Source: Sinohyriopsis cumingii
Lineage: Eukaryota > Mollusca > Bivalvia > Unionida > Unionidae
Assembly: GCA_028554795.2 (NCBI GenBank)
Contig: CM068839.1
Location: 39,151,006-39,215,005 of the forward strand
DNA: 64,000 nt
Direction: 5' to 3'
Shown here: in pieces, positions 1 through 64,000 of the stretch
Numbering within the stretch: position 1 is the first letter of the stretch
Layout of the letters: each line of letters starts with the position of its first letter
The notes under the pieces: generated by a model
Told to the model about the DNA's origin: nothing
Seen by the model: the letters and a program-made list of their open reading frames with translations, nothing else
Database searches by the model: none
Program-made: the position numbers and the translations under genes

Positions 1-860
1 TAATGATGAGTCAGGAAGTAAGAATTTTACATTCAGATATCCCTGTGTCTGGAATTTGTATGGTAATGATTTATTGATATTTTCTATTTCATTTTTGGGA
101 AGAAACATTATTCAGGAAGTAAGAATTTAGCAATTAACTGTTTCCTTTGAATGATGACTTGTCAATGAAGAAAGAACTTTATATTTAGCTATTTTTTTAA
201 GGACATTCTTGAATCTGGAATTTTTAAAGCAACGATTTATAGATGCTTTCTATTTCAGTACTCTTGACATTCCAAATTAAATTGAAATTTTTTTAAAATT
301 CAGCAAATAAAGTTTTGAGGAGCTATAAATAATTTTGAACAACCATCTTCTCCATACATGTTGACATAATTTTGAACAACCATCTTCTCCATACATGTTG
401 ACATAATTTTGAACAACCATCTTCTCCATACATGTTGACATAATTTTGAACAACCAACTTCTCCATACATGTTGACATAATTTTGAACAACCAACTTCTC
501 CATACATGTTGATATAATTTTGAACAACCATCTTCTCCATACATGTTGACATAATTTTGAACAACCAACTTAGCATAAACTGATTGATATAAATCTGGAC
601 ACAGATAGAGGACTGCCTCTCAACAAAATGTTTTGTCATAACATGAATCAATTACTGTAATTGATTCCAATTTGTTACATGGTGGTAAATTTATATGTAT
701 AATGTAGGTCATTACAAGGTTACTCTGCAGAACTAATCAATATTCAGAATTGTAGATTTAAACTATTCAGCTGAGGAACTGCCAAATTAGTAGAATCATA
801 TCCACTCATTCAGATAGCATTTTTCGTATTCCCCACCTCCCACCCATATTAATACCAATG
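1..860. repeat. Intronic AT-rich DNA with a 37-bp minisatellite
   Basis: Seven copies of a 37-bp unit (core TTTTGAACAACCATCTTCTC) start at 331, 368, 405, 442, 479, 516 and 553. Units differ at one or two sites. On the minus strand the array stays open in three frames and gives spurious proteins of 75-124 residues. The rest of this stretch holds no exon that I can see. Confidence 0.85.
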
Positions 861-1745
861 GCCATCTATCTTGTCACAACCATTCACATTATGTGTGTAC
901 CATTATATCATTATTGCTATCTTCATATAATGTGCATTGTTATACTCTCCTTAAGTCTTAGGGCTTCAAGGGAGAATAGTCCTTGACTAATAAGTCACCC
1001 TCTATAAATAATAATAATAATAATAATGATGATGATGACTTTGTATAGCACCTAATCTTTAGAAGCTCTAAGTGCTTTACAACATTAGACAACACCTATA
1101 AGATAAAAAAATATATATAATGATATGATTACAAACACAAACACCATGAAATTAGAAAACATATAAAAAAACATGCTGAGAATATTTTAAATAGGAAATA
1201 CCATAAATAAAGCATTATTATTATTTTTATTATCATCATCACATTTGTCATGTCACAGCCATTCACAATATGTGTGTACTATTATATCACATTTATCTTC
1301 TCACAGCCATTTACATTATATGTGTACCATTATATCACATTTGTTATGTTACAGCCATTCGTATCATATGTGTACCATTATATCACATTTGTTTTGTCAC
1401 AGCCATTTACATTATGTGTTTAGCATTATATCACATTTGTTATGTTACAGCCATTCGTATCATGTGTGTACCATTATATCACATTTGTTTTGTCACAGCC
1501 ATTTACATTATATGTGTACCATTATGTCACATTTGATATGTTACAGCCATTCGTATCATGTGTGTACCATTATATCACATTTGTTTTGTCACAGCCATTT
1601 ACATTATATGTGTACCATTATGTCACATTTGATATGTTACAGCCATTCGTATCATGTGTGTACCATTATATCACATTTCTCATGCCTCAGCCATTCACAT
1701 TATACGTGTACCATTATGTCACATTTGATATGTTACAATGATAAT
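861..1745. repeat. 48-bp minisatellite interrupted by a LINE 3' end
   Basis: Units contain ACAGCCATTC, ATGTGTGTACC and ATTATATCACATTTG and repeat every 48 bp; about ten copies lie in 1236-1745. A similar degenerate unit occurs at about 865-945, so the LINE fragment at about 1003-1230 landed inside the array. Because 48 is a multiple of three, the array reads open as a 16-residue repeat; I do not regard it as coding. Confidence 0.8.
1003..1230 (-). mobile_element. LINE 3' end fragment (shared with 54.4 kb)
   Basis: An (AAT)n/(ATG)n run is followed by GACTTTGTATAGCACCTAAT, TTTAGAAGCTCTAAG and ACATTAGACAACACCTATAAG. The same series occurs next to LINE reverse-transcriptase coding sequence at about 54,397-54,600. 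This copy contains only the 3' untranslated tail, a severe 5' truncation. The trinucleotide tail gives the 3' end and hence minus orientation. Confidence 0.75.
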
Positions 1746-1843
1746 TTTTCTAGTATATTCGGGAATAGCTTTTAATTCATAATGTAAATTTGAGGAAGTT
1801 ATAACAATTTAAAATTCATACAGGTCCTGTAGTAAACATTATC

Positions 1844-2060
1844 AAAGTGTCCGACCATCAGTGAAAAGTGGTTCTTTATAGTAAGGCAAAGTGTCCGACC
1901 ATCATTGAAAAGTGGTTCTTCATAGTAAGGTAAAGTGTCTGAACATCAGTGAAAAGTGGTTCTTCATAGTAAGGCAAAGTGTCCAACCATCAGTGAAAAG
2001 TGGTTCTTTATAGTAAGGCAAAGTGTCCATCTTCATGGTAAGTCAAAGTGTTGTTTCATC
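1844..2060. repeat. 44-bp minisatellite, about five copies
   Basis: The core is AAAGTGTCCGACCATCAGTG followed by AAAAGTGGTTCTTCATAGTAAG, period 44 bp, with the last unit truncated. It lies about 180 bp before the first hemicentin exon in the window. The segment GTAAGGCAAAG resembles a 5' splice site but is not next to any exon here. Confidence 0.8.
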
Positions 2061-2242
2061 TATTTAATGAATTTGGCTTATAAATGGTCTGCAGTACATT
2101 GGAATATTTTGAATAAACTATGATTGACTGACGGTTGCTAGTAAGATGGCAGAGCCAGGGTATGCATAATTTACATATACTTCAGAAGATCAGAACTATA
2201 TTTAAAGTTAATTATACAAAAGGTTTTCCTGCACTTTTACAG

Positions 2243-2356
2243 ACATTGATGAGTGTGACAAAAATCCTTGTGCTCATGTGTGTGCCAATATGGCTGGCAG
2301 TTATGTGTGCAGCTGTAGACAGGGTTATGCCCTAGTCTCCGGTGGATTATGCCGAG
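2243..2356 (+). CDS. HMCN1: Hemicentin exon: cbEGF module 1 in window
   Basis: The acceptor is TTTTACAG and the donor GAG|GTAAGT. The 114-nt exon runs phase 1 to phase 1 and encodes 38 residues starting DIDEC, with six cysteines in EGF spacing. It keeps the Asp/Asn hydroxylation-type segment C-x-N-x4-Y-x-C (CANMAGSYVC). A Ca2+-binding EGF module is expected to stiffen the rod-like C-terminal region. The preceding exon is not in the window, so this is the first visible coding exon. The upstream 2.2 kb holds only repeats. Confidence 0.88.
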
Positions 2357-3615
2357 GTAAGTACTGAAGTGTTGGCAAACAAACATTGTATGTAGTTGTG
2401 GAGAGAGCTTTACTTTTCATGTGGCAGCTTATGAAGGTAATGTAGAAAGCATAAGATTGCAAATGGATGAACAAGCACTTTGAGAGGAAATTTTCAATCA
2501 AATTTATAAATCAATAGTTATCACTCTCTTAGAGATGCAGACAAACTGAGAGAAAAACGTTTAATTAGGCTTTTTTGGGGTTCCATGTTTATCTTTCATG
2601 AGATAAACAACAAATTTGGCTATACAGTTTTACAAGATTCAGAATGTCAGTAATTTGTCATTTAGTTGAAAACTGAGTATTACTTAAAATATACTTTTGC
2701 CAAAGATGAAGATTTATTAAATTACTTAAAATGTAATTTATGATGTTCCATTGCAGACAGTGTGACAGTTTAGAAGCTTTCTTCATCAGATACATTGCTA
2801 AATCATAATATATCTAGATCTCTTTTGATAACTTGCATGTAAAGGGATCATAAAACATAGACTGCATCATAAGGTGGTGCTCTACAGATTCTTATTTTGC
2901 ATAGGGTTAGGATTTTAAAGAAAAAGAATTTCTCCAGCTTTCCTCACTGGTTATACTGGTTATTTAAAAAAGATCTTGTATGTCTTAGGTATAATGCAAA
3001 GAACCTTTAATTCCCTTTATTTTGGTGTATGATTGATGGGTGTACTATGGGTTATAGAGTATACAGCTTGGCCTTACTTCAGATGTGCACCTTTCAAAAA
3101 AGTGCTAGCTCTACTTAGTCATTTTCACTTCCTGAACTTCAGAAGTAAATTGTACAAAAAAGAACCAATAACTTTTTTCACATTTTATATGTTTGGTAAT
3201 TCATTCATTGCACTTTCTGCAGCTGGTATTGTCTAGTCTGGCAAAATTCATTTTCCCTATTTTAATAGCTGCTATGTATAGTGTACTTTAGACTAATTCG
3301 GGCTGATTTTTTAACACAAGGGAGCAGTCATTTTAGTTAGCAGTGTGCTTAAATCATGTAAAATTTTCAAAAGTATAATATCCAAAAGAAATATCATCCA
3401 CATTACATTAATGTAGCATAGAGGTATGCGAACATTCTCTCCATTGTGCATGTTTTAAATGTGAACTACTTCACCTTACATACATCACTCTCTCAAATAT
3501 ACATATTATCTGGTGAGCGCCCCCTAAACAAGAGCACAAGTCAATAAGGGACCTTTTACAAAGTAGTTTACTTAGTTGGGTCCCAATTGCCTTCATTGTG
3601 AAAAGGTTTCAGTGC
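2357..3615 (+). other. Intron, unique sequence
   Basis: AT-rich intronic sequence between the first two visible hemicentin exons. I see no exon, RNA gene or array in it. Confidence 0.6.
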
Positions 3616-3619
3616 ACAT

Positions 3620-4203
3620 CAATTATGTAAATACTGATAATTAGCAGTATTGTACCATGGATTTTACTGTTACAGATGTAATAATTAGCATTATTGTACC
3701 ATGGGTTTTACTGTTACAGACGTAATATTTAGCAGCATTGTACCATGGGTTTTACTGTTACAGATGTAATAATTAGCAGTATTGTACCATGGGTTTTACT
3801 GTTACAAATGTAATAATTAGCAGTATTGTACCATGGGTTTTACTGTTACAGATGTAATAATTAGCAGTATTGTACCATGGATTTTACTGTTACAGATGTA
3901 ATAATTAGCAGTATTGTGCCATGGGTTTTACTGTTAGAGATGTAATAATTAGCAGTAATGTACCATGGGTTTTACTGTTAGAGATGTAATAATTAGCAGT
4001 ATTGTACCATGGATTTTACTGTTAGAGATGTAATAATTAGCAGTAATGTACCATGGGTTTTACTGTTAGAGATGTAATAATTAGCAGTAATGTACCATGG
4101 GTTTTACTGTTACAGATGTAATAATTAGCAGTATTGTACCATGGGTTTTACTGTTACAGATGTAATAATTAGCAGTATTGTGCCATGGGTTTTACTGTTA
4201 CAG
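3620..4203 (+). repeat. 44-bp minisatellite made of 3' splice sites
   Basis: The core TTTTACTGTTACAGATGTAA recurs at exactly 44-bp spacing; CTGTTA is at 3667, 3711 and so on to 4195, thirteen times. The last copy is the working acceptor of the exon at 4204. Several units carry GTTAGAG instead of GTTACAG, which still leaves an AG. Intra-array differences are mostly single substitutions, so the array is recently homogenised. Confidence 0.93.
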
Positions 4204-4335
4204 ATGTAAATGAGTGTTTGGAAGAAGGAGCAGATTGTGGACAGAACCAAGAATGTGTTAATGAAGTTGGGTCTTACAGGTGTATTGACACCTGTTCAGA
4301 TGGCTACCAGAGAAGTCCAGATGGGGAATGTATAG
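4204..4335 (+). CDS. HMCN1: Hemicentin exon: cbEGF module 2
   Basis: The exon starts DVNEC, is 132 nt long and runs phase 1 to phase 1. Its six cysteines include the C-I-D-x-C spacing typical of one hemicentin EGF subtype. The donor is ATAG|GTCTGT, weaker than in neighbouring exons. The acceptor TTTTACTGTTACAG is the last of thirteen tandem copies of itself, because a 44-bp minisatellite abuts the exon directly. Use of any upstream copy would read ATG-TAA within the next unit or the exon, so only the last copy keeps the frame open. A (CA)n tract lies just after the donor. Confidence 0.87.
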
Positions 4336-4354
4336 GTCTGTATAATATACTGCA

Positions 4355-4374
4355 AACACACACACACACACACA
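4355..4374. repeat. (CA)n microsatellite
   Basis: A short CA dinucleotide run about 20 bp after the donor of the second hemicentin exon. Confidence 0.9.
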
Positions 4375-5504
4375 CGAGTGTGACACTTTCATCCACACGA
4401 TCTTGAAAAGTGCTTTTTACCTTGAAATAGATTGAATTTGAGTTAAACTCCAAAATGTACCAGAAAAGTCCTTAAAATCCTCACTAGCCCATAAAAGGTC
4501 CTTGAACTTTGAAACAAATGCCTTTCATCAGAGATACCACTATCTCTGATTTTAACTAAGTTTCACTGATTGTTTTACTGCAAATCTACACTGTAAAGTT
4601 ATGATCCCTTATCTCTTATTTTTTACTGTGTCAACATGATAGTAAGTTTAAATTTTCTAAGGTAAGAAGACATGTTATCCATTTCCAGTAGTTGGTATGT
4701 ATGTTGTACAGTTGGTATGTATGTTGTACAGTTTTCGTTCTCACTACTAATCAAAGTACATGAGTCACATATTTTTACTCACAGTCAACAGTATTTGGAA
4801 GAGTACTTTCATTGATAACAAAGAGAAATGTATGCCTTTGTAAGGTCTGTGAAAGTACATGATTCGTGCACACAGGAAAGTGGTATATTGAGATTACATG
4901 AACTTGAAAAACATGTAAATCTTGGGATGGTATGTAAGGAGACACCAAAAAAGGCAACATTATTCCTGCAGTATAACTTATCAAGTATTAAGCAATAAAA
5001 TCATCTTGACAAAGATTTTTGTTGAAATCAATCAGTTGTTGTCACTGAGTAACTTAAATTGAATGTACCGTATACACTTGCTCATTAGGTCAAGTCCAGC
5101 TTCAAACTGTATAGACCCTGATCTGTTGTTGCATCATGCACACAGATATCAGTGTCTGTGTTGCTTTAATTTTTTCTTTACTGATTACTCCTTACAAACG
5201 GCATGGATCAAGACCTGCAGGACATTATGCAACAGCAGCTCTGGGTCTATGCATTTTACAGTTGGATTTGACTTATCAGGAAGTATATTTGGTATTTGCC
5301 TTTGATTAAAAGTTTGAAACATTTTTTGTATTTGTGATATCAAACCAGTACATCTAAATCTTCTCCCCCCATCCCACCCCACCCCACGCCACACCCGACT
5401 GGATATCCTGATATTATATTCAGAATAAAATGATTCTCTTTTTTTTCATTATTTTAAAAACTAAAACTATTTAAAAAAATTTCAACACTGTAAATTGAAT
5501 AGTC
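4375..5504 (+). other. Intron, mostly unique sequence
   Basis: There is a 20-bp tandem pair (AGTTGGTATGTATGTTGTAC) near 4689-4730, a C-rich tract near 5365-5395, and otherwise unremarkable AT-rich intron. I see no exon. Confidence 0.55.
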
Positions 5505-6385
5505 TGTTTACAATATATCACATCATTTGACTGGTAAGGAGATGTAGTAAAACAATATATCATGGCATTTTACTGGTAAGGAGATGTAGTCAAACAAGAT
5601 GTCATATTGGTAAAGTGAGGCAGTAAAACAGTATATCATGGTATATTACTGGTAAGGAGATGTAGTAAAACAAGATGTCATGTTGGTAAAGTGAGGCAGT
5701 AAAACAATATATCATGGTATTTTACTGGTAAGGAGATACAGTAAAACAAGATGCCATTTTACTGGTAAGGAGATGCATTAAAACAAGATTTCATGCCATT
5801 TTACTGGTAAGGAGATTCAGTAAAACAATATATCATGTCACTTTACTGGTAAGGAGATGCAGTAAAACAAGATGTCATGTGATTTTACTGGTAAAGAGAT
5901 GCAATAAAATATGATATCATGTCATTTTGCTGGTAAGGAGAGACAGTAAACCAAGATGTCATATTGGTAAGATGTAGTAAAACACAATATCATGTCATTT
6001 TACTGGTAAGGAGATACAGTAAAACAAGATGTCATGTCATTTTACTGGTAAGGAGATGCAGTCAAACAAGATGTCATGTCATTTTACTGGTAAGGAGAAG
6101 CAGTCAAACAAGATGTCATGTTAGTAAGGAGATGCAGTAAAACAATATATCATGTCATTTTGCTGGTAAGGAGCTACAGTAAAACAAGATGTCATGTCAT
6201 TTTACTGGTAAGGAGATGCAGTCAAACAAAATGTCATGTCAGTAAGGAGATGCAGTAAAACAATATATCATGTCATTTTACTAGTAAGGAGATGATGTAA
6301 AACAAGATGTCATGTCATTTTACTGGTAAGGAGATGCAGTCAAACAAGATGTCATGTCATTTTACTGGTAAGAAAATCCTGTAAA
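5505..6385 (+). repeat. About 43-bp minisatellite carrying donor-like GTAAGGAG
   Basis: Units have the core TTTTACTGGTAAGGAGATGC followed by AGTAAAACAAGATGTCATGTCA. About twenty imperfect copies are present, some shortened by loss of the CATTTTACTG segment. Each full copy holds CTG|GTAAGGAG, a good match to a 5' splice site. The array ends about 410 bp before the third hemicentin exon. Confidence 0.85.
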
Positions 6386-6793
6386 ACAAGATAAAAATTG
6401 AGAATACACGTGCTCAGTTTGTCAAGAATGAGGAGTTTACAATCACACAATTATCTCATTATTTGCACAACCACAGAATAAGCAATGGTGTATCCAGAGG
6501 TTGAGTGTTCAGCTGTAGCTCCCTTTTTTAGTTAAAATTGTATATTTTTCCAGTGAAAAATATAAATGTAATCTACTTTTAGTCAAATTATCCATCTTGA
6601 CTTCATAATCAAAATCTGTGATACCATTTTTTGCATCAAAGCCGTGAAAAGTACCACATACACTCATTTGATACACTAAAACATTGAGGATATTAGGTTT
6701 ATGTGTTTGACTTGAACTAATTTCACAATCATTCTTTTTATTGTAACACTGGTTCCTGAAAATTCATTTGCAAAGCATTGTTTCCATTTTTAG

Positions 6794-6922
6794 ATGTAGA
6801 TGAGTGTACAACAGGCCAAAATCGCTGTTACTATAACCAGCAATGTATCAACATGGAAGGAGGATACCAGTGTCTGTGTCCCAGGGGTTATCGCTCCTCA
6901 GGACCAGGGACACCTTGTCTTG
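6794..6922 (+). CDS. HMCN1: Hemicentin exon: cbEGF module 3
   Basis: The acceptor is CCATTTTTAG and the donor CTTG|GTGAGT. The exon is 129 nt, phase 1 to phase 1, and encodes 43 residues starting DVDEC with six cysteines. The segment [14 protein letters not shown] closely parallels the human hemicentin module CPRGYRSQG...C, which is the strongest single clue to the family. The 3' end of this exon plus its donor was copied about 1.2 kb downstream (around 8117-8160). It appears to have seeded a roughly seventy-copy array in the same intron. Confidence 0.9.
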
Positions 6923-8090
6923 GTGAGTAATTACACAAACTCATACCTGTCAGCTCTCATGCTGGAAGAAGAAAACTGGTTTTTAGGATCCTTCCATGCC
7001 TACCTTCTCATTTCTTACGATTTCCCAATTTTTTGGAAAAACTCCAAATTATTACATTATGTTTGGTGATTTTCATTTCTCCAAAAAATAATTTTACACA
7101 AATAGATATATCATATGCAATCCATAGTAGCCATGTTGTTTTATCACTGTGATTATTGTTGTGACAAAATAATTATCATACTACAAAGAATTTTTTCTTC
7201 AGTAGATAGAATGTTAAGTTTAAACATTATTCACATAAATTTATGAATTCTTTTTTATCTCCACAACATTAATAAAATCATAAAATAAACTGCAGCGAAA
7301 AATTAGACCACAGCAATAAAATTGTGAGCAATTAGTTTCAATCCCAAGAATCATCACTGTGAATGCTGTCACATCTACATTCCCATGAAAGAAACTTACA
7401 CAGGTAAATACCTGGCATTACTGTTACATATATACAAACTTTAATTACCATCATTAAATTAAAAGAAGGAATGAAACAAAACATACCATGCAGAATATCT
7501 GCCCTTAAAAACTAATTCAGAATACTGGTAAATCTGTTATTTAGCAAACAATGGTAAATGTCTTACGAGTTGACAATAAGGATATAAGGCAGGATATAAG
7601 TTGTGGGAAAAGTAGTTCCCACATGCATATGCTTGAGACTGTGTATTTAGGCACTGTTAGTTACAACAAAATAGGGCATTGTTTATTCTCCAATAAATTG
7701 CTGGTGCTTGCATACATACTGTAGAGCATGGTTTCTTTGAAATATGTTGGAGGGACACTCCTATTCAAAAGACAATTGCAATGATAAGAATATCACACTG
7801 GCTTCTTGCTTGTTTACTGAAAACTAACATTAAGCTACTGTGCAGTTTGGCCACAGTTACCAGAATATGAGAAGACGGCACGTCTTGGGGGAAAGTAAAG
7901 CACATCACAGGGAGAAACTGCATGTCCTTTGAGAATTTCACACATAATGGACCCAAAAGATTGGTCAATATTTAGTGAAAACAGACTTTAAAATGACACA
8001 TAAAAACCTTCTGATTTTAGGTCCCAATCTTCAATTTATTTTTATTCAGTCTCCCTACTTAGCTTTTGAAAAGTTGACAGGTATGCCTAA
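6923..8090 (+). other. Intron, unique sequence
   Basis: The intron after the third hemicentin exon, up to the duplicated exon remnant. I see no further exon or array. Confidence 0.55.
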
Positions 8091-8153
8091 CAGTGTGTCA
8101 GGATTTGCGTCTCAGGGAATATTGTTCCTCAGGACCGGGGACACCTTGTCTGG
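8091..8153 (+). pseudogene. Partial duplicate of the 3' end of hemicentin exon 3
   Basis: The segment TCCTCAGGACCGGGGACACC, TTGTCTG and GGTGAGTA matches the end of the exon at 6794-6922 (TCCTCAGGACCAGGGACACC, TTGTCTT, GGTGAGTA) with about two changes. Upstream similarity fades within about 30 bp. There is no matching acceptor or EGF start, so it is not a usable exon. The 25-bp array starts directly at its donor end. Confidence 0.8.
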
Positions 8154-9895
8154 GTGAGTACATATACACCTTGTCTGGGTGAGTACATATGCACCTTGTC
8201 TGGGTGAGTACATATGCACCTTGTCTGGGTGAGTACATATACACCTTGTCTGGGTGAGTATGGATACACCTTGTTTTGGTGAGTACATATACACCTTGTC
8301 TGGGTGAGTACATATACACCTCATCTGGGTGAGTATGGATACACCTTGTGTGGGTGAGTACATATACACCTTGTCTGGGTGAGTATGGATACACCTTGTT
8401 TTGGTGAGTACATATACACCTTGTCTGGGTGAGTACATATACACCTCATCTGGGTGAGTATGGATACACCTTGTGTGGGTGAGTACATATACACCTTGTC
8501 TGGGTGAGTACATATGCACCTTGTCTGGGTGAGTACATATGCACCTTGTCTGGGTGAGTACATATACACCTTGTCTGGGTGAGTATGGATACACCTTGTT
8601 TTGGTGAGTACATATACACCTTGTCTGGGTGAGTACATATACACCTCATCTGGGTGAGTATGGATACACCTTGTGTGGGTGAGTACATATACACCTTGTC
8701 TGGGTGAGTATGGATACACCTTGTGTGGGTGAGTACATATACACCTTGTCTGGGTGAGTATGGATACACCTTGTGTGGGTGAGTACATATACACCTTGTC
8801 TGGGTGAGTACATATACACCTTGTCTGGGTGAGTATGGATACACCTTGTTTTGGTGAGTACATATACACCTTGTCTGGGTGAGTACATATACACCTCATC
8901 TGGGTGAGTATGGATACACCTTGTGTGGGTGAGTACATATACACCTCATCTGGGTGAGTATGGATACACCTTGTGTGGGTGAGTACATATACACCTTGTC
9001 TGGGTGAGTACATATGCACCTTGTCTGGGTGAGTACATATACACCTTGTCTGGGTGAGTACATATACACCTTGTCTGGGTGAGTATGGATACACCTTGTT
9101 TTGGTGAGTACATATACACCTTGTCTGGGTGAGTACATATACACCTCATCTGGGTGAGTATGGATACACCTTGTGTGGGTGAGTACATATACACCTTGTC
9201 TGGGTGAGTACATATGCACCTTGTCTGGGTGAGTACATATGCACCTTGTCTGGGTGAGTACATATACACCTTGTCTGGGTGAGTATGGATACACCTTGTT
9301 TTGGTGAGTACATATACACCTTGTCTGGGTGAGTACATATACACCTCATCTGGGTGAGTATGGATACACCTTGTGTGGGTGAGTACATATACACCTTGTC
9401 TGGGTGAGTATGTATACACCATGTCTGGGTGAGTACATATACATCTCGTCTGGGTGAGTATGGATACACCTTGTGTGGGTGAGTATATATACACCTTGTC
9501 TGAATGAGTACATATACACCTTGTGTGGGTGAGTACATATACACCTTGTCTGGGTGAGTACATATACACCTTGTTTGGGTGAGTACATATACACCTTGTG
9601 TGTGTGAGCATGTATGCACCTTATGTGGGTGAGCATGTATGCACCTTGTGTGGGTGAGTATGTATACACCTTGTCTTGGTAAGTATGTATACACCTTGTG
9701 TTGGTGAGTACATATACACCTTGTCTACGTGAGTATGTATACACCTTGTCTGGGTGAGTACATATATATCTTGTGTGGGTGAATACATATCCACCTTGTC
9801 TGCATGAGTACATATACACCTTGTGTGGGTGAGTATTGCTTGTCTGGGTGAGTACATATATACTTTGTCTGGGTGAGTACATATACAAACTGAGT
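8140..9895 (+). repeat. 25-bp minisatellite of about seventy splice donors
   Basis: The unit core is ACACCTTGTCTGGGTGAGTA, period 25 bp, with variants (ATGGATAC for CATATAC, TGTGTGGG, TTTTGGTG) arranged in higher-order blocks of several units. Nearly every unit carries GGTGAGTA, a near-consensus 5' splice site identical to the donor of the third hemicentin exon. Units near the right end are more divergent. The minus strand has no stop in the unit, so all three frames stay open for up to 257 codons; that is a by-product of the repeat. Confidence 0.94.
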
Positions 9896-10559
9896 ATCAT
9901 TTTTCTTTTGGGGTTCTTTTTGCATTCAAGATTGCTGACTGCCAATCCCACACAATGTATTTTCACAGTTATATTTCATGGCATGTCCACAAAATCTATG
10001 GGTCTGTTACAGCTGTCAGCCATTACAAGTTTGGCATACATTGTTTTGATGTCCAAGTTGCATATGATCTTGTTTTTAAATTTGTAATCCATATGCTCCA
10101 AAAACAATTTTCATGTGTTAGGAAATTGTAGAAAACAACTTTCATTTTAAAAATATACACATACCACTCATGTACATTCACAACATTTGTACAAAATGTT
10201 CTGCTTAAGCACTTCACAAACAAACTTCAAAACATCAAACCCATTATTGTATGATGATGTTCCATCCAAGAAAATCTTGGACTTATTGAGAGGTTGCAGT
10301 TTATTTAACAAAAATCAATCTAATGTTTTAAGGAGTTTACATGTGTTTCCTTTATCTTCTATATTACATACATACACCATATCTGGTATGTAGTCCTTGT
10401 GTAAGATATTTCATAATTGTGCAGAATTTCAAATTTTAGCAATTAACTTTTGATGCTTTGTTTGAATGTGAACACTTTTTTCTCCAGAAATGATGGGTCC
10501 AGGTGCCATTCCCAATCACCCCAAAAATCCTGTGAAGTTAATCTCAGGCTATTTATCAT
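9896..10559 (+). other. Intron, unique sequence
   Basis: AT-rich intron sequence between two arrays. Nothing coding or RNA-like is recognised. Confidence 0.5.
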
Positions 10560-10875
10560 TTTACGCTGTGAAGTTAATGTTGGGCTATAGGTCATTTTAC
10601 GAGTCTTACACTGTGAAGTTAATGTTAGGCTATAGGTCATTTTACGGTCTTACACTGTGAAGTTAATGTTAGGCTATAGGTCATTTTACCCTCTTACACT
10701 GTGAAGTTAATGTTAGGCTATAGGTCATTTTACCCTCTTACACTGTGAAGTTAATGTTGGGCTATAGGTCATTTTACCCTCTTACACTGTGAAGTTAATG
10801 TTAGGCTATAGGTCATTTTACCCTCTTACACTGTGAAGTTAATGTTGGGCTATAGGTCATTTTACCTTCTTACCC
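10560..10875. repeat. 44-bp minisatellite, seven copies
   Basis: The core is CTGTGAAGTTAATGTTAGGC followed by TATAGGTCATTTTACCCTCTTACA, period 44 bp. The first two units are shorter or divergent and the later ones nearly identical. Confidence 0.9.
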
Positions 10876-12059
10876 TGTTGATGGTTGAATATGAAACTGT
10901 TGGATATGATATGGGGACATCTGTTTGATATAATATGGGGACATCTGTTGATATACAAAGCACTGACTGACTTAAATCTATATTAAAGGGGAGGGGCATG
11001 AGGTCAGGTGTTGTGGATCTAGCAGATTGCTTACTCTACCCACCTGTCACATTGTAAGATAGTTAAATCTCCAAGAGATGACTGACAAAGGCTATTTATA
11101 GACTATGATGACGTCCATAAGTGATTGCAGTGAGTGGATGGAGCTATTAAAAGTGATAGGTCATGAATGTATTCAAATATTTCAGTAATGGGTGTCATTT
11201 TTTAGAATTTGATACTACATACCTTTAAATGACAATTATTCGCTATATTCGGTTTCTCATACATCTATATTCCTTTAGGGAGATCATTATTTACACACAC
11301 AGGAATTTTTTTTACATGTCCCGAGAAGTACATACAGCAAAATCAATGTTAAAGTATGTTGAATTTTTTTTTTGATGAGATGAACCTATAGGTGTGATCC
11401 GGTACAATCTGGATTGAATGTCAAGCACTATGAGGCTGATTAAAAAACTCATACTACCCTACATTGTGATGATTAAACTTGACATGCTCTATTCTTGATC
11501 TAGCTTAGTAACTAGCTGCCATTGTAAAACTACATAGCCATCAATAATTTGCACCTGGAAGTTTCTTGGTGACACTTAAGGTGCAGAGTATTCAATAATC
11601 AGGATTGAATAGACTTAAGTTAAACAAAGTTAGTATTAAATATTAAAACAAGAATTTATATTTAGTATGACTAAATTTGCATACATGACCTGTGTGACTT
11701 GTACTATACATGTATCTCTGCCATGTTGATAAGCCAAATGTGGATATGGTTGGTAGGTTGGATGAGCAGGCAAATAGAAAAAACCAGGGACATTCAATCA
11801 TGTTACACAGGTAAAGTATGATTAAAAAGTCTTTCCAGTTACTGTTCTTCCCACTTAATCCAAGACTGTGTAATGTATTTATAATGTCATGTATTTGTTT
11901 TATTTTAGTGGTAGATCAGTTATTTCACTTAACAGCTTTGTTGTCTAAAGACACATAAACTTGTAAAAAGTGTATATTTTATATGCACAGTTGTAGAAGG
12001 CTTTATAGAGATAAGGCATATTCTGCAAATGAGTTTCTTCTTCAGATATGGGCACAGTA
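10876..12059 (+). other. Intron, unique sequence
   Basis: A short duplication (ATGGGGACATCTGTT twice near 10,910-10,955) is the only structure seen in this stretch. Confidence 0.5.
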
Positions 12060-12740
12060 TATCATGTTATGTTGTATGTCTGTACATCTGTCTTTATTTT
12101 GTTTCTGCATAATAATATGTATTTTGTATTATTTGTCATGACCACACTTTGTAAGTATCAGTGCATCTGAGGTTTTTAATAAGTCTATTGACTTTGGACT
12201 TTAAAGGTCAGAGGTCAGGGTGATATACAGTGAAGAAATGTAAGCTGTTTCCACATAATAACCTGTTTTGTATATCAAATATGTTTACCAAAGTTTGTAA
12301 ATGGTTTGCATTACATTTAAATAAGAAAGTTAGCTTTTTGATGAGGTCAAACGTCATGGTCAAGTGACACCAAGAAAAGGTTTGGTTTCTGCATAGTAAC
12401 TTGGTTTTTTATATTTACTTTGATGAAACTTTGTGAATGCCTTGTAGCTGACACAAGGAAAAGGCTTATTTATCTTTAAGTTAAAAGGTCAAAGGTCAAG
12501 GTCACATGGATTCCAAGAAGAAAATCAGCTTCCACAAAATCACTCAATTGCTATGCCTCAAACCATAGCCAAGACAAGCTTTGTGTGTGACTTGCATCTG
12601 AGACAAGAAAGGCACCTAATAATTGTTTAGCCAATAGGTCAAAAGTTGAGGTCATTGAGTCTTAAAGAAGAAAAATGGTTTGCACAAAATAACTTGAGTC
12701 AAATCATGAGACTCAGAATCAACATCGCTAAAGGGAAAAT
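12060..12740. repeat. Degenerate ~140-150-bp repeat with AGGTCA direct repeats
   Basis: Four diverged units are present. Each has a GGTTTCTGCATAGTAACTTG-like part, an ACTTTGTGAATG-like part and an AGGTCA cluster. The clusters lie near 12,205 (AGGTCAGAGGTCA), 12,345, 12,486 (AGGTCAAAGGTCAAGGTCA) and 12,636. Spacing is about 138-150 bp. The cores match nuclear-receptor DR1 half sites, but they recur as part of the repeat, so repeat ancestry is the simpler explanation. Confidence 0.65.
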
Positions 12741-13059
12741 GCCAATCTTATTGATAAGACCATGACATCCATAAGTATAGCAAATGTTGTGAAGCAGCTG
12801 TCAAAGTGCATACTGATGTCCTTTACCAATGAAATAGCTTGTAGTTCAAAGGACTACATATCATAGTACCTGGTTATCTGACCAGTGAGTTTAACATAAA
12901 AGACAGTTAATGTATAATATTACTCCATGTATTTACTGCATAATAGTTACTTTTTGACATATGGTATGCATATGTTATTCCATACCATTACCAGTGCTCT
13001 TGTAAAACAAAATTAGGCCCTACTTTATCCCTACTATTATTTAGTAACACAATTTATCC

Positions 13060-13115
13060 TTCTAGACTATGGATTTAGCACATTATCAGCTTAGATCCAT
13101 GGATTTATCACATTA
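13060..13115. repeat. Left remnant of the 30-bp minisatellite
   Basis: Two units with the same core as the large array right of the transposon (ATGGATTTATCACATTA, TCAGCTTAGATCC). They show that the transposon inserted inside the array. Confidence 0.85.
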
Positions 13116-13230
13116 CACTGGACAACAAATTTTTACAAAAGTCATGTTACTGAAATAAAATTAGTCAATTCTTATCAATTTTTATGTGCTGAACACGAAT
13201 ATGACAGTCAAATTGCAAAATTGGCTCTAG
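13116..13230. repeat. Left terminal inverted repeat of the CACTA-like element
   Basis: CACTGGACAAC starts the element, and the inner matching block GAACACGAATAT lies near 13,190. It pairs with about 15,402-15,515. Confidence 0.75.
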
Positions 13231-13332
13231 TTTTTTTGTAATCTGCAAGAAATTAATGTTTACATAACGAAATGCATTCCAATAGTAAAAGGTCAACTGT
13301 AATAGCCTACCTATAAAAAATCAAGTCATTGA

Positions 13333-15021
13333 CTACATCTTAGATTTCTTCGCCTGTCTCTTGTACAGCTGTTCGGGAGCATCTCTGAGGAGTGTCCAGC
13401 AGTAGTCAGCCAGCATTGTAGTGGACCATTTTCCCTGGTATCTTTGTTCCATTGTTGCGATATCTTGATGAAAACGTTCGCCGTGTTCATCACTAACAAT
13501 ACCACAGTTGCTAGGAAAGAAATCCAAATGGGAATGAAGGAAGTGAATCTTTAGAGACATATTGCAGCCAAGTTTCTTATACTTCATCAACATGTCTTCT
13601 ACTAGTTCTTTATAGTTTTCTGCCCTAACATTTCCGAGGAAGTTTGTAGAAACTAGGCGAAAAGCATTCCATGCTTGTTTCGCGTCACCTTCCAGCAAGT
13701 TGTTGAACCGGTCATCTTTGAAAAGCTCTCGAATCTGAGGACCCACAAATACTCCCTCTTTAATCTTTGCTTCGCTGAGTCGAGGGAATTTTTCATGCAG
13801 GTATCGGAATGCTGGCAAAGTCCGGTCAATGGCTTTCACGAAGTTCTTCATCAAACCTAGTTTGATGTGAAGGGGTGGTAGCAAGATTTTCTGAGCCTCA
13901 ACCAGAGCTGGGTGTTGGATATTCTTCTCTCCAATGGCTACATTCTGCCTGTGAGTCCATTCCTTCCTCATGTAGTGCATTTCCCTTGCACGGCTATCCC
14001 ACTCGCATAAGAAACACATGTATTTTGTATATCCTTGCTGCAGTCCCATTAAAAGGGCAACTACCTTCAAATCACCACAGAGGTGCCAGCTGTACTTGTT
14101 ATACTCAATGGAATTCAGTAGCTGCCTTAAGTTATCGTATGTCTCTTTCATGTGGACAGCATACGCTACTGGAATAGATGGAAGAATGTTTCCATTGTGC
14201 AAAAGCACAGCCTTGAGACTCAGTTTCGAAGAGTCCACAAATAGTCTCCATTCTTGTGGGTCATGAGTGATTTTTAAAGCATTCATGAGGCCCTCAATAT
14301 CGGAACAGAATATCAGATTACTTTCCTTTCTGAAGAAAGGCTCCAATTGCTGGTGGCGCTTTCGATATGCAGTAATTGTGACATCTTCTTCTAGAAGATT
14401 CCATTGTTGGAGTCTTGATCCTAGCAATTCTGCCTTGTTCTTTGATAAGTCCAAATCACGAATCAGGTCATTTAGTTCTTCCTGTGTTATTCTGTGTGGG
14501 GTTGATGATGCACCACAGTGAAAATCTGGATCACTGCATGCTGATGGACCAGGAGAAGAACAGGTCGACTCACCTTTGTCTTCGTCAGATGAATCAAGAG
14601 AATATTCTGCTGGAGGTTCTGGAATAGGAAGTCCCTCACCATGTGGAACTGGTCTCAATGCAGACGGAATGTTTGGGTAGACTATTCTCGACTTCTTTCG
14701 CTTCGTTATTCCGCCGGAAAGAGGAGGAACCAAGCAGAAGTAACAGTCATTTAGGTGGTTGCTTGGCTCTCTCCACACCATTGGGACTGCAAACGGCATT
14801 GATGACCTTTTGCAATTCAACCACTGTGAAAGCTGTGTTGTACATGTAGCACAGCATATATGCGGAGCCCAAGGCTTGTCTTGGTCACCAACCTTGCATC
14901 CGAAGTAAAGATGATATGCCTTCTTCACTTGATAATTGATACTTTTCTTCTGGTTGGCAAATGTCACTTCCCCACAAATATAGCAAAAATTGTCCGCGGT
15001 ATTAACACACTTTCGAGGCAT
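13333..15021 (-). CDS. Transposase-like protein of the CACTA-like element, 562 aa
   Basis: An intact intronless frame starts MPRKCVNTADNFCYICG. The N-terminal ~130 residues are Cys-rich (CYICG, HICCATC, CYFC), suggesting a zinc-binding DNA-binding region; an acidic linker (SSDEDKGE) follows. The C-terminal half has LFVDSSKLSLKAVLLHNG, LCGDLKVVALL, a CFLCEW pair and LKIHFLHSHLDF followed by SDEHGERFHQD. I recognise this as a multi-copy family found across invertebrates and usually annotated as uncharacterised. The acidic residues in FVDSS, CGDLK and DEHGERF are candidates for an RNase H-type DDE/D triad. The transposase role is inferred from these and from the flanking TIRs. ATG at 15021 lies about 490 bp inside the TIR end, a reasonable promoter distance. 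Confidence 0.75.
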   Translation of the reverse strand: MPRKCVNTADNFCYICGEVTFANQKKSINYQVKKAYHLYFGCKVGDQDKPWAPHICCATCTTQLSQWLNCKRSSMPFAVPMVWREPSNHLNDCYFCLVPPLSGGITKRKKSRIVYPNIPSALRPVPHGEGLPIPEPPAEYSLDSSDEDKGESTCSSPGPSACSDPDFHCGASSTPHRITQEELNDLIRDLDLSKNKAELLGSRLQQWNLLEEDVTITAYRKRHQQLEPFFRKESNLIFCSDIEGLMNALKITHDPQEWRLFVDSSKLSLKAVLLHNGNILPSIPVAYAVHMKETYDNLRQLLNSIEYNKYSWHLCGDLKVVALLMGLQQGYTKYMCFLCEWDSRAREMHYMRKEWTHRQNVAIGEKNIQHPALVEAQKILLPPLHIKLGLMKNFVKAIDRTLPAFRYLHEKFPRLSEAKIKEGVFVGPQIRELFKDDRFNNLLEGDAKQAWNAFRLVSTNFLGNVRAENYKELVEDMLMKYKKLGCNMSLKIHFLHSHLDFFPSNCGIVSDEHGERFHQDIATMEQRYQGKWSTTMLADYCWTLLRDAPEQLYKRQAKKSKM

Positions 15022-15401
15022 TACTGTTCTTTATTGTACGTAAATGGATAAAATAATAAGTTTTATGTAACAGTAGCTTGAACTGTCTCGCACAACGTCT
15101 AAAATATTTTAAATGCTGAACCTATCTGATTGGGCTTTATATAGTACACTGCTTACGTCAGCTTCAGCAGCCGCCTGGCATTAGTATAATAGGCCTACAC
15201 ATGTATAGTACACTGCTGACGTCAACTTACTTCAGCAGCCGCATGGCATTAGTATTGCATTGCATCAGAAAATGATGCAATCAACTGTGGATGATGTGAG
15301 CATGATGGTATTATGCAATGTTACATCATTATTCCGGATGTTGCTGCAGTCCTACTGGAGAAATTTACACAGTGAAACATAGAAAATGAGGTATATGAAT
15401 A

Positions 15402-15515
15402 TCTTCAAAACGAGAGCCAATACAAATTTTTCACGGTTATATTCGTGTTCGGCACACCAAAATACTACAGATTAGGGCCTTTTCAAGTCAGTAATGATTT
15501 CACTGTTGACCAGTG
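15402..15515. repeat. Right terminal inverted repeat of the CACTA-like element
   Basis: The plus-strand end GTTGACCAGTG is followed by the TTA target duplication. The inner block ATATTCGTGTTC is the complement of the left one. Confidence 0.75.
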
Positions 15516-17868
15516 TTATCAGCTTAGACCCATGAATTCATCACATTATCAGTTTAGATCCATGGATTTATCACATTATCAGTTTAGATCCATGTATTTA
15601 TCACAATATCAGCTTAGATCCATGGATTTATCACATTATCAGTTTAGACCCATGGATTTATCACATTATCAGTTTAGACCCATGAATTTCTCACATTATC
15701 AGCTTAGATCCATGGATTTACCACATTATCAGTTTAGATCCATGGATTTATCACATTATCAGTTTAGACCCATGGATTTATCACATTATCAGCTTAGATC
15801 CATGGATTTATCACATTATCAGTTTAGATCCATGTATTTATCACAATATCAGCTTAGATCCATGGATTTATGACATTATCAGTTTAGACCCATGGATTTA
15901 TCACATTATCAGTTTAGACCCATGAATTTCTCACATTATCAGCTTAGACCCATGGATTTCTCACATTATCAGCTTAGATCCATAGATCTAGCACATTATC
16001 AGCTTAGAGCCATGGATTTATCACATATTAGTTTAGACCCATGGATTTAGCACATTATCAGCTTAGAGCCATGGATTTATCACATATTAGTTTAGACCCA
16101 TGGATTTAGCACATTATCAGCTTAGATCCATGGATTTAGCACATATTAGTTTAGATCCATGGATTTAGCACATTATCAGCTTAGAGCCATGGATTTATCA
16201 CATATTAGTTTAGACCCATGGATTTAGCACATTATCAGCTTAGATCCATGGATTTATCACATTATCAGTTTAGACCCATGAATTCATCACATTATCAGTT
16301 TAGATCCATGGATTTATCACATTATCAGTTTAGATCCATGTATTTATCACAATATCAGCTTAGATCCATGGATTTATGACATTATCAGTTTAGACCCATG
16401 GATTTATCACATTATCAGTTTAGACCCATGAATTTCTCACATTATCAGCTTAGATCCATGGATTTATCACATTATCAGTTTAGATCCATGGATTTATCAC
16501 ATTATCAGTTTAGACCCATGGATATATCACATTATCAGCTTAGATCCATGGATTTATCACATTATCAGTTTAGATCCATGTATTTATCACAATATCAGCT
16601 TAGATCCATGGATTTATGACATTATCAGTTTAGACCCATGGATTTATCACATTATCAGTTTAGACCCATGAATTTCTCACATTATCAGCTTAGATCCATG
16701 GATTTATCACATTATCAGTTTAGATCCATGGATTTATCACATTATCAGTTTAGACCCATGGATTTATCACATTATCAGCTTAGATCCATGGATTTATCAC
16801 ATTATCAGTTTAGACCCATGGATTTATCACATATTAGTTTAGACCCATGGATTTATCACATATTAGTTTAGACCCATGGATTTAGCACATTATCAGCTTA
16901 GAGCCATGGATTTATCACATATTAGTTTAGATCCATGGATTTAGCACATATTAGTTTAGATCCATGGATTTAGCACATTATCAGCTTAGATCCATGGATT
17001 TATCACATTATCAGCTTAGATCCATGGATTTAGCACATTATCAGCTTAGAACTATGGATTTAGCACATTATCAGTTAGATCCATGGATTTATCACATATT
17101 AGTTTAGACCCATGGATTTAGCACATTATCAGCTTAGAGCTATGGATTTATCACATATTAGTTTAGATCCATGGATTTAGCACATTATCAGCTTAGAGCC
17201 ATGGATTTATCACATATTAGTTTAGACCCATGGATTTAGCACATTATCAGCTTAGACCCATGAATTTCTCACATTATCAGTTTAGATCCATGGATTTATC
17301 ACATTATCAGTTTAGACCCATGGGTTTATCACATTATCAGTTTAGACCCATGGATTTATCACATTATCAGCTTAGATCCATGGATTTATCACATTATCAG
17401 TTTAGACCCATGGATTTATCACATATTAGTTTAGATCCATGGACTTAGCACATATTAGTTTAGATCCATGGATTTAGCACATTATTAGCTTAGATCCATG
17501 GATTTAGCACATTATCAGCTTAGATCCATGGATTTAGCACATTATCAGCTTTGACCCATGGATTTAGCACATTATCAGCTTAGACCCATGGATTTATCAC
17601 ATATTAGTTTAGACCCATGGATTTAGCACATTATCAGCTTAGAGCCATGGATTTATCACATATTAGTTTAGATCCATGGATTTAGCACATTATCAGCTTA
17701 GAGCCATGGATTTATCACATATTAGTTTAGATCCATGGATTTAGCACATTATCAGCTTAGATCCATGGATTTAGCACATTATCAGCTTAGATCCATGGAT
17801 TTAGCACATATTAGTTTAGACCCATGGATTTATCACATTATCAGCTTAGAGCCATGGATTTATCACAG
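15516..17868. repeat. 30-bp minisatellite, about eighty copies
   Basis: The core is ATCCATGGATTTATCACATT followed by ATCAGCTTAG. Variants are AGACCC/AGATCC, CAGTTTAG/CAGCTTAG and a 29-bp form lacking a base (CACATATTAG). Blocks of six to twelve units recur as higher-order repeats, for example 15,520-15,870 against 16,270-16,800. Thirty is a multiple of three, so part of it reads open as a ten-residue repeat (MDLSHYQFRP); this is not evidence of coding. The array stops about 35 bp before a hemicentin acceptor. Confidence 0.93.
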
Positions 17869-17899
17869 AAGAAAAACATTGATTAAACTTTTCTTGCAG

Positions 17900-18022
17900 A
17901 TATAAATGAATGTGAGGAACATAAGGATGTGTGTGCTTACAAATGTCAAAATACTGCAGGTGGATTTGATTGTGTTTGTCCCCCTGGACAAGTTCTCCTG
18001 TTTGACCGGAAGTCTTGTGCTG
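17900..18022 (+). CDS. HMCN1: Hemicentin exon: cbEGF module 4
   Basis: The acceptor is TTTTCTTGCAG and the donor GCTG|GTACAT. The exon is 123 nt, phase 1 to phase 1. Its 41 residues start DINEC, have six cysteines and contain CPPGQ, as in the matching vertebrate module. The intron before it is about 11 kb and carries three large arrays and a DNA transposon. The 30-bp array ends only about 35 bp before this acceptor, leaving a short normal pyrimidine tract. Confidence 0.88.
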
Positions 18023-18489
18023 GTACATTACCCCTCATTTTCTTTCTTTGCTAACTGACACTGAATAAGTAGTGACAAAAGTCTGTAAGAAATATTTTAA
18101 TATGATCTATAATGATCTAAAAAATTAAATATAAATCAAGGGCAAGTAGACATAATAAATATTAAATAATTTGTTGACCTAAGCTTGATAATTTTAAAAG
18201 ACATAAAAATATGTATGCAAGTTCATCTTTTTAAATCAGTCAGATAAAATAATCCAATGAAATAAATTCTATCCTAAGCGTTATTTTTGACATATAAAAA
18301 AAAGTCCAGTAATAAAAGGATTTTAATAATGCCATCTTGAATATGGATATTCACTTTGAGAGTGAAATTAAATTGAAATAAAATTTCTTATATGAGAAGT
18401 AGATGGAACTATTAATGTGTGAGTAAAATTTATAAAATAATTGTAATTGATAAAGCAAGCTAAATTTTAATTTTTTTCTCCAATTTTAG
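18023..18489 (+). other. Short intron, unique sequence
   Basis: The intron between the cbEGF 4 and linker exons is the only hemicentin intron in the window without an array or transposon. It is AT-rich and ends in a normal pyrimidine tract. Confidence 0.7.
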
Positions 18490-18672
18490 GGCTGGAATTC
18501 TTGGAGCCTAGCCGAGTAATTTCCACAAATGAAGTCAACTTTTCCCCACGCCTTCGAAATCCTAGATCTCTGTCAGACAGTTTTCTGCACATTAATTATA
18601 TGTCCACTAGTAATGGTCAAAAATGGTGTCCTCTGGGATTCCAGTATAACTCTAAAATTCATAGCTGTATAG
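18490..18672 (+). CDS. HMCN1: Hemicentin exon: non-EGF linker
   Basis: The acceptor is CCAATTTTAG and the donor ATAG|GTATGT. The 183-nt exon (61 residues) runs phase 1 to phase 1. It begins G-L-E and has only two cysteines, in a C-P-x-G-(x)n-C context near its end. Known: human hemicentin has a low-conservation linker at exactly this place, also starting G-L-E and ending with a C-P-E-G segment before the next DIDEC module. The sequence is otherwise Ser/Asn/Arg-rich with no recognisable domain. Its presence argues for hemicentin rather than a fibulin. Confidence 0.82.
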
Positions 18673-19214
18673 GTATGTAATGCACCAGCACATGATTTCT
18701 GTTTATTCTCCACACCCACCCCACCCTCATCCCCCTTTTGTAAAATGAAGCATACATATTAATATAAAAATATTATATAAATACAGTGAATAAATATATA
18801 AATTTGGGTGAGCAACTCTTTTAGACAACCATTTGAAGCTGTGTTTTTTCCCAGATGACTGAGCAAACATCTGTTGTCTATTGTTTAACCCGGATTGAGC
18901 AATAATTGTATAGAGAATGTATTAAAGACAAAGGTAAAGAAGACCTAATGGCAACATTGTTGATCCTTCAGTAATATAATATACAAGCCCCAATTATGAG
19001 AATCTGCTGTAAAGGAAGCAGTCATGGAGATGCCTAGTTCAGCAGTTCTTATTGTTTCTATGTTGAAAAAACACAGCAAAGCACTGATAATGTCATAATG
19101 ATACGTGTATGTTCTCACCCTGCTTTCATTGTAGCAAGTCAATTCATTCATTTGTCTAAGGAGCTAATTTGTATTGTCTTTTGTATGTCTTGGTCTCTTA
19201 AGAAGTTACTATCA
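18673..19214 (+). other. Intron, unique sequence
   Basis: Intronic sequence between the linker-exon donor and the 42-bp array. I see nothing else in it. Confidence 0.55.
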
Positions 19215-20275
19215 TTTTCTGGGTGAGTTAATTCTATAGTCACAGTAAAGGAGGTTCATGTTTCTAGATGAGTTAATTCTATAGTCACTGTAAAGGTTCT
19301 TTTATTTGGGTGAGTTAAGTCTATAATTATTGTACGGGTTCCTTTACATGGGTGAGTTAATTCCATAATCAGCATAAAGGATCCTATTTCAGAGTGAGTT
19401 AATTCCATAGTAACTGAAAGGGCTACTTTTCTGGGTGAGTTAATTCTGTAGTGACTGTAAAGGTTCCTATTTCTGAGTGACTTGATTCCATAGTCACTAT
19501 AAAGGTTTATGCTTCTGTGTGACTTGATTCCATAGTCATGGTAAAGGTTCCTATTTCTGGATGACTTGATTCCATAGTCACTGTAAAGGTTCATGTTTCT
19601 GGGTGACTTGATTCCTTAGTCACTGTAAAGGTTCATGTTTCTGAATGACTTGATTCCATAGTCACTGTAAAGGTTCCTGTTTCTGGGTGACTTGATTCCA
19701 TAGTCACTGTAAAGGTTCATGTTTCTGGGTGACTTGATTCCTTAGTCACTGTAAAGGTTCATGTTTCTGAATGACTTGATTCCATAGTCACTGTAAAGGT
19801 TCCTGTTTCTGGGTGACTTGATTCCATAGTCACTGTAAAGGTTCACGTTTCTGGGTGACTTGATTCCATAGTCACTGTAAAGGTTCATGTTTCTGAATGA
19901 CTTGATTCCATAGTCACTGTAAAGGTTCCTGTTTCTGGGTGACTTGATTCCATAGTCACTGTAAAGGTTTCAGTTTCTGAGTGACTTGATTCCATAGTCA
20001 CTATAAAGGTTTATGTTTCTGTGTGACTTGATTCCATAGTCATGGTAAAGGTTCCTATTTCTGGATGACTTGATTCCATAGTCACTGTAAAGGTTCACGT
20101 TTCTGGGTGACTTGATTCCATAGTCACTGTAAAGGTTCATGTTTCTGGGTGACTTGATTCCATAGTCACTGTAAAGGTTCCTGTTTCTGGGTGACTTGAT
20201 TCCATAGTCACTGTAAAGGTTTCGGTTTCTGAGTGACTTGATTTCATAGTTACTATAAAGGTTCCTGTTGGTGCT
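19215..20275. repeat. 42-bp minisatellite, about twenty-five copies
   Basis: The core is GGGTGACTTGATTCCATAGT followed by CACTGTAAAGGTTCATGTTTCT, period 42 bp. The first few units carry GGGTGAGTTAATTC, which resembles a 5' splice site; later units have GGGTGACTTG and have lost it. Forty-two is a multiple of three, so minus-strand frames stay open. Confidence 0.92.
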
Positions 20276-20689
20276 ATATTGAATTTCAATTATTAAAGCC
20301 TTAACACCAAGCTAAAAGTGCCACTGTCAGATCATGTCATCTGCTGTAATCCTTCTACTTCGATTGCTTCCTTTGTTTGTCAAGTTAATCCATTCATGTC
20401 ATGAGTGAATAAAGCATTTTTCTTTTGTCTCTAAATAAATTTATTTTGTTTTGGGATAAATTAAATGTCTTTTGATTTTATTAGTACATACATTTTCCAT
20501 ATTTGCCCAAGACCTGAGCAGAACCACAGTGGTTGTTGTTCCATCTAAAACCAATATGTCAACATCAAGATATGAATATTTTTTTATGATGGTTGAATAA
20601 CTTTACTGCTGTATAAAATATTTTGAAGTGAATGTCACATTAGTGTTTTTATGACAAAATTTGTTTATGCAAATATGAAAAAATTATTA
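20276..20689 (+). other. Intron, unique sequence
   Basis: AT-rich intron between an array and a degenerate repeat. I see no feature in it. Confidence 0.5.
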
Positions 20690-20915
20690 TGAACTATCTG
20701 GATTTTTTTATAACAAAAATTTGTATGAACCATTTTGTTTTGTTAAGACCAATATGAAAAAGTTATATGAACCATTTGGAATTCGTAAATACCAGTATGA
20801 AAAGTTATTTGAACCATTGTATTTGTTGATACCAGGATAAAAATGAATGAACCATACAACCATGCAAATACATGTCAGAAAAGTTATCTAAGCCATTGGA
20901 TTTGTATATACCAGT
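20690..20915. repeat. Degenerate ~60-bp repeat split by a LINE
   Basis: Units contain GAACCATTTGGAATT.GT, ATACCAGTATGAAAA and GTTAT. A further unit (GAACTATTTGGATTTGTTAA, TACCAAGTATGAAAAA) lies at about 23,166-23,215, so the LINE between them inserted in this array. Confidence 0.65.
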
Positions 20916-23164
20916 ATAATAAGACTTTATTTAGAGAAGGTAACTCAGTTAGTTACAGAACTAATCTACCTTGAGGCCTTCTATCTGTTATGTACAATAT
21001 TTTCAGTATATACAACATGATGTGAAGAGTCTGGCTTGACACTAAATAATTAAGTAATTTTAAAATTCAAAGTATCAAGCCTGGATCACATGCACAGGCA
21101 TCTTTGAAAACATAAACATATATAAAACATAAAATATCATCCTGCATTGAAAAATTAAACTTTGAAAATGATGGAAAATTACAAAAAATCATGTGGTATT
21201 TTTTGTACTAGAACTGTTCAATTTTCTAAAGATTTCATCCATTTAAGACATTAACTATGAAAAAAAAAATGCTAGGAACCTGCCTTATGTCACTGGGAAT
21301 GTTGTTCTATACCAGTGGACCAGTATATTGAAAAGATTTTTTAAATAATTCCTTCTTTGGCTTTGGTATGATGTAATTTTTACTTCTTATGAACCTTAAA
21401 TTTGGAGTACCATCAGGATCTCTTTGGTGTAAGATATTGCTTAGATAGACAGGAATGTCTTTTCTGGATACTTTATACATCAATTTGGCCTTTCAAAGAA
21501 ATATTCTTTCACGTATTGTTAAAACCTTTATAGTATTCATTGTGTCCTGAAAATTGTATATACATTGATCTAGAATTAAATGGCAAGCCCTCTTTTGGAG
21601 TCTTAAAAGTGTTGTTATGTTTGAATCAGAGGTATTACCCCATTACATTACAATTGTCCAGATATGGCTTAATATAACTTTTATAAAAGATGACCCTATA
21701 CTGAAGAGGAATGTATGCTTTGATTTTCCATAGTGACCAAAGATAAGAATTAACCTTTTTTGAAGCATGTTTAATGTGAATAGACCAAGTAAGATTGTTA
21801 TCTATGAATACACCAAGAATTTTATCATGAGGTATATTAAGGCTCACATTGTCAAATAGAACCTGGAGTTTGTTGCTATCTAGCCTTGCTCATTTTCATT
21901 GCATTGTAACTAGTAGGGCTTTAGTTTTTTTCTTCTTCTGTATTTATAATCATAGTGTTTTCCTTGCACCATATACTTTTAGTCTGTTGAGAGCATCTTG
22001 TAAGTTATTTTCAAGTACCATTTTGGTTTTACCCATCTCAGACAGTGTAGTATCATCTGCATAGAGGTCAGATGAACACATTGAAGTTCCAATCTTAAGA
22101 GATAAATTGTTGATAAATAGAATGAATAACAGAGATCCAAGGATAGAGCCCTGTGGTACTCCACAATTAATATTTTTACTTTCAGAAGGTTTACCATTTA
22201 AAGATACTTTTTGCACTCTATCTTTTAAGTAAGAAGTAAAATAGTTTAGGGAGTTTTCAATGCATTGATAGATTTTTAGTTTATAAAAGCAAAATTTCAT
22301 GGTCTACAAGATCAAAATCTTTACGAAAATCAACCATAATAGTGCCTACCATTTCTCCTTGATCTAATGCTTTCAGACATTTATCAATCAAAGATACAAG
22401 TGCAGTTTAACAGGAGTGATTCTGGCGAAAGCCAGACTGATTATCATGAATAAGATTGTAAGTGTTCAAACAGTTGAGAAAAGAATCATGTACGTGTTTC
22501 TTTAGTAATTTGGAGAGACAAGGAAGGATAGAGATGGGTCTGTAGTTATTCACATCATCTTTTGTTCCTGCTTTATGCAATGGTATAACCTTGGCAGTTT
22601 TCCATGTTTGTGGAAATTTATTAGACCTAATGCTTGCATTGCAAATGAAAGCTCTACAATTGCAGGTGAAGCTACCTTTAGTAGCCTTGGTCCAATCATA
22701 TCAAGTCCTGTAGCTTACAAACATCCATTTTTTAAAATATATTTCAACACAAATTCTGGACTCATTTCAGGAATTTCAGACTTTGTGTTGTTTGGAGTTT
22801 TTTAGCACAAGTGTTTGAGTTCCAGATGATCAGATGAAGTTCTGGGTTCTTTAAGTTTATCAGCAATTTGAACAAAAAGTTGTTAAAATATTTGAGATGT
22901 CAAGCTGAATTATCAGTATTAATGCCCTCATGATTGATGGATAAAATTTCAGTTTCACTCTTACATTTGCCTGCACCAAACCATGTAAACACTTTCCAGA
23001 TAGCTTTTGGGTTATTTTGTTTTCATCCAGCACTTTTTTGTAGTGCACTTGTTTGGCTTGGCGTATCAGTTTATTAACATTATTCCTCCAAACTCTATAT
23101 TTAGTTTGATTTCCTATTGAGTTCAGTTGGTCTCTTTGTTTTATTGCTTCTAATGAAAATGCTA
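20916..23164 (-). mobile_element. Decayed non-LTR retrotransposon (LINE) with RT remnants
   Basis: Read right to left, frames encode LINE reverse-transcriptase blocks: an NYRPISIL-type region near 22,540, a SGFR-type block near 22,430, GVPQGSILGSLLFILFINNL, the catalytic YADDTTL near 22,055, and a LGVFIDNNLTW block with a K-A-S-K-K-V-N motif near 21,770. The frame is broken several times. The 3' end at about 20,917 shares GACTTTATTTA and TGAGGCCTTCTA with the LINE at 29.3 kb, so they are one family. It is a dead copy inserted antisense in a hemicentin intron. Confidence 0.8.
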
Positions 23165-23480
23165 TCTTGAACTATTTGGATTTGTTAATACCAAGTATGA
23201 AAAATTTATGTGTTAAATATATTGTGTAATGATGGCTTCAAACACGTAACCTACCTAGACCTTGCACAAAATGTGATAATTTGTTAAGTCCAGTTATAAT
23301 TACTAAATAATCATATGAGTAGCTTTGATCAGCTGTTTATGAGTGTTTAATTGATGGACACATGGAGGATGCACCAGGTCTGTACACAAATCCTAAAGAT
23401 TGATTATACCTAACTATAGGGATAATATCTCTAGTATATAGATAGTATGTGTATATAATAAGCATTATGTTGTATTGTAG

Positions 23481-23603
23481 ATATTGATGAGTGTGTAGAA
23501 GACCTTGGAGTGTGTCAACACAACTGTACTAACACAGTAGGATCATACCAGTGCCAGTGTCCACCAGGTTACTCACTGTCCCAGGATGGACACACATGTC
23601 AGG
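23481..23603 (+). CDS. HMCN1: Hemicentin exon: cbEGF module 5
   Basis: The acceptor is TTGTATTGTAG and the donor CAGG|GTAACT. The exon is 123 nt, phase 1 to phase 1. Its 41 residues start DIDEC, with six cysteines and the C-x-N-x4-Y-x-C calcium/hydroxylation motif ([10 protein letters not shown]). It is followed at once by several degenerate copies of its own 3' half together with the donor. None of these copies keeps a complete six-cysteine reading frame. Confidence 0.9.
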
Positions 23604-24420
23604 GTAACTATTCACACAGCTGTACTAACACAGCATGCCACACCATTGTAACATCCCACAGGCTGCACGCTGCTCCAAGTGTACACATATGCCAGGCTAA
23701 GTGTTCACACAACTGTACTGACACATTTTGGTGATGCCATTGCCTTACCCCCACCACACCCCTTCCATTGATAATGGGTCCACTTGCACAAGTGAAATAA
23801 CACAAGAGTCATACCATTGCCAGTGTTTCCATGTTACATATTGTTTCAGTTGGACACACTCATCAGTAAGTGTCCTCTACACAGCAATATTAACATAGTA
23901 GGTCATACCTTTGTCAATGTCCCCTAAGTTATGCATTTTCCCAGGATGGAAACACTCATCACTAAGTGTCTACACAACTGTATTCACACAGGGGATCAGT
24001 GTTCCCTAGGACACATTAATTTGGGGTAATACCTTTTGTCAGTGTCATACATGTTACACAGCATTCCAGATGGAGACCCTTATCTTAGTAAGTGTTCATG
24101 CATTTATTATAATACTGCAGTCATACTGGCATGACTCAGGTTAAACAAGGTTCTGGGGCATATATGCCTGTCAAGGTAGGTGTTTTCCCAAAATGGATAT
24201 ACTTTTCAGGGTAAGTTCACAAAAATCTATTTAAATATTGGGTAATGCCAGTGACACAAAGGTTACTCATTGCTCCAAGATGGGGACAATTTCCAGGGTA
24301 GGTGCTCAGCTCAGACAACTGCAGTAATATTGTGAGTTGTACCAGTATCAGTGTCCACATGTTAATGCTGTCCCAGGATAGAGATAGTTACCATGGTAAT
24401 ATAACTAATATAGTGGGTTA
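23604..24420 (+). pseudogene. Chain of decayed copies of the 3' half of hemicentin cbEGF exon 5
   Basis: Six or so degenerate repeats of about 110 bp follow the exon. Each resembles its 3' half: CACAACTGTACTAACACAG, TCATACCAGTGCCAGTGTCC, GTTACTCACTGTCCCAGGAT, GGACACAC..TGTCAGGGTAAG. Several keep a donor-like GTAAGT (near 23,865, 23,962, 24,090 and 24,212). Stops and indels are present in all and cysteines are lost, so they are not usable exons. Divergence increases the history: this array is older than the 25-bp one. Confidence 0.7.
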
Positions 24421-24720
24421 TATAAAGGGTTCATCACACTTGTGTCAGTGTAGTGTCCATGCAGTGGGTTATATAAATGATTTACACTTGTGTCATTGTA
24501 GTGTCCATGCAGTGGGTTATTTAAATGATTTACACTTGTGTCAGTGTAGTGTCCATGCAGTGGGTTATATAAATGATTTACACTTGTGTCAGGGTAGTGT
24601 CCATGCAGTGGGTTATATAAATGATTTACACTTGTGTCATGGTAGTGTCTATGCAGTGGGTTATATAAAGGGTTTACACTTGTGTCATGGTAGTGTCCAT
24701 GCAGTGGGTTAATGGCATTG
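24408..24720. repeat. 48-bp minisatellite, six copies
   Basis: The core is GTCCATGCAGTGGGTTATAT followed by AAATGATTTACACTTGTGTCAGTGTAGT. It grows out of the preceding exon-derived chain (CAGTGT CCA.GT). It is open in frame on both strands because the period is 48. Confidence 0.85.
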
Positions 24721-24757
24721 TCTTCGGACTCCAGGATATACACCATCTTAACATAGA

Positions 24758-25005
24758 TGGGGCCCCGAGTGGCCAAGTGGTCTAAAGTGCTCTCCATTAC
24801 AGATCACTGCCTCTCACCACTGTCTGCGTGGGTTCGAGTCTAGGATGCAGCCAATGTGGGTATGTGAGAAAGCTTGCCAGTAGCTTCTTGTGGGTCGGTG
24901 GTTCTACCTGGGGTTTTCCATGGTTCTTCCTCCACCATTAATACTGGCCGCCATACATAGCCTATTGTGTGCTGAAAAATGGCATTAAACCCAACAACAA
25001 CAGCA
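24758..25005 (+). mobile_element. tRNA-derived SINE with 13-bp target duplication
   Basis: Seen: an A-box TGGCCAAGTGG at 24770-24780 and B-box GGTTCGAGTCT at 24831-24841. A 3' part follows with TTTCCATGGTTCTTCCTCC and ACTGGCCGCCATACATAG, ending in a CAACAACAACAG tail. A perfect 13-bp direct repeat, ATCTTAACATAGA, flanks it (24745-24757 and 25006-25018). Known: RNA polymerase III promoter boxes plus such duplications define SINEs. The CCTCCACC...CTGGCCGCC segment resembles a conserved domain of molluscan SINEs, from memory. It inserted in the last decayed copy of the EGF exon. Confidence 0.88.
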
Positions 25006-25018
25006 ATCTTAACATAGA

Positions 25019-25894
25019 CACACTTGTCGGGGTAAGAGTTTGTTCATCCGGGGTAACAGTGAAATTTGTTTATCAAAATAATCTTTTGAGAAAAGCAAAA
25101 ATGGATGATTCTCTAATTAATTGGAATGTAATTAATATCTAATTATATTAGGAGAGAAAAAATCTCAAATCTGATTTTGTTAAAAGCAGGTTTCACTTTA
25201 TTCATTCACATTTTCAGAGCAAAACATGTCTTGAGCAGTCACACATAAGAAAAGGCCAAAATGACCTTTGTACACAGTTACCTTTCTATATAGGTTCACA
25301 TTTCAAACTTGGTTGTTGATCAAAGACATTGCACCAATTTTCAGTATTTTCATTATTATTATTATTATTATTATTGTTGTTTATTTTTTTAGTTTATTTT
25401 TTTAGGCATATTTTCCTTTTGAAAGAATTCACCATGATATTAATTTATAATTAATAAATTCAGGTAGAAATGGGTTTTCATTGATTGATTTCTACATGCT
25501 TTCCCTCAGACTATTTTGTGTGTAATATGTTTTGGTTTATATCACACAATCTGACAGAATAGAGAGGTTAGCCTAGGACAGATTAAGAGATTTGCAAACA
25601 TTTGTTCAGGAGTTTTTACTTCAGATCAGGAAGATTTTCATTGACCCAATTATTAGGATGGTCAAAAATGACAAAATTTCCCTTCTTTTCTGAATTACTT
25701 CTGACCAGACATAATATAATCCATCTTGACAAACTTGAATCAATGAAGCCAGCTGACCCTGCTGAAAGAATCATAATAATGTTGATTGTTTTGTACTGTT
25801 TTGTTTTTTTCTGATAAAAACATTTAGTATGGTCATCATCAGAAACACACACTGAAAGAGTGGGTAATAAGGATGACAATTTAACTTGACTATT
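25019..25894 (+). other. Intron, unique sequence with (ATT)n
   Basis: A short (ATT)n run lies near 25,350-25,375. The first bases (CACACTTGTCGGGGTAAG) still belong to the exon-derived chain. I see nothing else. Confidence 0.5.
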
Positions 25895-27075
25895 TAGGGT
25901 AGCTTTGTCAGTGACCATTAGGGTAGCTTTCACACTAACAACTAGGGTAGCTTTCACAGTGACAATTAGAGTAGCAACTGACCATTATGGTAGCTTTTTA
26001 CAGTGATCATTAGGGTAGTTTTCAGACTAACCATTAGAGTAGCTTTCACAGTGACCATTAGAGTAGCAACTGACCATTAGAGTAGTTTTGACAGTGACCA
26101 TTAGGATATCTTTCATAGTGAACATTAGGGTAGCTTTGACAGTGACCATTAGTGTAGCTTTCACACTAACAATTAGGGTAGCTTTCACAGTGACAATTAG
26201 AGTAGCAACTGACCATTAGGGTAGCTTTGACAGTGACCATTAGGGTAGCTTTGACAATGACCATTAGGGTAGCTTTCATAGTGACCATTAGGGTAGCTAT
26301 GACAGTCACCATTAGGGTAGCTTTGACGTGACCATTAGGGTAGCTTTGACAGTGACCATTAGGGTAGCTTTCACATTAACCATTAGGGTAGCTTTCATAG
26401 TGACCATTAGAGTAGCAACTGACCATTAGGGTAGCTTTGACAGTGACCATTAGGGTAGATTTGATAGTGACCATTAGGGTAGCTTTGACAGTGACTATTA
26501 GGGTAGCTTTGTCAGTGACCATTAGGGTAGCTTTCACACTAATGACTAGGGTAGCTTTCACAGTGACAATTAGAGTAGCAACTGACCATTATGGTAGCTT
26601 TTTTATAGTGATCATTAGGGTAGCTTTCAGACTAACCATTAGGGTAGCTTTCGCAATGACCATTAGAGTAGCAACTGACCATTAGAGTAGTTTTGACAGT
26701 GACCGTTAGAAGAGCTTTCATAGTCACCATTAGCATAGCTTTGACAGTGACCATTAGGGAAGTTTTTACACTAACCATTAGGGTAGCTTTCACAGTGACC
26801 ATTAGGGTAGCTTCGACAGTGACCATTAGGATAGCTTTCATAGTCACCATTAGGGTAGCTTTCACACTTACCAATAGGGTAGCTTTCACAGTGACCATTA
26901 GTGTAGCAACTGACCAGTAAGGTAGCTTTTGTAGTGACCATTAGGGTAGCTTTGACAGTGACCAGTTTAGTAGCTTTCACAGTGACCATTAGAGTAGCAA
27001 CTGATCATTAGGGTAGCTTTGATAGTGACCATTAGGGTAGCTTTGACAGTGACTGTTAGGGTAGCTTTGGCTGTA
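25895..27075. repeat. 24-27-bp minisatellite, about forty-five copies
   Basis: The core is ACCATTAGGGTAGCTTTGAC plus AGTG, with variants (TTTCACACTAAC, GAGTAGCAACTG) in recurring multi-unit blocks. Each unit contains TTAGGG once per ~25 bp. The array gives spurious frames on both strands (MVTVKATL- and MTVTIRVA-type). Confidence 0.9.
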
Positions 27076-27175
27076 GTTATGGTATCAGAAAAGAATATGC
27101 TGCATAACAGTTTTGTTATAGAATCAATCCTCGGATGCCTGGGACTGTTGACCTTAGATTATATATGTGTATCGA

Positions 27176-27470
27176 CCCTACATGCAAAGCCCAGTAAAAC
27201 CTCACTTTACACAAATAGAAAAGCAGTCCTGTGTACATAGGCCAGTAAAGCTTCAGTTTATATAAGTAAAATGGCAATCCTGTACACATAGGCCAGTAAA
27301 GCCTCACTTTACATAAATAGAAAGGCAGCCCCATGTACATAGGCCAGCAAAGCATGACTTTACACAAATAGAAAAGCAGTCATGTGTACATAGGCCAGTA
27401 AAGCTTCAGTTTACACAAATAGAAAAGCAGTCCTGTACACATAGGCCAGCAAAGCCTCAGTTTATAAGAT
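27176..27470. repeat. About 60-bp minisatellite, five copies
   Basis: The core is GTAAAGCCTCACTTTACACA followed by AATAGAAAAGCAGTCCTGTGTACATAGGCCA. Units differ by small substitutions and the last one is truncated. Confidence 0.85.
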
Positions 27471-27756
27471 AGAAAAGCAAAGTTTGACAGCCTTGGTATT
27501 TAGAGATATCAAGACTGGGACAAGTGTCATATTGTATTTTCAGTAAGTTTTACACATTTTATTAAGATGATTACAAGTCTGAGTTCTGCTGATTTATGTA
27601 AGTCATATTACTTGATACCAGGTAATGTTTATTGGGTTTTATGTCACACTGTGATACATGTTCCTTATGACATTTAACATTATATATTTTATGTTACATT
27701 GTGATAGTCCTTATGATGTAATGTTCAGATGCATAGTGGAAAATGTTTGTTTATGC

Positions 27757-28155
27757 TATGATGTATTATATGGCCCATATCACATGATGTATTATATGGC
27801 CCATATCACATGATGTATTATATGGCCCATATCACATGATGCATTATATGGCCCATATCACATGATGTATTATATGGCCCATATCACATGATGTAATATA
27901 TGGCCTGTATCACATGATGCATTATATGGCCCATATCACATGATGCATTATATGGCCCATATCACATGATGTAATATATGACCCATATCACATGATGTAT
28001 TATATGGCCCATATCACATGATATATTATATGGCCCATTTCACATGATGTATTATATGGCCCATATCACATGATGTATTATATGGCCCATATCACATGAT
28101 GTATTATATGGCCTGTATCACATGATGTAATATATGGCCTTTATCACATGATGTT
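27757..28155. repeat. 26-bp minisatellite, fifteen copies, next to an acceptor
   Basis: The core is TGATGTATTATATGGCCCAT plus ATCACA, period 26 bp and highly uniform. It stops about 20 bp before the acceptor of the last cbEGF exon, so the branch-point region of that intron must lie within or at the edge of the array. Confidence 0.92.
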
Positions 28156-28171
28156 ATGATGCTTGTTTCAG

Positions 28172-28298
28172 ATATAGATGAATGCATTGAGTTCAGTATT
28201 GATTGTGGTCCAGAGAAAATGTGCTTCAATACTCGTGGAGAGTTCACATGTATTGATATACCATGTCCAACAAATTACCAGAGGGACCCAATCACAAA
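28172..28298 (+). CDS. HMCN1: Hemicentin exon: last cbEGF module
   Basis: The acceptor is CTTGTTTCAG and the donor AAA|GTAAGT. The 127-nt exon enters in phase 1 and leaves in phase 2. The module starts DIDEC and contains CGPEKMCFN and [13 protein letters not shown], paralleling the last EGF of vertebrate hemicentins (CGPNRMCFN, IDTPCPPNYQRDP). The sixth cysteine is supplied by the next exon, so the module spans the junction. A 26-bp array ends about 20 bp before the acceptor. Confidence 0.92.
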
Positions 28299-28937
28299 GT
28301 AAGTTGAAATATACCAAAGTTTTTATGCCCAGTTTCTTTCTATCAATCCATTAGTACATTCACCTGTCCATCTGCCCAGAGGAATTATTTGCATGATTAT
28401 GCAAAAGCAAACTGACCTATAAAAAAAATCTGTTGGCATGTTTCTGTACAAGTAGAAGGCCTGTCTAGATTTTCACATTATTTAAATGATTTTTAAAAAT
28501 TCTTCTAAGCATTTTTTAAATATATATTTTTTATACTTTTACTTTTCTATTCCACACCGTGTGCAAATATTGTTAGCACAAATGTACAGTAAATGTTTGA
28601 TCAAGGCGAATAAGGTTTTGTTATGCATAGTTATGTGCTCAGTAAAATAGTATAGTAAAATATATGTGTACCTTATTTATTCTGAGCTTTATCAAGCTAG
28701 TATTAAACTTTCTGGAGGTGGCATTTTACTATTACAGTTGGAACAATATCTGTAGCATGGTACACAGAGTTTAAATAAACTCTGAAGTAACCACCTCAGG
28801 AAAGTGAAAAAAGTGACCCCACAAGAAAGGTGCTTGCTTAATTGAGATTGATGGATGTCTCACCTGCAAATCTTAGGGAAACATAGGGATCACTGTTCTG
28901 CTGGCTTTGTGTCCACCATAAGTTTTTGCATTTAGGG
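28299..28937 (+). other. Last hemicentin intron, first part, unique sequence
   Basis: AT-rich sequence between the last cbEGF donor and a SINE-like element. I see no feature. Confidence 0.5.
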
Positions 28938-29130
28938 AGCTGTGGTAGCTGAATTGCTAAAGTGTTGGACTCCTAAACAAGGGTCATGGGTGTGATATCC
29001 ACCCAGGTGGTGTGGATTGCTCCCTATCTGTTGTTGATTTCCTAATGTGTTATCGATCAAAGCACATGCATACAACTGAAAGACAGCTACAACAAATATG
29101 AACAAGATTAAAATTGGGTCAATGGCAATG
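28938..29130 (+). mobile_element. Possible tRNA-derived SINE
   Basis: GGGAGCTGTGGTAGCTGAAT, then TGTTGGACTCCTAAAC and GGGTGTGATATCCACCC resemble a decayed tRNA: A-box-like TGGTAGCTGAA, anticodon arm GGACTCCTAAAC, and degenerate B-box. A non-tRNA tail follows. I did not find a clear target duplication, so the ends are approximate. Confidence 0.5.
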
Positions 29131-29299
29131 GCTGCAAATTCTAAAAATAAAACAATAGTATGTATGCATTTTTGTCAGTTATGAAGATATGATAATAAAC
29201 CTAAATTCATGCTGGACAGAACACCTATAGCAGTTGCTGAGGAAACAAAGTTTTTAGGCAGAAAAATCACCTTTATTCTACACATAAAGAACTTGAATA

Positions 29300-29320
29300 C
29301 TAAATGCTTGAAATCTCTAG

Positions 29321-29356
<36 letters not shown>

Positions 29357-29426
29357 CTTTATTTAAAGAAGAAGCTCATTTGGTCAACTGACCAATCTTC
29401 CATGAGGCCTTCTACAATGGCATTTG

Positions 29427-29524
<98 letters not shown>

Positions 29525-30390
29525 ATGTTCAGTTTGTACAAGATGTGTCTTTAGACAACAAATTCTGTTAAAAACTCAACAATTGATATACTGCTACAAT
29601 AAAATATGTACAAGGCTTCAAGGATGAGTACATACAGGATTCATATAAATAGTAGTAGCAAACGTGTAAAACATTATAGGTGAGTAAATGATAACAACGT
29701 TGTAAAAAGTAGTAGTATTGAATTAAATAAAATCATACAAATTATTGTTTCTGTAGATGTTGACTAAGAATCTTTTTAGAAGTTTAGCATGTGTCAGCTG
29801 ACTTTATATAAGGTGGTATGGAATTCCATAGTTTGGTTCCAGAAAAAGCAAAACTATTTTTATAAAACTCTGAATTTGGTTTAGGTCAATATAACTTGTT
29901 TGTTGAGATGAATCTTAGTTCATACATATGTACATTTTTAACAAATGTTAACAAACCATGTAAGGATTTATAGACTAGTAAACCCTTCTGAAATTGAGTT
30001 CTTGCTGAAATTGAAGCCACTTTAGGGTTTTAAAAAGACTTGTTGATGGTATATCTAAATCAGCATCAAGAATAACTCTAGCTGCTCTTTTTCAAATTTT
30101 CAGTAATCTTTCCAGATTTTCTAAACCACTATTACCCTAGATAGAACAACAATATTCTAGGTGTGTAATGATATATGCATTGTAGAATATCTTTCTCTAT
30201 TCTTGAGGGAGATAAGATTTTATTCTGTTCAAGCAGTGAATTAACTTTTCTTAATGACCTTATCAACTTGTATTTTTCAGCACAAGATATTGTCTATCAT
30301 AATGCCAAGATGTTTTTCATTTTCAGGCTGTTGTATATCCATACCTTTTATCATTAGATTTACTTAAGGTAGTAGAACACATGTACAGGT
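29300..30390 (-). mobile_element. LINE 3' fragment with trinucleotide tail and (TA)n
   Basis: Read right to left, frames encode the C-terminal part of a LINE polyprotein: a HLGIMIDN block near 30,310, LKWLQFQQ.LNFRR, LHGLLTFVKN, and FAFSGTKLWNSIPPYIKSA near 29,830. The 3' end has TGAGGCCTTCTA, GACTTTATTTA and an (AAT)n tail at about 29,322-29,352, shared with the LINE at 20.9 kb. Multiple stops. A (TA)n tract of about 90 bp (29,432-29,524) lies in its 3' UTR. Confidence 0.75.
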
Positions 30391-31855
30391 GCTGGTAGAA
30401 AAGTCATCTTCAATTTATATAGAATTTGTATTCGATCCAGACTGGACTATGTTTGTGTTGTTTATGGTTCAGCCAGAAAGTGATACTAAACTTGCTTGAC
30501 CCAATTTACCATCAAGGAATTCGCTCTGGAAGCATTTAGTACATTCCCATGCAAAAGTCTTCTCACTGAAGTGAACAAGCCACCAATGTTGATCAATAGA
30601 GATCCATGCTTTCTATATAGTATACTTTGAAATAAGTTCAAACCCTTTGAACCCTGCTTTTTCAACTGTATTCCAATCCATATACAAAACAGTATACTAA
30701 AACAAACCAAATGCCATACCTACCTTTGGCATTAGAATCTCATCCAGCCTTGACAATAAAGAAATTGTCCTTTCTAAAATCCAGACAATGTCCATTCTCG
30801 AAACACCTCTCTGGCTACTTAAACAACCAAAAATACTTTTTACGATAAACGATGGGAAAATATCTTAGACAAACCCTTCCACCATTCTCAACTCTTATCC
30901 TGGACTCCTAACCGAATCTAATAATTACTCAAGAATTTATAGTGATGGGTCAAAGGATGAGGAAAAGGCTGCAGCAGCCTACATAGGTTCATGTGCCAGA
31001 TGGTGCATTGATTTTTTTAGCCAAAATTAGAGCAATAGAACTTGCCCTTAAATATGTCAAAAGCAAACGTATTTTAACTCTCTGATTTACTCTCAGTACT
31101 CCAGTCACTACACAAGTTGAAAAATTCATGAATGACTGATACTCTCATACTCTCAAGAAACATTCCGAGCTGTGTACCTCCCACAATATTGATGTTTACC
31201 TTGCCATGTTGGTATTAAAGGTAATGAAAAAGTAAATTGCACTGCTAAAATGGCTCTATCCTCAAAACCATCTGATTTTGAAATACCATACACTGATGAG
31301 GTATAAGGTAGTCATTTCAAGAATTCAAATTGGTCGTACTTATATAACCACTCCTGCATACTAAAAGGCGACGACCCAACTGAGTGCATTTCTTGCAATG
31401 AACCATTGACTTTTAAGCACTTCATGATTGTTTCAATCTCCAATCTACACACAATCATTACTATAGCGTTCATCACATTTTTTATACAGTAAACTTGTCT
31501 TGCATCTTAAATATCTTGAAAGAAATAAGCATCTATTCTAAAATAGAACATTTATGTTCTCACTTTGGGTATTATTATGTAACATCTATGTCATCATATA
31601 AAATACCTTTTTTTAAATCTAATTATTCTTTGACACACACCATTTACATTCCCCATTAATTAAAAAATCCTCATATATTACCTTCACTATCTCATCACCT
31701 TGCCTTTAATGCATTTATTGTCACGGTTAATATTGAATCATGCATCTTACATATAATCTGTTATGTGGTACTTAAAAGCCTTACACTGCTGGTGCAGTGT
31801 ACAATCAATCGGTCAATCAATCAATCAATCAAGCAAGCAAGCAATCAATCAACTT
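30391..31855 (+). mobile_element. Decayed LINE with RNase H-like region, CAAT-rich tail
   Basis: Plus-strand frames show RT C-terminal and RNase H-type blocks: IRSRLDYVCVVYGSARK near 30,430, a LLDPIYHQGIRSGS block, a D-G-S-K-like site near 30,940, AIELALKYVKS near 31,030, and a terminal C-x2-C-x3-L-T-x2-H zinc-knuckle-like ECISCNEPLTFKHF near 31,390. Known: RNase H after the RT is typical of I/Jockey-type elements. It ends in (CAAT)n/(CAAG)n at about 31,802-31,852. Many stops; 5' truncated; head-to-head with the preceding LINE. Confidence 0.65.
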
Positions 31856-32318
31856 GTACATTAAGTTTATAGCATTTAGCTCTGCTTTTCTCAAATAGTT
31901 GTATATATATATATTTGTGAACCCTAATGAGTGTGTTCATTTTGGAGGCTACTACTCATGCTGGGGAAAAAGCAGGTCACAGTGACATTTTCATGCTTAT
32001 GTGAATTTTGAAGTTTTTGAATTATGCTACATTGGAGCAGGTGAGACATGATATTTAGAGAATTTTCGCTAGACTTGTGCAAGGAAGCTTGTTGAAAATG
32101 GTTGCTTTTAGACATTGTTGCTAAATATATGTGTTTTCAAGGCCAGGCTTGAATATATTGTACATTTCCAGCCAACACTGTGATGTGAGACAAAATACTA
32201 TTTTGAGCTTGGTGTTTATAAAAGTATTTTTAAAGTTACATACAATTTATAACTCAATAAGTAACAGATGGTCAAAATTACATTTCATCATTGATATGGT
32301 TTACTTTTTATCATGCAG
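31856..32318 (+). other. End of the last hemicentin intron
   Basis: AT-rich sequence between the LINE tail and the terminal acceptor, with a (TA)5 run near 31,905. The open frame that runs into the last exon from 32,131 is chance. Confidence 0.55.
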
Positions 32319-32697
32319 TTACTGCGTTCTAGAGTGTATCGATGCTGATGTAGCTTGCCCTCCCAGTGCAAAGTATGCAGATGTCATTGAGTTCCGTACT
32401 CTAGCACTTCCAAGTGGAATACTTGCTCATCAGGACCTTCTGCGACTGATAGCATACAATCAAAATAATGTAATCTTGCGAAAAACAGAGTTCAAGATAA
32501 TGGAAAATGAAGAAGGGATTCCCTTCAGAATTCGATTAGATGATGGAATAGGAGTTTTGTATACTGTGCGACCACTTGAAGATAAGGATGTTTACAGGAT
32601 CAAAGTACGTGCTCGCTCATTTGACAATATTGAAAATACTATACAGTATCAGACCACTTTTATCATTCACATTTCAATATCAGCATATCCATATTGA
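32319..32697 (+). CDS. HMCN1: Hemicentin terminal exon: fibulin-type C-terminal module
   Basis: The acceptor is TTATCATGCAG. The exon enters in phase 2, completing an Asn codon and then YC, the last Cys of the preceding EGF. It runs 125 residues to TGA at 32695-32697. Hallmarks are LPSGI, an LLRLIAYNQ segment, a YRIKVRA-like strand, YQTTFIIHIS and the terminal SAYPY. Known: this is the fibulin-type C-terminal (FC) module that closes hemicentins and fibulins; the SAYPY end is hemicentin-like. The open frame extends upstream of 32319, but that part is intron by the acceptor and by homology. Confidence 0.93.
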
Positions 32698-32806
32698 CAT
32701 TCTGATGTATAACTGGTAAATTATTAATTATTGTACCTTCTGGGCCAATTGACTGAGTAACTGTATTGGAGAAATGTTTTAATGTGTGAACCAAAATTGA
32801 CTGATG

Positions 32807-32812
32807 AATAAA
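32807..32812 (+). terminator. Poly(A) signal of the hemicentin gene
   Basis: A canonical AATAAA lies 110 bp after the hemicentin stop codon in an AT-rich 3' UTR. It is the first such hexamer after the stop. A GT/T-rich stretch (TTGTGATGAATGTTT) follows within 30 bp, as expected for a cleavage site. Confidence 0.7.
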
Positions 32813-33869
32813 ATTTCTAGTGTATTAACTGAAAAATTGTGATGAATGTTTAGAATATATTTCTACTTGTGATGATATGTTACAGACATTAATGTGTATA
32901 AAACACTTAACAAAGCAAAATATGTTAAATGTATGATGATATATGATTGTTAAAATAGTTAAATATTTCAACAAAATAGTTAAATATTTCAACAAGTTCT
33001 CATTAAATTCATATATATCGGATATGAAAAATATTATAGGCCATGCAGGATTCATTTATATATTCGCATGCAAATAATTATATTGGGACAGAATGTTGAG
33101 ACATTCTGTGAATAAGAGAACAAATTCATTTATGCATACTCTTTGATTTCTATTTTAATATGCAATAATGTCTTGATGTGTCATCCATATATATATATAT
33201 ATATATGACATTGCCATATATATCTATCAACATGTCTGCCATTGCCAATTCATCATTTGAAATGTCTTCTACTTCTCCAAATGCACTACTCTATATACAC
33301 ATTTGCATGGAATATTAAAAAATAATAGTTGTATAAAAATGTAGATTTTATATGTACAAAAATAAAATAAATCTTTTTTAACTTGTGTTTTTTTCTGCAT
33401 ATTTTCCAAAGAACTGTTATTTTGGACTTGAGTATGTTTCAAGCAATCAGTTCACCACATCACAAAAAAGTCACATTTTTATCTCTCAACCGAATATTTT
33501 TGTCTTGCCTGTGAAAACATTGTTAGTTGTCACTTTTCCAGCAACATTAGAACCAAGAATAATTTGCATACAAGTTGTCCCCTCCCATGTTTGCAACAAC
33601 CTGCAGAAAACTCTGCAGGAATTTTCACATTGAACTTTGTTTGGCAGGCTGTTTCAGACAAGCAGAGCAGTAAACCTAAATGAAACTATTGCCATACCTT
33701 TCTGTTCTCACATTAGGTAGATTCTCATTATTGTTTGTACCTGAAATTATAACAAGAATTGGGGGGTTGGCCAGTCAAGTTTTCATAAATGTCTATGTGC
33801 CATGATTTTATAAACTTAAGAGGCCATAGTGTAATCCAACCATCATCATACAAGCCATTGTAGTCATCA
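32813..33869. other. Intergenic DNA after hemicentin
   Basis: AT-rich sequence with a short (TA)n near 33,188-33,207 and a duplicated TAGTTAAATATTTCAACAA near 32,960-32,995. No gene is recognised. The further AATAAA hexamers here could serve as alternative poly(A) signals. Confidence 0.5.
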
Positions 33870-34839
33870 TAGATTAAAGGGAGGGCTCATTATTCTTATT
33901 TTTCTGCATCAAGAGTAAAATACTGTCCTAAAGGACAGTAGTTAAATTTAGAACCAAAAATGAGTGAATATACAGTGAAACTAATTTCCATTTAAAGTTA
34001 GACACCGACCAATGAGCTGTAATAATACATTCAGTTGTCTTGAAGGTTTTCTTCGTATTTCACTTATACGCTCATCAGATTTCATAAGGAAATCTATGTC
34101 AACTCCAAGCAGTCAATCAATGTTGTCAATCTGATTTCCCCCCATGGAGAAACAAGTGTAACTCCCATGCATCATTTGGCAGATGGCACGGAACATGTCT
34201 GTATTGGCTTTTCTTCCACACTGGACCTGCAAGTTGACAATGGCTTCACTCTAAAACTGCAGCACATCCTTATATAACTCCTGGAGTATTATCTTCTGCA
34301 TGGTTGTAAAGTGTTGTCTTTTTGACAAAGTAAAATGTATATTTTATGATGATATTAAATAGCTGAGACCCAAGAGCAGAACCTCTGTGAACCCCCTATA
34401 TGATGTCTAACCAGTCACTGAATGGTAGTGTTACATATTGTTTTCATTGTGACAGGTACAGTAGTTTGAAATTAGATTACAGATTGTATTGCCTATTCCA
34501 TAAACTCCAATTCTTTAAAATTAAAATCTCATGGGACAGGCATTTACATGCCATGGATAGCACCATTAAGACTGCTGCCACACATTTGTTTTCATCAAGA
34601 CTGGATGCCAATCCTCACGGAGACAAAGCAGTGTGACATCCATATCCTGGTTGAAAACAGATAAGGATGGATTGATAACTTTTGAGATGGAGATTCTTTT
34701 ATCAACATTTTCAAACAAAGAATGCTTACAGGTCTATAATTTTCAGTACACAAAGGAATAAAGAATGGATATTTTTCTGATCTTCTGTTACATTAACTAA
34801 TCTTTCAATGTATTATCCGCCACATGGACAGATTCATTT

Positions 34840-34915
<76 letters not shown>

Positions 34916-36450
34916 AATATAGTTTCCATAAGATGGTTAGGAAAAGCATCTTGTAAGAAAGTAGGATTAATAAGTTTGGATAGGAGTCCAGACAAAGTAA
35001 GTTCACCATAGTCTACAAGTTTTACAGGAATATTGTATACTCCATTGACTTTATAGAATTTACACTCACTCATTGATTCTAGAACATAATTAATGAGAAT
35101 TCATGAATATCTCACTTGTTTACTTTAATAGCATCAAAGCATGGATGGGTCACATTAGAATCCTGATTCCACTCTATGCCTTTCGCTACATAAAAAAATA
35201 ATTGAAAATTGAGCATACATTATTTTGGTCAGATATGATTTTGCTTCATTTAATTAGAATCGATGCGTGATCAAGAGCTTTTCTTTGGACAGAAAAAGTT
35301 AAACAGCTGAAGACTAGTCTTTTGACTTCATCCAGAAATGGCATCAATAAAATAAATGTAACTTTAATATTACTCCTCATTAGTTTTGTTACTTTGTTCC
35401 ACTGATTTTATCAATCATCTTCCCAGTTGGTTATTTATACATTTTATAAAACAATTGAACATTCTCTTCTTAAAAATAGCTTGCAATATGAGCTAATCTT
35501 GTATGGGGAAGGATCTTTCTTAGGAAAATTTTGCTTAGCTTGAGCATGTTCCTCACTGATTCAAAGACAAGCAGCTAGTGTGTATGTGTTATGTACATCA
35601 TCAAAATTCACATGAAACAGAGCCCTACTTTTATCATAAACAATATGCTTATTAATCAAAGCTCTCTTATGAATGTAATTTGCTATTTTTGTTAGGGTTC
35701 ACTTCCTCCCCAAATAAAGTACAAACTGAACTAAACTATTCATTCAAACAACAGTTAAAATTAACTGTTTTAAAAATAGTTTGGGACTTTTGGTAAGTAT
35801 AACATCATTAAAAGTTGATTTTTGGTCTTTAACAAGATTACTTAGATGAAACATATCACTAAAAGTGTTTGAAAGATTTAACATTTTTTAATATTAGGCA
35901 GATCATAATTATGGTCACCTATTGCTACTATTTGGTCACAATTCAAGAGAGATTTGTCTAAGGCTTCACATGGGTTCCCATTAAAAATGGGGTCGGACAA
36001 AGATGGTGCTCTATTTAGACCAAAATTCCCCATTTGCTAATCATCATTATTCAGTTCAATACAAATATTCTGAATGTGTTTGCATTCCATTTCTGACCTT
36101 GACCTGACAGAAAGATCTGATTAAATGAACAATGCCAGTCCTCATCCCAAATGTTCTATCCTTAGATAGCCTAGAGCAAGGGAATGTAAACAGATAATAC
36201 CTGAAGCACAAGTGGAGTTTAGTATCAGTTCTGCAACATGTCAACAATTCAATCAGCAAAAGAGAGAAAATAATTCTCCATATTTTTATATGAGACTACT
36301 TATATTCAATACCTATGGTAATTATAAGTCATTTCCAATTTGCAACTTTAGAGCTTCTGAGCCTGGTGAGGAGAAAATTCATGCTTGTACTGAAAACTTT
36401 AGTTTTCTTGATCATCACTTCCAGCTGGTGGAATGAAAAAGAAAAAAGTA
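33870..36450 (-). mobile_element. Long decayed LINE: endonuclease to RT, split by (TA)n
   Basis: Read right to left: an endonuclease-like part with NRAPSLSDPIFNG and VAIGDHNYDL near 35,920-36,030; an RT start with IPVKLVDYGELTLSGLLSKL near 34,990; a (TA)n tract (34,844-34,910); ENYRPVSIL near 34,740; a GVPQGS-type block changed to GVHRGSALGSQLFNII near 34,380; a YADDT-type site changed to HAEDNT; and KLLGVDIDF near 34,110. Gene order and direction fit a single LINE of about 2.6 kb. Catalytic-motif changes and many stops mean it is dead. Confidence 0.65.
34844..34910. repeat. (TA)n microsatellite
   Basis: About 33 TA dinucleotides, lying inside the LINE between two RT blocks. Confidence 0.95.
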
Positions 36451-38689
36451 TCTTGGCTTTGCTCGAATGAAAAATAGCAACACAAAAAGCTAATTTTAAT
36501 GCTTTAGTCTACCATGTCTGGTCCTTTTATTTCAATTATTTTTAAGCCTCCTTCCATTTGCATGGACATGATGGCATGCAAACATGATAGATATACAAAA
36601 TATTCTATTAAATGAAATACAAGAAAAGTAATGTAGGCAAAAGTTTATTGAAATACTGATTCCACATACACAGATGAATTAAGTAAATCAAAATGACAAT
36701 GTGAAAAATGAAAAAATGAGAATGACAATAGGCCTTAATAATGAAAAAAAGTTACTTATTATAATTTTTAGAACTCTTTCACGTAAATCCACACATTTCC
36801 ACCTTGACTCATTCAAATATACGAAATAATTATAATCTTCCACACAATACAAATATAGCTTTGAACACATCTGGCATATAAAAGTTCTATACAAGATTAT
36901 TTTCAGTTAGCATATCACAGCTATTTTAAAAATTAAGTCAGAGCTTAAAGATGATAAATCTAGTTACTAACACAAAATCTGGAAAACAAGTGGTTCTTAT
37001 AAAAGGATAAACATGCATAAAAAATAATGGTGTAGGAATAAATGACTCAATAAATGGTCCACTCTCTTTCCATCAAAAATATGCTAATCTTGATATTATT
37101 TTAATCAAAATGCCATGAAACAGATTATTTTCTTCCGTTAGACAAAGTGAGGCACCACAAATCATGTAAAAAAAACAAACAATGCAGACAAAATTAAATA
37201 TAAAAAGCTCATATTCTGTGAGTATTGGAAACAATGTTTATAGAGAACTTTCATGGTTCCCGAGTTATCTCAACCTCTAGTGAAAATGGACAAATTCAGA
37301 AGAAAACCAACGTACCACCAGTACTTATAGGCCTAATTTTGCTTCCTGAGAGCACTACTTTAATGAATCCAGATGTGGGGAGTGGAACCATTGTGCAGGT
37401 TTTAAATACAATTCCATTATTTTCAATCATCAATCGGCAACTGCTGATACAATGTCTACCAGTGTCTTGTGCATAACACTAAAATTATTTTATCCACAAG
37501 TATTAACACCCCTAATCGCAATAGATTTGGTCTAAAAGATAAATAACAGTTCAAATAGAATTAACCATTACCAATAAGATTATGAAGAGTATCAACATAC
37601 AAAAGATATGAGCAATACTAATTTTAAATTTCATCTTTCAGTATTGTTAGTGACAAACATTTTGCACATTTGTTAAATGTAAATAGCAACTTCTACTTTT
37701 CCCAGTATTAGTGAATCAATATTAAATTCAACATCCTGATTCAAACAGCAAAGTAAATTTGCTAGATGATAAATACCAAAGCTATAATAATCTGGGTAAG
37801 ATCTTATCACTTGTATTAGAACATGCAATTCATGTCTCCCACAGTTTGGAAACCACAGTGGATGAGAATTTGCCAACATACCAAATTTGAATGAAATCAT
37901 GTGTTTTAAAAAATGGAATTAGGCAAGGAAATTAAACTGTGTGTATGAAGAAAACTGAGGCCAGAGCTCTACCAAAAAGACTTAAAACCTGAACTCTTCT
38001 GAAAAGTCCAATAAAAGTTATCTTGTGGAAACAAGGGTTGGAGTCTTCAGTGTTCAGGCTGTAGTGTTGCTAAAAGATAATTTTAAAAACTGACAAGTAA
38101 ACAGTGAGGTATCAACTGAAGTTGGGCACCCAATTTGGTTTAAATCTAGTGATAATAAATAGTCATTATGTTGAGTAACATAAAACCCACTTGATACTGG
38201 CAATCAGAGGTCATAACTCTACCAAAATGATGACTGCACACTGAATATGGCTGAAATTCAATAATGATCACAAAAGAGTTGGTGTGTAGAAACAAAAGGG
38301 GAGTTAATCCAAAAATTTGGGTCAATAACTTTGCAAAAACATTGATAACTAGTAACCTCATTTGAGATGTTGTCATTCTGAAACTGTAGATCAAATTAAG
38401 CTGAAATCCATGAAGAAGAGCCCAATATTGTGTAGAAATAAAGGATTGATTTACATAATTTGGGGTAAAAAATTATGACAAAGAACACTTAAAACTGAAC
38501 TCATCTAAAATAGGCAGTACATAAAATCTTGTTCGAAATTCAAATAATAATAATATAAATGTGCACACAAAAAATTATATGCATAATTTAGACATTTTTA
38601 ACTCAGCCAAATAATGCTTGAAATCTAATAATAATTAAAAAAGTAACTGTGCCAAACAAAAGTTGGACAGTTTCAGACATAATTTAGTA

Positions 38690-38930
38690 AACTGATGTTC
38701 TGGTATGAAGATCATAAATCACATCAGCAGCTTTCTGGGTTGAAAGCACTGGTAAATAGTATTATCTACTATCATTATATATTTTTTAAAGAAATTTATA
38801 TATTTTTAATAATACCAGAACCAAAAAAAGTACTATTAATCCAAACAGACCTTGATGTCTTTAAGCTAGCCGGTTTTAGGAGGGTGTTTTATCTCTACTT
38901 TCATTGATACATGTCTGTTCCACTTTTGTT
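38690..38930. repeat. Direct duplicate, first copy
   Basis: Shares ATCACATCAGCAGCTTTC, GAAAGCACTGGTAAATAGTA, TACTATCATTA, then GTTTTAGGAGGGTG and ATGTCTGTTCC with about 39,590-39,830. The copies have diverged by substitutions and small indels. Origin unknown; they are possibly two copies of a short transposon. Confidence 0.75.
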
Positions 38931-39589
38931 TCTGCACAATTACTATTTTATGTATTATTGGATTTTTATTTATAAAAGAATCTTCTGTGCAGCTTTATTG
39001 ACAAGGCCTCAAATGACTGTGATTTTTAGCATACTACATCATTTTATGGAGTGACAGCTGCCAATTGTCCACATCGCTCTCTATGATTCTGCATAATAAA
39101 ATGTATTTAGTGTTTTTGAATTTGAATAAATCTGCTTTGAAGTTTAATTCTGATAATGTATTGCCTACAAGAGATGGCTAGGAGTAATCTAATGTATCAA
39201 CCAAGCATGGCAAGGCAGGCAGTTTTAAAGCTAATGTATTGCCCTGTAAGAGGTGGTAGGCATTGCCCAGAAAGACACAGTAGTTAGTACATCTTCTACT
39301 GTATCACCAATTTAGACACAGCAGGCAGTTTTACAGCCAGTGTATTGCTCTACAAGTGGTGTCTGGCAGTTTTACTTACAATGTTAGTTATTGCCCAGAA
39401 AGCCATGACATGCAGTACATCTACCAAGTTTGACACGAGTGCTGCTGGTTTTACCTCAAATGTATTACCTTGCAAGTGATGGCAGGCAGTAGATCCTGAA
39501 TGTATCACAAGTAAGACATAGCAGGCTTTATTACATCCATTCTACTGCTTGGCAAGAAAGTGCATATTGATGGAAGGAAAGATAATTTA

Positions 39590-39830
39590 GTAAACTCATA
39601 TTCTGGTATTAACTCCACAAATCACATCAGCAGCTTTCAGAATTGAAAGCACTGGTAAATAGTATTACATACTATCATTAGGTATTTTTTTTAAAAATAA
39701 TACCCAAGAATACTTACAACAATACCAGAATAAAATAAAGTACTATTTATACTAATTGATGTAGTATTGTTGCTAGCCTGTTTTAGGAGGGTGCTTTATC
39801 TTTTCCTTCCATTATTATGTCTGTTCCTAC
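39590..39830. repeat. Direct duplicate, second copy
   Basis: Second member of the pair, about 900 bp downstream in the same orientation. Between them lies a looser set of repeated phrases (GCAGGCAGTTTTA, TGTATTGC) suggesting older repeats. Confidence 0.75.
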
Positions 39831-41209
39831 CTTTATTTCTACAAAATTACTCTCTTCACTATTATTGGATTTCAACAAAATCTGATGTACAGTTCTCTTT
39901 TGGTATGACCTCAAATGTTAGTAATTTTCAGCATTCTACATTGTCATTTTATTGAGTTATGGCCTGCAAATCATCTAAATCACCCACTGTAACTCTGCAC
40001 AATGGCTCTATTTAGTAATATCGGTTTCAACAATTGACTGTCCATAGAACTGCATTACAACATGATACTGGATCACCTCTCATTCCTACATACATTAATA
40101 CTCAACCTCTGAGCAGCTTTGTACTCAGCTCCCTCAACACAAGCACAACACAATTCATTTTAAAATTTCAGCCACCTGACCTTTAAAAAAAAATTCTTCA
40201 TCCTGATAATATTTCAGAAAGATTTCTCTAATGTATATGTTCCATCCTCATAAAGCACAGTATTTGCATAATTGATGACTGAAATTAAAAACTTCGTTGC
40301 ATAATTATAAAAAAAATATGATAACATATTTATCAAACGACAAACCATAAACAAAAAAATACACAAAGAATTATGATGCTGAAACATGTCAAAGATCTGT
40401 TTTTAAAAAGGATGTATTTTCATTTTTCTGGGAAAACATACTCATTGGTGTTACAGATAAGAAATTAATGTTGGTATATTTTAGAAACAAATGTGTGCCA
40501 GTTGTTTGGATGGGAAGGTACTTGGTAAGGAGACACCTGACTTAGAAATAAGTGATTTTTTAAAATTATTATATATTTGTGAGAAATTGACAGACAAGAA
40601 GGGAAAATTAAGTTCTTCCCATACACATTTGTATGTTTCTGTACTAAAATCAATAAATGTTTGACCGACTGAAAATTTCATACCTAAAGAAACATGCATT
40701 TGAGACATTAAAGTTTTATAAATTTTTATACAAGTTATGATTAAAGCATGAACTATCCACTGAGCTCTTTTTCAAGAATAATGAAAAATACCTCCACAGC
40801 TGAATGAAATTAGAATACATTCAATTCATTGGAATCAAAAGCGTAATTGGTCCCAAACACAGCTACTGACATAGCTTTAAAAAATCCAAAGTTATCTATA
40901 TTTAAATTTGTTTGATGTTATAATTCTTTGCAAAAACATGGAATCTGTCAAAACCACTGTGAAACCCAATGAGTCAAAATCTGATCCCAAATGATAAATA
41001 GCCATTTTCTTGAAACTTTCTGAATGTTTAAAGAAAAAAAAGTTGTAAAATATTTAAAAATTGTTCATGAAAAAAATACATCTGCAAGAAATGTTTTAAA
41101 AATACATTTTTAACTAAAGAGGCCACAATGAACATTATAGATACATTTTTATAAAAACAATTGCACACACATAGACAATAAAACTGCAAGAAATGTATTT
41201 ATACAAATT

Positions 41210-41957
41210 TCAATCATGAAAGCCAGGAACATTAGGAGCTCTGAGTTTATATCTCCTTCTAAGATGTGATGCAGATGAGGCTGAGGTGACTGGTGTTGAG
41301 GGTGGATGTGGCTGATGAATCTTAGGTGATGGAGTGGGAGGAGGATGTGGATAATGGATATATGGCTCCTCCTCATCTGGTGTCATGGTGTGATCATCAA
41401 TACCCCAGGCACCAACTTCAACTTCGTGTATGACATTTCTCTCAGACCAAGCCTGGCGAGGCAGTGGTGGTGCTTTTGGGACTGGGTAGGAATGAGGTAT
41501 GTTTCCTCTTAACAAGACATCATGCAGAACAGGACTTGGTGATCTCCCATTAATTGGAGCCAATATTTCTTTTAAATTTTTCTTCAGTGGAGGCTTAGGT
41601 AGGCTAGCAGGCTGAAAAAGTACATCATAAGCTTTACCCAGTTTCCTACCCTGTATTGGATCAAATGGTCTGTTTATGCTTGGTATGGTTGTAGGAATTC
41701 TGGCACTCTCCTTTGCAAGGTCATGGCTGATATCTGAAATTGGAGTTTTACTCAAGCTGATGGACTTTCCCTTGATTCTGCCAAGATCTGATATTGTTGT
41801 AGCTTGCATGGGGGTCTGAAGGGGTGGTCCTCTAACAACAGGGAGGCTGTTCCCTCTTCTTGGGAAAGGGTTTGGGGCAAGCAGGTCAGGTTTGGGAAGA
41901 GGGGGAGGCAGATTGGTTCTCCAGAGTTCCCTCCCATCTTGGCCCTCATCTGTTTCT
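41210..41957 (-). CDS. Unknown gene, exon 9 (proline-rich C terminus)
   Basis: Acceptor GTGCTAATTTCAG, phase 2 entry; 748 nt to TGA at 41210-41212. It encodes about 248 residues with Pro-rich tracts (LPPPLPKPDLLAPNPFP, HYPHPPPTPSPK) that could bind SH3 or WW domains, a central GRKLGKAYDVLF segment, and the end KLRAPNVPGFHD. The frame joins correctly to exon 8 through a split Arg codon. Confidence 0.82.
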
Positions 41958-42219
41958 CTGAAATTAGCACAATATATGGTGATGATATTAAAAGTATTTG
42001 ACAGCAGCTTGGGTTACTTGGTGGCTGGGTCTATTTCTACTACCAGCTCTGGCATATATCTAGTGATTTTTAAATCAAAGTAACATACTTGTATCATATA
42101 TGTCTTATCTACTACTGCTACCATAAAAATTCATCTTATATGAGTAGATGGACAAGTCAAAGCACTGTTGATTAAACTTCTGGGGTCAAAGTTTACAATA
42201 GTTTGAGTTTTCCATGGTC

Positions 42220-42335
42220 ACAGACATGAGAATATGTTACAATGTGTTAGCAGACATGAGAAAGTGTTACAATGTGTTAGCTGATATGAGTATGTGTTAC
42301 AATGTGTTAGCAGATATCAGAATGTGTTACAGTGT
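42220..42335. repeat. 30-bp minisatellite, four copies
   Basis: The core is GTTACAATGTGTTAGCAGAC plus ATGAGAAAGT, period 30 bp, in the last intron of the minus-strand gene. Confidence 0.85.
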
Positions 42336-43050
42336 CATAGACTAGAGTCATCTGAGTGATGATGAGTATCTGAGTGATTGACATTTGAGTTATTACACGT
42401 TTACATTATATAAACTAATAAAAGTATAAATGAAGGACCATTCCTAATAGTTAAGTACAAATATATTCATTTTAAAGACTTCTTTTCATCGTGAGTAGTA
42501 TCATGCTTTTATTTAATCATTCAAAAGGAAATGTATCCAGATATTGACATATGTAAAAGACAAATGGATCTGTAAACAGGTAGCATTCAAGATGATAGTG
42601 AAATTATATCAAGAGCAAGTGTTTCTTATATCTCTGAGTTTAACATAATGCATTCTTAAATAGTCGTCAAATGAATGTCGTGTTACATGGACAGCCTCCT
42701 CTAATGTTGCACATTCTCTGTGTTTGATTTTGTTGATATTACAGCGTTGGAGATTTGAAATGTGACATCCAGGATAAACATGTAACAGCTGCTATTGAAA
42801 CCCTAATAAATATTTATATATTACACATTTCTAGTCTATAATATTTGTAAACATTTATTTAAAAAAAACTTTGAATAAACTTAAAGAAGAAATATCATGC
42901 AATAAAAAAAATATTAGGTTAAATAGATTCATCAATTAAACATTCAGCTCTAAAAGACAGAAGGACTATAATAAGGTTTAAATATTGGGGCAAAACTTGT
43001 TAAAAATAAATTATGAACTGCATGCTGTCTGATTATACCCCAATATATAC

Positions 43051-43372
43051 CTCTGTTGTGCATCTTCTTTCAAAGTAGTGGATCCCTTATACATTCCCAG
43101 CTGGTCATCCTGATCATTATCCAATGGCAGAGTTGTATTCCTAACAGGCACTGTGCCATCATATGGTTCTCTGGATTTTGGAGAGCTGGGATACTGCACA
43201 GAACTTGCTGCCTGAATGGAACCTGATTGACCAGTGGTCATCTCAGAATCTCCTAGTTCCTTGGGCCAAATCGGGTCACTGTGACCCGATGGGATAGTAA
43301 CATTATCATCATCCTGACCAACAGCAGCACTTCTTATATGGAGGTTTTCATCCCCAGGATATTTGCTGGAAC
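43051..43372 (-). CDS. Unknown gene, exon 8
   Basis: Acceptor TATTCTAATCAG, donor CAGAG|GTATAT; 322 nt, phase 1 to phase 2. It encodes about 107 residues rich in Ser, Asp, Gln and Pro (SSVQYPSSPKSREPYDGTVP). It is probably disordered. Confidence 0.74.
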
Positions 43373-44380
43373 CTGATTAGAATAAACAAACATGAATTTT
43401 ATTTTAACTCTAGTGCAGTCAAATATCAAGAAATATAAAAATTACTATTTCAAAACACAGACTGAAGACTTACTATTTTCTTAATTTCTTTGTAACGTTT
43501 TATTTTTTATTGTTTATTCTTTATTTTCTTGTCATGTTATTCTTTATTTATTCTTTGCATTTTTAAAGCACATATTTATTTTCTGTTCATGTATATGCAT
43601 ATTGTACTTGGTTCTTTATCTCTTTTTGATTTAAAACTTGCACTGTTCAAGTCTAGTGTGCTGCACAGTGCATACACAGCAGAAGTAGAAGAATGATTAT
43701 TCTTGGGTGAAAGGGTATGTGGCCTGGACCTATTGTATTTGGAAAACTAGAAATGTATCCATATTTAACAAATGTCTCTCTAATAAAATGGAACTAAATA
43801 GAAAAATTCTAATTCTAGAACTGTCAAAACTCCATTACAAATTCTGTCAGAAAAAAATGACAATCAAACTTGCCCTTGGTCTTTCAAACATAACGCATCA
43901 TGTCCAAATTGTGCTTCTGTTCATGCAGTATGTTAAAAGTTACAGAGTGCAAACAAAATTCATGATGAAAAGAAACGGGTAATATTTTATATCAACTCCA
44001 TAAACACATCATGGGCATACCAAACTGATTACTTGGGAATAAACTTCTCAGGACTGAAATGTTGTAGCTGGGAATTCTGCATAATCCTATCCACTACTAC
44101 ATAGGAAATTTGGTAGGGTATCTTTTTAAAATTTAAATAATGAATCAGTTAATGTGTTATATATTTTGTGATGGCCTACAGACTATTACAGTTATTTTGC
44201 AATCACTTTCATCTCAATATAACTTCAACTTCATAATTAGGTAATTTAATTAGCTGCCAATTATAATGTAGATAATCCTAATGAATTGTGCTACACTTCA
44301 AGGATTTTGGCCAGGTTTTAGCCACAGTATGGGGCCAATAGCTATGGAACTCATAGTACCATAAGGTCAATAATTTTTAC
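43373..44380 (-). other. Intron, unique sequence
   Basis: A T-rich stretch near 43,480-43,580. The + strand open frame at 43,707-43,982 shows no recognisable domain and no splice context, so I leave it as chance. Confidence 0.5.
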
Positions 44381-44621
44381 CTTTGTGACCAGATGATGTG
44401 TTATAGTCAGCCTTCTCTTCCTCCTCCTTCTGCTCCTCCTCCTCATACTCATAGCCTTTTTGATCATCCTTATCTTCATGAAAAACCATGTCCAGTTTGT
44501 TTTTGTGCAGACCTTTATCTTTATTCACAGGCTCCAATGCCTTGCTGACAACACTCTGAGCTTGCTTCCAGCCATTCTGATTCAACAGGCTGACAAATTT
44601 TTGTGTGATTTCTAAAATGGC
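44381..44621 (-). CDS. Unknown gene, exon 7 (helix and acidic run)
   Basis: Acceptor TTACTTTCAG, donor CAAAG|GTAAAA; 241 nt, phase 0 to phase 1. It opens with a probable amphipathic helix, AILEITQKFVSLLNQNGWKQ, and ends with the acidic run YEYEEEEQKEEEEK. The helix is the most domain-like part of the protein outside exon 4. Confidence 0.75.
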
Positions 44622-45012
44622 CTGAAAGTAACAAGAGCACTGTTAATTGTTCAACTGATAGGTACAGGTCCCTCACTATGAAGACCTTCAGTGTATCATT
44701 GTCTTCTTTATCACCACCCTCAGTATATCACTGAAGTATATGTAGATATGTCCATGGACCTTATAGATCAATAAAAGTTTAGGACGGCTATTTAATTTAC
44801 ATCACTTCAATGTAGTTCTATGCTGATGGTAACTGATCATACTATGATTTCACATCATTAAAAGCCTGTTTAATTTTGATGAATTATTGTGGTATATTTT
44901 TATTACCATTATATGCACTGTCATGACACAATCTTTACGTAACAAAATACAGTCTTTATCACTTATTAAAACCATTTGTCTAAACTGCTGTTTTACTTGA
45001 TACTTTGCCATC

Positions 45013-45015
<3 letters not shown>

Positions 45016-45085
<70 letters not shown>
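45016..45085. repeat. (TA)n microsatellite
   Basis: About 35 TA dinucleotides in the intron immediately after exon 6 of the minus-strand gene. Confidence 0.95.
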
Positions 45086-45089
<4 letters not shown>

Positions 45090-45114
45090 GAATTCCTGCT
45101 AATTACTGCTCTAC

Positions 45115-45287
45115 CTGATAGTGTATGTCCTGCTTGCTGGTGGCAATATCAACTGGCTTAAGCACTGGTGCTGTACCAGCAAGGTGGCTGAGAGTCTCTG
45201 TGTGGGTTGTATCAAATGGAAGGTTTTCAACAGGCTGACTTTCATTCGTAGAGATGTTGCTGTTCATCATAAAGTCATCCTGCCCAT
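45115..45287 (-). CDS. Unknown gene, exon 6
   Basis: Acceptor AATCAAACAG, donor TATCAG|GTAGAG; 173 nt, phase 1 to phase 0. It encodes 58 residues including DGQDDFMMNSNISTNESQ and GTAPVLKPVD. No domain is recognised. A 70-bp (TA)n tract starts about 30 bp downstream of its donor. Confidence 0.72.
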
Positions 45288-46292
45288 CTGTTTGATTTAC
45301 AAAATATAAAATATTTCAAATGAAATGATCCTTTTTATGTTTTAAATCTATATACTTTTCCTTGAAAAAAACGCCAAGGTCAGTGAGTGGTTTGTTAATA
45401 AAATGTATATCCTAAAAATCATATTTATGACAAAGTGTCATTACTGACTGACCATATTGTATCATACTTTTGCATATGGATTGTTTGCTTGCCTCTTCCC
45501 TTGAACTTATCACCCCATACCGTAAACTACAAATCAGCTTTTCTTCAACATCAAATTTTTAAGTCTGGTTAAAGCTTTTCATGTACATGTTTTGTAATAA
45601 AAATCACTTAAACTAACATGTCACATGGATTCTTATTTGGCTTTACTTTAATAAAGCTCTAGTGTCCTATGTAAATATGGTAAAGCCTGTCTTCAGAAGT
45701 CACCTCTGCAGTGGAAAGAAGTGGCCACAAAAACAGATGATTGCTTAACACAGGATCATTTTTGCAACAACTGGCATATGGGTTTTTGCAATCTGAATAT
45801 AATCAAGAGCCAAGTAAAATTAGTAGATTTGACAGGTACTAGTAAAGAATCACTCTCTGGTGACCTTTGTAATTCCAGGTCTACTTATTTTTAGTAACCT
45901 ATCAGATAAGGATTTCATCTTGAATTAGGGAGTCATCATTAGAAATGTCATGTTCTAAATGGCATTTTCTACATTTTAAAATATTTAAAGTCTAAGCTAA
46001 ATTTTGAATGAATGGTCAGCAAAGCATAATGATGTATTTGTGTCTTTCTAATCTCTGTTGGAGATCTCAATTTTGATCAGACTGTGGTTCCTGTGGATGT
46101 TATTTTGTAAGACAGGTGACTGCTTCACAAAGGTTACCTTCAAGGCAAGTTGACTGTAAAACATTATGATAGTGGTAAAATGTAGATTTAAGTAACAATA
46201 CACAGGTAGATATCCAGTTTACTAAAAGGTGTTGAAATCAAAACTTTGATCATGAAGTTTAATTTTAAATGTATATGTGATATGAGTCTCAC

Positions 46293-46320
46293 CTGGAAAT
46301 TTCCTCCATGTTCGGTTTTC
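46293..46320 (-). CDS. Unknown gene, exon 5 (28-nt exon)
   Basis: Acceptor TTTTTTCACAG, donor CCAG|GTGAGA; phase 0 to phase 1. It encodes ENRTWRKFP plus one base. Its reality rests on strong splice sites and on being exactly the length needed to move phase 0 to phase 1 between exons 4 and 6. Confidence 0.65.
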
Positions 46321-47469
46321 CTGTGAAAAAAGAATTTTTTGTTCAATAAATATGAGCTAAGAAACAGTTTTATAATGTCAACACAAATTATGCAAAACAT
46401 AACAGTATCTTAACTTGAACATTTATTCTTAAAGCGTGAATCTATAACTCATTAAACTGAGAGATGTAATTTTGCATCAAGAGGTAATACCCTCTCTCCA
46501 TGGCTTGCAACGTCAAGAAGGTTCACAATAGACTCACGCAGATGCTATTAGAGATGAAAAGGAGGATGTAGTTTCACAATGATGTCAAGTAACACAGACA
46601 TTCTCCACACTAAAAAATATATCTGAAGAAAGAAAATGTAGTTTTGAGGCCCAATTTTCTTACCAAAAGAAATCTGCAGGTGCAAGAATGGTTTCTGTCT
46701 GGATTTCAGACTTCCACCCATAATATTTAAAGCAGACCTGATCAAACTGCGCATGGGCAGATGAACCTTAGTGAAAAAATTAGGTAACTTTGAGATTGGG
46801 CTAAAATGAGGCAAGCATGAAATATATAATGGATCCAATAAAAAATGAAAGTTCAATTTTCACCCATCTAGCTCACGTATAGGCTTGAAAGCCAATCCTA
46901 AACAATCTCTATTACATATCTTGGCAAATGTCAACAGGAAAATCCCTATAAATCAGACATACATGGATTCCACTGGAAATAACAAGAAAAACTGTCTTAT
47001 ACCTCCGTTTTAAGTGGAAATGAGAAAAAGCTCACGGTTTCAGCACTTCAAATGTAAAACTGTCTACATGAGCATAAAAGTTGTACTCATTTTCAAAACT
47101 TCAAATCTGATCACATTAAGTGTGCCTTCATATTGTTACAGCATGCAGGAGAGCGCACTGAGCCTGTTCCACATCCCTGAGCTTTGCATTCACTGTTTAG
47201 AACACAACAAACCTTCATAAGCATATGATCTTTATAACCTTTGTTGCCAAAACTCAATATATAATATATGTGCTCTGGGTTAGTTATTTTAGAACATCAA
47301 GCAACAGCCTTAATATAAATTATGCTGAGAGAAGAAAGATTCTTTTTTGCTAATGAAAATAAAAATACACAGTTCTGACTGAAACAATGCTTATAATGCA
47401 TTTTAAATAATAACAGGTCTTGTGATATGTTTATACAGGCAGAACAGAAAATACAAATATTAAATTAAC
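46321..47469 (-). other. Intron, unique sequence
   Basis: No repeats or exons are recognised. An open frame of 102 codons at 46,548-46,856 on the same strand lacks the required phase and good splice sites. Confidence 0.5.
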
Positions 47470-48366
47470 CTGGTATGAGCTGTATTCTGAATTATATGGT
47501 GCAAATAAATGTATCTTGGTGATGTTGGTATCAAAGGTGACACTCTTTCTCTTCTTGATGGTGGGACTTGCATTCACTGTTTTAACTGGGACAGGACCTA
47601 AACCAGCCATCATGCTTAAGGTTTCATTAGAAAGGTGAATCACATCCACTGAGGAAACATCTGATTCTGATGGCTTGTCTGCAGCTTTTTCATTTTGTTC
47701 ACCCAGATCTCCTTCTTTAGATTTTATCTCAAAGGTTGGATCCTGGCCAGGCACTTCAGCTGCTTCAAGGGACTCCTTTCTGGCTTGATCTCCTTTTAGC
47801 TCAGCATTGTTAGCCTCATCTTTACTCCTCTCATATTCAGCTTTGCCAACCGATGGAATCTCAACACTTTCTGAAGATTTATTCGCTTTTAGCTGATGCC
47901 AACTGCTCATCAGCTTTTTATCTGTCAAGACTCGGCTAATGACATCATGGACCAGTGCATAGGCTTCATCTTTAAGAAGTTTCTCAAGTTCTTGGTCCAC
48001 ATTGGTACAATTTAAGTTTTTCTTGATCTTGCTACTTGTTTCTCTTTGCTCCTCTTCATGGATGTCAGCTACACCAGATTCTTCTTGTTTAGAAACAACT
48101 GGACTTTCTTGATCAGACAAAACATCAACATTGTTTTTAGCCTGCAATCTTGCTTCATTGTCAATCAGAGATTCTTTTGCATCTTCAAACTCTTTTGAAG
48201 GTTTGTTCCTTTTGGATGGTTCTCCTCTTTCCCTTTCCTCATTTTCATTTCCAACTTTTCTGCTGATTATTTCCATTATCTGACCCTTAGGATCTTCTAT
48301 AGTCTGTTCCTCATCTTTATTACTATTGATCTCCTTTTCTGAGCTGTGTCTTCTAGATGTTCCCTC
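47470..48366 (-). CDS. Unknown gene, exon 4 (anchoring helix and RVxF-like motif)
   Basis: Acceptor TTTCTTTTCAG, donor TACCAG|GTTAAT; 897 nt, phase 0 to 0, 299 residues. It starts EGTSRRHSSEKE. The segment LEKLLKDEAYALVHDVISRV, near the middle, has the small/aliphatic spacing of an amphipathic helix such as PKA-anchoring proteins use. Near the end KKRKSVTFDTN contains K-S-V-T-F, an RVxF-type protein phosphatase 1 docking match. The rest is acidic/basic low complexity. Both functional readings are inference from short motifs. Confidence 0.75.
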
Positions 48367-48910
48367 CTGAAAAGAAACAATATCTATATTAGCTTTCCCA
48401 CTTTTTAGGACCTTAATGTTTTCTCCATTGTTTGAATCCAAATGGTCTGCTAAAGATTCTCTTTATTTTTTTTCCCATGATTCATCTCTATTTGATTTTT
48501 GTTGAAAACCACATCATCCATAACTGAGTTTGCTTTTTGATGTATTTGATTTGCCCATGATCTGCGTTAAAGGTTTCATTTTCTTTCCTTCTCAACTACT
48601 TTCTCTCTCTATGACCTCTTTGCTTTTTAATAACTAGAATGCCCTGAATTTCCGATTTTTCTTGGATATCTATGTACTGTTTATCATCTACATCTAATGT
48701 TATTTCTTTCCCTTTACAAATTTTCTCTCTGTCATCCCTTTGCTCTTCAATATTCTATTACAATTTTGATTTTCCTTTAATGACCATTTTCTGCATATTA
48801 TCTACTTGAGATGATGTTCTATCTTTCCTATCTCTACATTTTTTCTCATTTTCATCCCTTTGCTTCTTCCTACCATCAATATCCTGCACTTGTGATTTCA
48901 CTGTGCTCAC
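48367..48910 (-). pseudogene. Intron that still looks like coding sequence
   Basis: After the exon-3 donor the same frame continues with exon-like composition for 50 codons to TAA-TAG at about 48,755-48,760. It then resumes in frame with a second copy of the same theme: QRDENEKKC at about 48,850 is echoed by QRDDREKIC near 48,725. Later pieces are frameshifted, and the last stretch before the acceptor TTTCTTTTCAG is again in the frame of exon 4. This fits former exon sequence now spliced out. A retained intron would truncate the protein. Confidence 0.6.
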
Positions 48911-49419
48911 CTTGTCTTCATTTTCATCCTCAAGCTGAGTCTTGCTCATGGCTTTCCTTGATTTTCTCTCATGCACATCAGATTCATTAATGGTGTTAAG
49001 CTCACTCCTGAAATCAGAAGAAGCCTTCTTCTCTGGGACTGCCTCTATATCAAGATCTGCTGGATTTCCTTCATCTTCTTTTTCCACACTCTTGAGAACA
49101 GAAGTCCTGGATTCTTCCTCCTCATGCTTGTCCATCCCAGCAACTTCTCCAAAGAGTCTCTTTTCTTTTACCTTCTCCACATTCCCTTCAGCTTTCTTCT
49201 TCTCATGTTTATCTCTCCTTGAAACTCTTCCTTTAGATCTCTTTTCATTGGAATGGCCACTGCTCTCCTCATTTTCCCCATCTCTCCTCCTTCTGGGCTC
49301 CTCATTTTCTTTTACTGTGATGATTCTGTTATATCTTTCCCTAACATCCTTACCCTGTTTGCTGCCTCCTGCAAAATTATTTTCTCCAGCAACAGCATGA
49401 TTTTGTCTGTAACCTGGTT
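48911..49419 (-). CDS. Unknown gene, exon 3 (charged region)
   Basis: Acceptor TTTTATTGCAG, donor GACAAG|GTGAGC; 509 nt, phase 1 to phase 0. It encodes 169 residues dominated by Glu, Lys, Arg and Asp (ENEEPRRRRDGENEE, VSRRDKHEKKKAEG, GMDKHEEEE), likely disordered or single-helix. The frame stays open past the donor to a stop at 48758-48760. I prefer the donor because it joins in phase 0 with the next acceptor and keeps all later exons in frame. Confidence 0.72.
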
Positions 49420-50587
49420 CTGCAATAAAACGTACAAGCCAGACTAGGTACACGTTGAAGTATTTTTTGAGAGTAACTCTATTTTAAATGTACACAAAGA
49501 AAAAACTGTTGAAAAAACACCGTTCACCAAAAATAATACTGGACAATATTGATGAGGTACTTGCAGACATTTTATGGTAAGAACGTCCAACATTCTCATG
49601 AGGCAAACTTTGAAAATAAGAGAAAATTTATCAAACTTCACACACATTTCCTGAAAGCAGCTTTTTAAATATAATCGGAAATGAATCTCCTATGATCTTT
49701 GACAACAATTCAATCACGATTCAAGATACCAGCCAGCATAAAAAAGATTTGCCAGTAATTGTTTAAACTTATTTATGCATAAGTGCATGTTGTAATAAAG
49801 TGTAACAAAATCAATAGATCCATTAATTTATTTCAACATTATCAAATATATATGTGCAGCTAGCAAATACATGTACATATTGTATACAATATGATGACAT
49901 TATAAAATAAAAATGATTCAATTATCAGGAAAACTTATTAAACTGGAAACACATACACTAAAAATGAAGGTGTCCATATTAATGAGGTTCCACTGTATAT
50001 AATACGGGACTGTCCAACTATTAACTAAAATGAAGCTATTCAACTGAAATGATGAGAAACTCAAACATTTCCTTGTCCACCCATTATGCTGACAGCTATT
50101 ATAATGTACATTTCATACTTCACTCAACTTTGTTATATCTGTTGATCATCATTTACTTCATGATTTAGTTTGTAAAAAAAGTCTTTGTTGAATATATCTT
50201 TGAGTTTCAATAAAACATCACTAACACTGTCATAATAACATTTCCTACCGTAACATAATAAAAAAAATTATACTGAAACCGAACATACAAATGAGCTGCT
50301 TTTCAAGGATCTACAATAGTTAACAAGCTGCCATATTTTCTTTACAATAACATGTTACCAAAGGTTATAATAAAAACATGTTTAAAGGTAAACACTATAG
50401 TTTTAAGAAATTTGTATCAGCATTTAATACCACCATATAATTAAACTGCCCTATAATTAAAAAAAAAATTAAATGACTGTACTAGCATATAACATGAACT
50501 GTGTTATAATGAGGGTGCCTTGTAGTGATGAAGTGCTGTATATCAATCATCTTTAAGTCATTCTATAATTCTTATGAATTATCTTAC
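49420..50587 (-). other. Intron, unique sequence
   Basis: AT-rich intron between exons 2 and 3. I see no feature in it. Confidence 0.5.
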
Positions 50588-50647
50588 TTTTGGACTTTTG
50601 TGGCTTCTTAAACTTGCATCCAGTACAACTACAGCAACAAGTTCCAT
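50588..50647 (-). CDS. Unknown gene, exon 2 (cysteine cluster)
   Basis: A 60-nt exon with acceptor TTTGTTTACAG and donor AAAA|GTAAGAT, phase 1 to phase 1. It encodes DGTCCCSCTGCKFKKPQKSK. Five cysteines in a C-C-C-x-C-x2-C cluster followed by basic residues could bind metal or be lipid-modified next to a membrane; neither can be decided. A (TA)n tract lies about 30 bp upstream of its acceptor. Confidence 0.75.
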
Positions 50648-50669
50648 CTGTAAACAAATAAATGAAAAA

Positions 50670-50700
<31 letters not shown>

Positions 50701-51249
50701 CACATGCATACACACATGTATTAAGTAATAACATGCAAGTCAAATTAATAAATAAAATCACTGAATTGAAAAAGATATATACATGTAGTTTTAAAGAAAC
50801 ATGATTTGTGAAAACTTCTGTGCCAATCTAAATATTTATATTACTAATTCAATTAATGTAAAAACAATTAAAATTACATTATTTTTGAAGAATGATTTTT
50901 ATTCCTTCCTTAGTAATGGGGAATATATTTATATTAGCAAGTTAGTAGCCTGATATATAACTAAATTCTGCTTTGCTTCATCTTCTTGTGTCGTTTCAGC
51001 AAAATGTCATTTAAATGCTATTTATGCAACTTCAGAGCATGGAAGTCTACACTGTCTATGATATGCAGCATCTGTAATACGTGGTGGGAGGAAGTCTGGG
51101 CTACCATATTAGCTAGTTAGTCACATAATGATTTACTAATTTATGCTTTTAACTAGTTAGTCACATACTGATTTGCTAACATATACTTTATTCTCTTCTT
51201 AAATCATATCAGGATAAATGTTTACTAAATACATGAAATGCACATTCAA

Positions 51250-53470
51250 AGCCATAGTCCATTTAGCATTGAAGGGAAGGAAAAAGAGAGTCAGTGAAGG
51301 AAGCCCCCTGCATGTCTGAGGTCAGAGCATGGCATTCATTGAGAACATGGCCTAGCCAACTCCATCTCATTGTGGCAGTGTGTGTAAGTCTCTATGCATC
51401 GGCACCTTTTAGACTCAATTGTGACACCCAGCAATCACCGTGTTATGAAGGCGATGGCCAGGATTGACAGAGTCACTGAACAGGGCTGCTTACTATACCA
51501 TGGCCAGGCTTTGACGGGTTCAGCCAATTTACTCCTGTTATGATGTGTCACGTGTGCGAGCCACGTCTCTCAAACCTTGTCATACCCTCCCTTTCTGGAT
51601 GACCCAGTTAGGTCCATTGTTACTTTGGAGAAAAAATAGAGAAAGTTTAGAGGCAGACAGCTCAGGAACTGCGCATCCACCTTTCCGCTCAACCCACATA
51701 GGTGTTTGGAACCATTCAGACCCTGCCAGAGTGAAGGGATGTTAAGCAGCCTCAGGACAATGGATCTTCTCAGTCACATGTGCACCAGCATTGATTCCTA
51801 GGAGCAATTGTGCAGAGGTGGTTGAACTTAATTTTGAGCTCACTGGATCTCCCTATCTCCTCAGAAAGGAGGTAGGGGGAAGCCAGGTAATTTGGAAGGG
51901 CTTTAGGTTTTGTTAATCAACAATCCCCTCCCCTCTCTTCATCTCCCCTCTTCACAGAGGCACTGTCAGATCACAAGAAGAAGAATGCCTTTCTACAATA
52001 GGAGATATGATCACTCACCAAAAAAGAAACAGAAAACTTTGTAAAAAGTCGGTGGATATTGTGAAAAAATCACAATCCCCAGGGTGTTATTCAAGGCTGT
52101 TTCTTTTTCTGAACGCCAACCAATTCAAGATGAACATGGTGACTTCAATCCTCCTCTCCATCTGATGGAACAAGCATGCCATCAGTCTCAATACGACCAA
52201 AGCATACTTTTACATCCCTATCCACTCTGTGTCACAAACTTATTCTCCATCTTTTTGCTTACTGCAACACAGTTTGTCAGTTCAAAGTTCTCATTTTGAC
52301 CTTAACATTAGCCCTTGGGCTTTTACCGAGATTATGGATTACATTGGCACCTTGTTCAAAATGACGTCATCTACAACAACAGCAGTGTACCTGATGATAT
52401 CCTCCAGAAACATTTGGTAAGTTCTATTCTACCCTGAGGCAGGAATGATTTCTCTTTTACATCATCTAGGCTTTCTAGTGACTTGGGAAAAGTCAGCCCT
52501 TCTTCCATCCCAGAATTGTTGTCTATCTGGACATGGAATTTTTAATCAACTGGAATCTAGTGCAACTTCCTCCTGTTCGATCATTCCAGCATCAGTGTAG
52601 TCTGATAAATCAACCCCTCAAATCTGTGTTGATAATGATGGACAATATGTGGGTCTGATATCACCTATTCATTCAAATGTTCAATTTTGCTGCACACTTT
52701 AGACACTTACCAGTATTTGGTAACAGCCACATCTAGTGCAAAATTCAAAATGGCCATAGGACACTGGTGGTCTTTTTTTACCCCAACCCTCCTCTTCTTC
52801 TACATGCTTGGCCTGTATTCAGGCAACCTTGTCAGACAAAGTATTCAATCCTTTGATTGTCGAGAGAATGTTGAGAGCAAGAAAGCCCTCCAATCTGAAG
52901 GCTTACATCATCCCTCTGTGTGCCTCAATCCCTGAGCTGGCTGCCTTTTTATTGATAGCTTTAACGTCTGCATGGTGGTTAAGCAAGCTGTATGCCCTTT
53001 ATGTTGACCCAACCTCTCTTCAGTTCAGATCAGATGGTTTAATGGGTCTCTTGACACAACCATTCTTTGTAACCCAAAAACAGCTACTACTGTCAGCAAA
53101 CAGAGAGTCATCTCTAGCTCGCTTTTTTCCATTAGACAGGTTGAGAAAGCAGCCATACAAGATCCTGTTCATGCTATCAAGTATTACATGAAATGCACAG
53201 AAACCAGTAGTGGCACATGCAAACACCTCTTCCTTCCGATGTGACAAAGATTACTGCTCAGAAGCTTCAAGCCATCTCTGAGTCTTGTGTGCAAGTGCAA
53301 CGTTTTGATCCAAGATATAATAGAAGCTGTTGGCTGGCAAGCAGAGTCAACCATTCTTGATCATCATCTCAGAGATTTAGTGCTCACAGAGGCAAACTTT
53401 GAATCAAGTAGATGACAGGACACATGGCCACTAGACCCAAATAGATCAATCATAATAACCTGTTAGCTTC
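51250..53470 (+). mobile_element. Decayed DIRS-like tyrosine-recombinase retroelement
   Basis: Plus-strand frames give, in order, an RT block AYFYIPIHSVSQT near 52,210 followed by LNISPWAFTEIMDYIGTLF near 52,310, and then a tyrosine-recombinase-like block: SIPELAAFLLIALTSAWWLS, KLYALYVDPTSLQF and a QPFFVTQKQ segment (52,930-53,090). Known: DIRS elements encode an RT of the D-A-Y-F-H-I-P-I-H type and a recombinase with an A-T-S-A-R-R-x-S-E-L-x-A-L box where the Arg is catalytic. Here that Arg position reads Trp. Stops and frame changes abound, and boundaries are approximate because terminal repeats were not identified. It lies antisense in the first intron of the minus-strand gene. Confidence 0.68.
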
Positions 53471-54047
53471 AATGGATTTGCCAGTGAAACTATGTAGGTA
53501 AGAAGATTTCTATATTTATCTTCTTAGCCATTTGTTAGGGTCACAGGTCAAGTGACCCCAAGTTGTTGCGATCTAATTAGGTGAATGGGTTATCATTCAC
53601 ATGAGGATACAGTGATCCTTCCCTAGAAGGATACCCAAGGTAGAGGTCAGATGCTCTGCATCTCATCCTCATATTACTTATTCTCCTAATGTATTGTGAT
53701 TGGAAAAATGTAATCAAAGGAGAAAGAAACTTTTTAAGTAAATTATATTACTCCAAAAATATTTACCATTATCCAATTACATTATTTAAAAACCCTCCCA
53801 ACCACACCACCATGTGAACATCCTCATTAGTATTTCACTCAGCTAAAAACTAGTGACACCTTGTGGTGCCAAGGGGAGTTAATGGCCAAGAGTTATTGCC
53901 ATCTATCTATTGATATATACAGAAAAAGATGATTTTCATCTTTTAGTAGGGCTGGATTCAAGAGGTAGCAGGCTACCATTCCTAATGTAATGTGATTAAG
54001 GATTCTCAAAGAAAACATAATTTTCCTAAAAATGTGCTTTCTCTCCC

Positions 54048-54088
<41 letters not shown>

Positions 54089-54394
54089 CATACACAGTGA
54101 AAATTCCCTGTACGTCTGCAAAATCAAAGCAGTGAAGTAGTCCCTATTTAAATCAGAGTTCCATGTATCACGGGTCTAAAAGTTAGTGATTGGTGAACAT
54201 GTAAATTGTTATATATTTAACTTGTATTTGTTAGTTTTTCTCTATGATTACAGATTATGCATAATTGTATTTTGGACTTGATGTTGTCCAAAATCAAGAT
54301 CACTGTGAACCTGACTAGGGACATTGATGTTTTTATTCTGTAAACAAATAGTGCATAGCTAACATTTCTCAAAAAAGTTTGGCTAAATATTAGG
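53471..54394. other. Intron, unique sequence with (GT)n
   Basis: A (GT)n tract lies at about 54,053-54,087. AGGTCACAGGTCAAGTGACC near 53,540 is a partial palindrome that may belong to the end of the DIRS-like element. Nothing else is recognised. Confidence 0.5.
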
Positions 54395-55065
54395 ACAATA
54401 ATAATAATAATAATGAGGACTTTGTATAGCTAATAATCTTTAGAAGCTCTAAGCCCTGTCCAACATTAGACAACACCTATAAGAAAAAAAAAAACATATA
54501 ATAATATTATTACAAAAACAAACAACATGAAATTAGAAAAACTTAAAAAAATAAAAAAACATGCTGAGAATATTTCAGGTAGGAAACATTATTAGGTCTT
54601 TAAGTTTGTTCTTGCAATCGAAATAAGTGTGTTTTGAGAGCCCTCTTGAATGTGATCACTGTGTCTTTGTGTCTAAGTTCAGTGGGCAATTCATTCCACG
54701 TTGCTGGGCCCTGGTATGCAAAAGAACGCTGTCCATATGACTTTGTTTTCATAGTGGGAATAATGAGTATACTATTGTCAGAAGAGGAGCGTAAGTATCT
54801 TGCTGGTGTGTACACAAGGGTGAGGTCGGATAGGTATGTTGGACTAGAGTCCAACAGTGAAACGTAGCACAGAGAACAAATTTTATGTTTGATTCTCGAT
54901 CGAATGGATAGCCAGTGTAGGGTACAGAGCAGCGAGGAGGTGTGCTCTGATCGTGGTACTCTAAGTATGATCCAAGCAGGTGTGTTTTGAACTTTTTGAA
55001 GTTTCTGGAGCAGATATTGAGATGAACCAGATATAACTGAGTAACAATAATGCAAAATTTAACTA
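54395..55065 (-). mobile_element. LINE 3' end with C-terminal RT frame
   Basis: A 151-codon frame contains LQKLQKVQNT, LHWLSIRSRIKHKICSLCY, YTPARYLRSSSDN, KSYGQRSFAYQGPATWNELP and TFKRALKTHLF, the standard C-terminal region of Jockey/CR1/L2-type LINEs. It is followed by the 3' UTR and (AAT)n tail at 54,397-54,415 that recurs at 1.0 kb. This piece is nearly intact, so it is among the youngest LINE copies here. It is 5' truncated near 55,065. Confidence 0.85.
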
Positions 55066-55177
55066 AAATAAATATAACCTGACTGCCGCCTTTCTGTCGT
55101 TTGAGTGTATGAAAGAAGATATTTGTATGGGAAATATAGGTATTATGTACGAATTGAAATATAAGATACGACATACC

Positions 55178-55362
55178 CAGGGCCGGCGCTACCATATAGG
55201 CAAACTAGGCAGCCACCTAGGGCGCTGATTTCAAGGGGGCGCATTTTAAAAAAAAATGTATCGTTTATAAATTCTGAAATTGATATTTCCGGGGTGGGGG
55301 GCGCCAGAATCTAACCTTGCTTAGGGCGCCAGATAATCTGGCCGGGTCTGGCGCCGGCACTG
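55178..55362. mobile_element. hAT-like MITE, 185 bp, with 8-bp target duplication
   Basis: The left end is CAGGGCCGGCGC and the right end GCGCCGGCACTG, an inverted pair with one mismatch. The perfect direct repeat GACATACC flanks it (55170-55177 and 55363-55370). Known: CAGGG-type termini and 8-bp duplications mark hAT elements. It has no coding capacity, so it is non-autonomous. It lies in the first intron, about 500 bp from exon 1 of the minus-strand gene. Confidence 0.88.
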
Positions 55363-55853
55363 GACATACCATACATGAGATGTATACGAAGTTACTTAGT
55401 TACCTCCAACTTAATATGCTTGTGTGCCGAACTGAGTATATTTCCTGTCGGTGTTTTCCCAAGCTTTGTTTATAAATGACGACACAGTCGTGGTTTTTTT
55501 AAATTTATAGTACAAGGTCTTCCCAACAGCAATCGCTCTCCCTGTTAAATCATAGCGCGCGACAGAAACCGGTGGTTGCGTCTAAAAATGTATGTCATCA
55601 ATGAATTTGCGTTTAGCATTTCTCCAGAAATTTATACAATAATATTCAGTGTAATTTTTATGCACAAGGAGCGAAATAAACTGAATAAACCCAATTTAGA
55701 GGTATATGTAATCAGATTCTCCAAAATTACACCAATTACTGCAAAAAGCGACTCAGAGCGCGTACATGACATGCGAGTTGTACTACATACAGTACTGTAT
55801 TGCGGAATACCACCAATTTCACATTGATGCTACTGCAATGTTTAAATTCTTAC

Positions 55854-55956
55854 CTTCTCCCCTGCAAAGTATGATGTCTCTGAAGCGCCTCAGGTGTTCG
55901 ATCGCAGTGACTGCGGTGTTTTCTACATTTATTTGATTTTCATTCACATAACTCAT
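55854..55956 (-). CDS. Unknown gene, exon 1 (start codon)
   Basis: ATG at 55956 opens 34 residues (MSYVNENQINVENTAV...), and the donor GAAG|GTAAGAA leaves phase 1. The AIEHLRRFRDIIL part could form a helix. No in-frame ATG is seen just upstream. The surrounding 500 bp is richer in CpG than the rest of the window, as expected near an animal promoter. Confidence 0.75.
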
Positions 55957-56314
55957 AATTTAGATCGAACGTTAATAAAGTTTCCATCTTGGCGGATGAG
56001 AATCGGTTGACTTGTACAGTAGTACAGACGATATTATGACGTCAGAGAAAGACGGCTTTACTTTCTCTCAGTATTTGTTGCCAATGAAAGTAAAATAGAT
56101 TAGATACCCAGTCTCAAATATTAGTTTCTGCTTTGTTTTTACCGACTAAGCCGATTGTGGAATAGTCTGGTTCCCTTACCTCTCTCCACTCTGTTACCCT
56201 TTGTTCTAACGAGTTTGATATGTTTACCTATTCGCCTGTGGATACTGTTAATTCGCTATATAAATAAAATAAATAAATAAAAATAAAATTTTTAAAAAAT
56301 TTAAACTAATTCAA
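55957..56314. promoter_or_regulatory. Probable promoter region of the minus-strand gene
   Basis: This sequence lies directly upstream of the start codon. The stretch 55,540-56,050 contains many CpGs (GCGCGCGAC, GATCGAACG, GACGTCAG) in an otherwise CpG-poor window. A TGACGTCA-like site (TATGACGTCAG) lies near 56,036. No TATA box is asserted, and the transcription start is unknown. Confidence 0.4.
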
Positions 56315-57423
56315 ATGTTGATTTGCCTAGTTCACGTATCAAACAAAATGTACTGCAATGTTTATGGAAAACATTATTTGCAGATTCTATTCTGTGATAA
56401 TGACATTAATGTAAGCATTAACATTGATGGGAAGATGACCCAAGTTGTAGAGAGTGACATGCAATTAATTCACGTGTTTGATGTGGATACATGTCTAAAT
56501 TTGAATTCAACTAAATTTACGATACAACGCAAAGATGTCGTCAGCTTTACCAGGTCAATATACAACCATTTCTCAGACACAGTTTGTGGTGAATAAAGAT
56601 ACATACAAACCATTTTTATAGTGTGATTTGTGTATAACCGCTGTTTTCCTTTTTCTAGGTTTTCACATTTTCATTTTGATGTCTGTTTTCTTTATTTCAT
56701 TTCTTAATGTACTCTTTTTAACGATGTTTCTAATCTTCAGAAGTGTTGCTGAACTCGGTTACTTCTTTATCCTCTCCACACATGGCCTATATCTAGTTAA
56801 ATTTCAATATTTTTCATTATTTGCAAGCAGCATGGTATGTCTTACTACACTTAATATTTCTAACAACTTCACATCATTTTATCTTCCAAATTGCAAAGAC
56901 CAAAAAGAAGATGAAACTGAGAATTGAGCAGTTCCTGGACATGTCACTTTACAAAAGACAAAAGATCCGCATAACTGGCTGGCATCTTGGGAAATGTTCA
57001 CAGCACCTAAAATAATACAGTCAGGAAGAAATTAAATGAGCTCAAATAACACTATGTATTATTTTATTGGTTATGGAGTGCTTATTTTTTTATTTTTTCC
57101 TTTGGTCAGAAGGTCAAAAGTATTTCTTCCCCAAACAGTGGTAAAAGATGTTGAAAATAACAATGAACAATCAACCATGCCACAAGGGAACATTACCATT
57201 ACTTTATCTTGCAACGGCGACGTCTAGACTGCGTCTAACCCAATAACCCAAAAACAAAAATATTATGACAGTCTTTCAATTGGTGTCAATTTGGCAAAAT
57301 ATTTTGATTGATGAATGATTTCGAGAGAAATAAAAATATAACCAACACAGGAGACCACTTTAAATGCAACATGCTTTTAACAGCTTTTTTTTTAATATAA
57401 AAAAAATACAAATTGTTCCCTGT
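56315..57423 (+). other. Region with unassigned small open frames
   Basis: A 93-codon frame (56315-56596; the first ATG-like start MLICLVHVSNKMYCNV) ends so that the stop overlaps AATAAA. A later hydrophobic frame (56,650-56,927) and a 63-codon frame (57,036-57,227) follow. KTKKKMKLRIEQFLDMSLYK near 56,900 looks coding-like. I recognise none of them and see no convincing splice chain. They could be remnants of a transposon or of a divergent gene. Confidence 0.25.
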
Positions 57424-58441
57424 TGTCACAGAATTAGGCAAAAAATAACTTGGTTTTGCCTTAGAACTATTTGACTATTTCTCGTTGTACGTGCGTACAA
57501 CGTTATCTAGGGTGAATAAGTGTTTTTCCAGGTAAGCGACTGTCTTAACATGCATCTCGCCAGAAATTACTTGCGACCAAGGGACATTAATAACATGATA
57601 TGCACGGGTATTTTACCCTGACTTTTGTTGACTCTCCTACGGATTTAAGTAAGATCGATTTCTAAATCGACACTGGTAGTTTTGGATTACATCAAGAGTG
57701 TACACTCTCGATTGTTCTCCAGCCATAAGAGGCAGGGGCGGATTAAGGCTCACTGGTGCCCTAAGCACTGACAAATCTTGGTGCCCCCCTCCTTTCCACG
57801 TACACCTGGGAAGATAACCCTAGGGTGCACCATGATCAAGAAACAGAATATTATGATCAATTTGCACTAGTTTTATCAATTTTTTTTCACAAATCTTCAT
57901 TCTTTTTTTTCCCCACCCTTTTCTCAACTTTGTGGTGCCCCCTTTGGCCTTGGTGCCCTAAGCACGTGCTTAGTCTGCTTAATGGTTAATACGCCAATGC
58001 ATTGGGGTAAGTGTTAAATTTACATTTCATTTGATATGCGAAGCTTATTCGGTTTGTAATGTCTTATCGCGTAATTATTGTTCCAATTGCATTTTTATGT
58101 TCATAAGATTATTTTGAATCTTAGTTCTGTTCATCGGACTTCATATTCGAGATTATGTGAATCTCTCTTGTAGTGTAATAGTGTTTGAAGCGTATCTGCA
58201 GTCCATGAGGCTTCTTGGATCTGTACTTCATATTGATTTCATATTTTTGGTTTATTTTCAATGTGTGAATGTTGTATAGAGTGATTTAAGTAAATCGTAT
58301 GTTGACAGCGTTTGAGAATCATTGTATTTTTACATCATATATTTTTCTTCAATAATTCATTTCATAAATTTCCATCTTTCTCACATTGTGTTTGTCTTAT
58401 TCATTTAGTCCAAAGACCCACTCGGTTTCTATCCTGCGACA
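57424..58441 (+). repeat. 5' LTR, 1,018 bp including a nested MITE
   Basis: Starts TGTCACAGAATTAGGC and ends GCGACA just before the primer site. It matches the 3' LTR start (TGTCACATAATTAGGC) for over 300 bp and again after the insertions. Without the 267-bp nested element it would be about 750 bp. Confidence 0.85.
57733..57999. mobile_element. hAT-like MITE inserted in the 5' LTR
   Basis: Starts CAGGGGCGGATTAAG and ends TTAATACGCCAATG, a degenerate inverted match. Inside are two GGTGCCCTAAGCAC-type phrases. The 3' LTR lacks it (CCATAGGGGTAAG at the matching point), which proves insertion after the LTR copies formed. The flanking duplication is imperfect. Confidence 0.75.
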
Positions 58442-58442
58442 A

Positions 58443-58457
58443 TGGTGTCAGAAGTGG
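58443..58457 (+). promoter_or_regulatory. Primer binding site of the LTR element
   Basis: TGGTGTCAGAAGTGG begins two bases after the LTR end. It would pair with a tRNA 3' end ...CCACTTCTGACACCA. Which tRNA is not decided. Confidence 0.8.
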
Positions 58458-58689
58458 CATCTTTGGATTAAGTGAATCGTCATCATATTGTTTGTGAAAG
58501 TCTACACCTATTGTTTATATTCGATTGTGACCTTCTTGACAAGATGATCTTCAAGTAGGTGTTTATTTTGTTTAGTTGTTCTAGGTCTGTGGGTCTAGTA
58601 TAAATACATATTCATTTTGTTTTGCTTGCCTTCATCATGAATATAAGGTTAGTTTCTTTTGTAAAATTTGATTTGTTTTATTGCTATTA

Positions 58690-59717
58690 ATGATGTCATC
58701 CCTTAAGAACTTGGTCGCTTTAGGTAAAGAGCTTGGGTATGAGGGAGAAAGTTTAAGGGAATTTATTAAGGAAGAACAAGCACGGGAGAGGGATGAAAGG
58801 GTAAAGGCGTGGGAATTGGAAAGGCAATTAGAAAGGGGAAAAAAGGAAGCTGAGAAGGAAAAGATAGAACTAGAAAAACAGGCCGAAAAGGAAAGGATAG
58901 AATGGGAAAGGGGAGCTGAGATGGAGAAGATAGAGTTAGAAAAAGAAGCAAGGTTAGAAGCTTTGGAGATAGAAGAAAAATTAAGGCATCGAGATCATGA
59001 ACGTAAGGTAGAGTTATCAACAGCTAGAAAAGGAGAACACTATTCTGCCTCTAGTAAATTAAAGGGTCCCAATTTACCCCCCCCCCCTTTGACGATGAAA
59101 AAGATAACATGGATGGTTATCTTCATCGGTTTGAGCGGTATGCCGAGAACCAGAAGTGGAGTCGAAATGACTGGGCACTGCATCTCATTGCTTTATTAAA
59201 AGGTAAAGCGCTGGATGTGTACTCGCGATTTCCTGGAGATGGTGTGTTCAAATACGACGTCCTGGAGGGAGCACTTCTTAAAAGGTACGAGCTGACTATA
59301 CAGGGTTTCCGTAAAAAGTTCAGGTGTAGCAAGCCCGAGAAGGGAGAAACCTTTGATCAGTTCATCGTTAGAATAGCGAACTATTTTCAGCGGTGGATTG
59401 AATGCGGCAAAGCGGTGAAAACGTTTGAAGGGTTGACTGATTTCTTGCTCAGAGATCAATTGTTGAACACAGTTGGGCGGGAACTAAGTCAGTTTCTGAA
59501 AGAGAAAGTCTTCTCAAACGTACAGAATATGGCTAAGCAAGCCGCTTTCTATGTCGAGGCTCATGGGGGAACCCAGGACGTGGTTTCAAAAGATTTTAAG
59601 TCTGGTTTCCAGTCTACGAGACCGATGCCTAAGGAGCTTGTGAAATCAACTGAGGCAAGTAGGTCAGTTAGGGATACAGGTCGTCAGGGTATACAAAGTT
59701 ACTTGTGTAAGGAATAG
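58690..59717 (+). pseudogene. gag of the Gmr1-like element, frame-broken
   Basis: The first ATG is at 58690. The N-terminal ~115 codons form a charged coiled coil (ELERQLERGKKEAEKEK). At a run of eleven C (59,077-59,087) the frame must change by one to continue with a capsid part: FRKKFRCSKPEKGETFDQFI, RWIECGKAVKTFEGLTDFLL and SQFLKEKVFS, which is SCAN-like in arrangement. The zinc knuckle just after is eroded: its first Cys position is Ser and a stop lies in it at 59,715. Capsid and nucleic-acid binding roles are known for the family; this copy cannot make a full Gag. Confidence 0.8.
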
Positions 59718-60242
59718 GGTCATGTTCAAGCAAAATGTCCTAAAAGAAAGGGACCGATACATAAGGTAGCCGTATCTATACAGAATAAAGGTGTATCTGA
59801 TAATCTTGTGCAGGTAGAACCAGGTATTCATAAACTTGGCACGTGTCTTTTTCCCAAAGTGCGAGTACCAACCGCGAGAGGTTTCGTGAACGGTCGAGAA
59901 GTCGTAGCATTACGTGACACTGGTTGCACGGGTGTAGTGATCAAACGTAGTCTCGTGCAGGATAACCAAATGCTTGGGTGGGAGTCCCCATGTATACTAC
60001 TCGATCAGACGATCGGTCGCATTCCCGTAGCAAGGATCGCGGTAGAAACACCTTTCCTAACCGGAACTGTTGATGCCCTTTGTATGGAAAACCCTATTTA
60101 CGATCTGACGATCGGTAATGGTGAAGGTTCCCGTCTTCCAACCATGGCAGATTTCAGGATACCAGGCAGTCGAAACGTGAGCGGAACCAGACGAGAGAAA
60201 AACGCGTTTCAGAATTTAATAGTCCCTGAATCGATCTCCTGA
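59718..60242 (+). pseudogene. Aspartic protease region of the Gmr1-like element
   Basis: A frame of about 170 codons after the gag stop, beginning with the rest of the knuckle (GHVQAKCPKRKG), then the active-site block VVALRDTGCTGVVIKRSLV (D-T-G) and a TVDALCMENPIYDLTIGN second half typical of retropepsins. It ends at TGA, but the same frame resumes with ISRDEFKREQERD, the usual spacer before integrase. Confidence 0.8.
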
Positions 60243-61581
60243 ATTTCGCGTGATGAATTCAAACGAGAACAAGAACGTGACGCATCCATCAAAACGCGTC
60301 CGGCACAATTAAACACTGCAAGGGTGGGGGCAGCTCGAAATTCGTTCGGAGGAACGAGCTAATTCACAGGAAGTTTATCACTCCGGAGGGTAAGAGGTAT
60401 TGGGAAGTGGTCGTACCCCAGAGATACAGATCTCAAAATACTTATGGTGGCACATGAGTCTAGCATGGCAGGACACCTAGGTAAGGCGAAGACCACCAGC
60501 AGAGTAGTCGCTGAATTCTACTGGCCTGGTGTTAATGGCGATGTCACACGGTTCTGTAGGTCTTGTGACGTATGCCAGAAAACCGTATGTAAGGGAAGGG
60601 TCACAGGGGTACTCTTAGGACATATGTCATTAATAGATACACCGTTTAAAAGAGTGGGGGTGGATATTGTAGGCCCAATACAACCAGTTACCGAAAGGAA
60701 GAACCGGTATATTCTTACTCTTGTGGATTACGCAACCAGATATCCCGAAGCCGTAGTGTTACCAACTATTGAAACGAAACGGGTGGCTGAAGCATTGGTT
60801 GACATCTTCAGTAAGGTAGGGGTGCCAGAAGAAATCCTTACGGATTGTGGTGCCGAATTCACCTCCGACCTCATGGGTGAAATAAGTAGGCTGTTATCCA
60901 TCAAACAGCTAAACACTACCCCATACCATCCGATGTGCAATGGACTGGTAGAGAAATTTAATGGTACCCTAAAACATATGCTACGAAAAGACTGGGACCG
61001 CTATTTGAGCGCGGTTCTGTTCGCGTACCGTGAAGTACAGCAAGAACGTTTAGGGTGTTCACCCTTCAAATTGCTGTATGGAAGAACAGTTCGAGGCCCG
61101 ATGCGGATACTACGCGAACTATAGACAGGTGACGTCGCGAGCGAGGAAATAAAAACTACCTACCAGTACGTGTTAGATCTGCGAGAAACTGGAAAGTACA
61201 TGCCATATAGCACGTGATTATTTAATGAAATCGGGAGGCAGATATGCCAAATATTATAACCGCAGAGCGCGAAATAGGAAATTTCTTGTAGGAGATCAGG
61301 TTCTATTGTTTCTTCCTACTAGCACAAAAAAGTTACTAGTCCAGTGGAAAGGTCCCATCGAAGTTAAAGAGGTCAAGAATGACATGGACTATAAAATTGA
61401 CATAGACAGTAATTTAAAGACATTTCATGCTAACATGCTTAAGTTGTACATCAAGAGACATAGGGACAATGTAGAAAAATGGGTCTTACATGTCGTACGG
61501 CAGTCATCGACGACGACGTGGGAGAATCAGAACACGAAGTTTCCCTTGAGTGTCCCTTGGGTGTTGCAAGGGAAGGGGTAG
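60243..61581 (+). pseudogene. Integrase of the Gmr1-like element
   Basis: The core frame 60,444-61,124 is intact: an HHCC zinc finger (HESSMAGH ... CRSCDVCQKT), and the DDE catalytic core with VGVDIVGPI, LTDCGAEFTSD and LVEKFNGTLK, all three acidic residues present. After a stop and frame change a GPY/F-type C-terminal module follows (VGDQVLLFLP, LVQWKGPIEV, FHANMLKLYI). The start of the zinc-finger domain is also in another frame. Its position before RT is the diagnostic feature. Confidence 0.88.
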
Positions 61582-62443
61582 ATCAAGTCGATGTGAGTGC
61601 GGAGTTGACAAAAGACCAGCGTCAGCAAATTAATGCGCTTTTGGTTAAATACTCGGATGTATTCACCGACAAACCAGGTTGTACAACCTTGATAGACCTC
61701 AAAATTAAACTGAATACATCTGACCCCATTAGAATCAAAGGTTATCCGGTACCATACAACGCACGAGAAGCTGTGGAAGAAGAGGTGAGTAAAATGTTAG
61801 ATCTGGGGTGATCGAACTCTCCAACTCGCCATATTCTTCTCCCGTAGTGCTAGTCAGAAAAAAAGATGGGACGAACTGATTCTGTATCGACTTCTGACAG
61901 TTAAATAAAATTACGGTGTTCGATGCCGAACCAGTGCCAAATATGGAGAGCCTATTTGCGAAGTTGTCGGGCAACCGATGGATTTCCAAATTATATTTGT
62001 CCAAGGGATATTGGCAGGTTCCCATTGTTCAAGAGTCCCGTACATTGACAGCATTTGCGACCCAGAAAGGATTATATCAATTCAAGGTAATACCATTCGG
62101 TTTAGTAGGTGCCGGTGCATCCTGTTGTCGTTTGATGCGCAAGTTGCTAAAAGGTTTAGCAAGAGTTGATTGCTTTGTAGACGACATATTTGTGTACACG
62201 AATACTTGGAGTGAGCACGTGTCCGTCTTGGGGGAACTCTTCGATAGACTCCGCAGAGCGAACCTCACAGTGAGACCCACTAAATGCAGTATTGGCTATA
62301 CAGATTTAGATTGTTTGGGTCATAGGGTCAGTGGTTCGGGTCATTTGAAACGTCACTCCAAGCAAGTGGAAACGATTAGAAACGCACCTAAGACGGATAA
62401 CAAAATGCAAGTTATTTCTTTTCTCGGTCTAGTAGGGTTTTAA
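61479..62443 (+). pseudogene. Reverse transcriptase of the Gmr1-like element, inactive
   Basis: A N-terminal piece (YSDVFTDKPGCT, IKGYPVPYNAREAVEEEV) ends at a stop near 61,810. A second frame carries the palm: SKLYLSKGYWQVPIV, where the usual catalytic Asp of motif A is Tyr, then TAFATQKGLYQFKVIPFGL and FVDDIFVYT, the intact YVDD-type site, and LGHRVSG. With the motif A change and stops it cannot be active. Confidence 0.85.
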
Positions 62444-62975
62444 AGAAAGTTTATACCAAACTTCGCAGCCATTGATAGCCCACTGTCTGATACGACAAAG
62501 ACGGGGCAACCCAACAAAGTAGAGTGGGGACCGCCACAAGATAGAGCTTTTTTGCGCGCTGAAGGAGAAATTAATCAGTGCACCTATATTAAAATTGCCA
62601 TATGTTAGCAAACCTTTCTTTTAAGAACAGATGCCTCTGAAACTGGGTTGGGAGCAGTTTTACTGCAAGGGCAAGATGACAATAAGTTACCCGTGACTTA
62701 CTCGAGTAGGAAATTGCTACCCAGGGAGAAAAACTATTCCGTTATTGAGAAAGAGTGTTTGGCCGTAGTGTGGGGAATTGGGAAGTATCATGCGTATCTT
62801 TTTGGGAGACTTCGTTTTTGAGACTGATCACCAGCCCTTATTGTATTTAAACAAGGCCAAGGTCACCAACGCTCGATTGATGAGTTGGGCGCTGACACTA
62901 CATCATTATCGCTTCCGTGTAGAGGCAATAAGAGGAGTTGAAAATATAGTGGCAGACAACTTGAGTAGGGCATGA
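62444..62975 (+). pseudogene. RNase H of the Gmr1-like element
   Basis: Frames show a FLRTDASETGLGAVLLQGQ start, VTYSSRKLLPREKNYSVIEK and ECLAVVWGI, then after a frame change FVFETDHQPLLYLNK and VENIVADNLSRA. These are the RNase H blocks of gypsy elements, with D, E and D acidic residues present but not in one frame. The pol region ends at TGA near 62,975. Confidence 0.8.
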
Positions 62976-63117
62976 TTGGAAATTTGGATAAATTTTTACC
63001 CAGTATAGAAAATCCAGATTGCAGTATAACTAGTGTAAATATTGTAACATATCATTAGTAATTATTTTTCTTTTATTCTGTGAGGGGTTTTAAAAAAAAT
63101 GAGTACATTGTGTTTCT

Positions 63118-63130
63118 CTTGAGGGGAGGT
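63118..63130 (+). promoter_or_regulatory. Polypurine tract
   Basis: TTGAGGGGAGGT lies two bases before the 3' LTR start TGTCAC, as expected for plus-strand priming in gypsy elements. Confidence 0.75.
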
Positions 63131-63132
63131 AT

Positions 63133-64000
63133 TGTCACATAATTAGGCACAAAAAAATAACTTTGTTTTGCCTTAGAACTATTTGACTATTTCTCGTTGT
63201 ACATGTGTACAACGTTATCTAGGGTGAACAAGTGCTTTTCCAGGTAAGCGACTGTATTAACATGTACCTCGCCAGAAATTACTTGCGACGAAGGGACATT
63301 AATAATATGATATGCACGGGTATTTTACCAGGACTTTTGTTGACTCTCCTATGGATTTAAGTAAGATCGATTTCTAAATCGACACTGTTCGTTTTGGATT
63401 ACATCAAGGAGTATACACTCTCCATTGTTCTCTAACCATAGGGGTAAGTGTTAAATTTACATTTCATTTGATATGCGAAGCTTCTTCGGTTTGTAATGTC
63501 TTATCGCGTAATAATGCATTTATTACAACGCAGATTTGAACTTTGAATTACAAGTCACTATTAGAAGTTAATGTATTAGCATATATCTAGAGATTTTACA
63601 GAAACTATTATTATGACCAATTTGGTTTTATTGTAGCTGATTGTGATGTCGCTGTGATTGTGACTGTAAATATGACCAGAGCTGTCTGAAGCTGTCTGAA
63701 GCTGTCTAAAGTTGTTTAGAGCTGTCTGGAGTTTCCAGAGTATTTAAGGCTGCGTGTCGATACGTATGTATGTACGTATGTCTGTGCCACGGACGTAGAC
63801 GTAGCAAATTCAAAAGGGTGCTGTATGCTGTCTGTACGTGTGTATACGTATGACTGTACATGTGGTGGACCCATAAAGGGTGCGAGCGGCCGATAAGAGT
63901 GTGGGCCAACCCAAGGAATCGTGCGACTGTACAAGGGGTCTAGAATCATACGTTTGGTTCAATTATTGTTCCAATTGCATTTTTATGTTCATAAGATTAT
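63133..64000 (+). repeat. 3' LTR, cut by the window end and by an insertion
   Basis: Matches the 5' LTR from TGTCAC to about 63,512, then is interrupted and resumes at 63,961 (AATTATTGTTCCAATTGC), continuing past the window. Visible differences from the 5' LTR are roughly one in fifteen to twenty bases by eye. Confidence 0.85.
63513..63960. mobile_element. Unidentified 448-bp insertion in the 3' LTR
   Basis: Absent from the 5' LTR, where TTATCGCGTAATTATTG is continuous. It contains three tandem AGCTGTCTGAAG-type units near 63,680-63,725, a TATTTAAGG box near 63,741, and CpG-rich sequence with ACGTATGTATGTACGTATGT. A start of TGCATT and an end of GGTTCA would suit a solo LTR, but the flanking duplication is not clear. 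The class is undecided. Confidence 0.55.

Follow-up and report, generated by a model that had tools for sequence, protein, structure and literature searches.

A very young, high-copy and probably Chapaev3-type transposon in the genome of Sinohyriopsis cumingii

The window analyzed here, a stretch of 64,000 nucleotides from the bivalve Sinohyriopsis cumingii, contains the reading frame of an orphan protein enclosed by inverted repeats, and an original prediction made from this sequence had attributed both to a young transposon of the CACTA/EnSpm type. This raises the questions whether the protein is the transposase of the element that encloses it, to which group of transposons this element belongs and how recently it has spread in its host.

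Anatomy and insertion site of the element

Positions 13116-15515 of the window are filled by a 2400-bp transposon (transposase on the minus strand) with the termini CACTGG..CCAGTG, the left one starting with CACTGGACAAC at 13116 and the right one, GTTGACCAGTG, stopping at 15515; both ends recur about 5,100 times in the host genome. On both sides it is flanked by a 3-bp TTA duplication, recognized from the sequence and from the comparison of loci, the left copy of which (13113-13115) follows an A and the right copy of which (15516-15518) is followed by a T. The complete element, its CACTGG ends, its TTA duplication and its borders were all found as the original prediction had given them.

Alignment of the ends revealed imperfect terminal inverted repeats of about 120 bp, with the left one (13116-13240, plus strand) lying on the 3′ side of the transposase gene and resembling an end of the old family described below, and the right one (15391-15515, minus strand) lying on the 5′ side of the gene. 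Local alignment of the 260-bp ends gave a score of 80 in comparison to a maximum of 69 among 300 shuffles, and the longest ungapped arm reported comprises 35 nt with 83% complementarity. The predicted repeats are indeed present, and as they are imperfect, the length of about 110 bp given for them is a reasonable, if approximate, value. Inside both ends a subterminal TTGGCTCT box is found (13221-13228, plus strand, and 15413-15420, minus strand), which is a candidate binding site of the transposase. In the young family, meaning the close copies of the window element, TTGGCTCT-N-GTTTT is located about 96-113 bp inside both ends; in the old family it is present at the transposase-upstream end, and TTGGCT alone occupies this position at the other end. 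A TATA-box-like sequence (15138-15143, minus strand) lies about 120 bp before the ATG.

The element interrupts a 30-bp minisatellite on the plus strand, one part of which lies left of the insertion (13069-13115) and the main part right of it (15516-17800, the end being approximate). When the flanks were joined with one TTA, the rebuilt empty site of 107 bp agreed with the adjoining minisatellite at 106 of 107 bases, and the pre-insertion site is therefore recoverable from the minisatellite, as had been proposed.

Copies, target sites and age in the host genome

A search of the host genome (2.905 Gb, 1138 contigs) with the protein yielded 9588 candidates, the best 77 of which were scored; all 77 were full length, 100% as printed and without stops. 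The 30 best matches to the window protein (L001-L030) are biased toward intact copies because they were picked as such, and less biased figures are provided by the genome-wide counts of ends, the pairing of ends, the divergence of the left ends and four additional copies (L082-L085). In 28 of the 30 loci, CACTGG..CCAGTG termini were present 2400 bp apart (2401 bp in one locus), which agrees with the 5′-CAC..GTG-3′ ends of Chapaev3 elements. The inverted repeats, whose absence from other copies the original prediction had named as an argument against a transposase, hence accompany the gene at both ends in these 28 loci. The two loci outside this count are L012, one end of which is not an exact match, and L022, whose end sequences point to an adjoining or nested second copy.

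A perfect 3-bp duplication was found in 27 of the 28 two-ended loci, the exception being L028 with a one-base mismatch (CAA/CTA). The 27 duplications are TAA (13), TTA (7), AAA (2), TAT (2), CTT, TGG and TTG (1 each). TWA, with 20 of 27, is far more frequent than the 1.8 loci expected from base composition (p 2e-18), and the same applies to the combination of an A before and a T after the duplication, seen in 18 of 27 loci as compared with 2.8 expected (p 4e-12). Seven loci had other duplications and nine lacked the A..T flanks. For nine more young copies (L059-L063, L082-L085) the triplets matched in seven (TAA four times, TTA, ATA and CAA) and differed in L061 (TTA/TAA) and L083 (TTT/TTA). 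L059 and L063 have a 12-bp deletion in common and carry different duplications, TAA and CAA, respectively.

With up to three mismatches allowed, the 40-bp end upstream of the transposase occurred 5104 times in the genome (2568+2536 on the two strands) and the other 40-bp end 5087 times (2524+2563), while a reversed-pattern control yielded no match in 2.9 Gb. The search for full copies with these ends and 3-bp duplications, which the original prediction had called for, therefore returned about 5,100 occurrences of the ends, with perfect duplications in 27 of the 28 loci mentioned above. Pairing was examined for 100 of the 5104 left ends, all of them exact and located in the first 49.5 Mb of contig C1, against 94 listed right ends, six more of the 100 on the list being located past the last left end; a right end containing a mismatch was scored as missing. 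For 73 left ends an exact right end lay at exactly 2400 bp and for 89 at 2364-2402 bp; of the remainder, one partner each was found at 2295 bp and 1540 bp and three at 8-17 kb, and six left ends had no listed partner. About nine in ten of the sampled copies are thus full length, and two-ended short derivatives are rare. Of the four additional copies, L082 and L084 measure 2400 bp with six and three substitutions, respectively, L083 (2399 bp) differs by five substitutions and a gap of one base, and in L085 a single internal loss of about 860 bp has left 1540 bp. A complete 565-codon open frame free of stops was counted by hand in about 95 of 109 rows of the young family, a number to be taken as a rough guide as the rows were ranked by similarity to another family. 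If all copies were full length, they would occupy about 12 Mb or 0.4% of the genome. Some copies cluster, e.g., at C17:60271300, 60285877 and 60291343.

Of the 5104 left ends 4826 are exact, which corresponds to a divergence of about 0.14% per site. Assuming that neutral sites change at a rate between 1e-9 and 8e-9 per year, this translates into an age of 1.4 to 0.18 million years. The presence of about 5,000 near-identical copies in one genome, at about 0.14% per site from their master, indicates that the family has spread through the host genome very recently. The youth ascribed to the element in the original prediction is borne out by this divergence and by the intact duplications.

Searching for the DEHGERFHQD pattern with the other His codon led, besides 24 young copies that differ by a single base, to four copies of a family of relatives rich in stops and frameshifts, and a listing by similarity added more. 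Over the main matching stretch, the 16 copies of this old family that were read are 42-60% identical to the young protein. At least one CACTGG-type end (CACTGGTCTAC, slightly altered in L074 and L075) was present in 9 of the 13 old copies examined, and no recognizable end of this type was seen in the other four (L070, L071, L073, L079). One old copy of 2626 bp (L077) has both ends and a TAA duplication on each side. Next to the single read end, TAA or TTA was found in L064, L072, L076, L078 and L080, and other triplets (TGA, TGG and GTT) in L074, L075 and L081, respectively. As the old family has CACTGG ends too, the link between protein and ends is not peculiar to one young family. Between the families pS was saturated (0.80-0.86) and pN low (0.24-0.34) in all 16 old copies, a pattern which indicates purifying selection on the protein in the past, before the old copies decayed.

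No intermediates between the young and the old family were detected among the two codon-changed patterns (His and Phe codon) or the rows listed by similarity; the pattern with the other Phe codon occurred at four places, with letters resembling young copies with one changed base. Open frames of 429-565 aa that seemed to form a third family turned out, on reading, to be young-family copies that had diverged or suffered deletions.

The protein and its resemblance to RAG1

The open reading frame (13333-15021, minus strand) comprises 562 aa in a single exon without internal stop, as originally predicted, and is also open in the best 77 genome matches; its product is very probably the transposase of the element. 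No Pfam model matches the protein, and in this sense its description as an orphan holds. Searches with single pieces of the old family gave 15 Pfam matches at E 0.02-0.25, which were taken as chance, as were an endolysin match in PHROGs (E 0.052, otherwise nothing usable) and, in the PDB searched by sequence, two matches with E 1 and 2 and two beta-lactamases with E 0.062. No relatives were found in viral and prokaryotic contigs; L065, the one pattern match, was on reading not a relative. The Pfam domain DUF1280 has been named as Chapaev (PMC3985635); a DUF1280 search of the host genome gave no matches, with the control likewise empty.

The three short motifs described for Chapaev3 transposases can be located in the protein (all on the minus strand), each of their residues being kept in 12-15 of the 16 old copies. 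C(2)C corresponds to Cys336-Cys339 (14005-14016; 14/16 and 15/16), which align with RAG1 C727/C730, and LH to Leu384-His385 in PPLHIKLG (13867-13872; 13/16 and 14/16), which align with LHCDIG of RAG1. H(4)H is most likely His513-x4-His518 in HGERFH (13468-13485; 12/16 and 14/16), as these residues are better kept than the alternative pair H493/H498 (4/15 and 6/14). Of the catalytic residues, D317 in CGDLK (14071-14073; D in 13/16 old copies) is the putative second acid and aligns with RAG1 D708. For the third acid there are two candidates: E512 (13486-13488; 11/16), which aligns with RAG1 E962, and E525 (13447-13449; 12/16), which follows H(4)H. The order of H(4)H and then the last acid fits H513/H518 with E525, whereas E512 is preceded solely by the poorly kept H493/H498. 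E515 is kept in 8 of 16 old copies, the mean column identity being 55%. D263 in FVDSS (14233-14235; D in 11/16) is a plausible first acid from the order of the motifs alone. Of the motifs proposed originally, CGDLK and DEHGERF thus find counterparts in RAG1, although E525 competes with E512 as the last acid. Close to the N-terminus a cluster of Cys and His residues (C13, C16, H37, C42, H54, C56, C57, C60, C93, C96) is kept, residue by residue, in 11-15 of 14-16 old copies, and it may be the zinc finger called Chapa domain in PMC4411706.

The spacing D317-x18-C336-x2-C339 is the same as that of D708, C727 and C730 in RAG1 (chain 9jpu_A), and no ungapped 23-column window scored higher than the one around D317/D708 (43, with the next independent one at 31). 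For three segments (D/C2C, LH and E), compared without the anchor residues, the combined score was reached in 1 of 100,000 shuffles and the single-segment p-values were 0.0007, 0.006 and 0.005, with the anchors having been picked by eye before the p-values were calculated (post hoc). A profile comparison pointed to the same place with E 0.12, which is not significant alone. The residue aligned with E512, RAG1 E962, is catalytic, and the Q at position 962 of chain 6oem_A fits this role. As far as can be told from these alignments, the protein shares motif segments with the DDE group of the CMC/RAG1 type, namely the second D, C(2)C, LH and E in the arrangement of RAG1. AlphaFold models were too poor to resolve the core or to show the RNase H-like fold named in the original prediction: made from the single sequence, the model had a mean pLDDT of 37.5, and most of the core stayed below 50 when 53 pieces of the old family were added (mean pLDDT 55.5); these had been hand-picked from 75, the other 22 being short, overlapping or weakly aligned and at most 108 aa long. 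Fold searches with these poor models mostly matched one helical stretch, gave nothing usable for the core and listed no RAG1 or Transib among their matches.

Placement, spread and comparison with known elements

According to PMC4079192, elements of the Chapaev3 group end in CAC/GTG, duplicate a TWA target that lies between A and T, mostly have a single exon and encode a transposase in which C(2)C, LH and H(4)H motifs are found. The window element, with its 2400 bp and one exon for 562 aa, is within the range of this group (2.3-2.45 kb, about 560 aa, usually one exon). The TWA target between A and T is present as a strong preference, whereas the A and T flanks are reported to be constant in Chapaev3 families (PMC4079192). 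As the motifs are short, they would be weak evidence by themselves; the A-TWA-T target, the three motifs, the size and the single open reading frame of about 560 aa taken together favor Chapaev3 over CACTA/EnSpm in the strict sense. It is hence quite probable that we are dealing with an autonomous-looking cut-and-paste transposon of the Chapaev3 type within the CMC/RAG1-like DDE group, a placement based on motifs, target and anatomy rather than on compared sequences.

An animal member of EnSpm/CACTA proper, as originally predicted, appears unlikely, though it is the most serious of the alternatives. CAC/GTG ends and 3-bp duplications are likewise reported for EnSpm (PMC12730594), so that the CACTG/CAGTG ends and the duplication of the window element fit there as well and, being common to Chapaev3, are not diagnostic; the same holds for the CMC-type motifs, as C(2)C and H(3-4)H are found throughout the CMCT group. 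The TWA target with its A and T flanks, LH, the small size of 2.4 kb and the single transposase frame, on the other hand, set the window element apart from EnSpm and agree with the description of Chapaev3 (PMC4079192), and neither Transposase_21 nor any other Pfam model matches, although an animal EnSpm protein might miss Transposase_21 too. Of the original label, the CMC-type transposon with terminal inverted repeats therefore stands, whereas the assignment to CACTA/EnSpm gives way to Chapaev3. The lack of a matching Pfam transposase family would also suit a host gene or passenger carried by an element that something else mobilizes, yet this is very improbable, given that the frame lies at the same place between both ends in the copies read, that this arrangement recurs in a second family of 42-60% protein identity and that the RAG1-like segments occur in order.

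Other explanations concern the uniformity and number of the copies rather than the protein. An ancient spread of the same element, kept uniform by gene conversion, is a still fainter possibility: some conversion would be compatible with the sequences taken alone, but the decayed family was not homogenized, and the undamaged duplications found at scattered single sites point to insertions of recent date. Least probable of all, and close to negligible, is an origin of the copy number from segmental duplication or satellite-like spread instead of transposition. A few copies are close together (C17) and L059 and L063 have their deletion in common, but the flanks of the 28 loci differ, 27 of them have their own 3-bp duplication, and the duplications of L059 and L063 are different from each other.

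For the Chapaev3-type element, the ends, the duplication and the empty site are most likely the outcome of cut-and-paste transposition. The transposase would bind subterminal repeats of the approximately 120-bp inverted ends via its N-terminal Cys/His cluster and cleave at the CAC/GTG termini. Its DDE active site would consist of D263, D317 and E512 or E525, with C336/C339 and two histidines possibly holding it in place as a zinc site. Insertion would then take place preferably at A-TWA-T with a 3-base stagger, leaving the 3-bp duplication, and the element may be active at present. The lack of intermediate-aged copies among the patterns and rows examined fits a recent entry from another species, and we consider the chances to be about even that a single autonomous Chapaev3 element came recently from outside the lineage and is still in its invasion phase, with most of its about 5,000 copies full length, many of them coding and few miniature derivatives. 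If so, the invasion could be studied, as a natural experiment, at a stage that precedes silencing and MITE takeover, and no larger collection of near-identical CMC elements with coding potential would, to our knowledge, have been described.

The literature searched, which included few of the subscription papers and no Repbase Reports, the series that carried the descriptions of Chapaev and Chapaev3 (2007 and 2008; reference list of PMC4411706), contained no account of the element. Because a genomic invasion, for example by the P element, can give rise to non-autonomous copies within a short time (PMC12393704), it is a question in itself why a family with thousands of members has so few deletion derivatives. 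A protein without Pfam model is now tied to transposition, and a very young, high-copy and mostly intact CMC element is in hand. We know of little biochemistry on CMC transposases outside RAG1/Transib, and near-identical intact copies could make such a transposase testable.

Compared with known systems, the element resembles RAG1/Transib in the alignment of its D-x18-C-x2-C, LH and E segments with RAG1. The relationship is nevertheless distant, as the first and second D are 54 residues apart in the window element and 108 in RAG1, and Transib produces 5-bp duplications. Closer by description is Merrow, a Chapaev3 element of lampreys, which measures 2,451 bp (2,400 here), encodes 78+484=562 aa (562 here) and has the same CAC/GTG ends, TWA duplication and C(2)C/LH/H(4)H motifs (PMC4079192). 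It differs in having two exons instead of one and more than 254 copies, the highest number for a full-length family in Table 1 of PMC4079192, as compared with about 5,000 here. Garfield, a Chapaev3 element of the silkworm and others and also of a bracovirus, is similar as well (2,289 bp, 78+478=556 aa, same target and motifs) and again has two exons (PMC4079192), while Conan_ET is a shorter member of the group with 1,865 bp and 461 aa (PMC4079192). In the silkworm, full Garfield copies are few and a 468-bp MITE is present 97 times (PMC4079192), whereas few deletion derivatives were present in our sample. The kind of element described here is thus already known, and what is notable about it is its scale and the mostly full-length, near-identical state of its copies.

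Copies with deletions or unmatched flanks

Among the copies of the young transposon family located elsewhere in the same genome, two on contig C15, L059 and L063, have a 12-bp in-frame deletion in common. The target duplications of these two copies, namely TAA for L059 and CAA for L063, are unlike. Since the same deletion is found between unlike duplications, the derivative carrying it seems to have moved itself. A further in-frame deletion, of 51 bp, is present in L060, which is flanked by the duplication ATA. For three full-length copies, L028 (CAA/CTA), L061 (TTA/TAA), and L083 (TTT/TTA), the two flanking triplets were unequal, and these pairs may represent mutated duplications, the result of recombination between copies, or imperfect insertions.

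Sequences around the transposase frame

Two direct repeats of 25–26 bp with a spacing of 64–68 bp are located at window positions 15140–15255, around and upstream of the TATA-like box of the transposase, and might be a duplicated promoter element. At C12:85784235–85784828 of this genome (G000), a single transposase copy lies inside an open frame of 2219 residues, far above the usual 565; the extra length may come from fusion, from copies in tandem or from a neighboring repeat that is in frame.

Other open frames of the window

The long low-complexity open frames at 1245–1775 and 8112–9966 are produced by minisatellites and, by their appearance, are not genes. Between 58681 and 62443, gag-like, integrase-like, and reverse-transcriptase-like open frames occur in separate frames as pieces of a Ty3/gypsy-like retroelement, and an open frame at 54600–55055 (minus strand) resembles a LINE reverse transcriptase in its C-terminal portion. 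The open frame at 32131–32697 is perhaps a host exon; it includes the stretch LPSGILAHQDLLRLIAYNQNN, which is similar to the C-terminal domain of fibulin/hemicentin.
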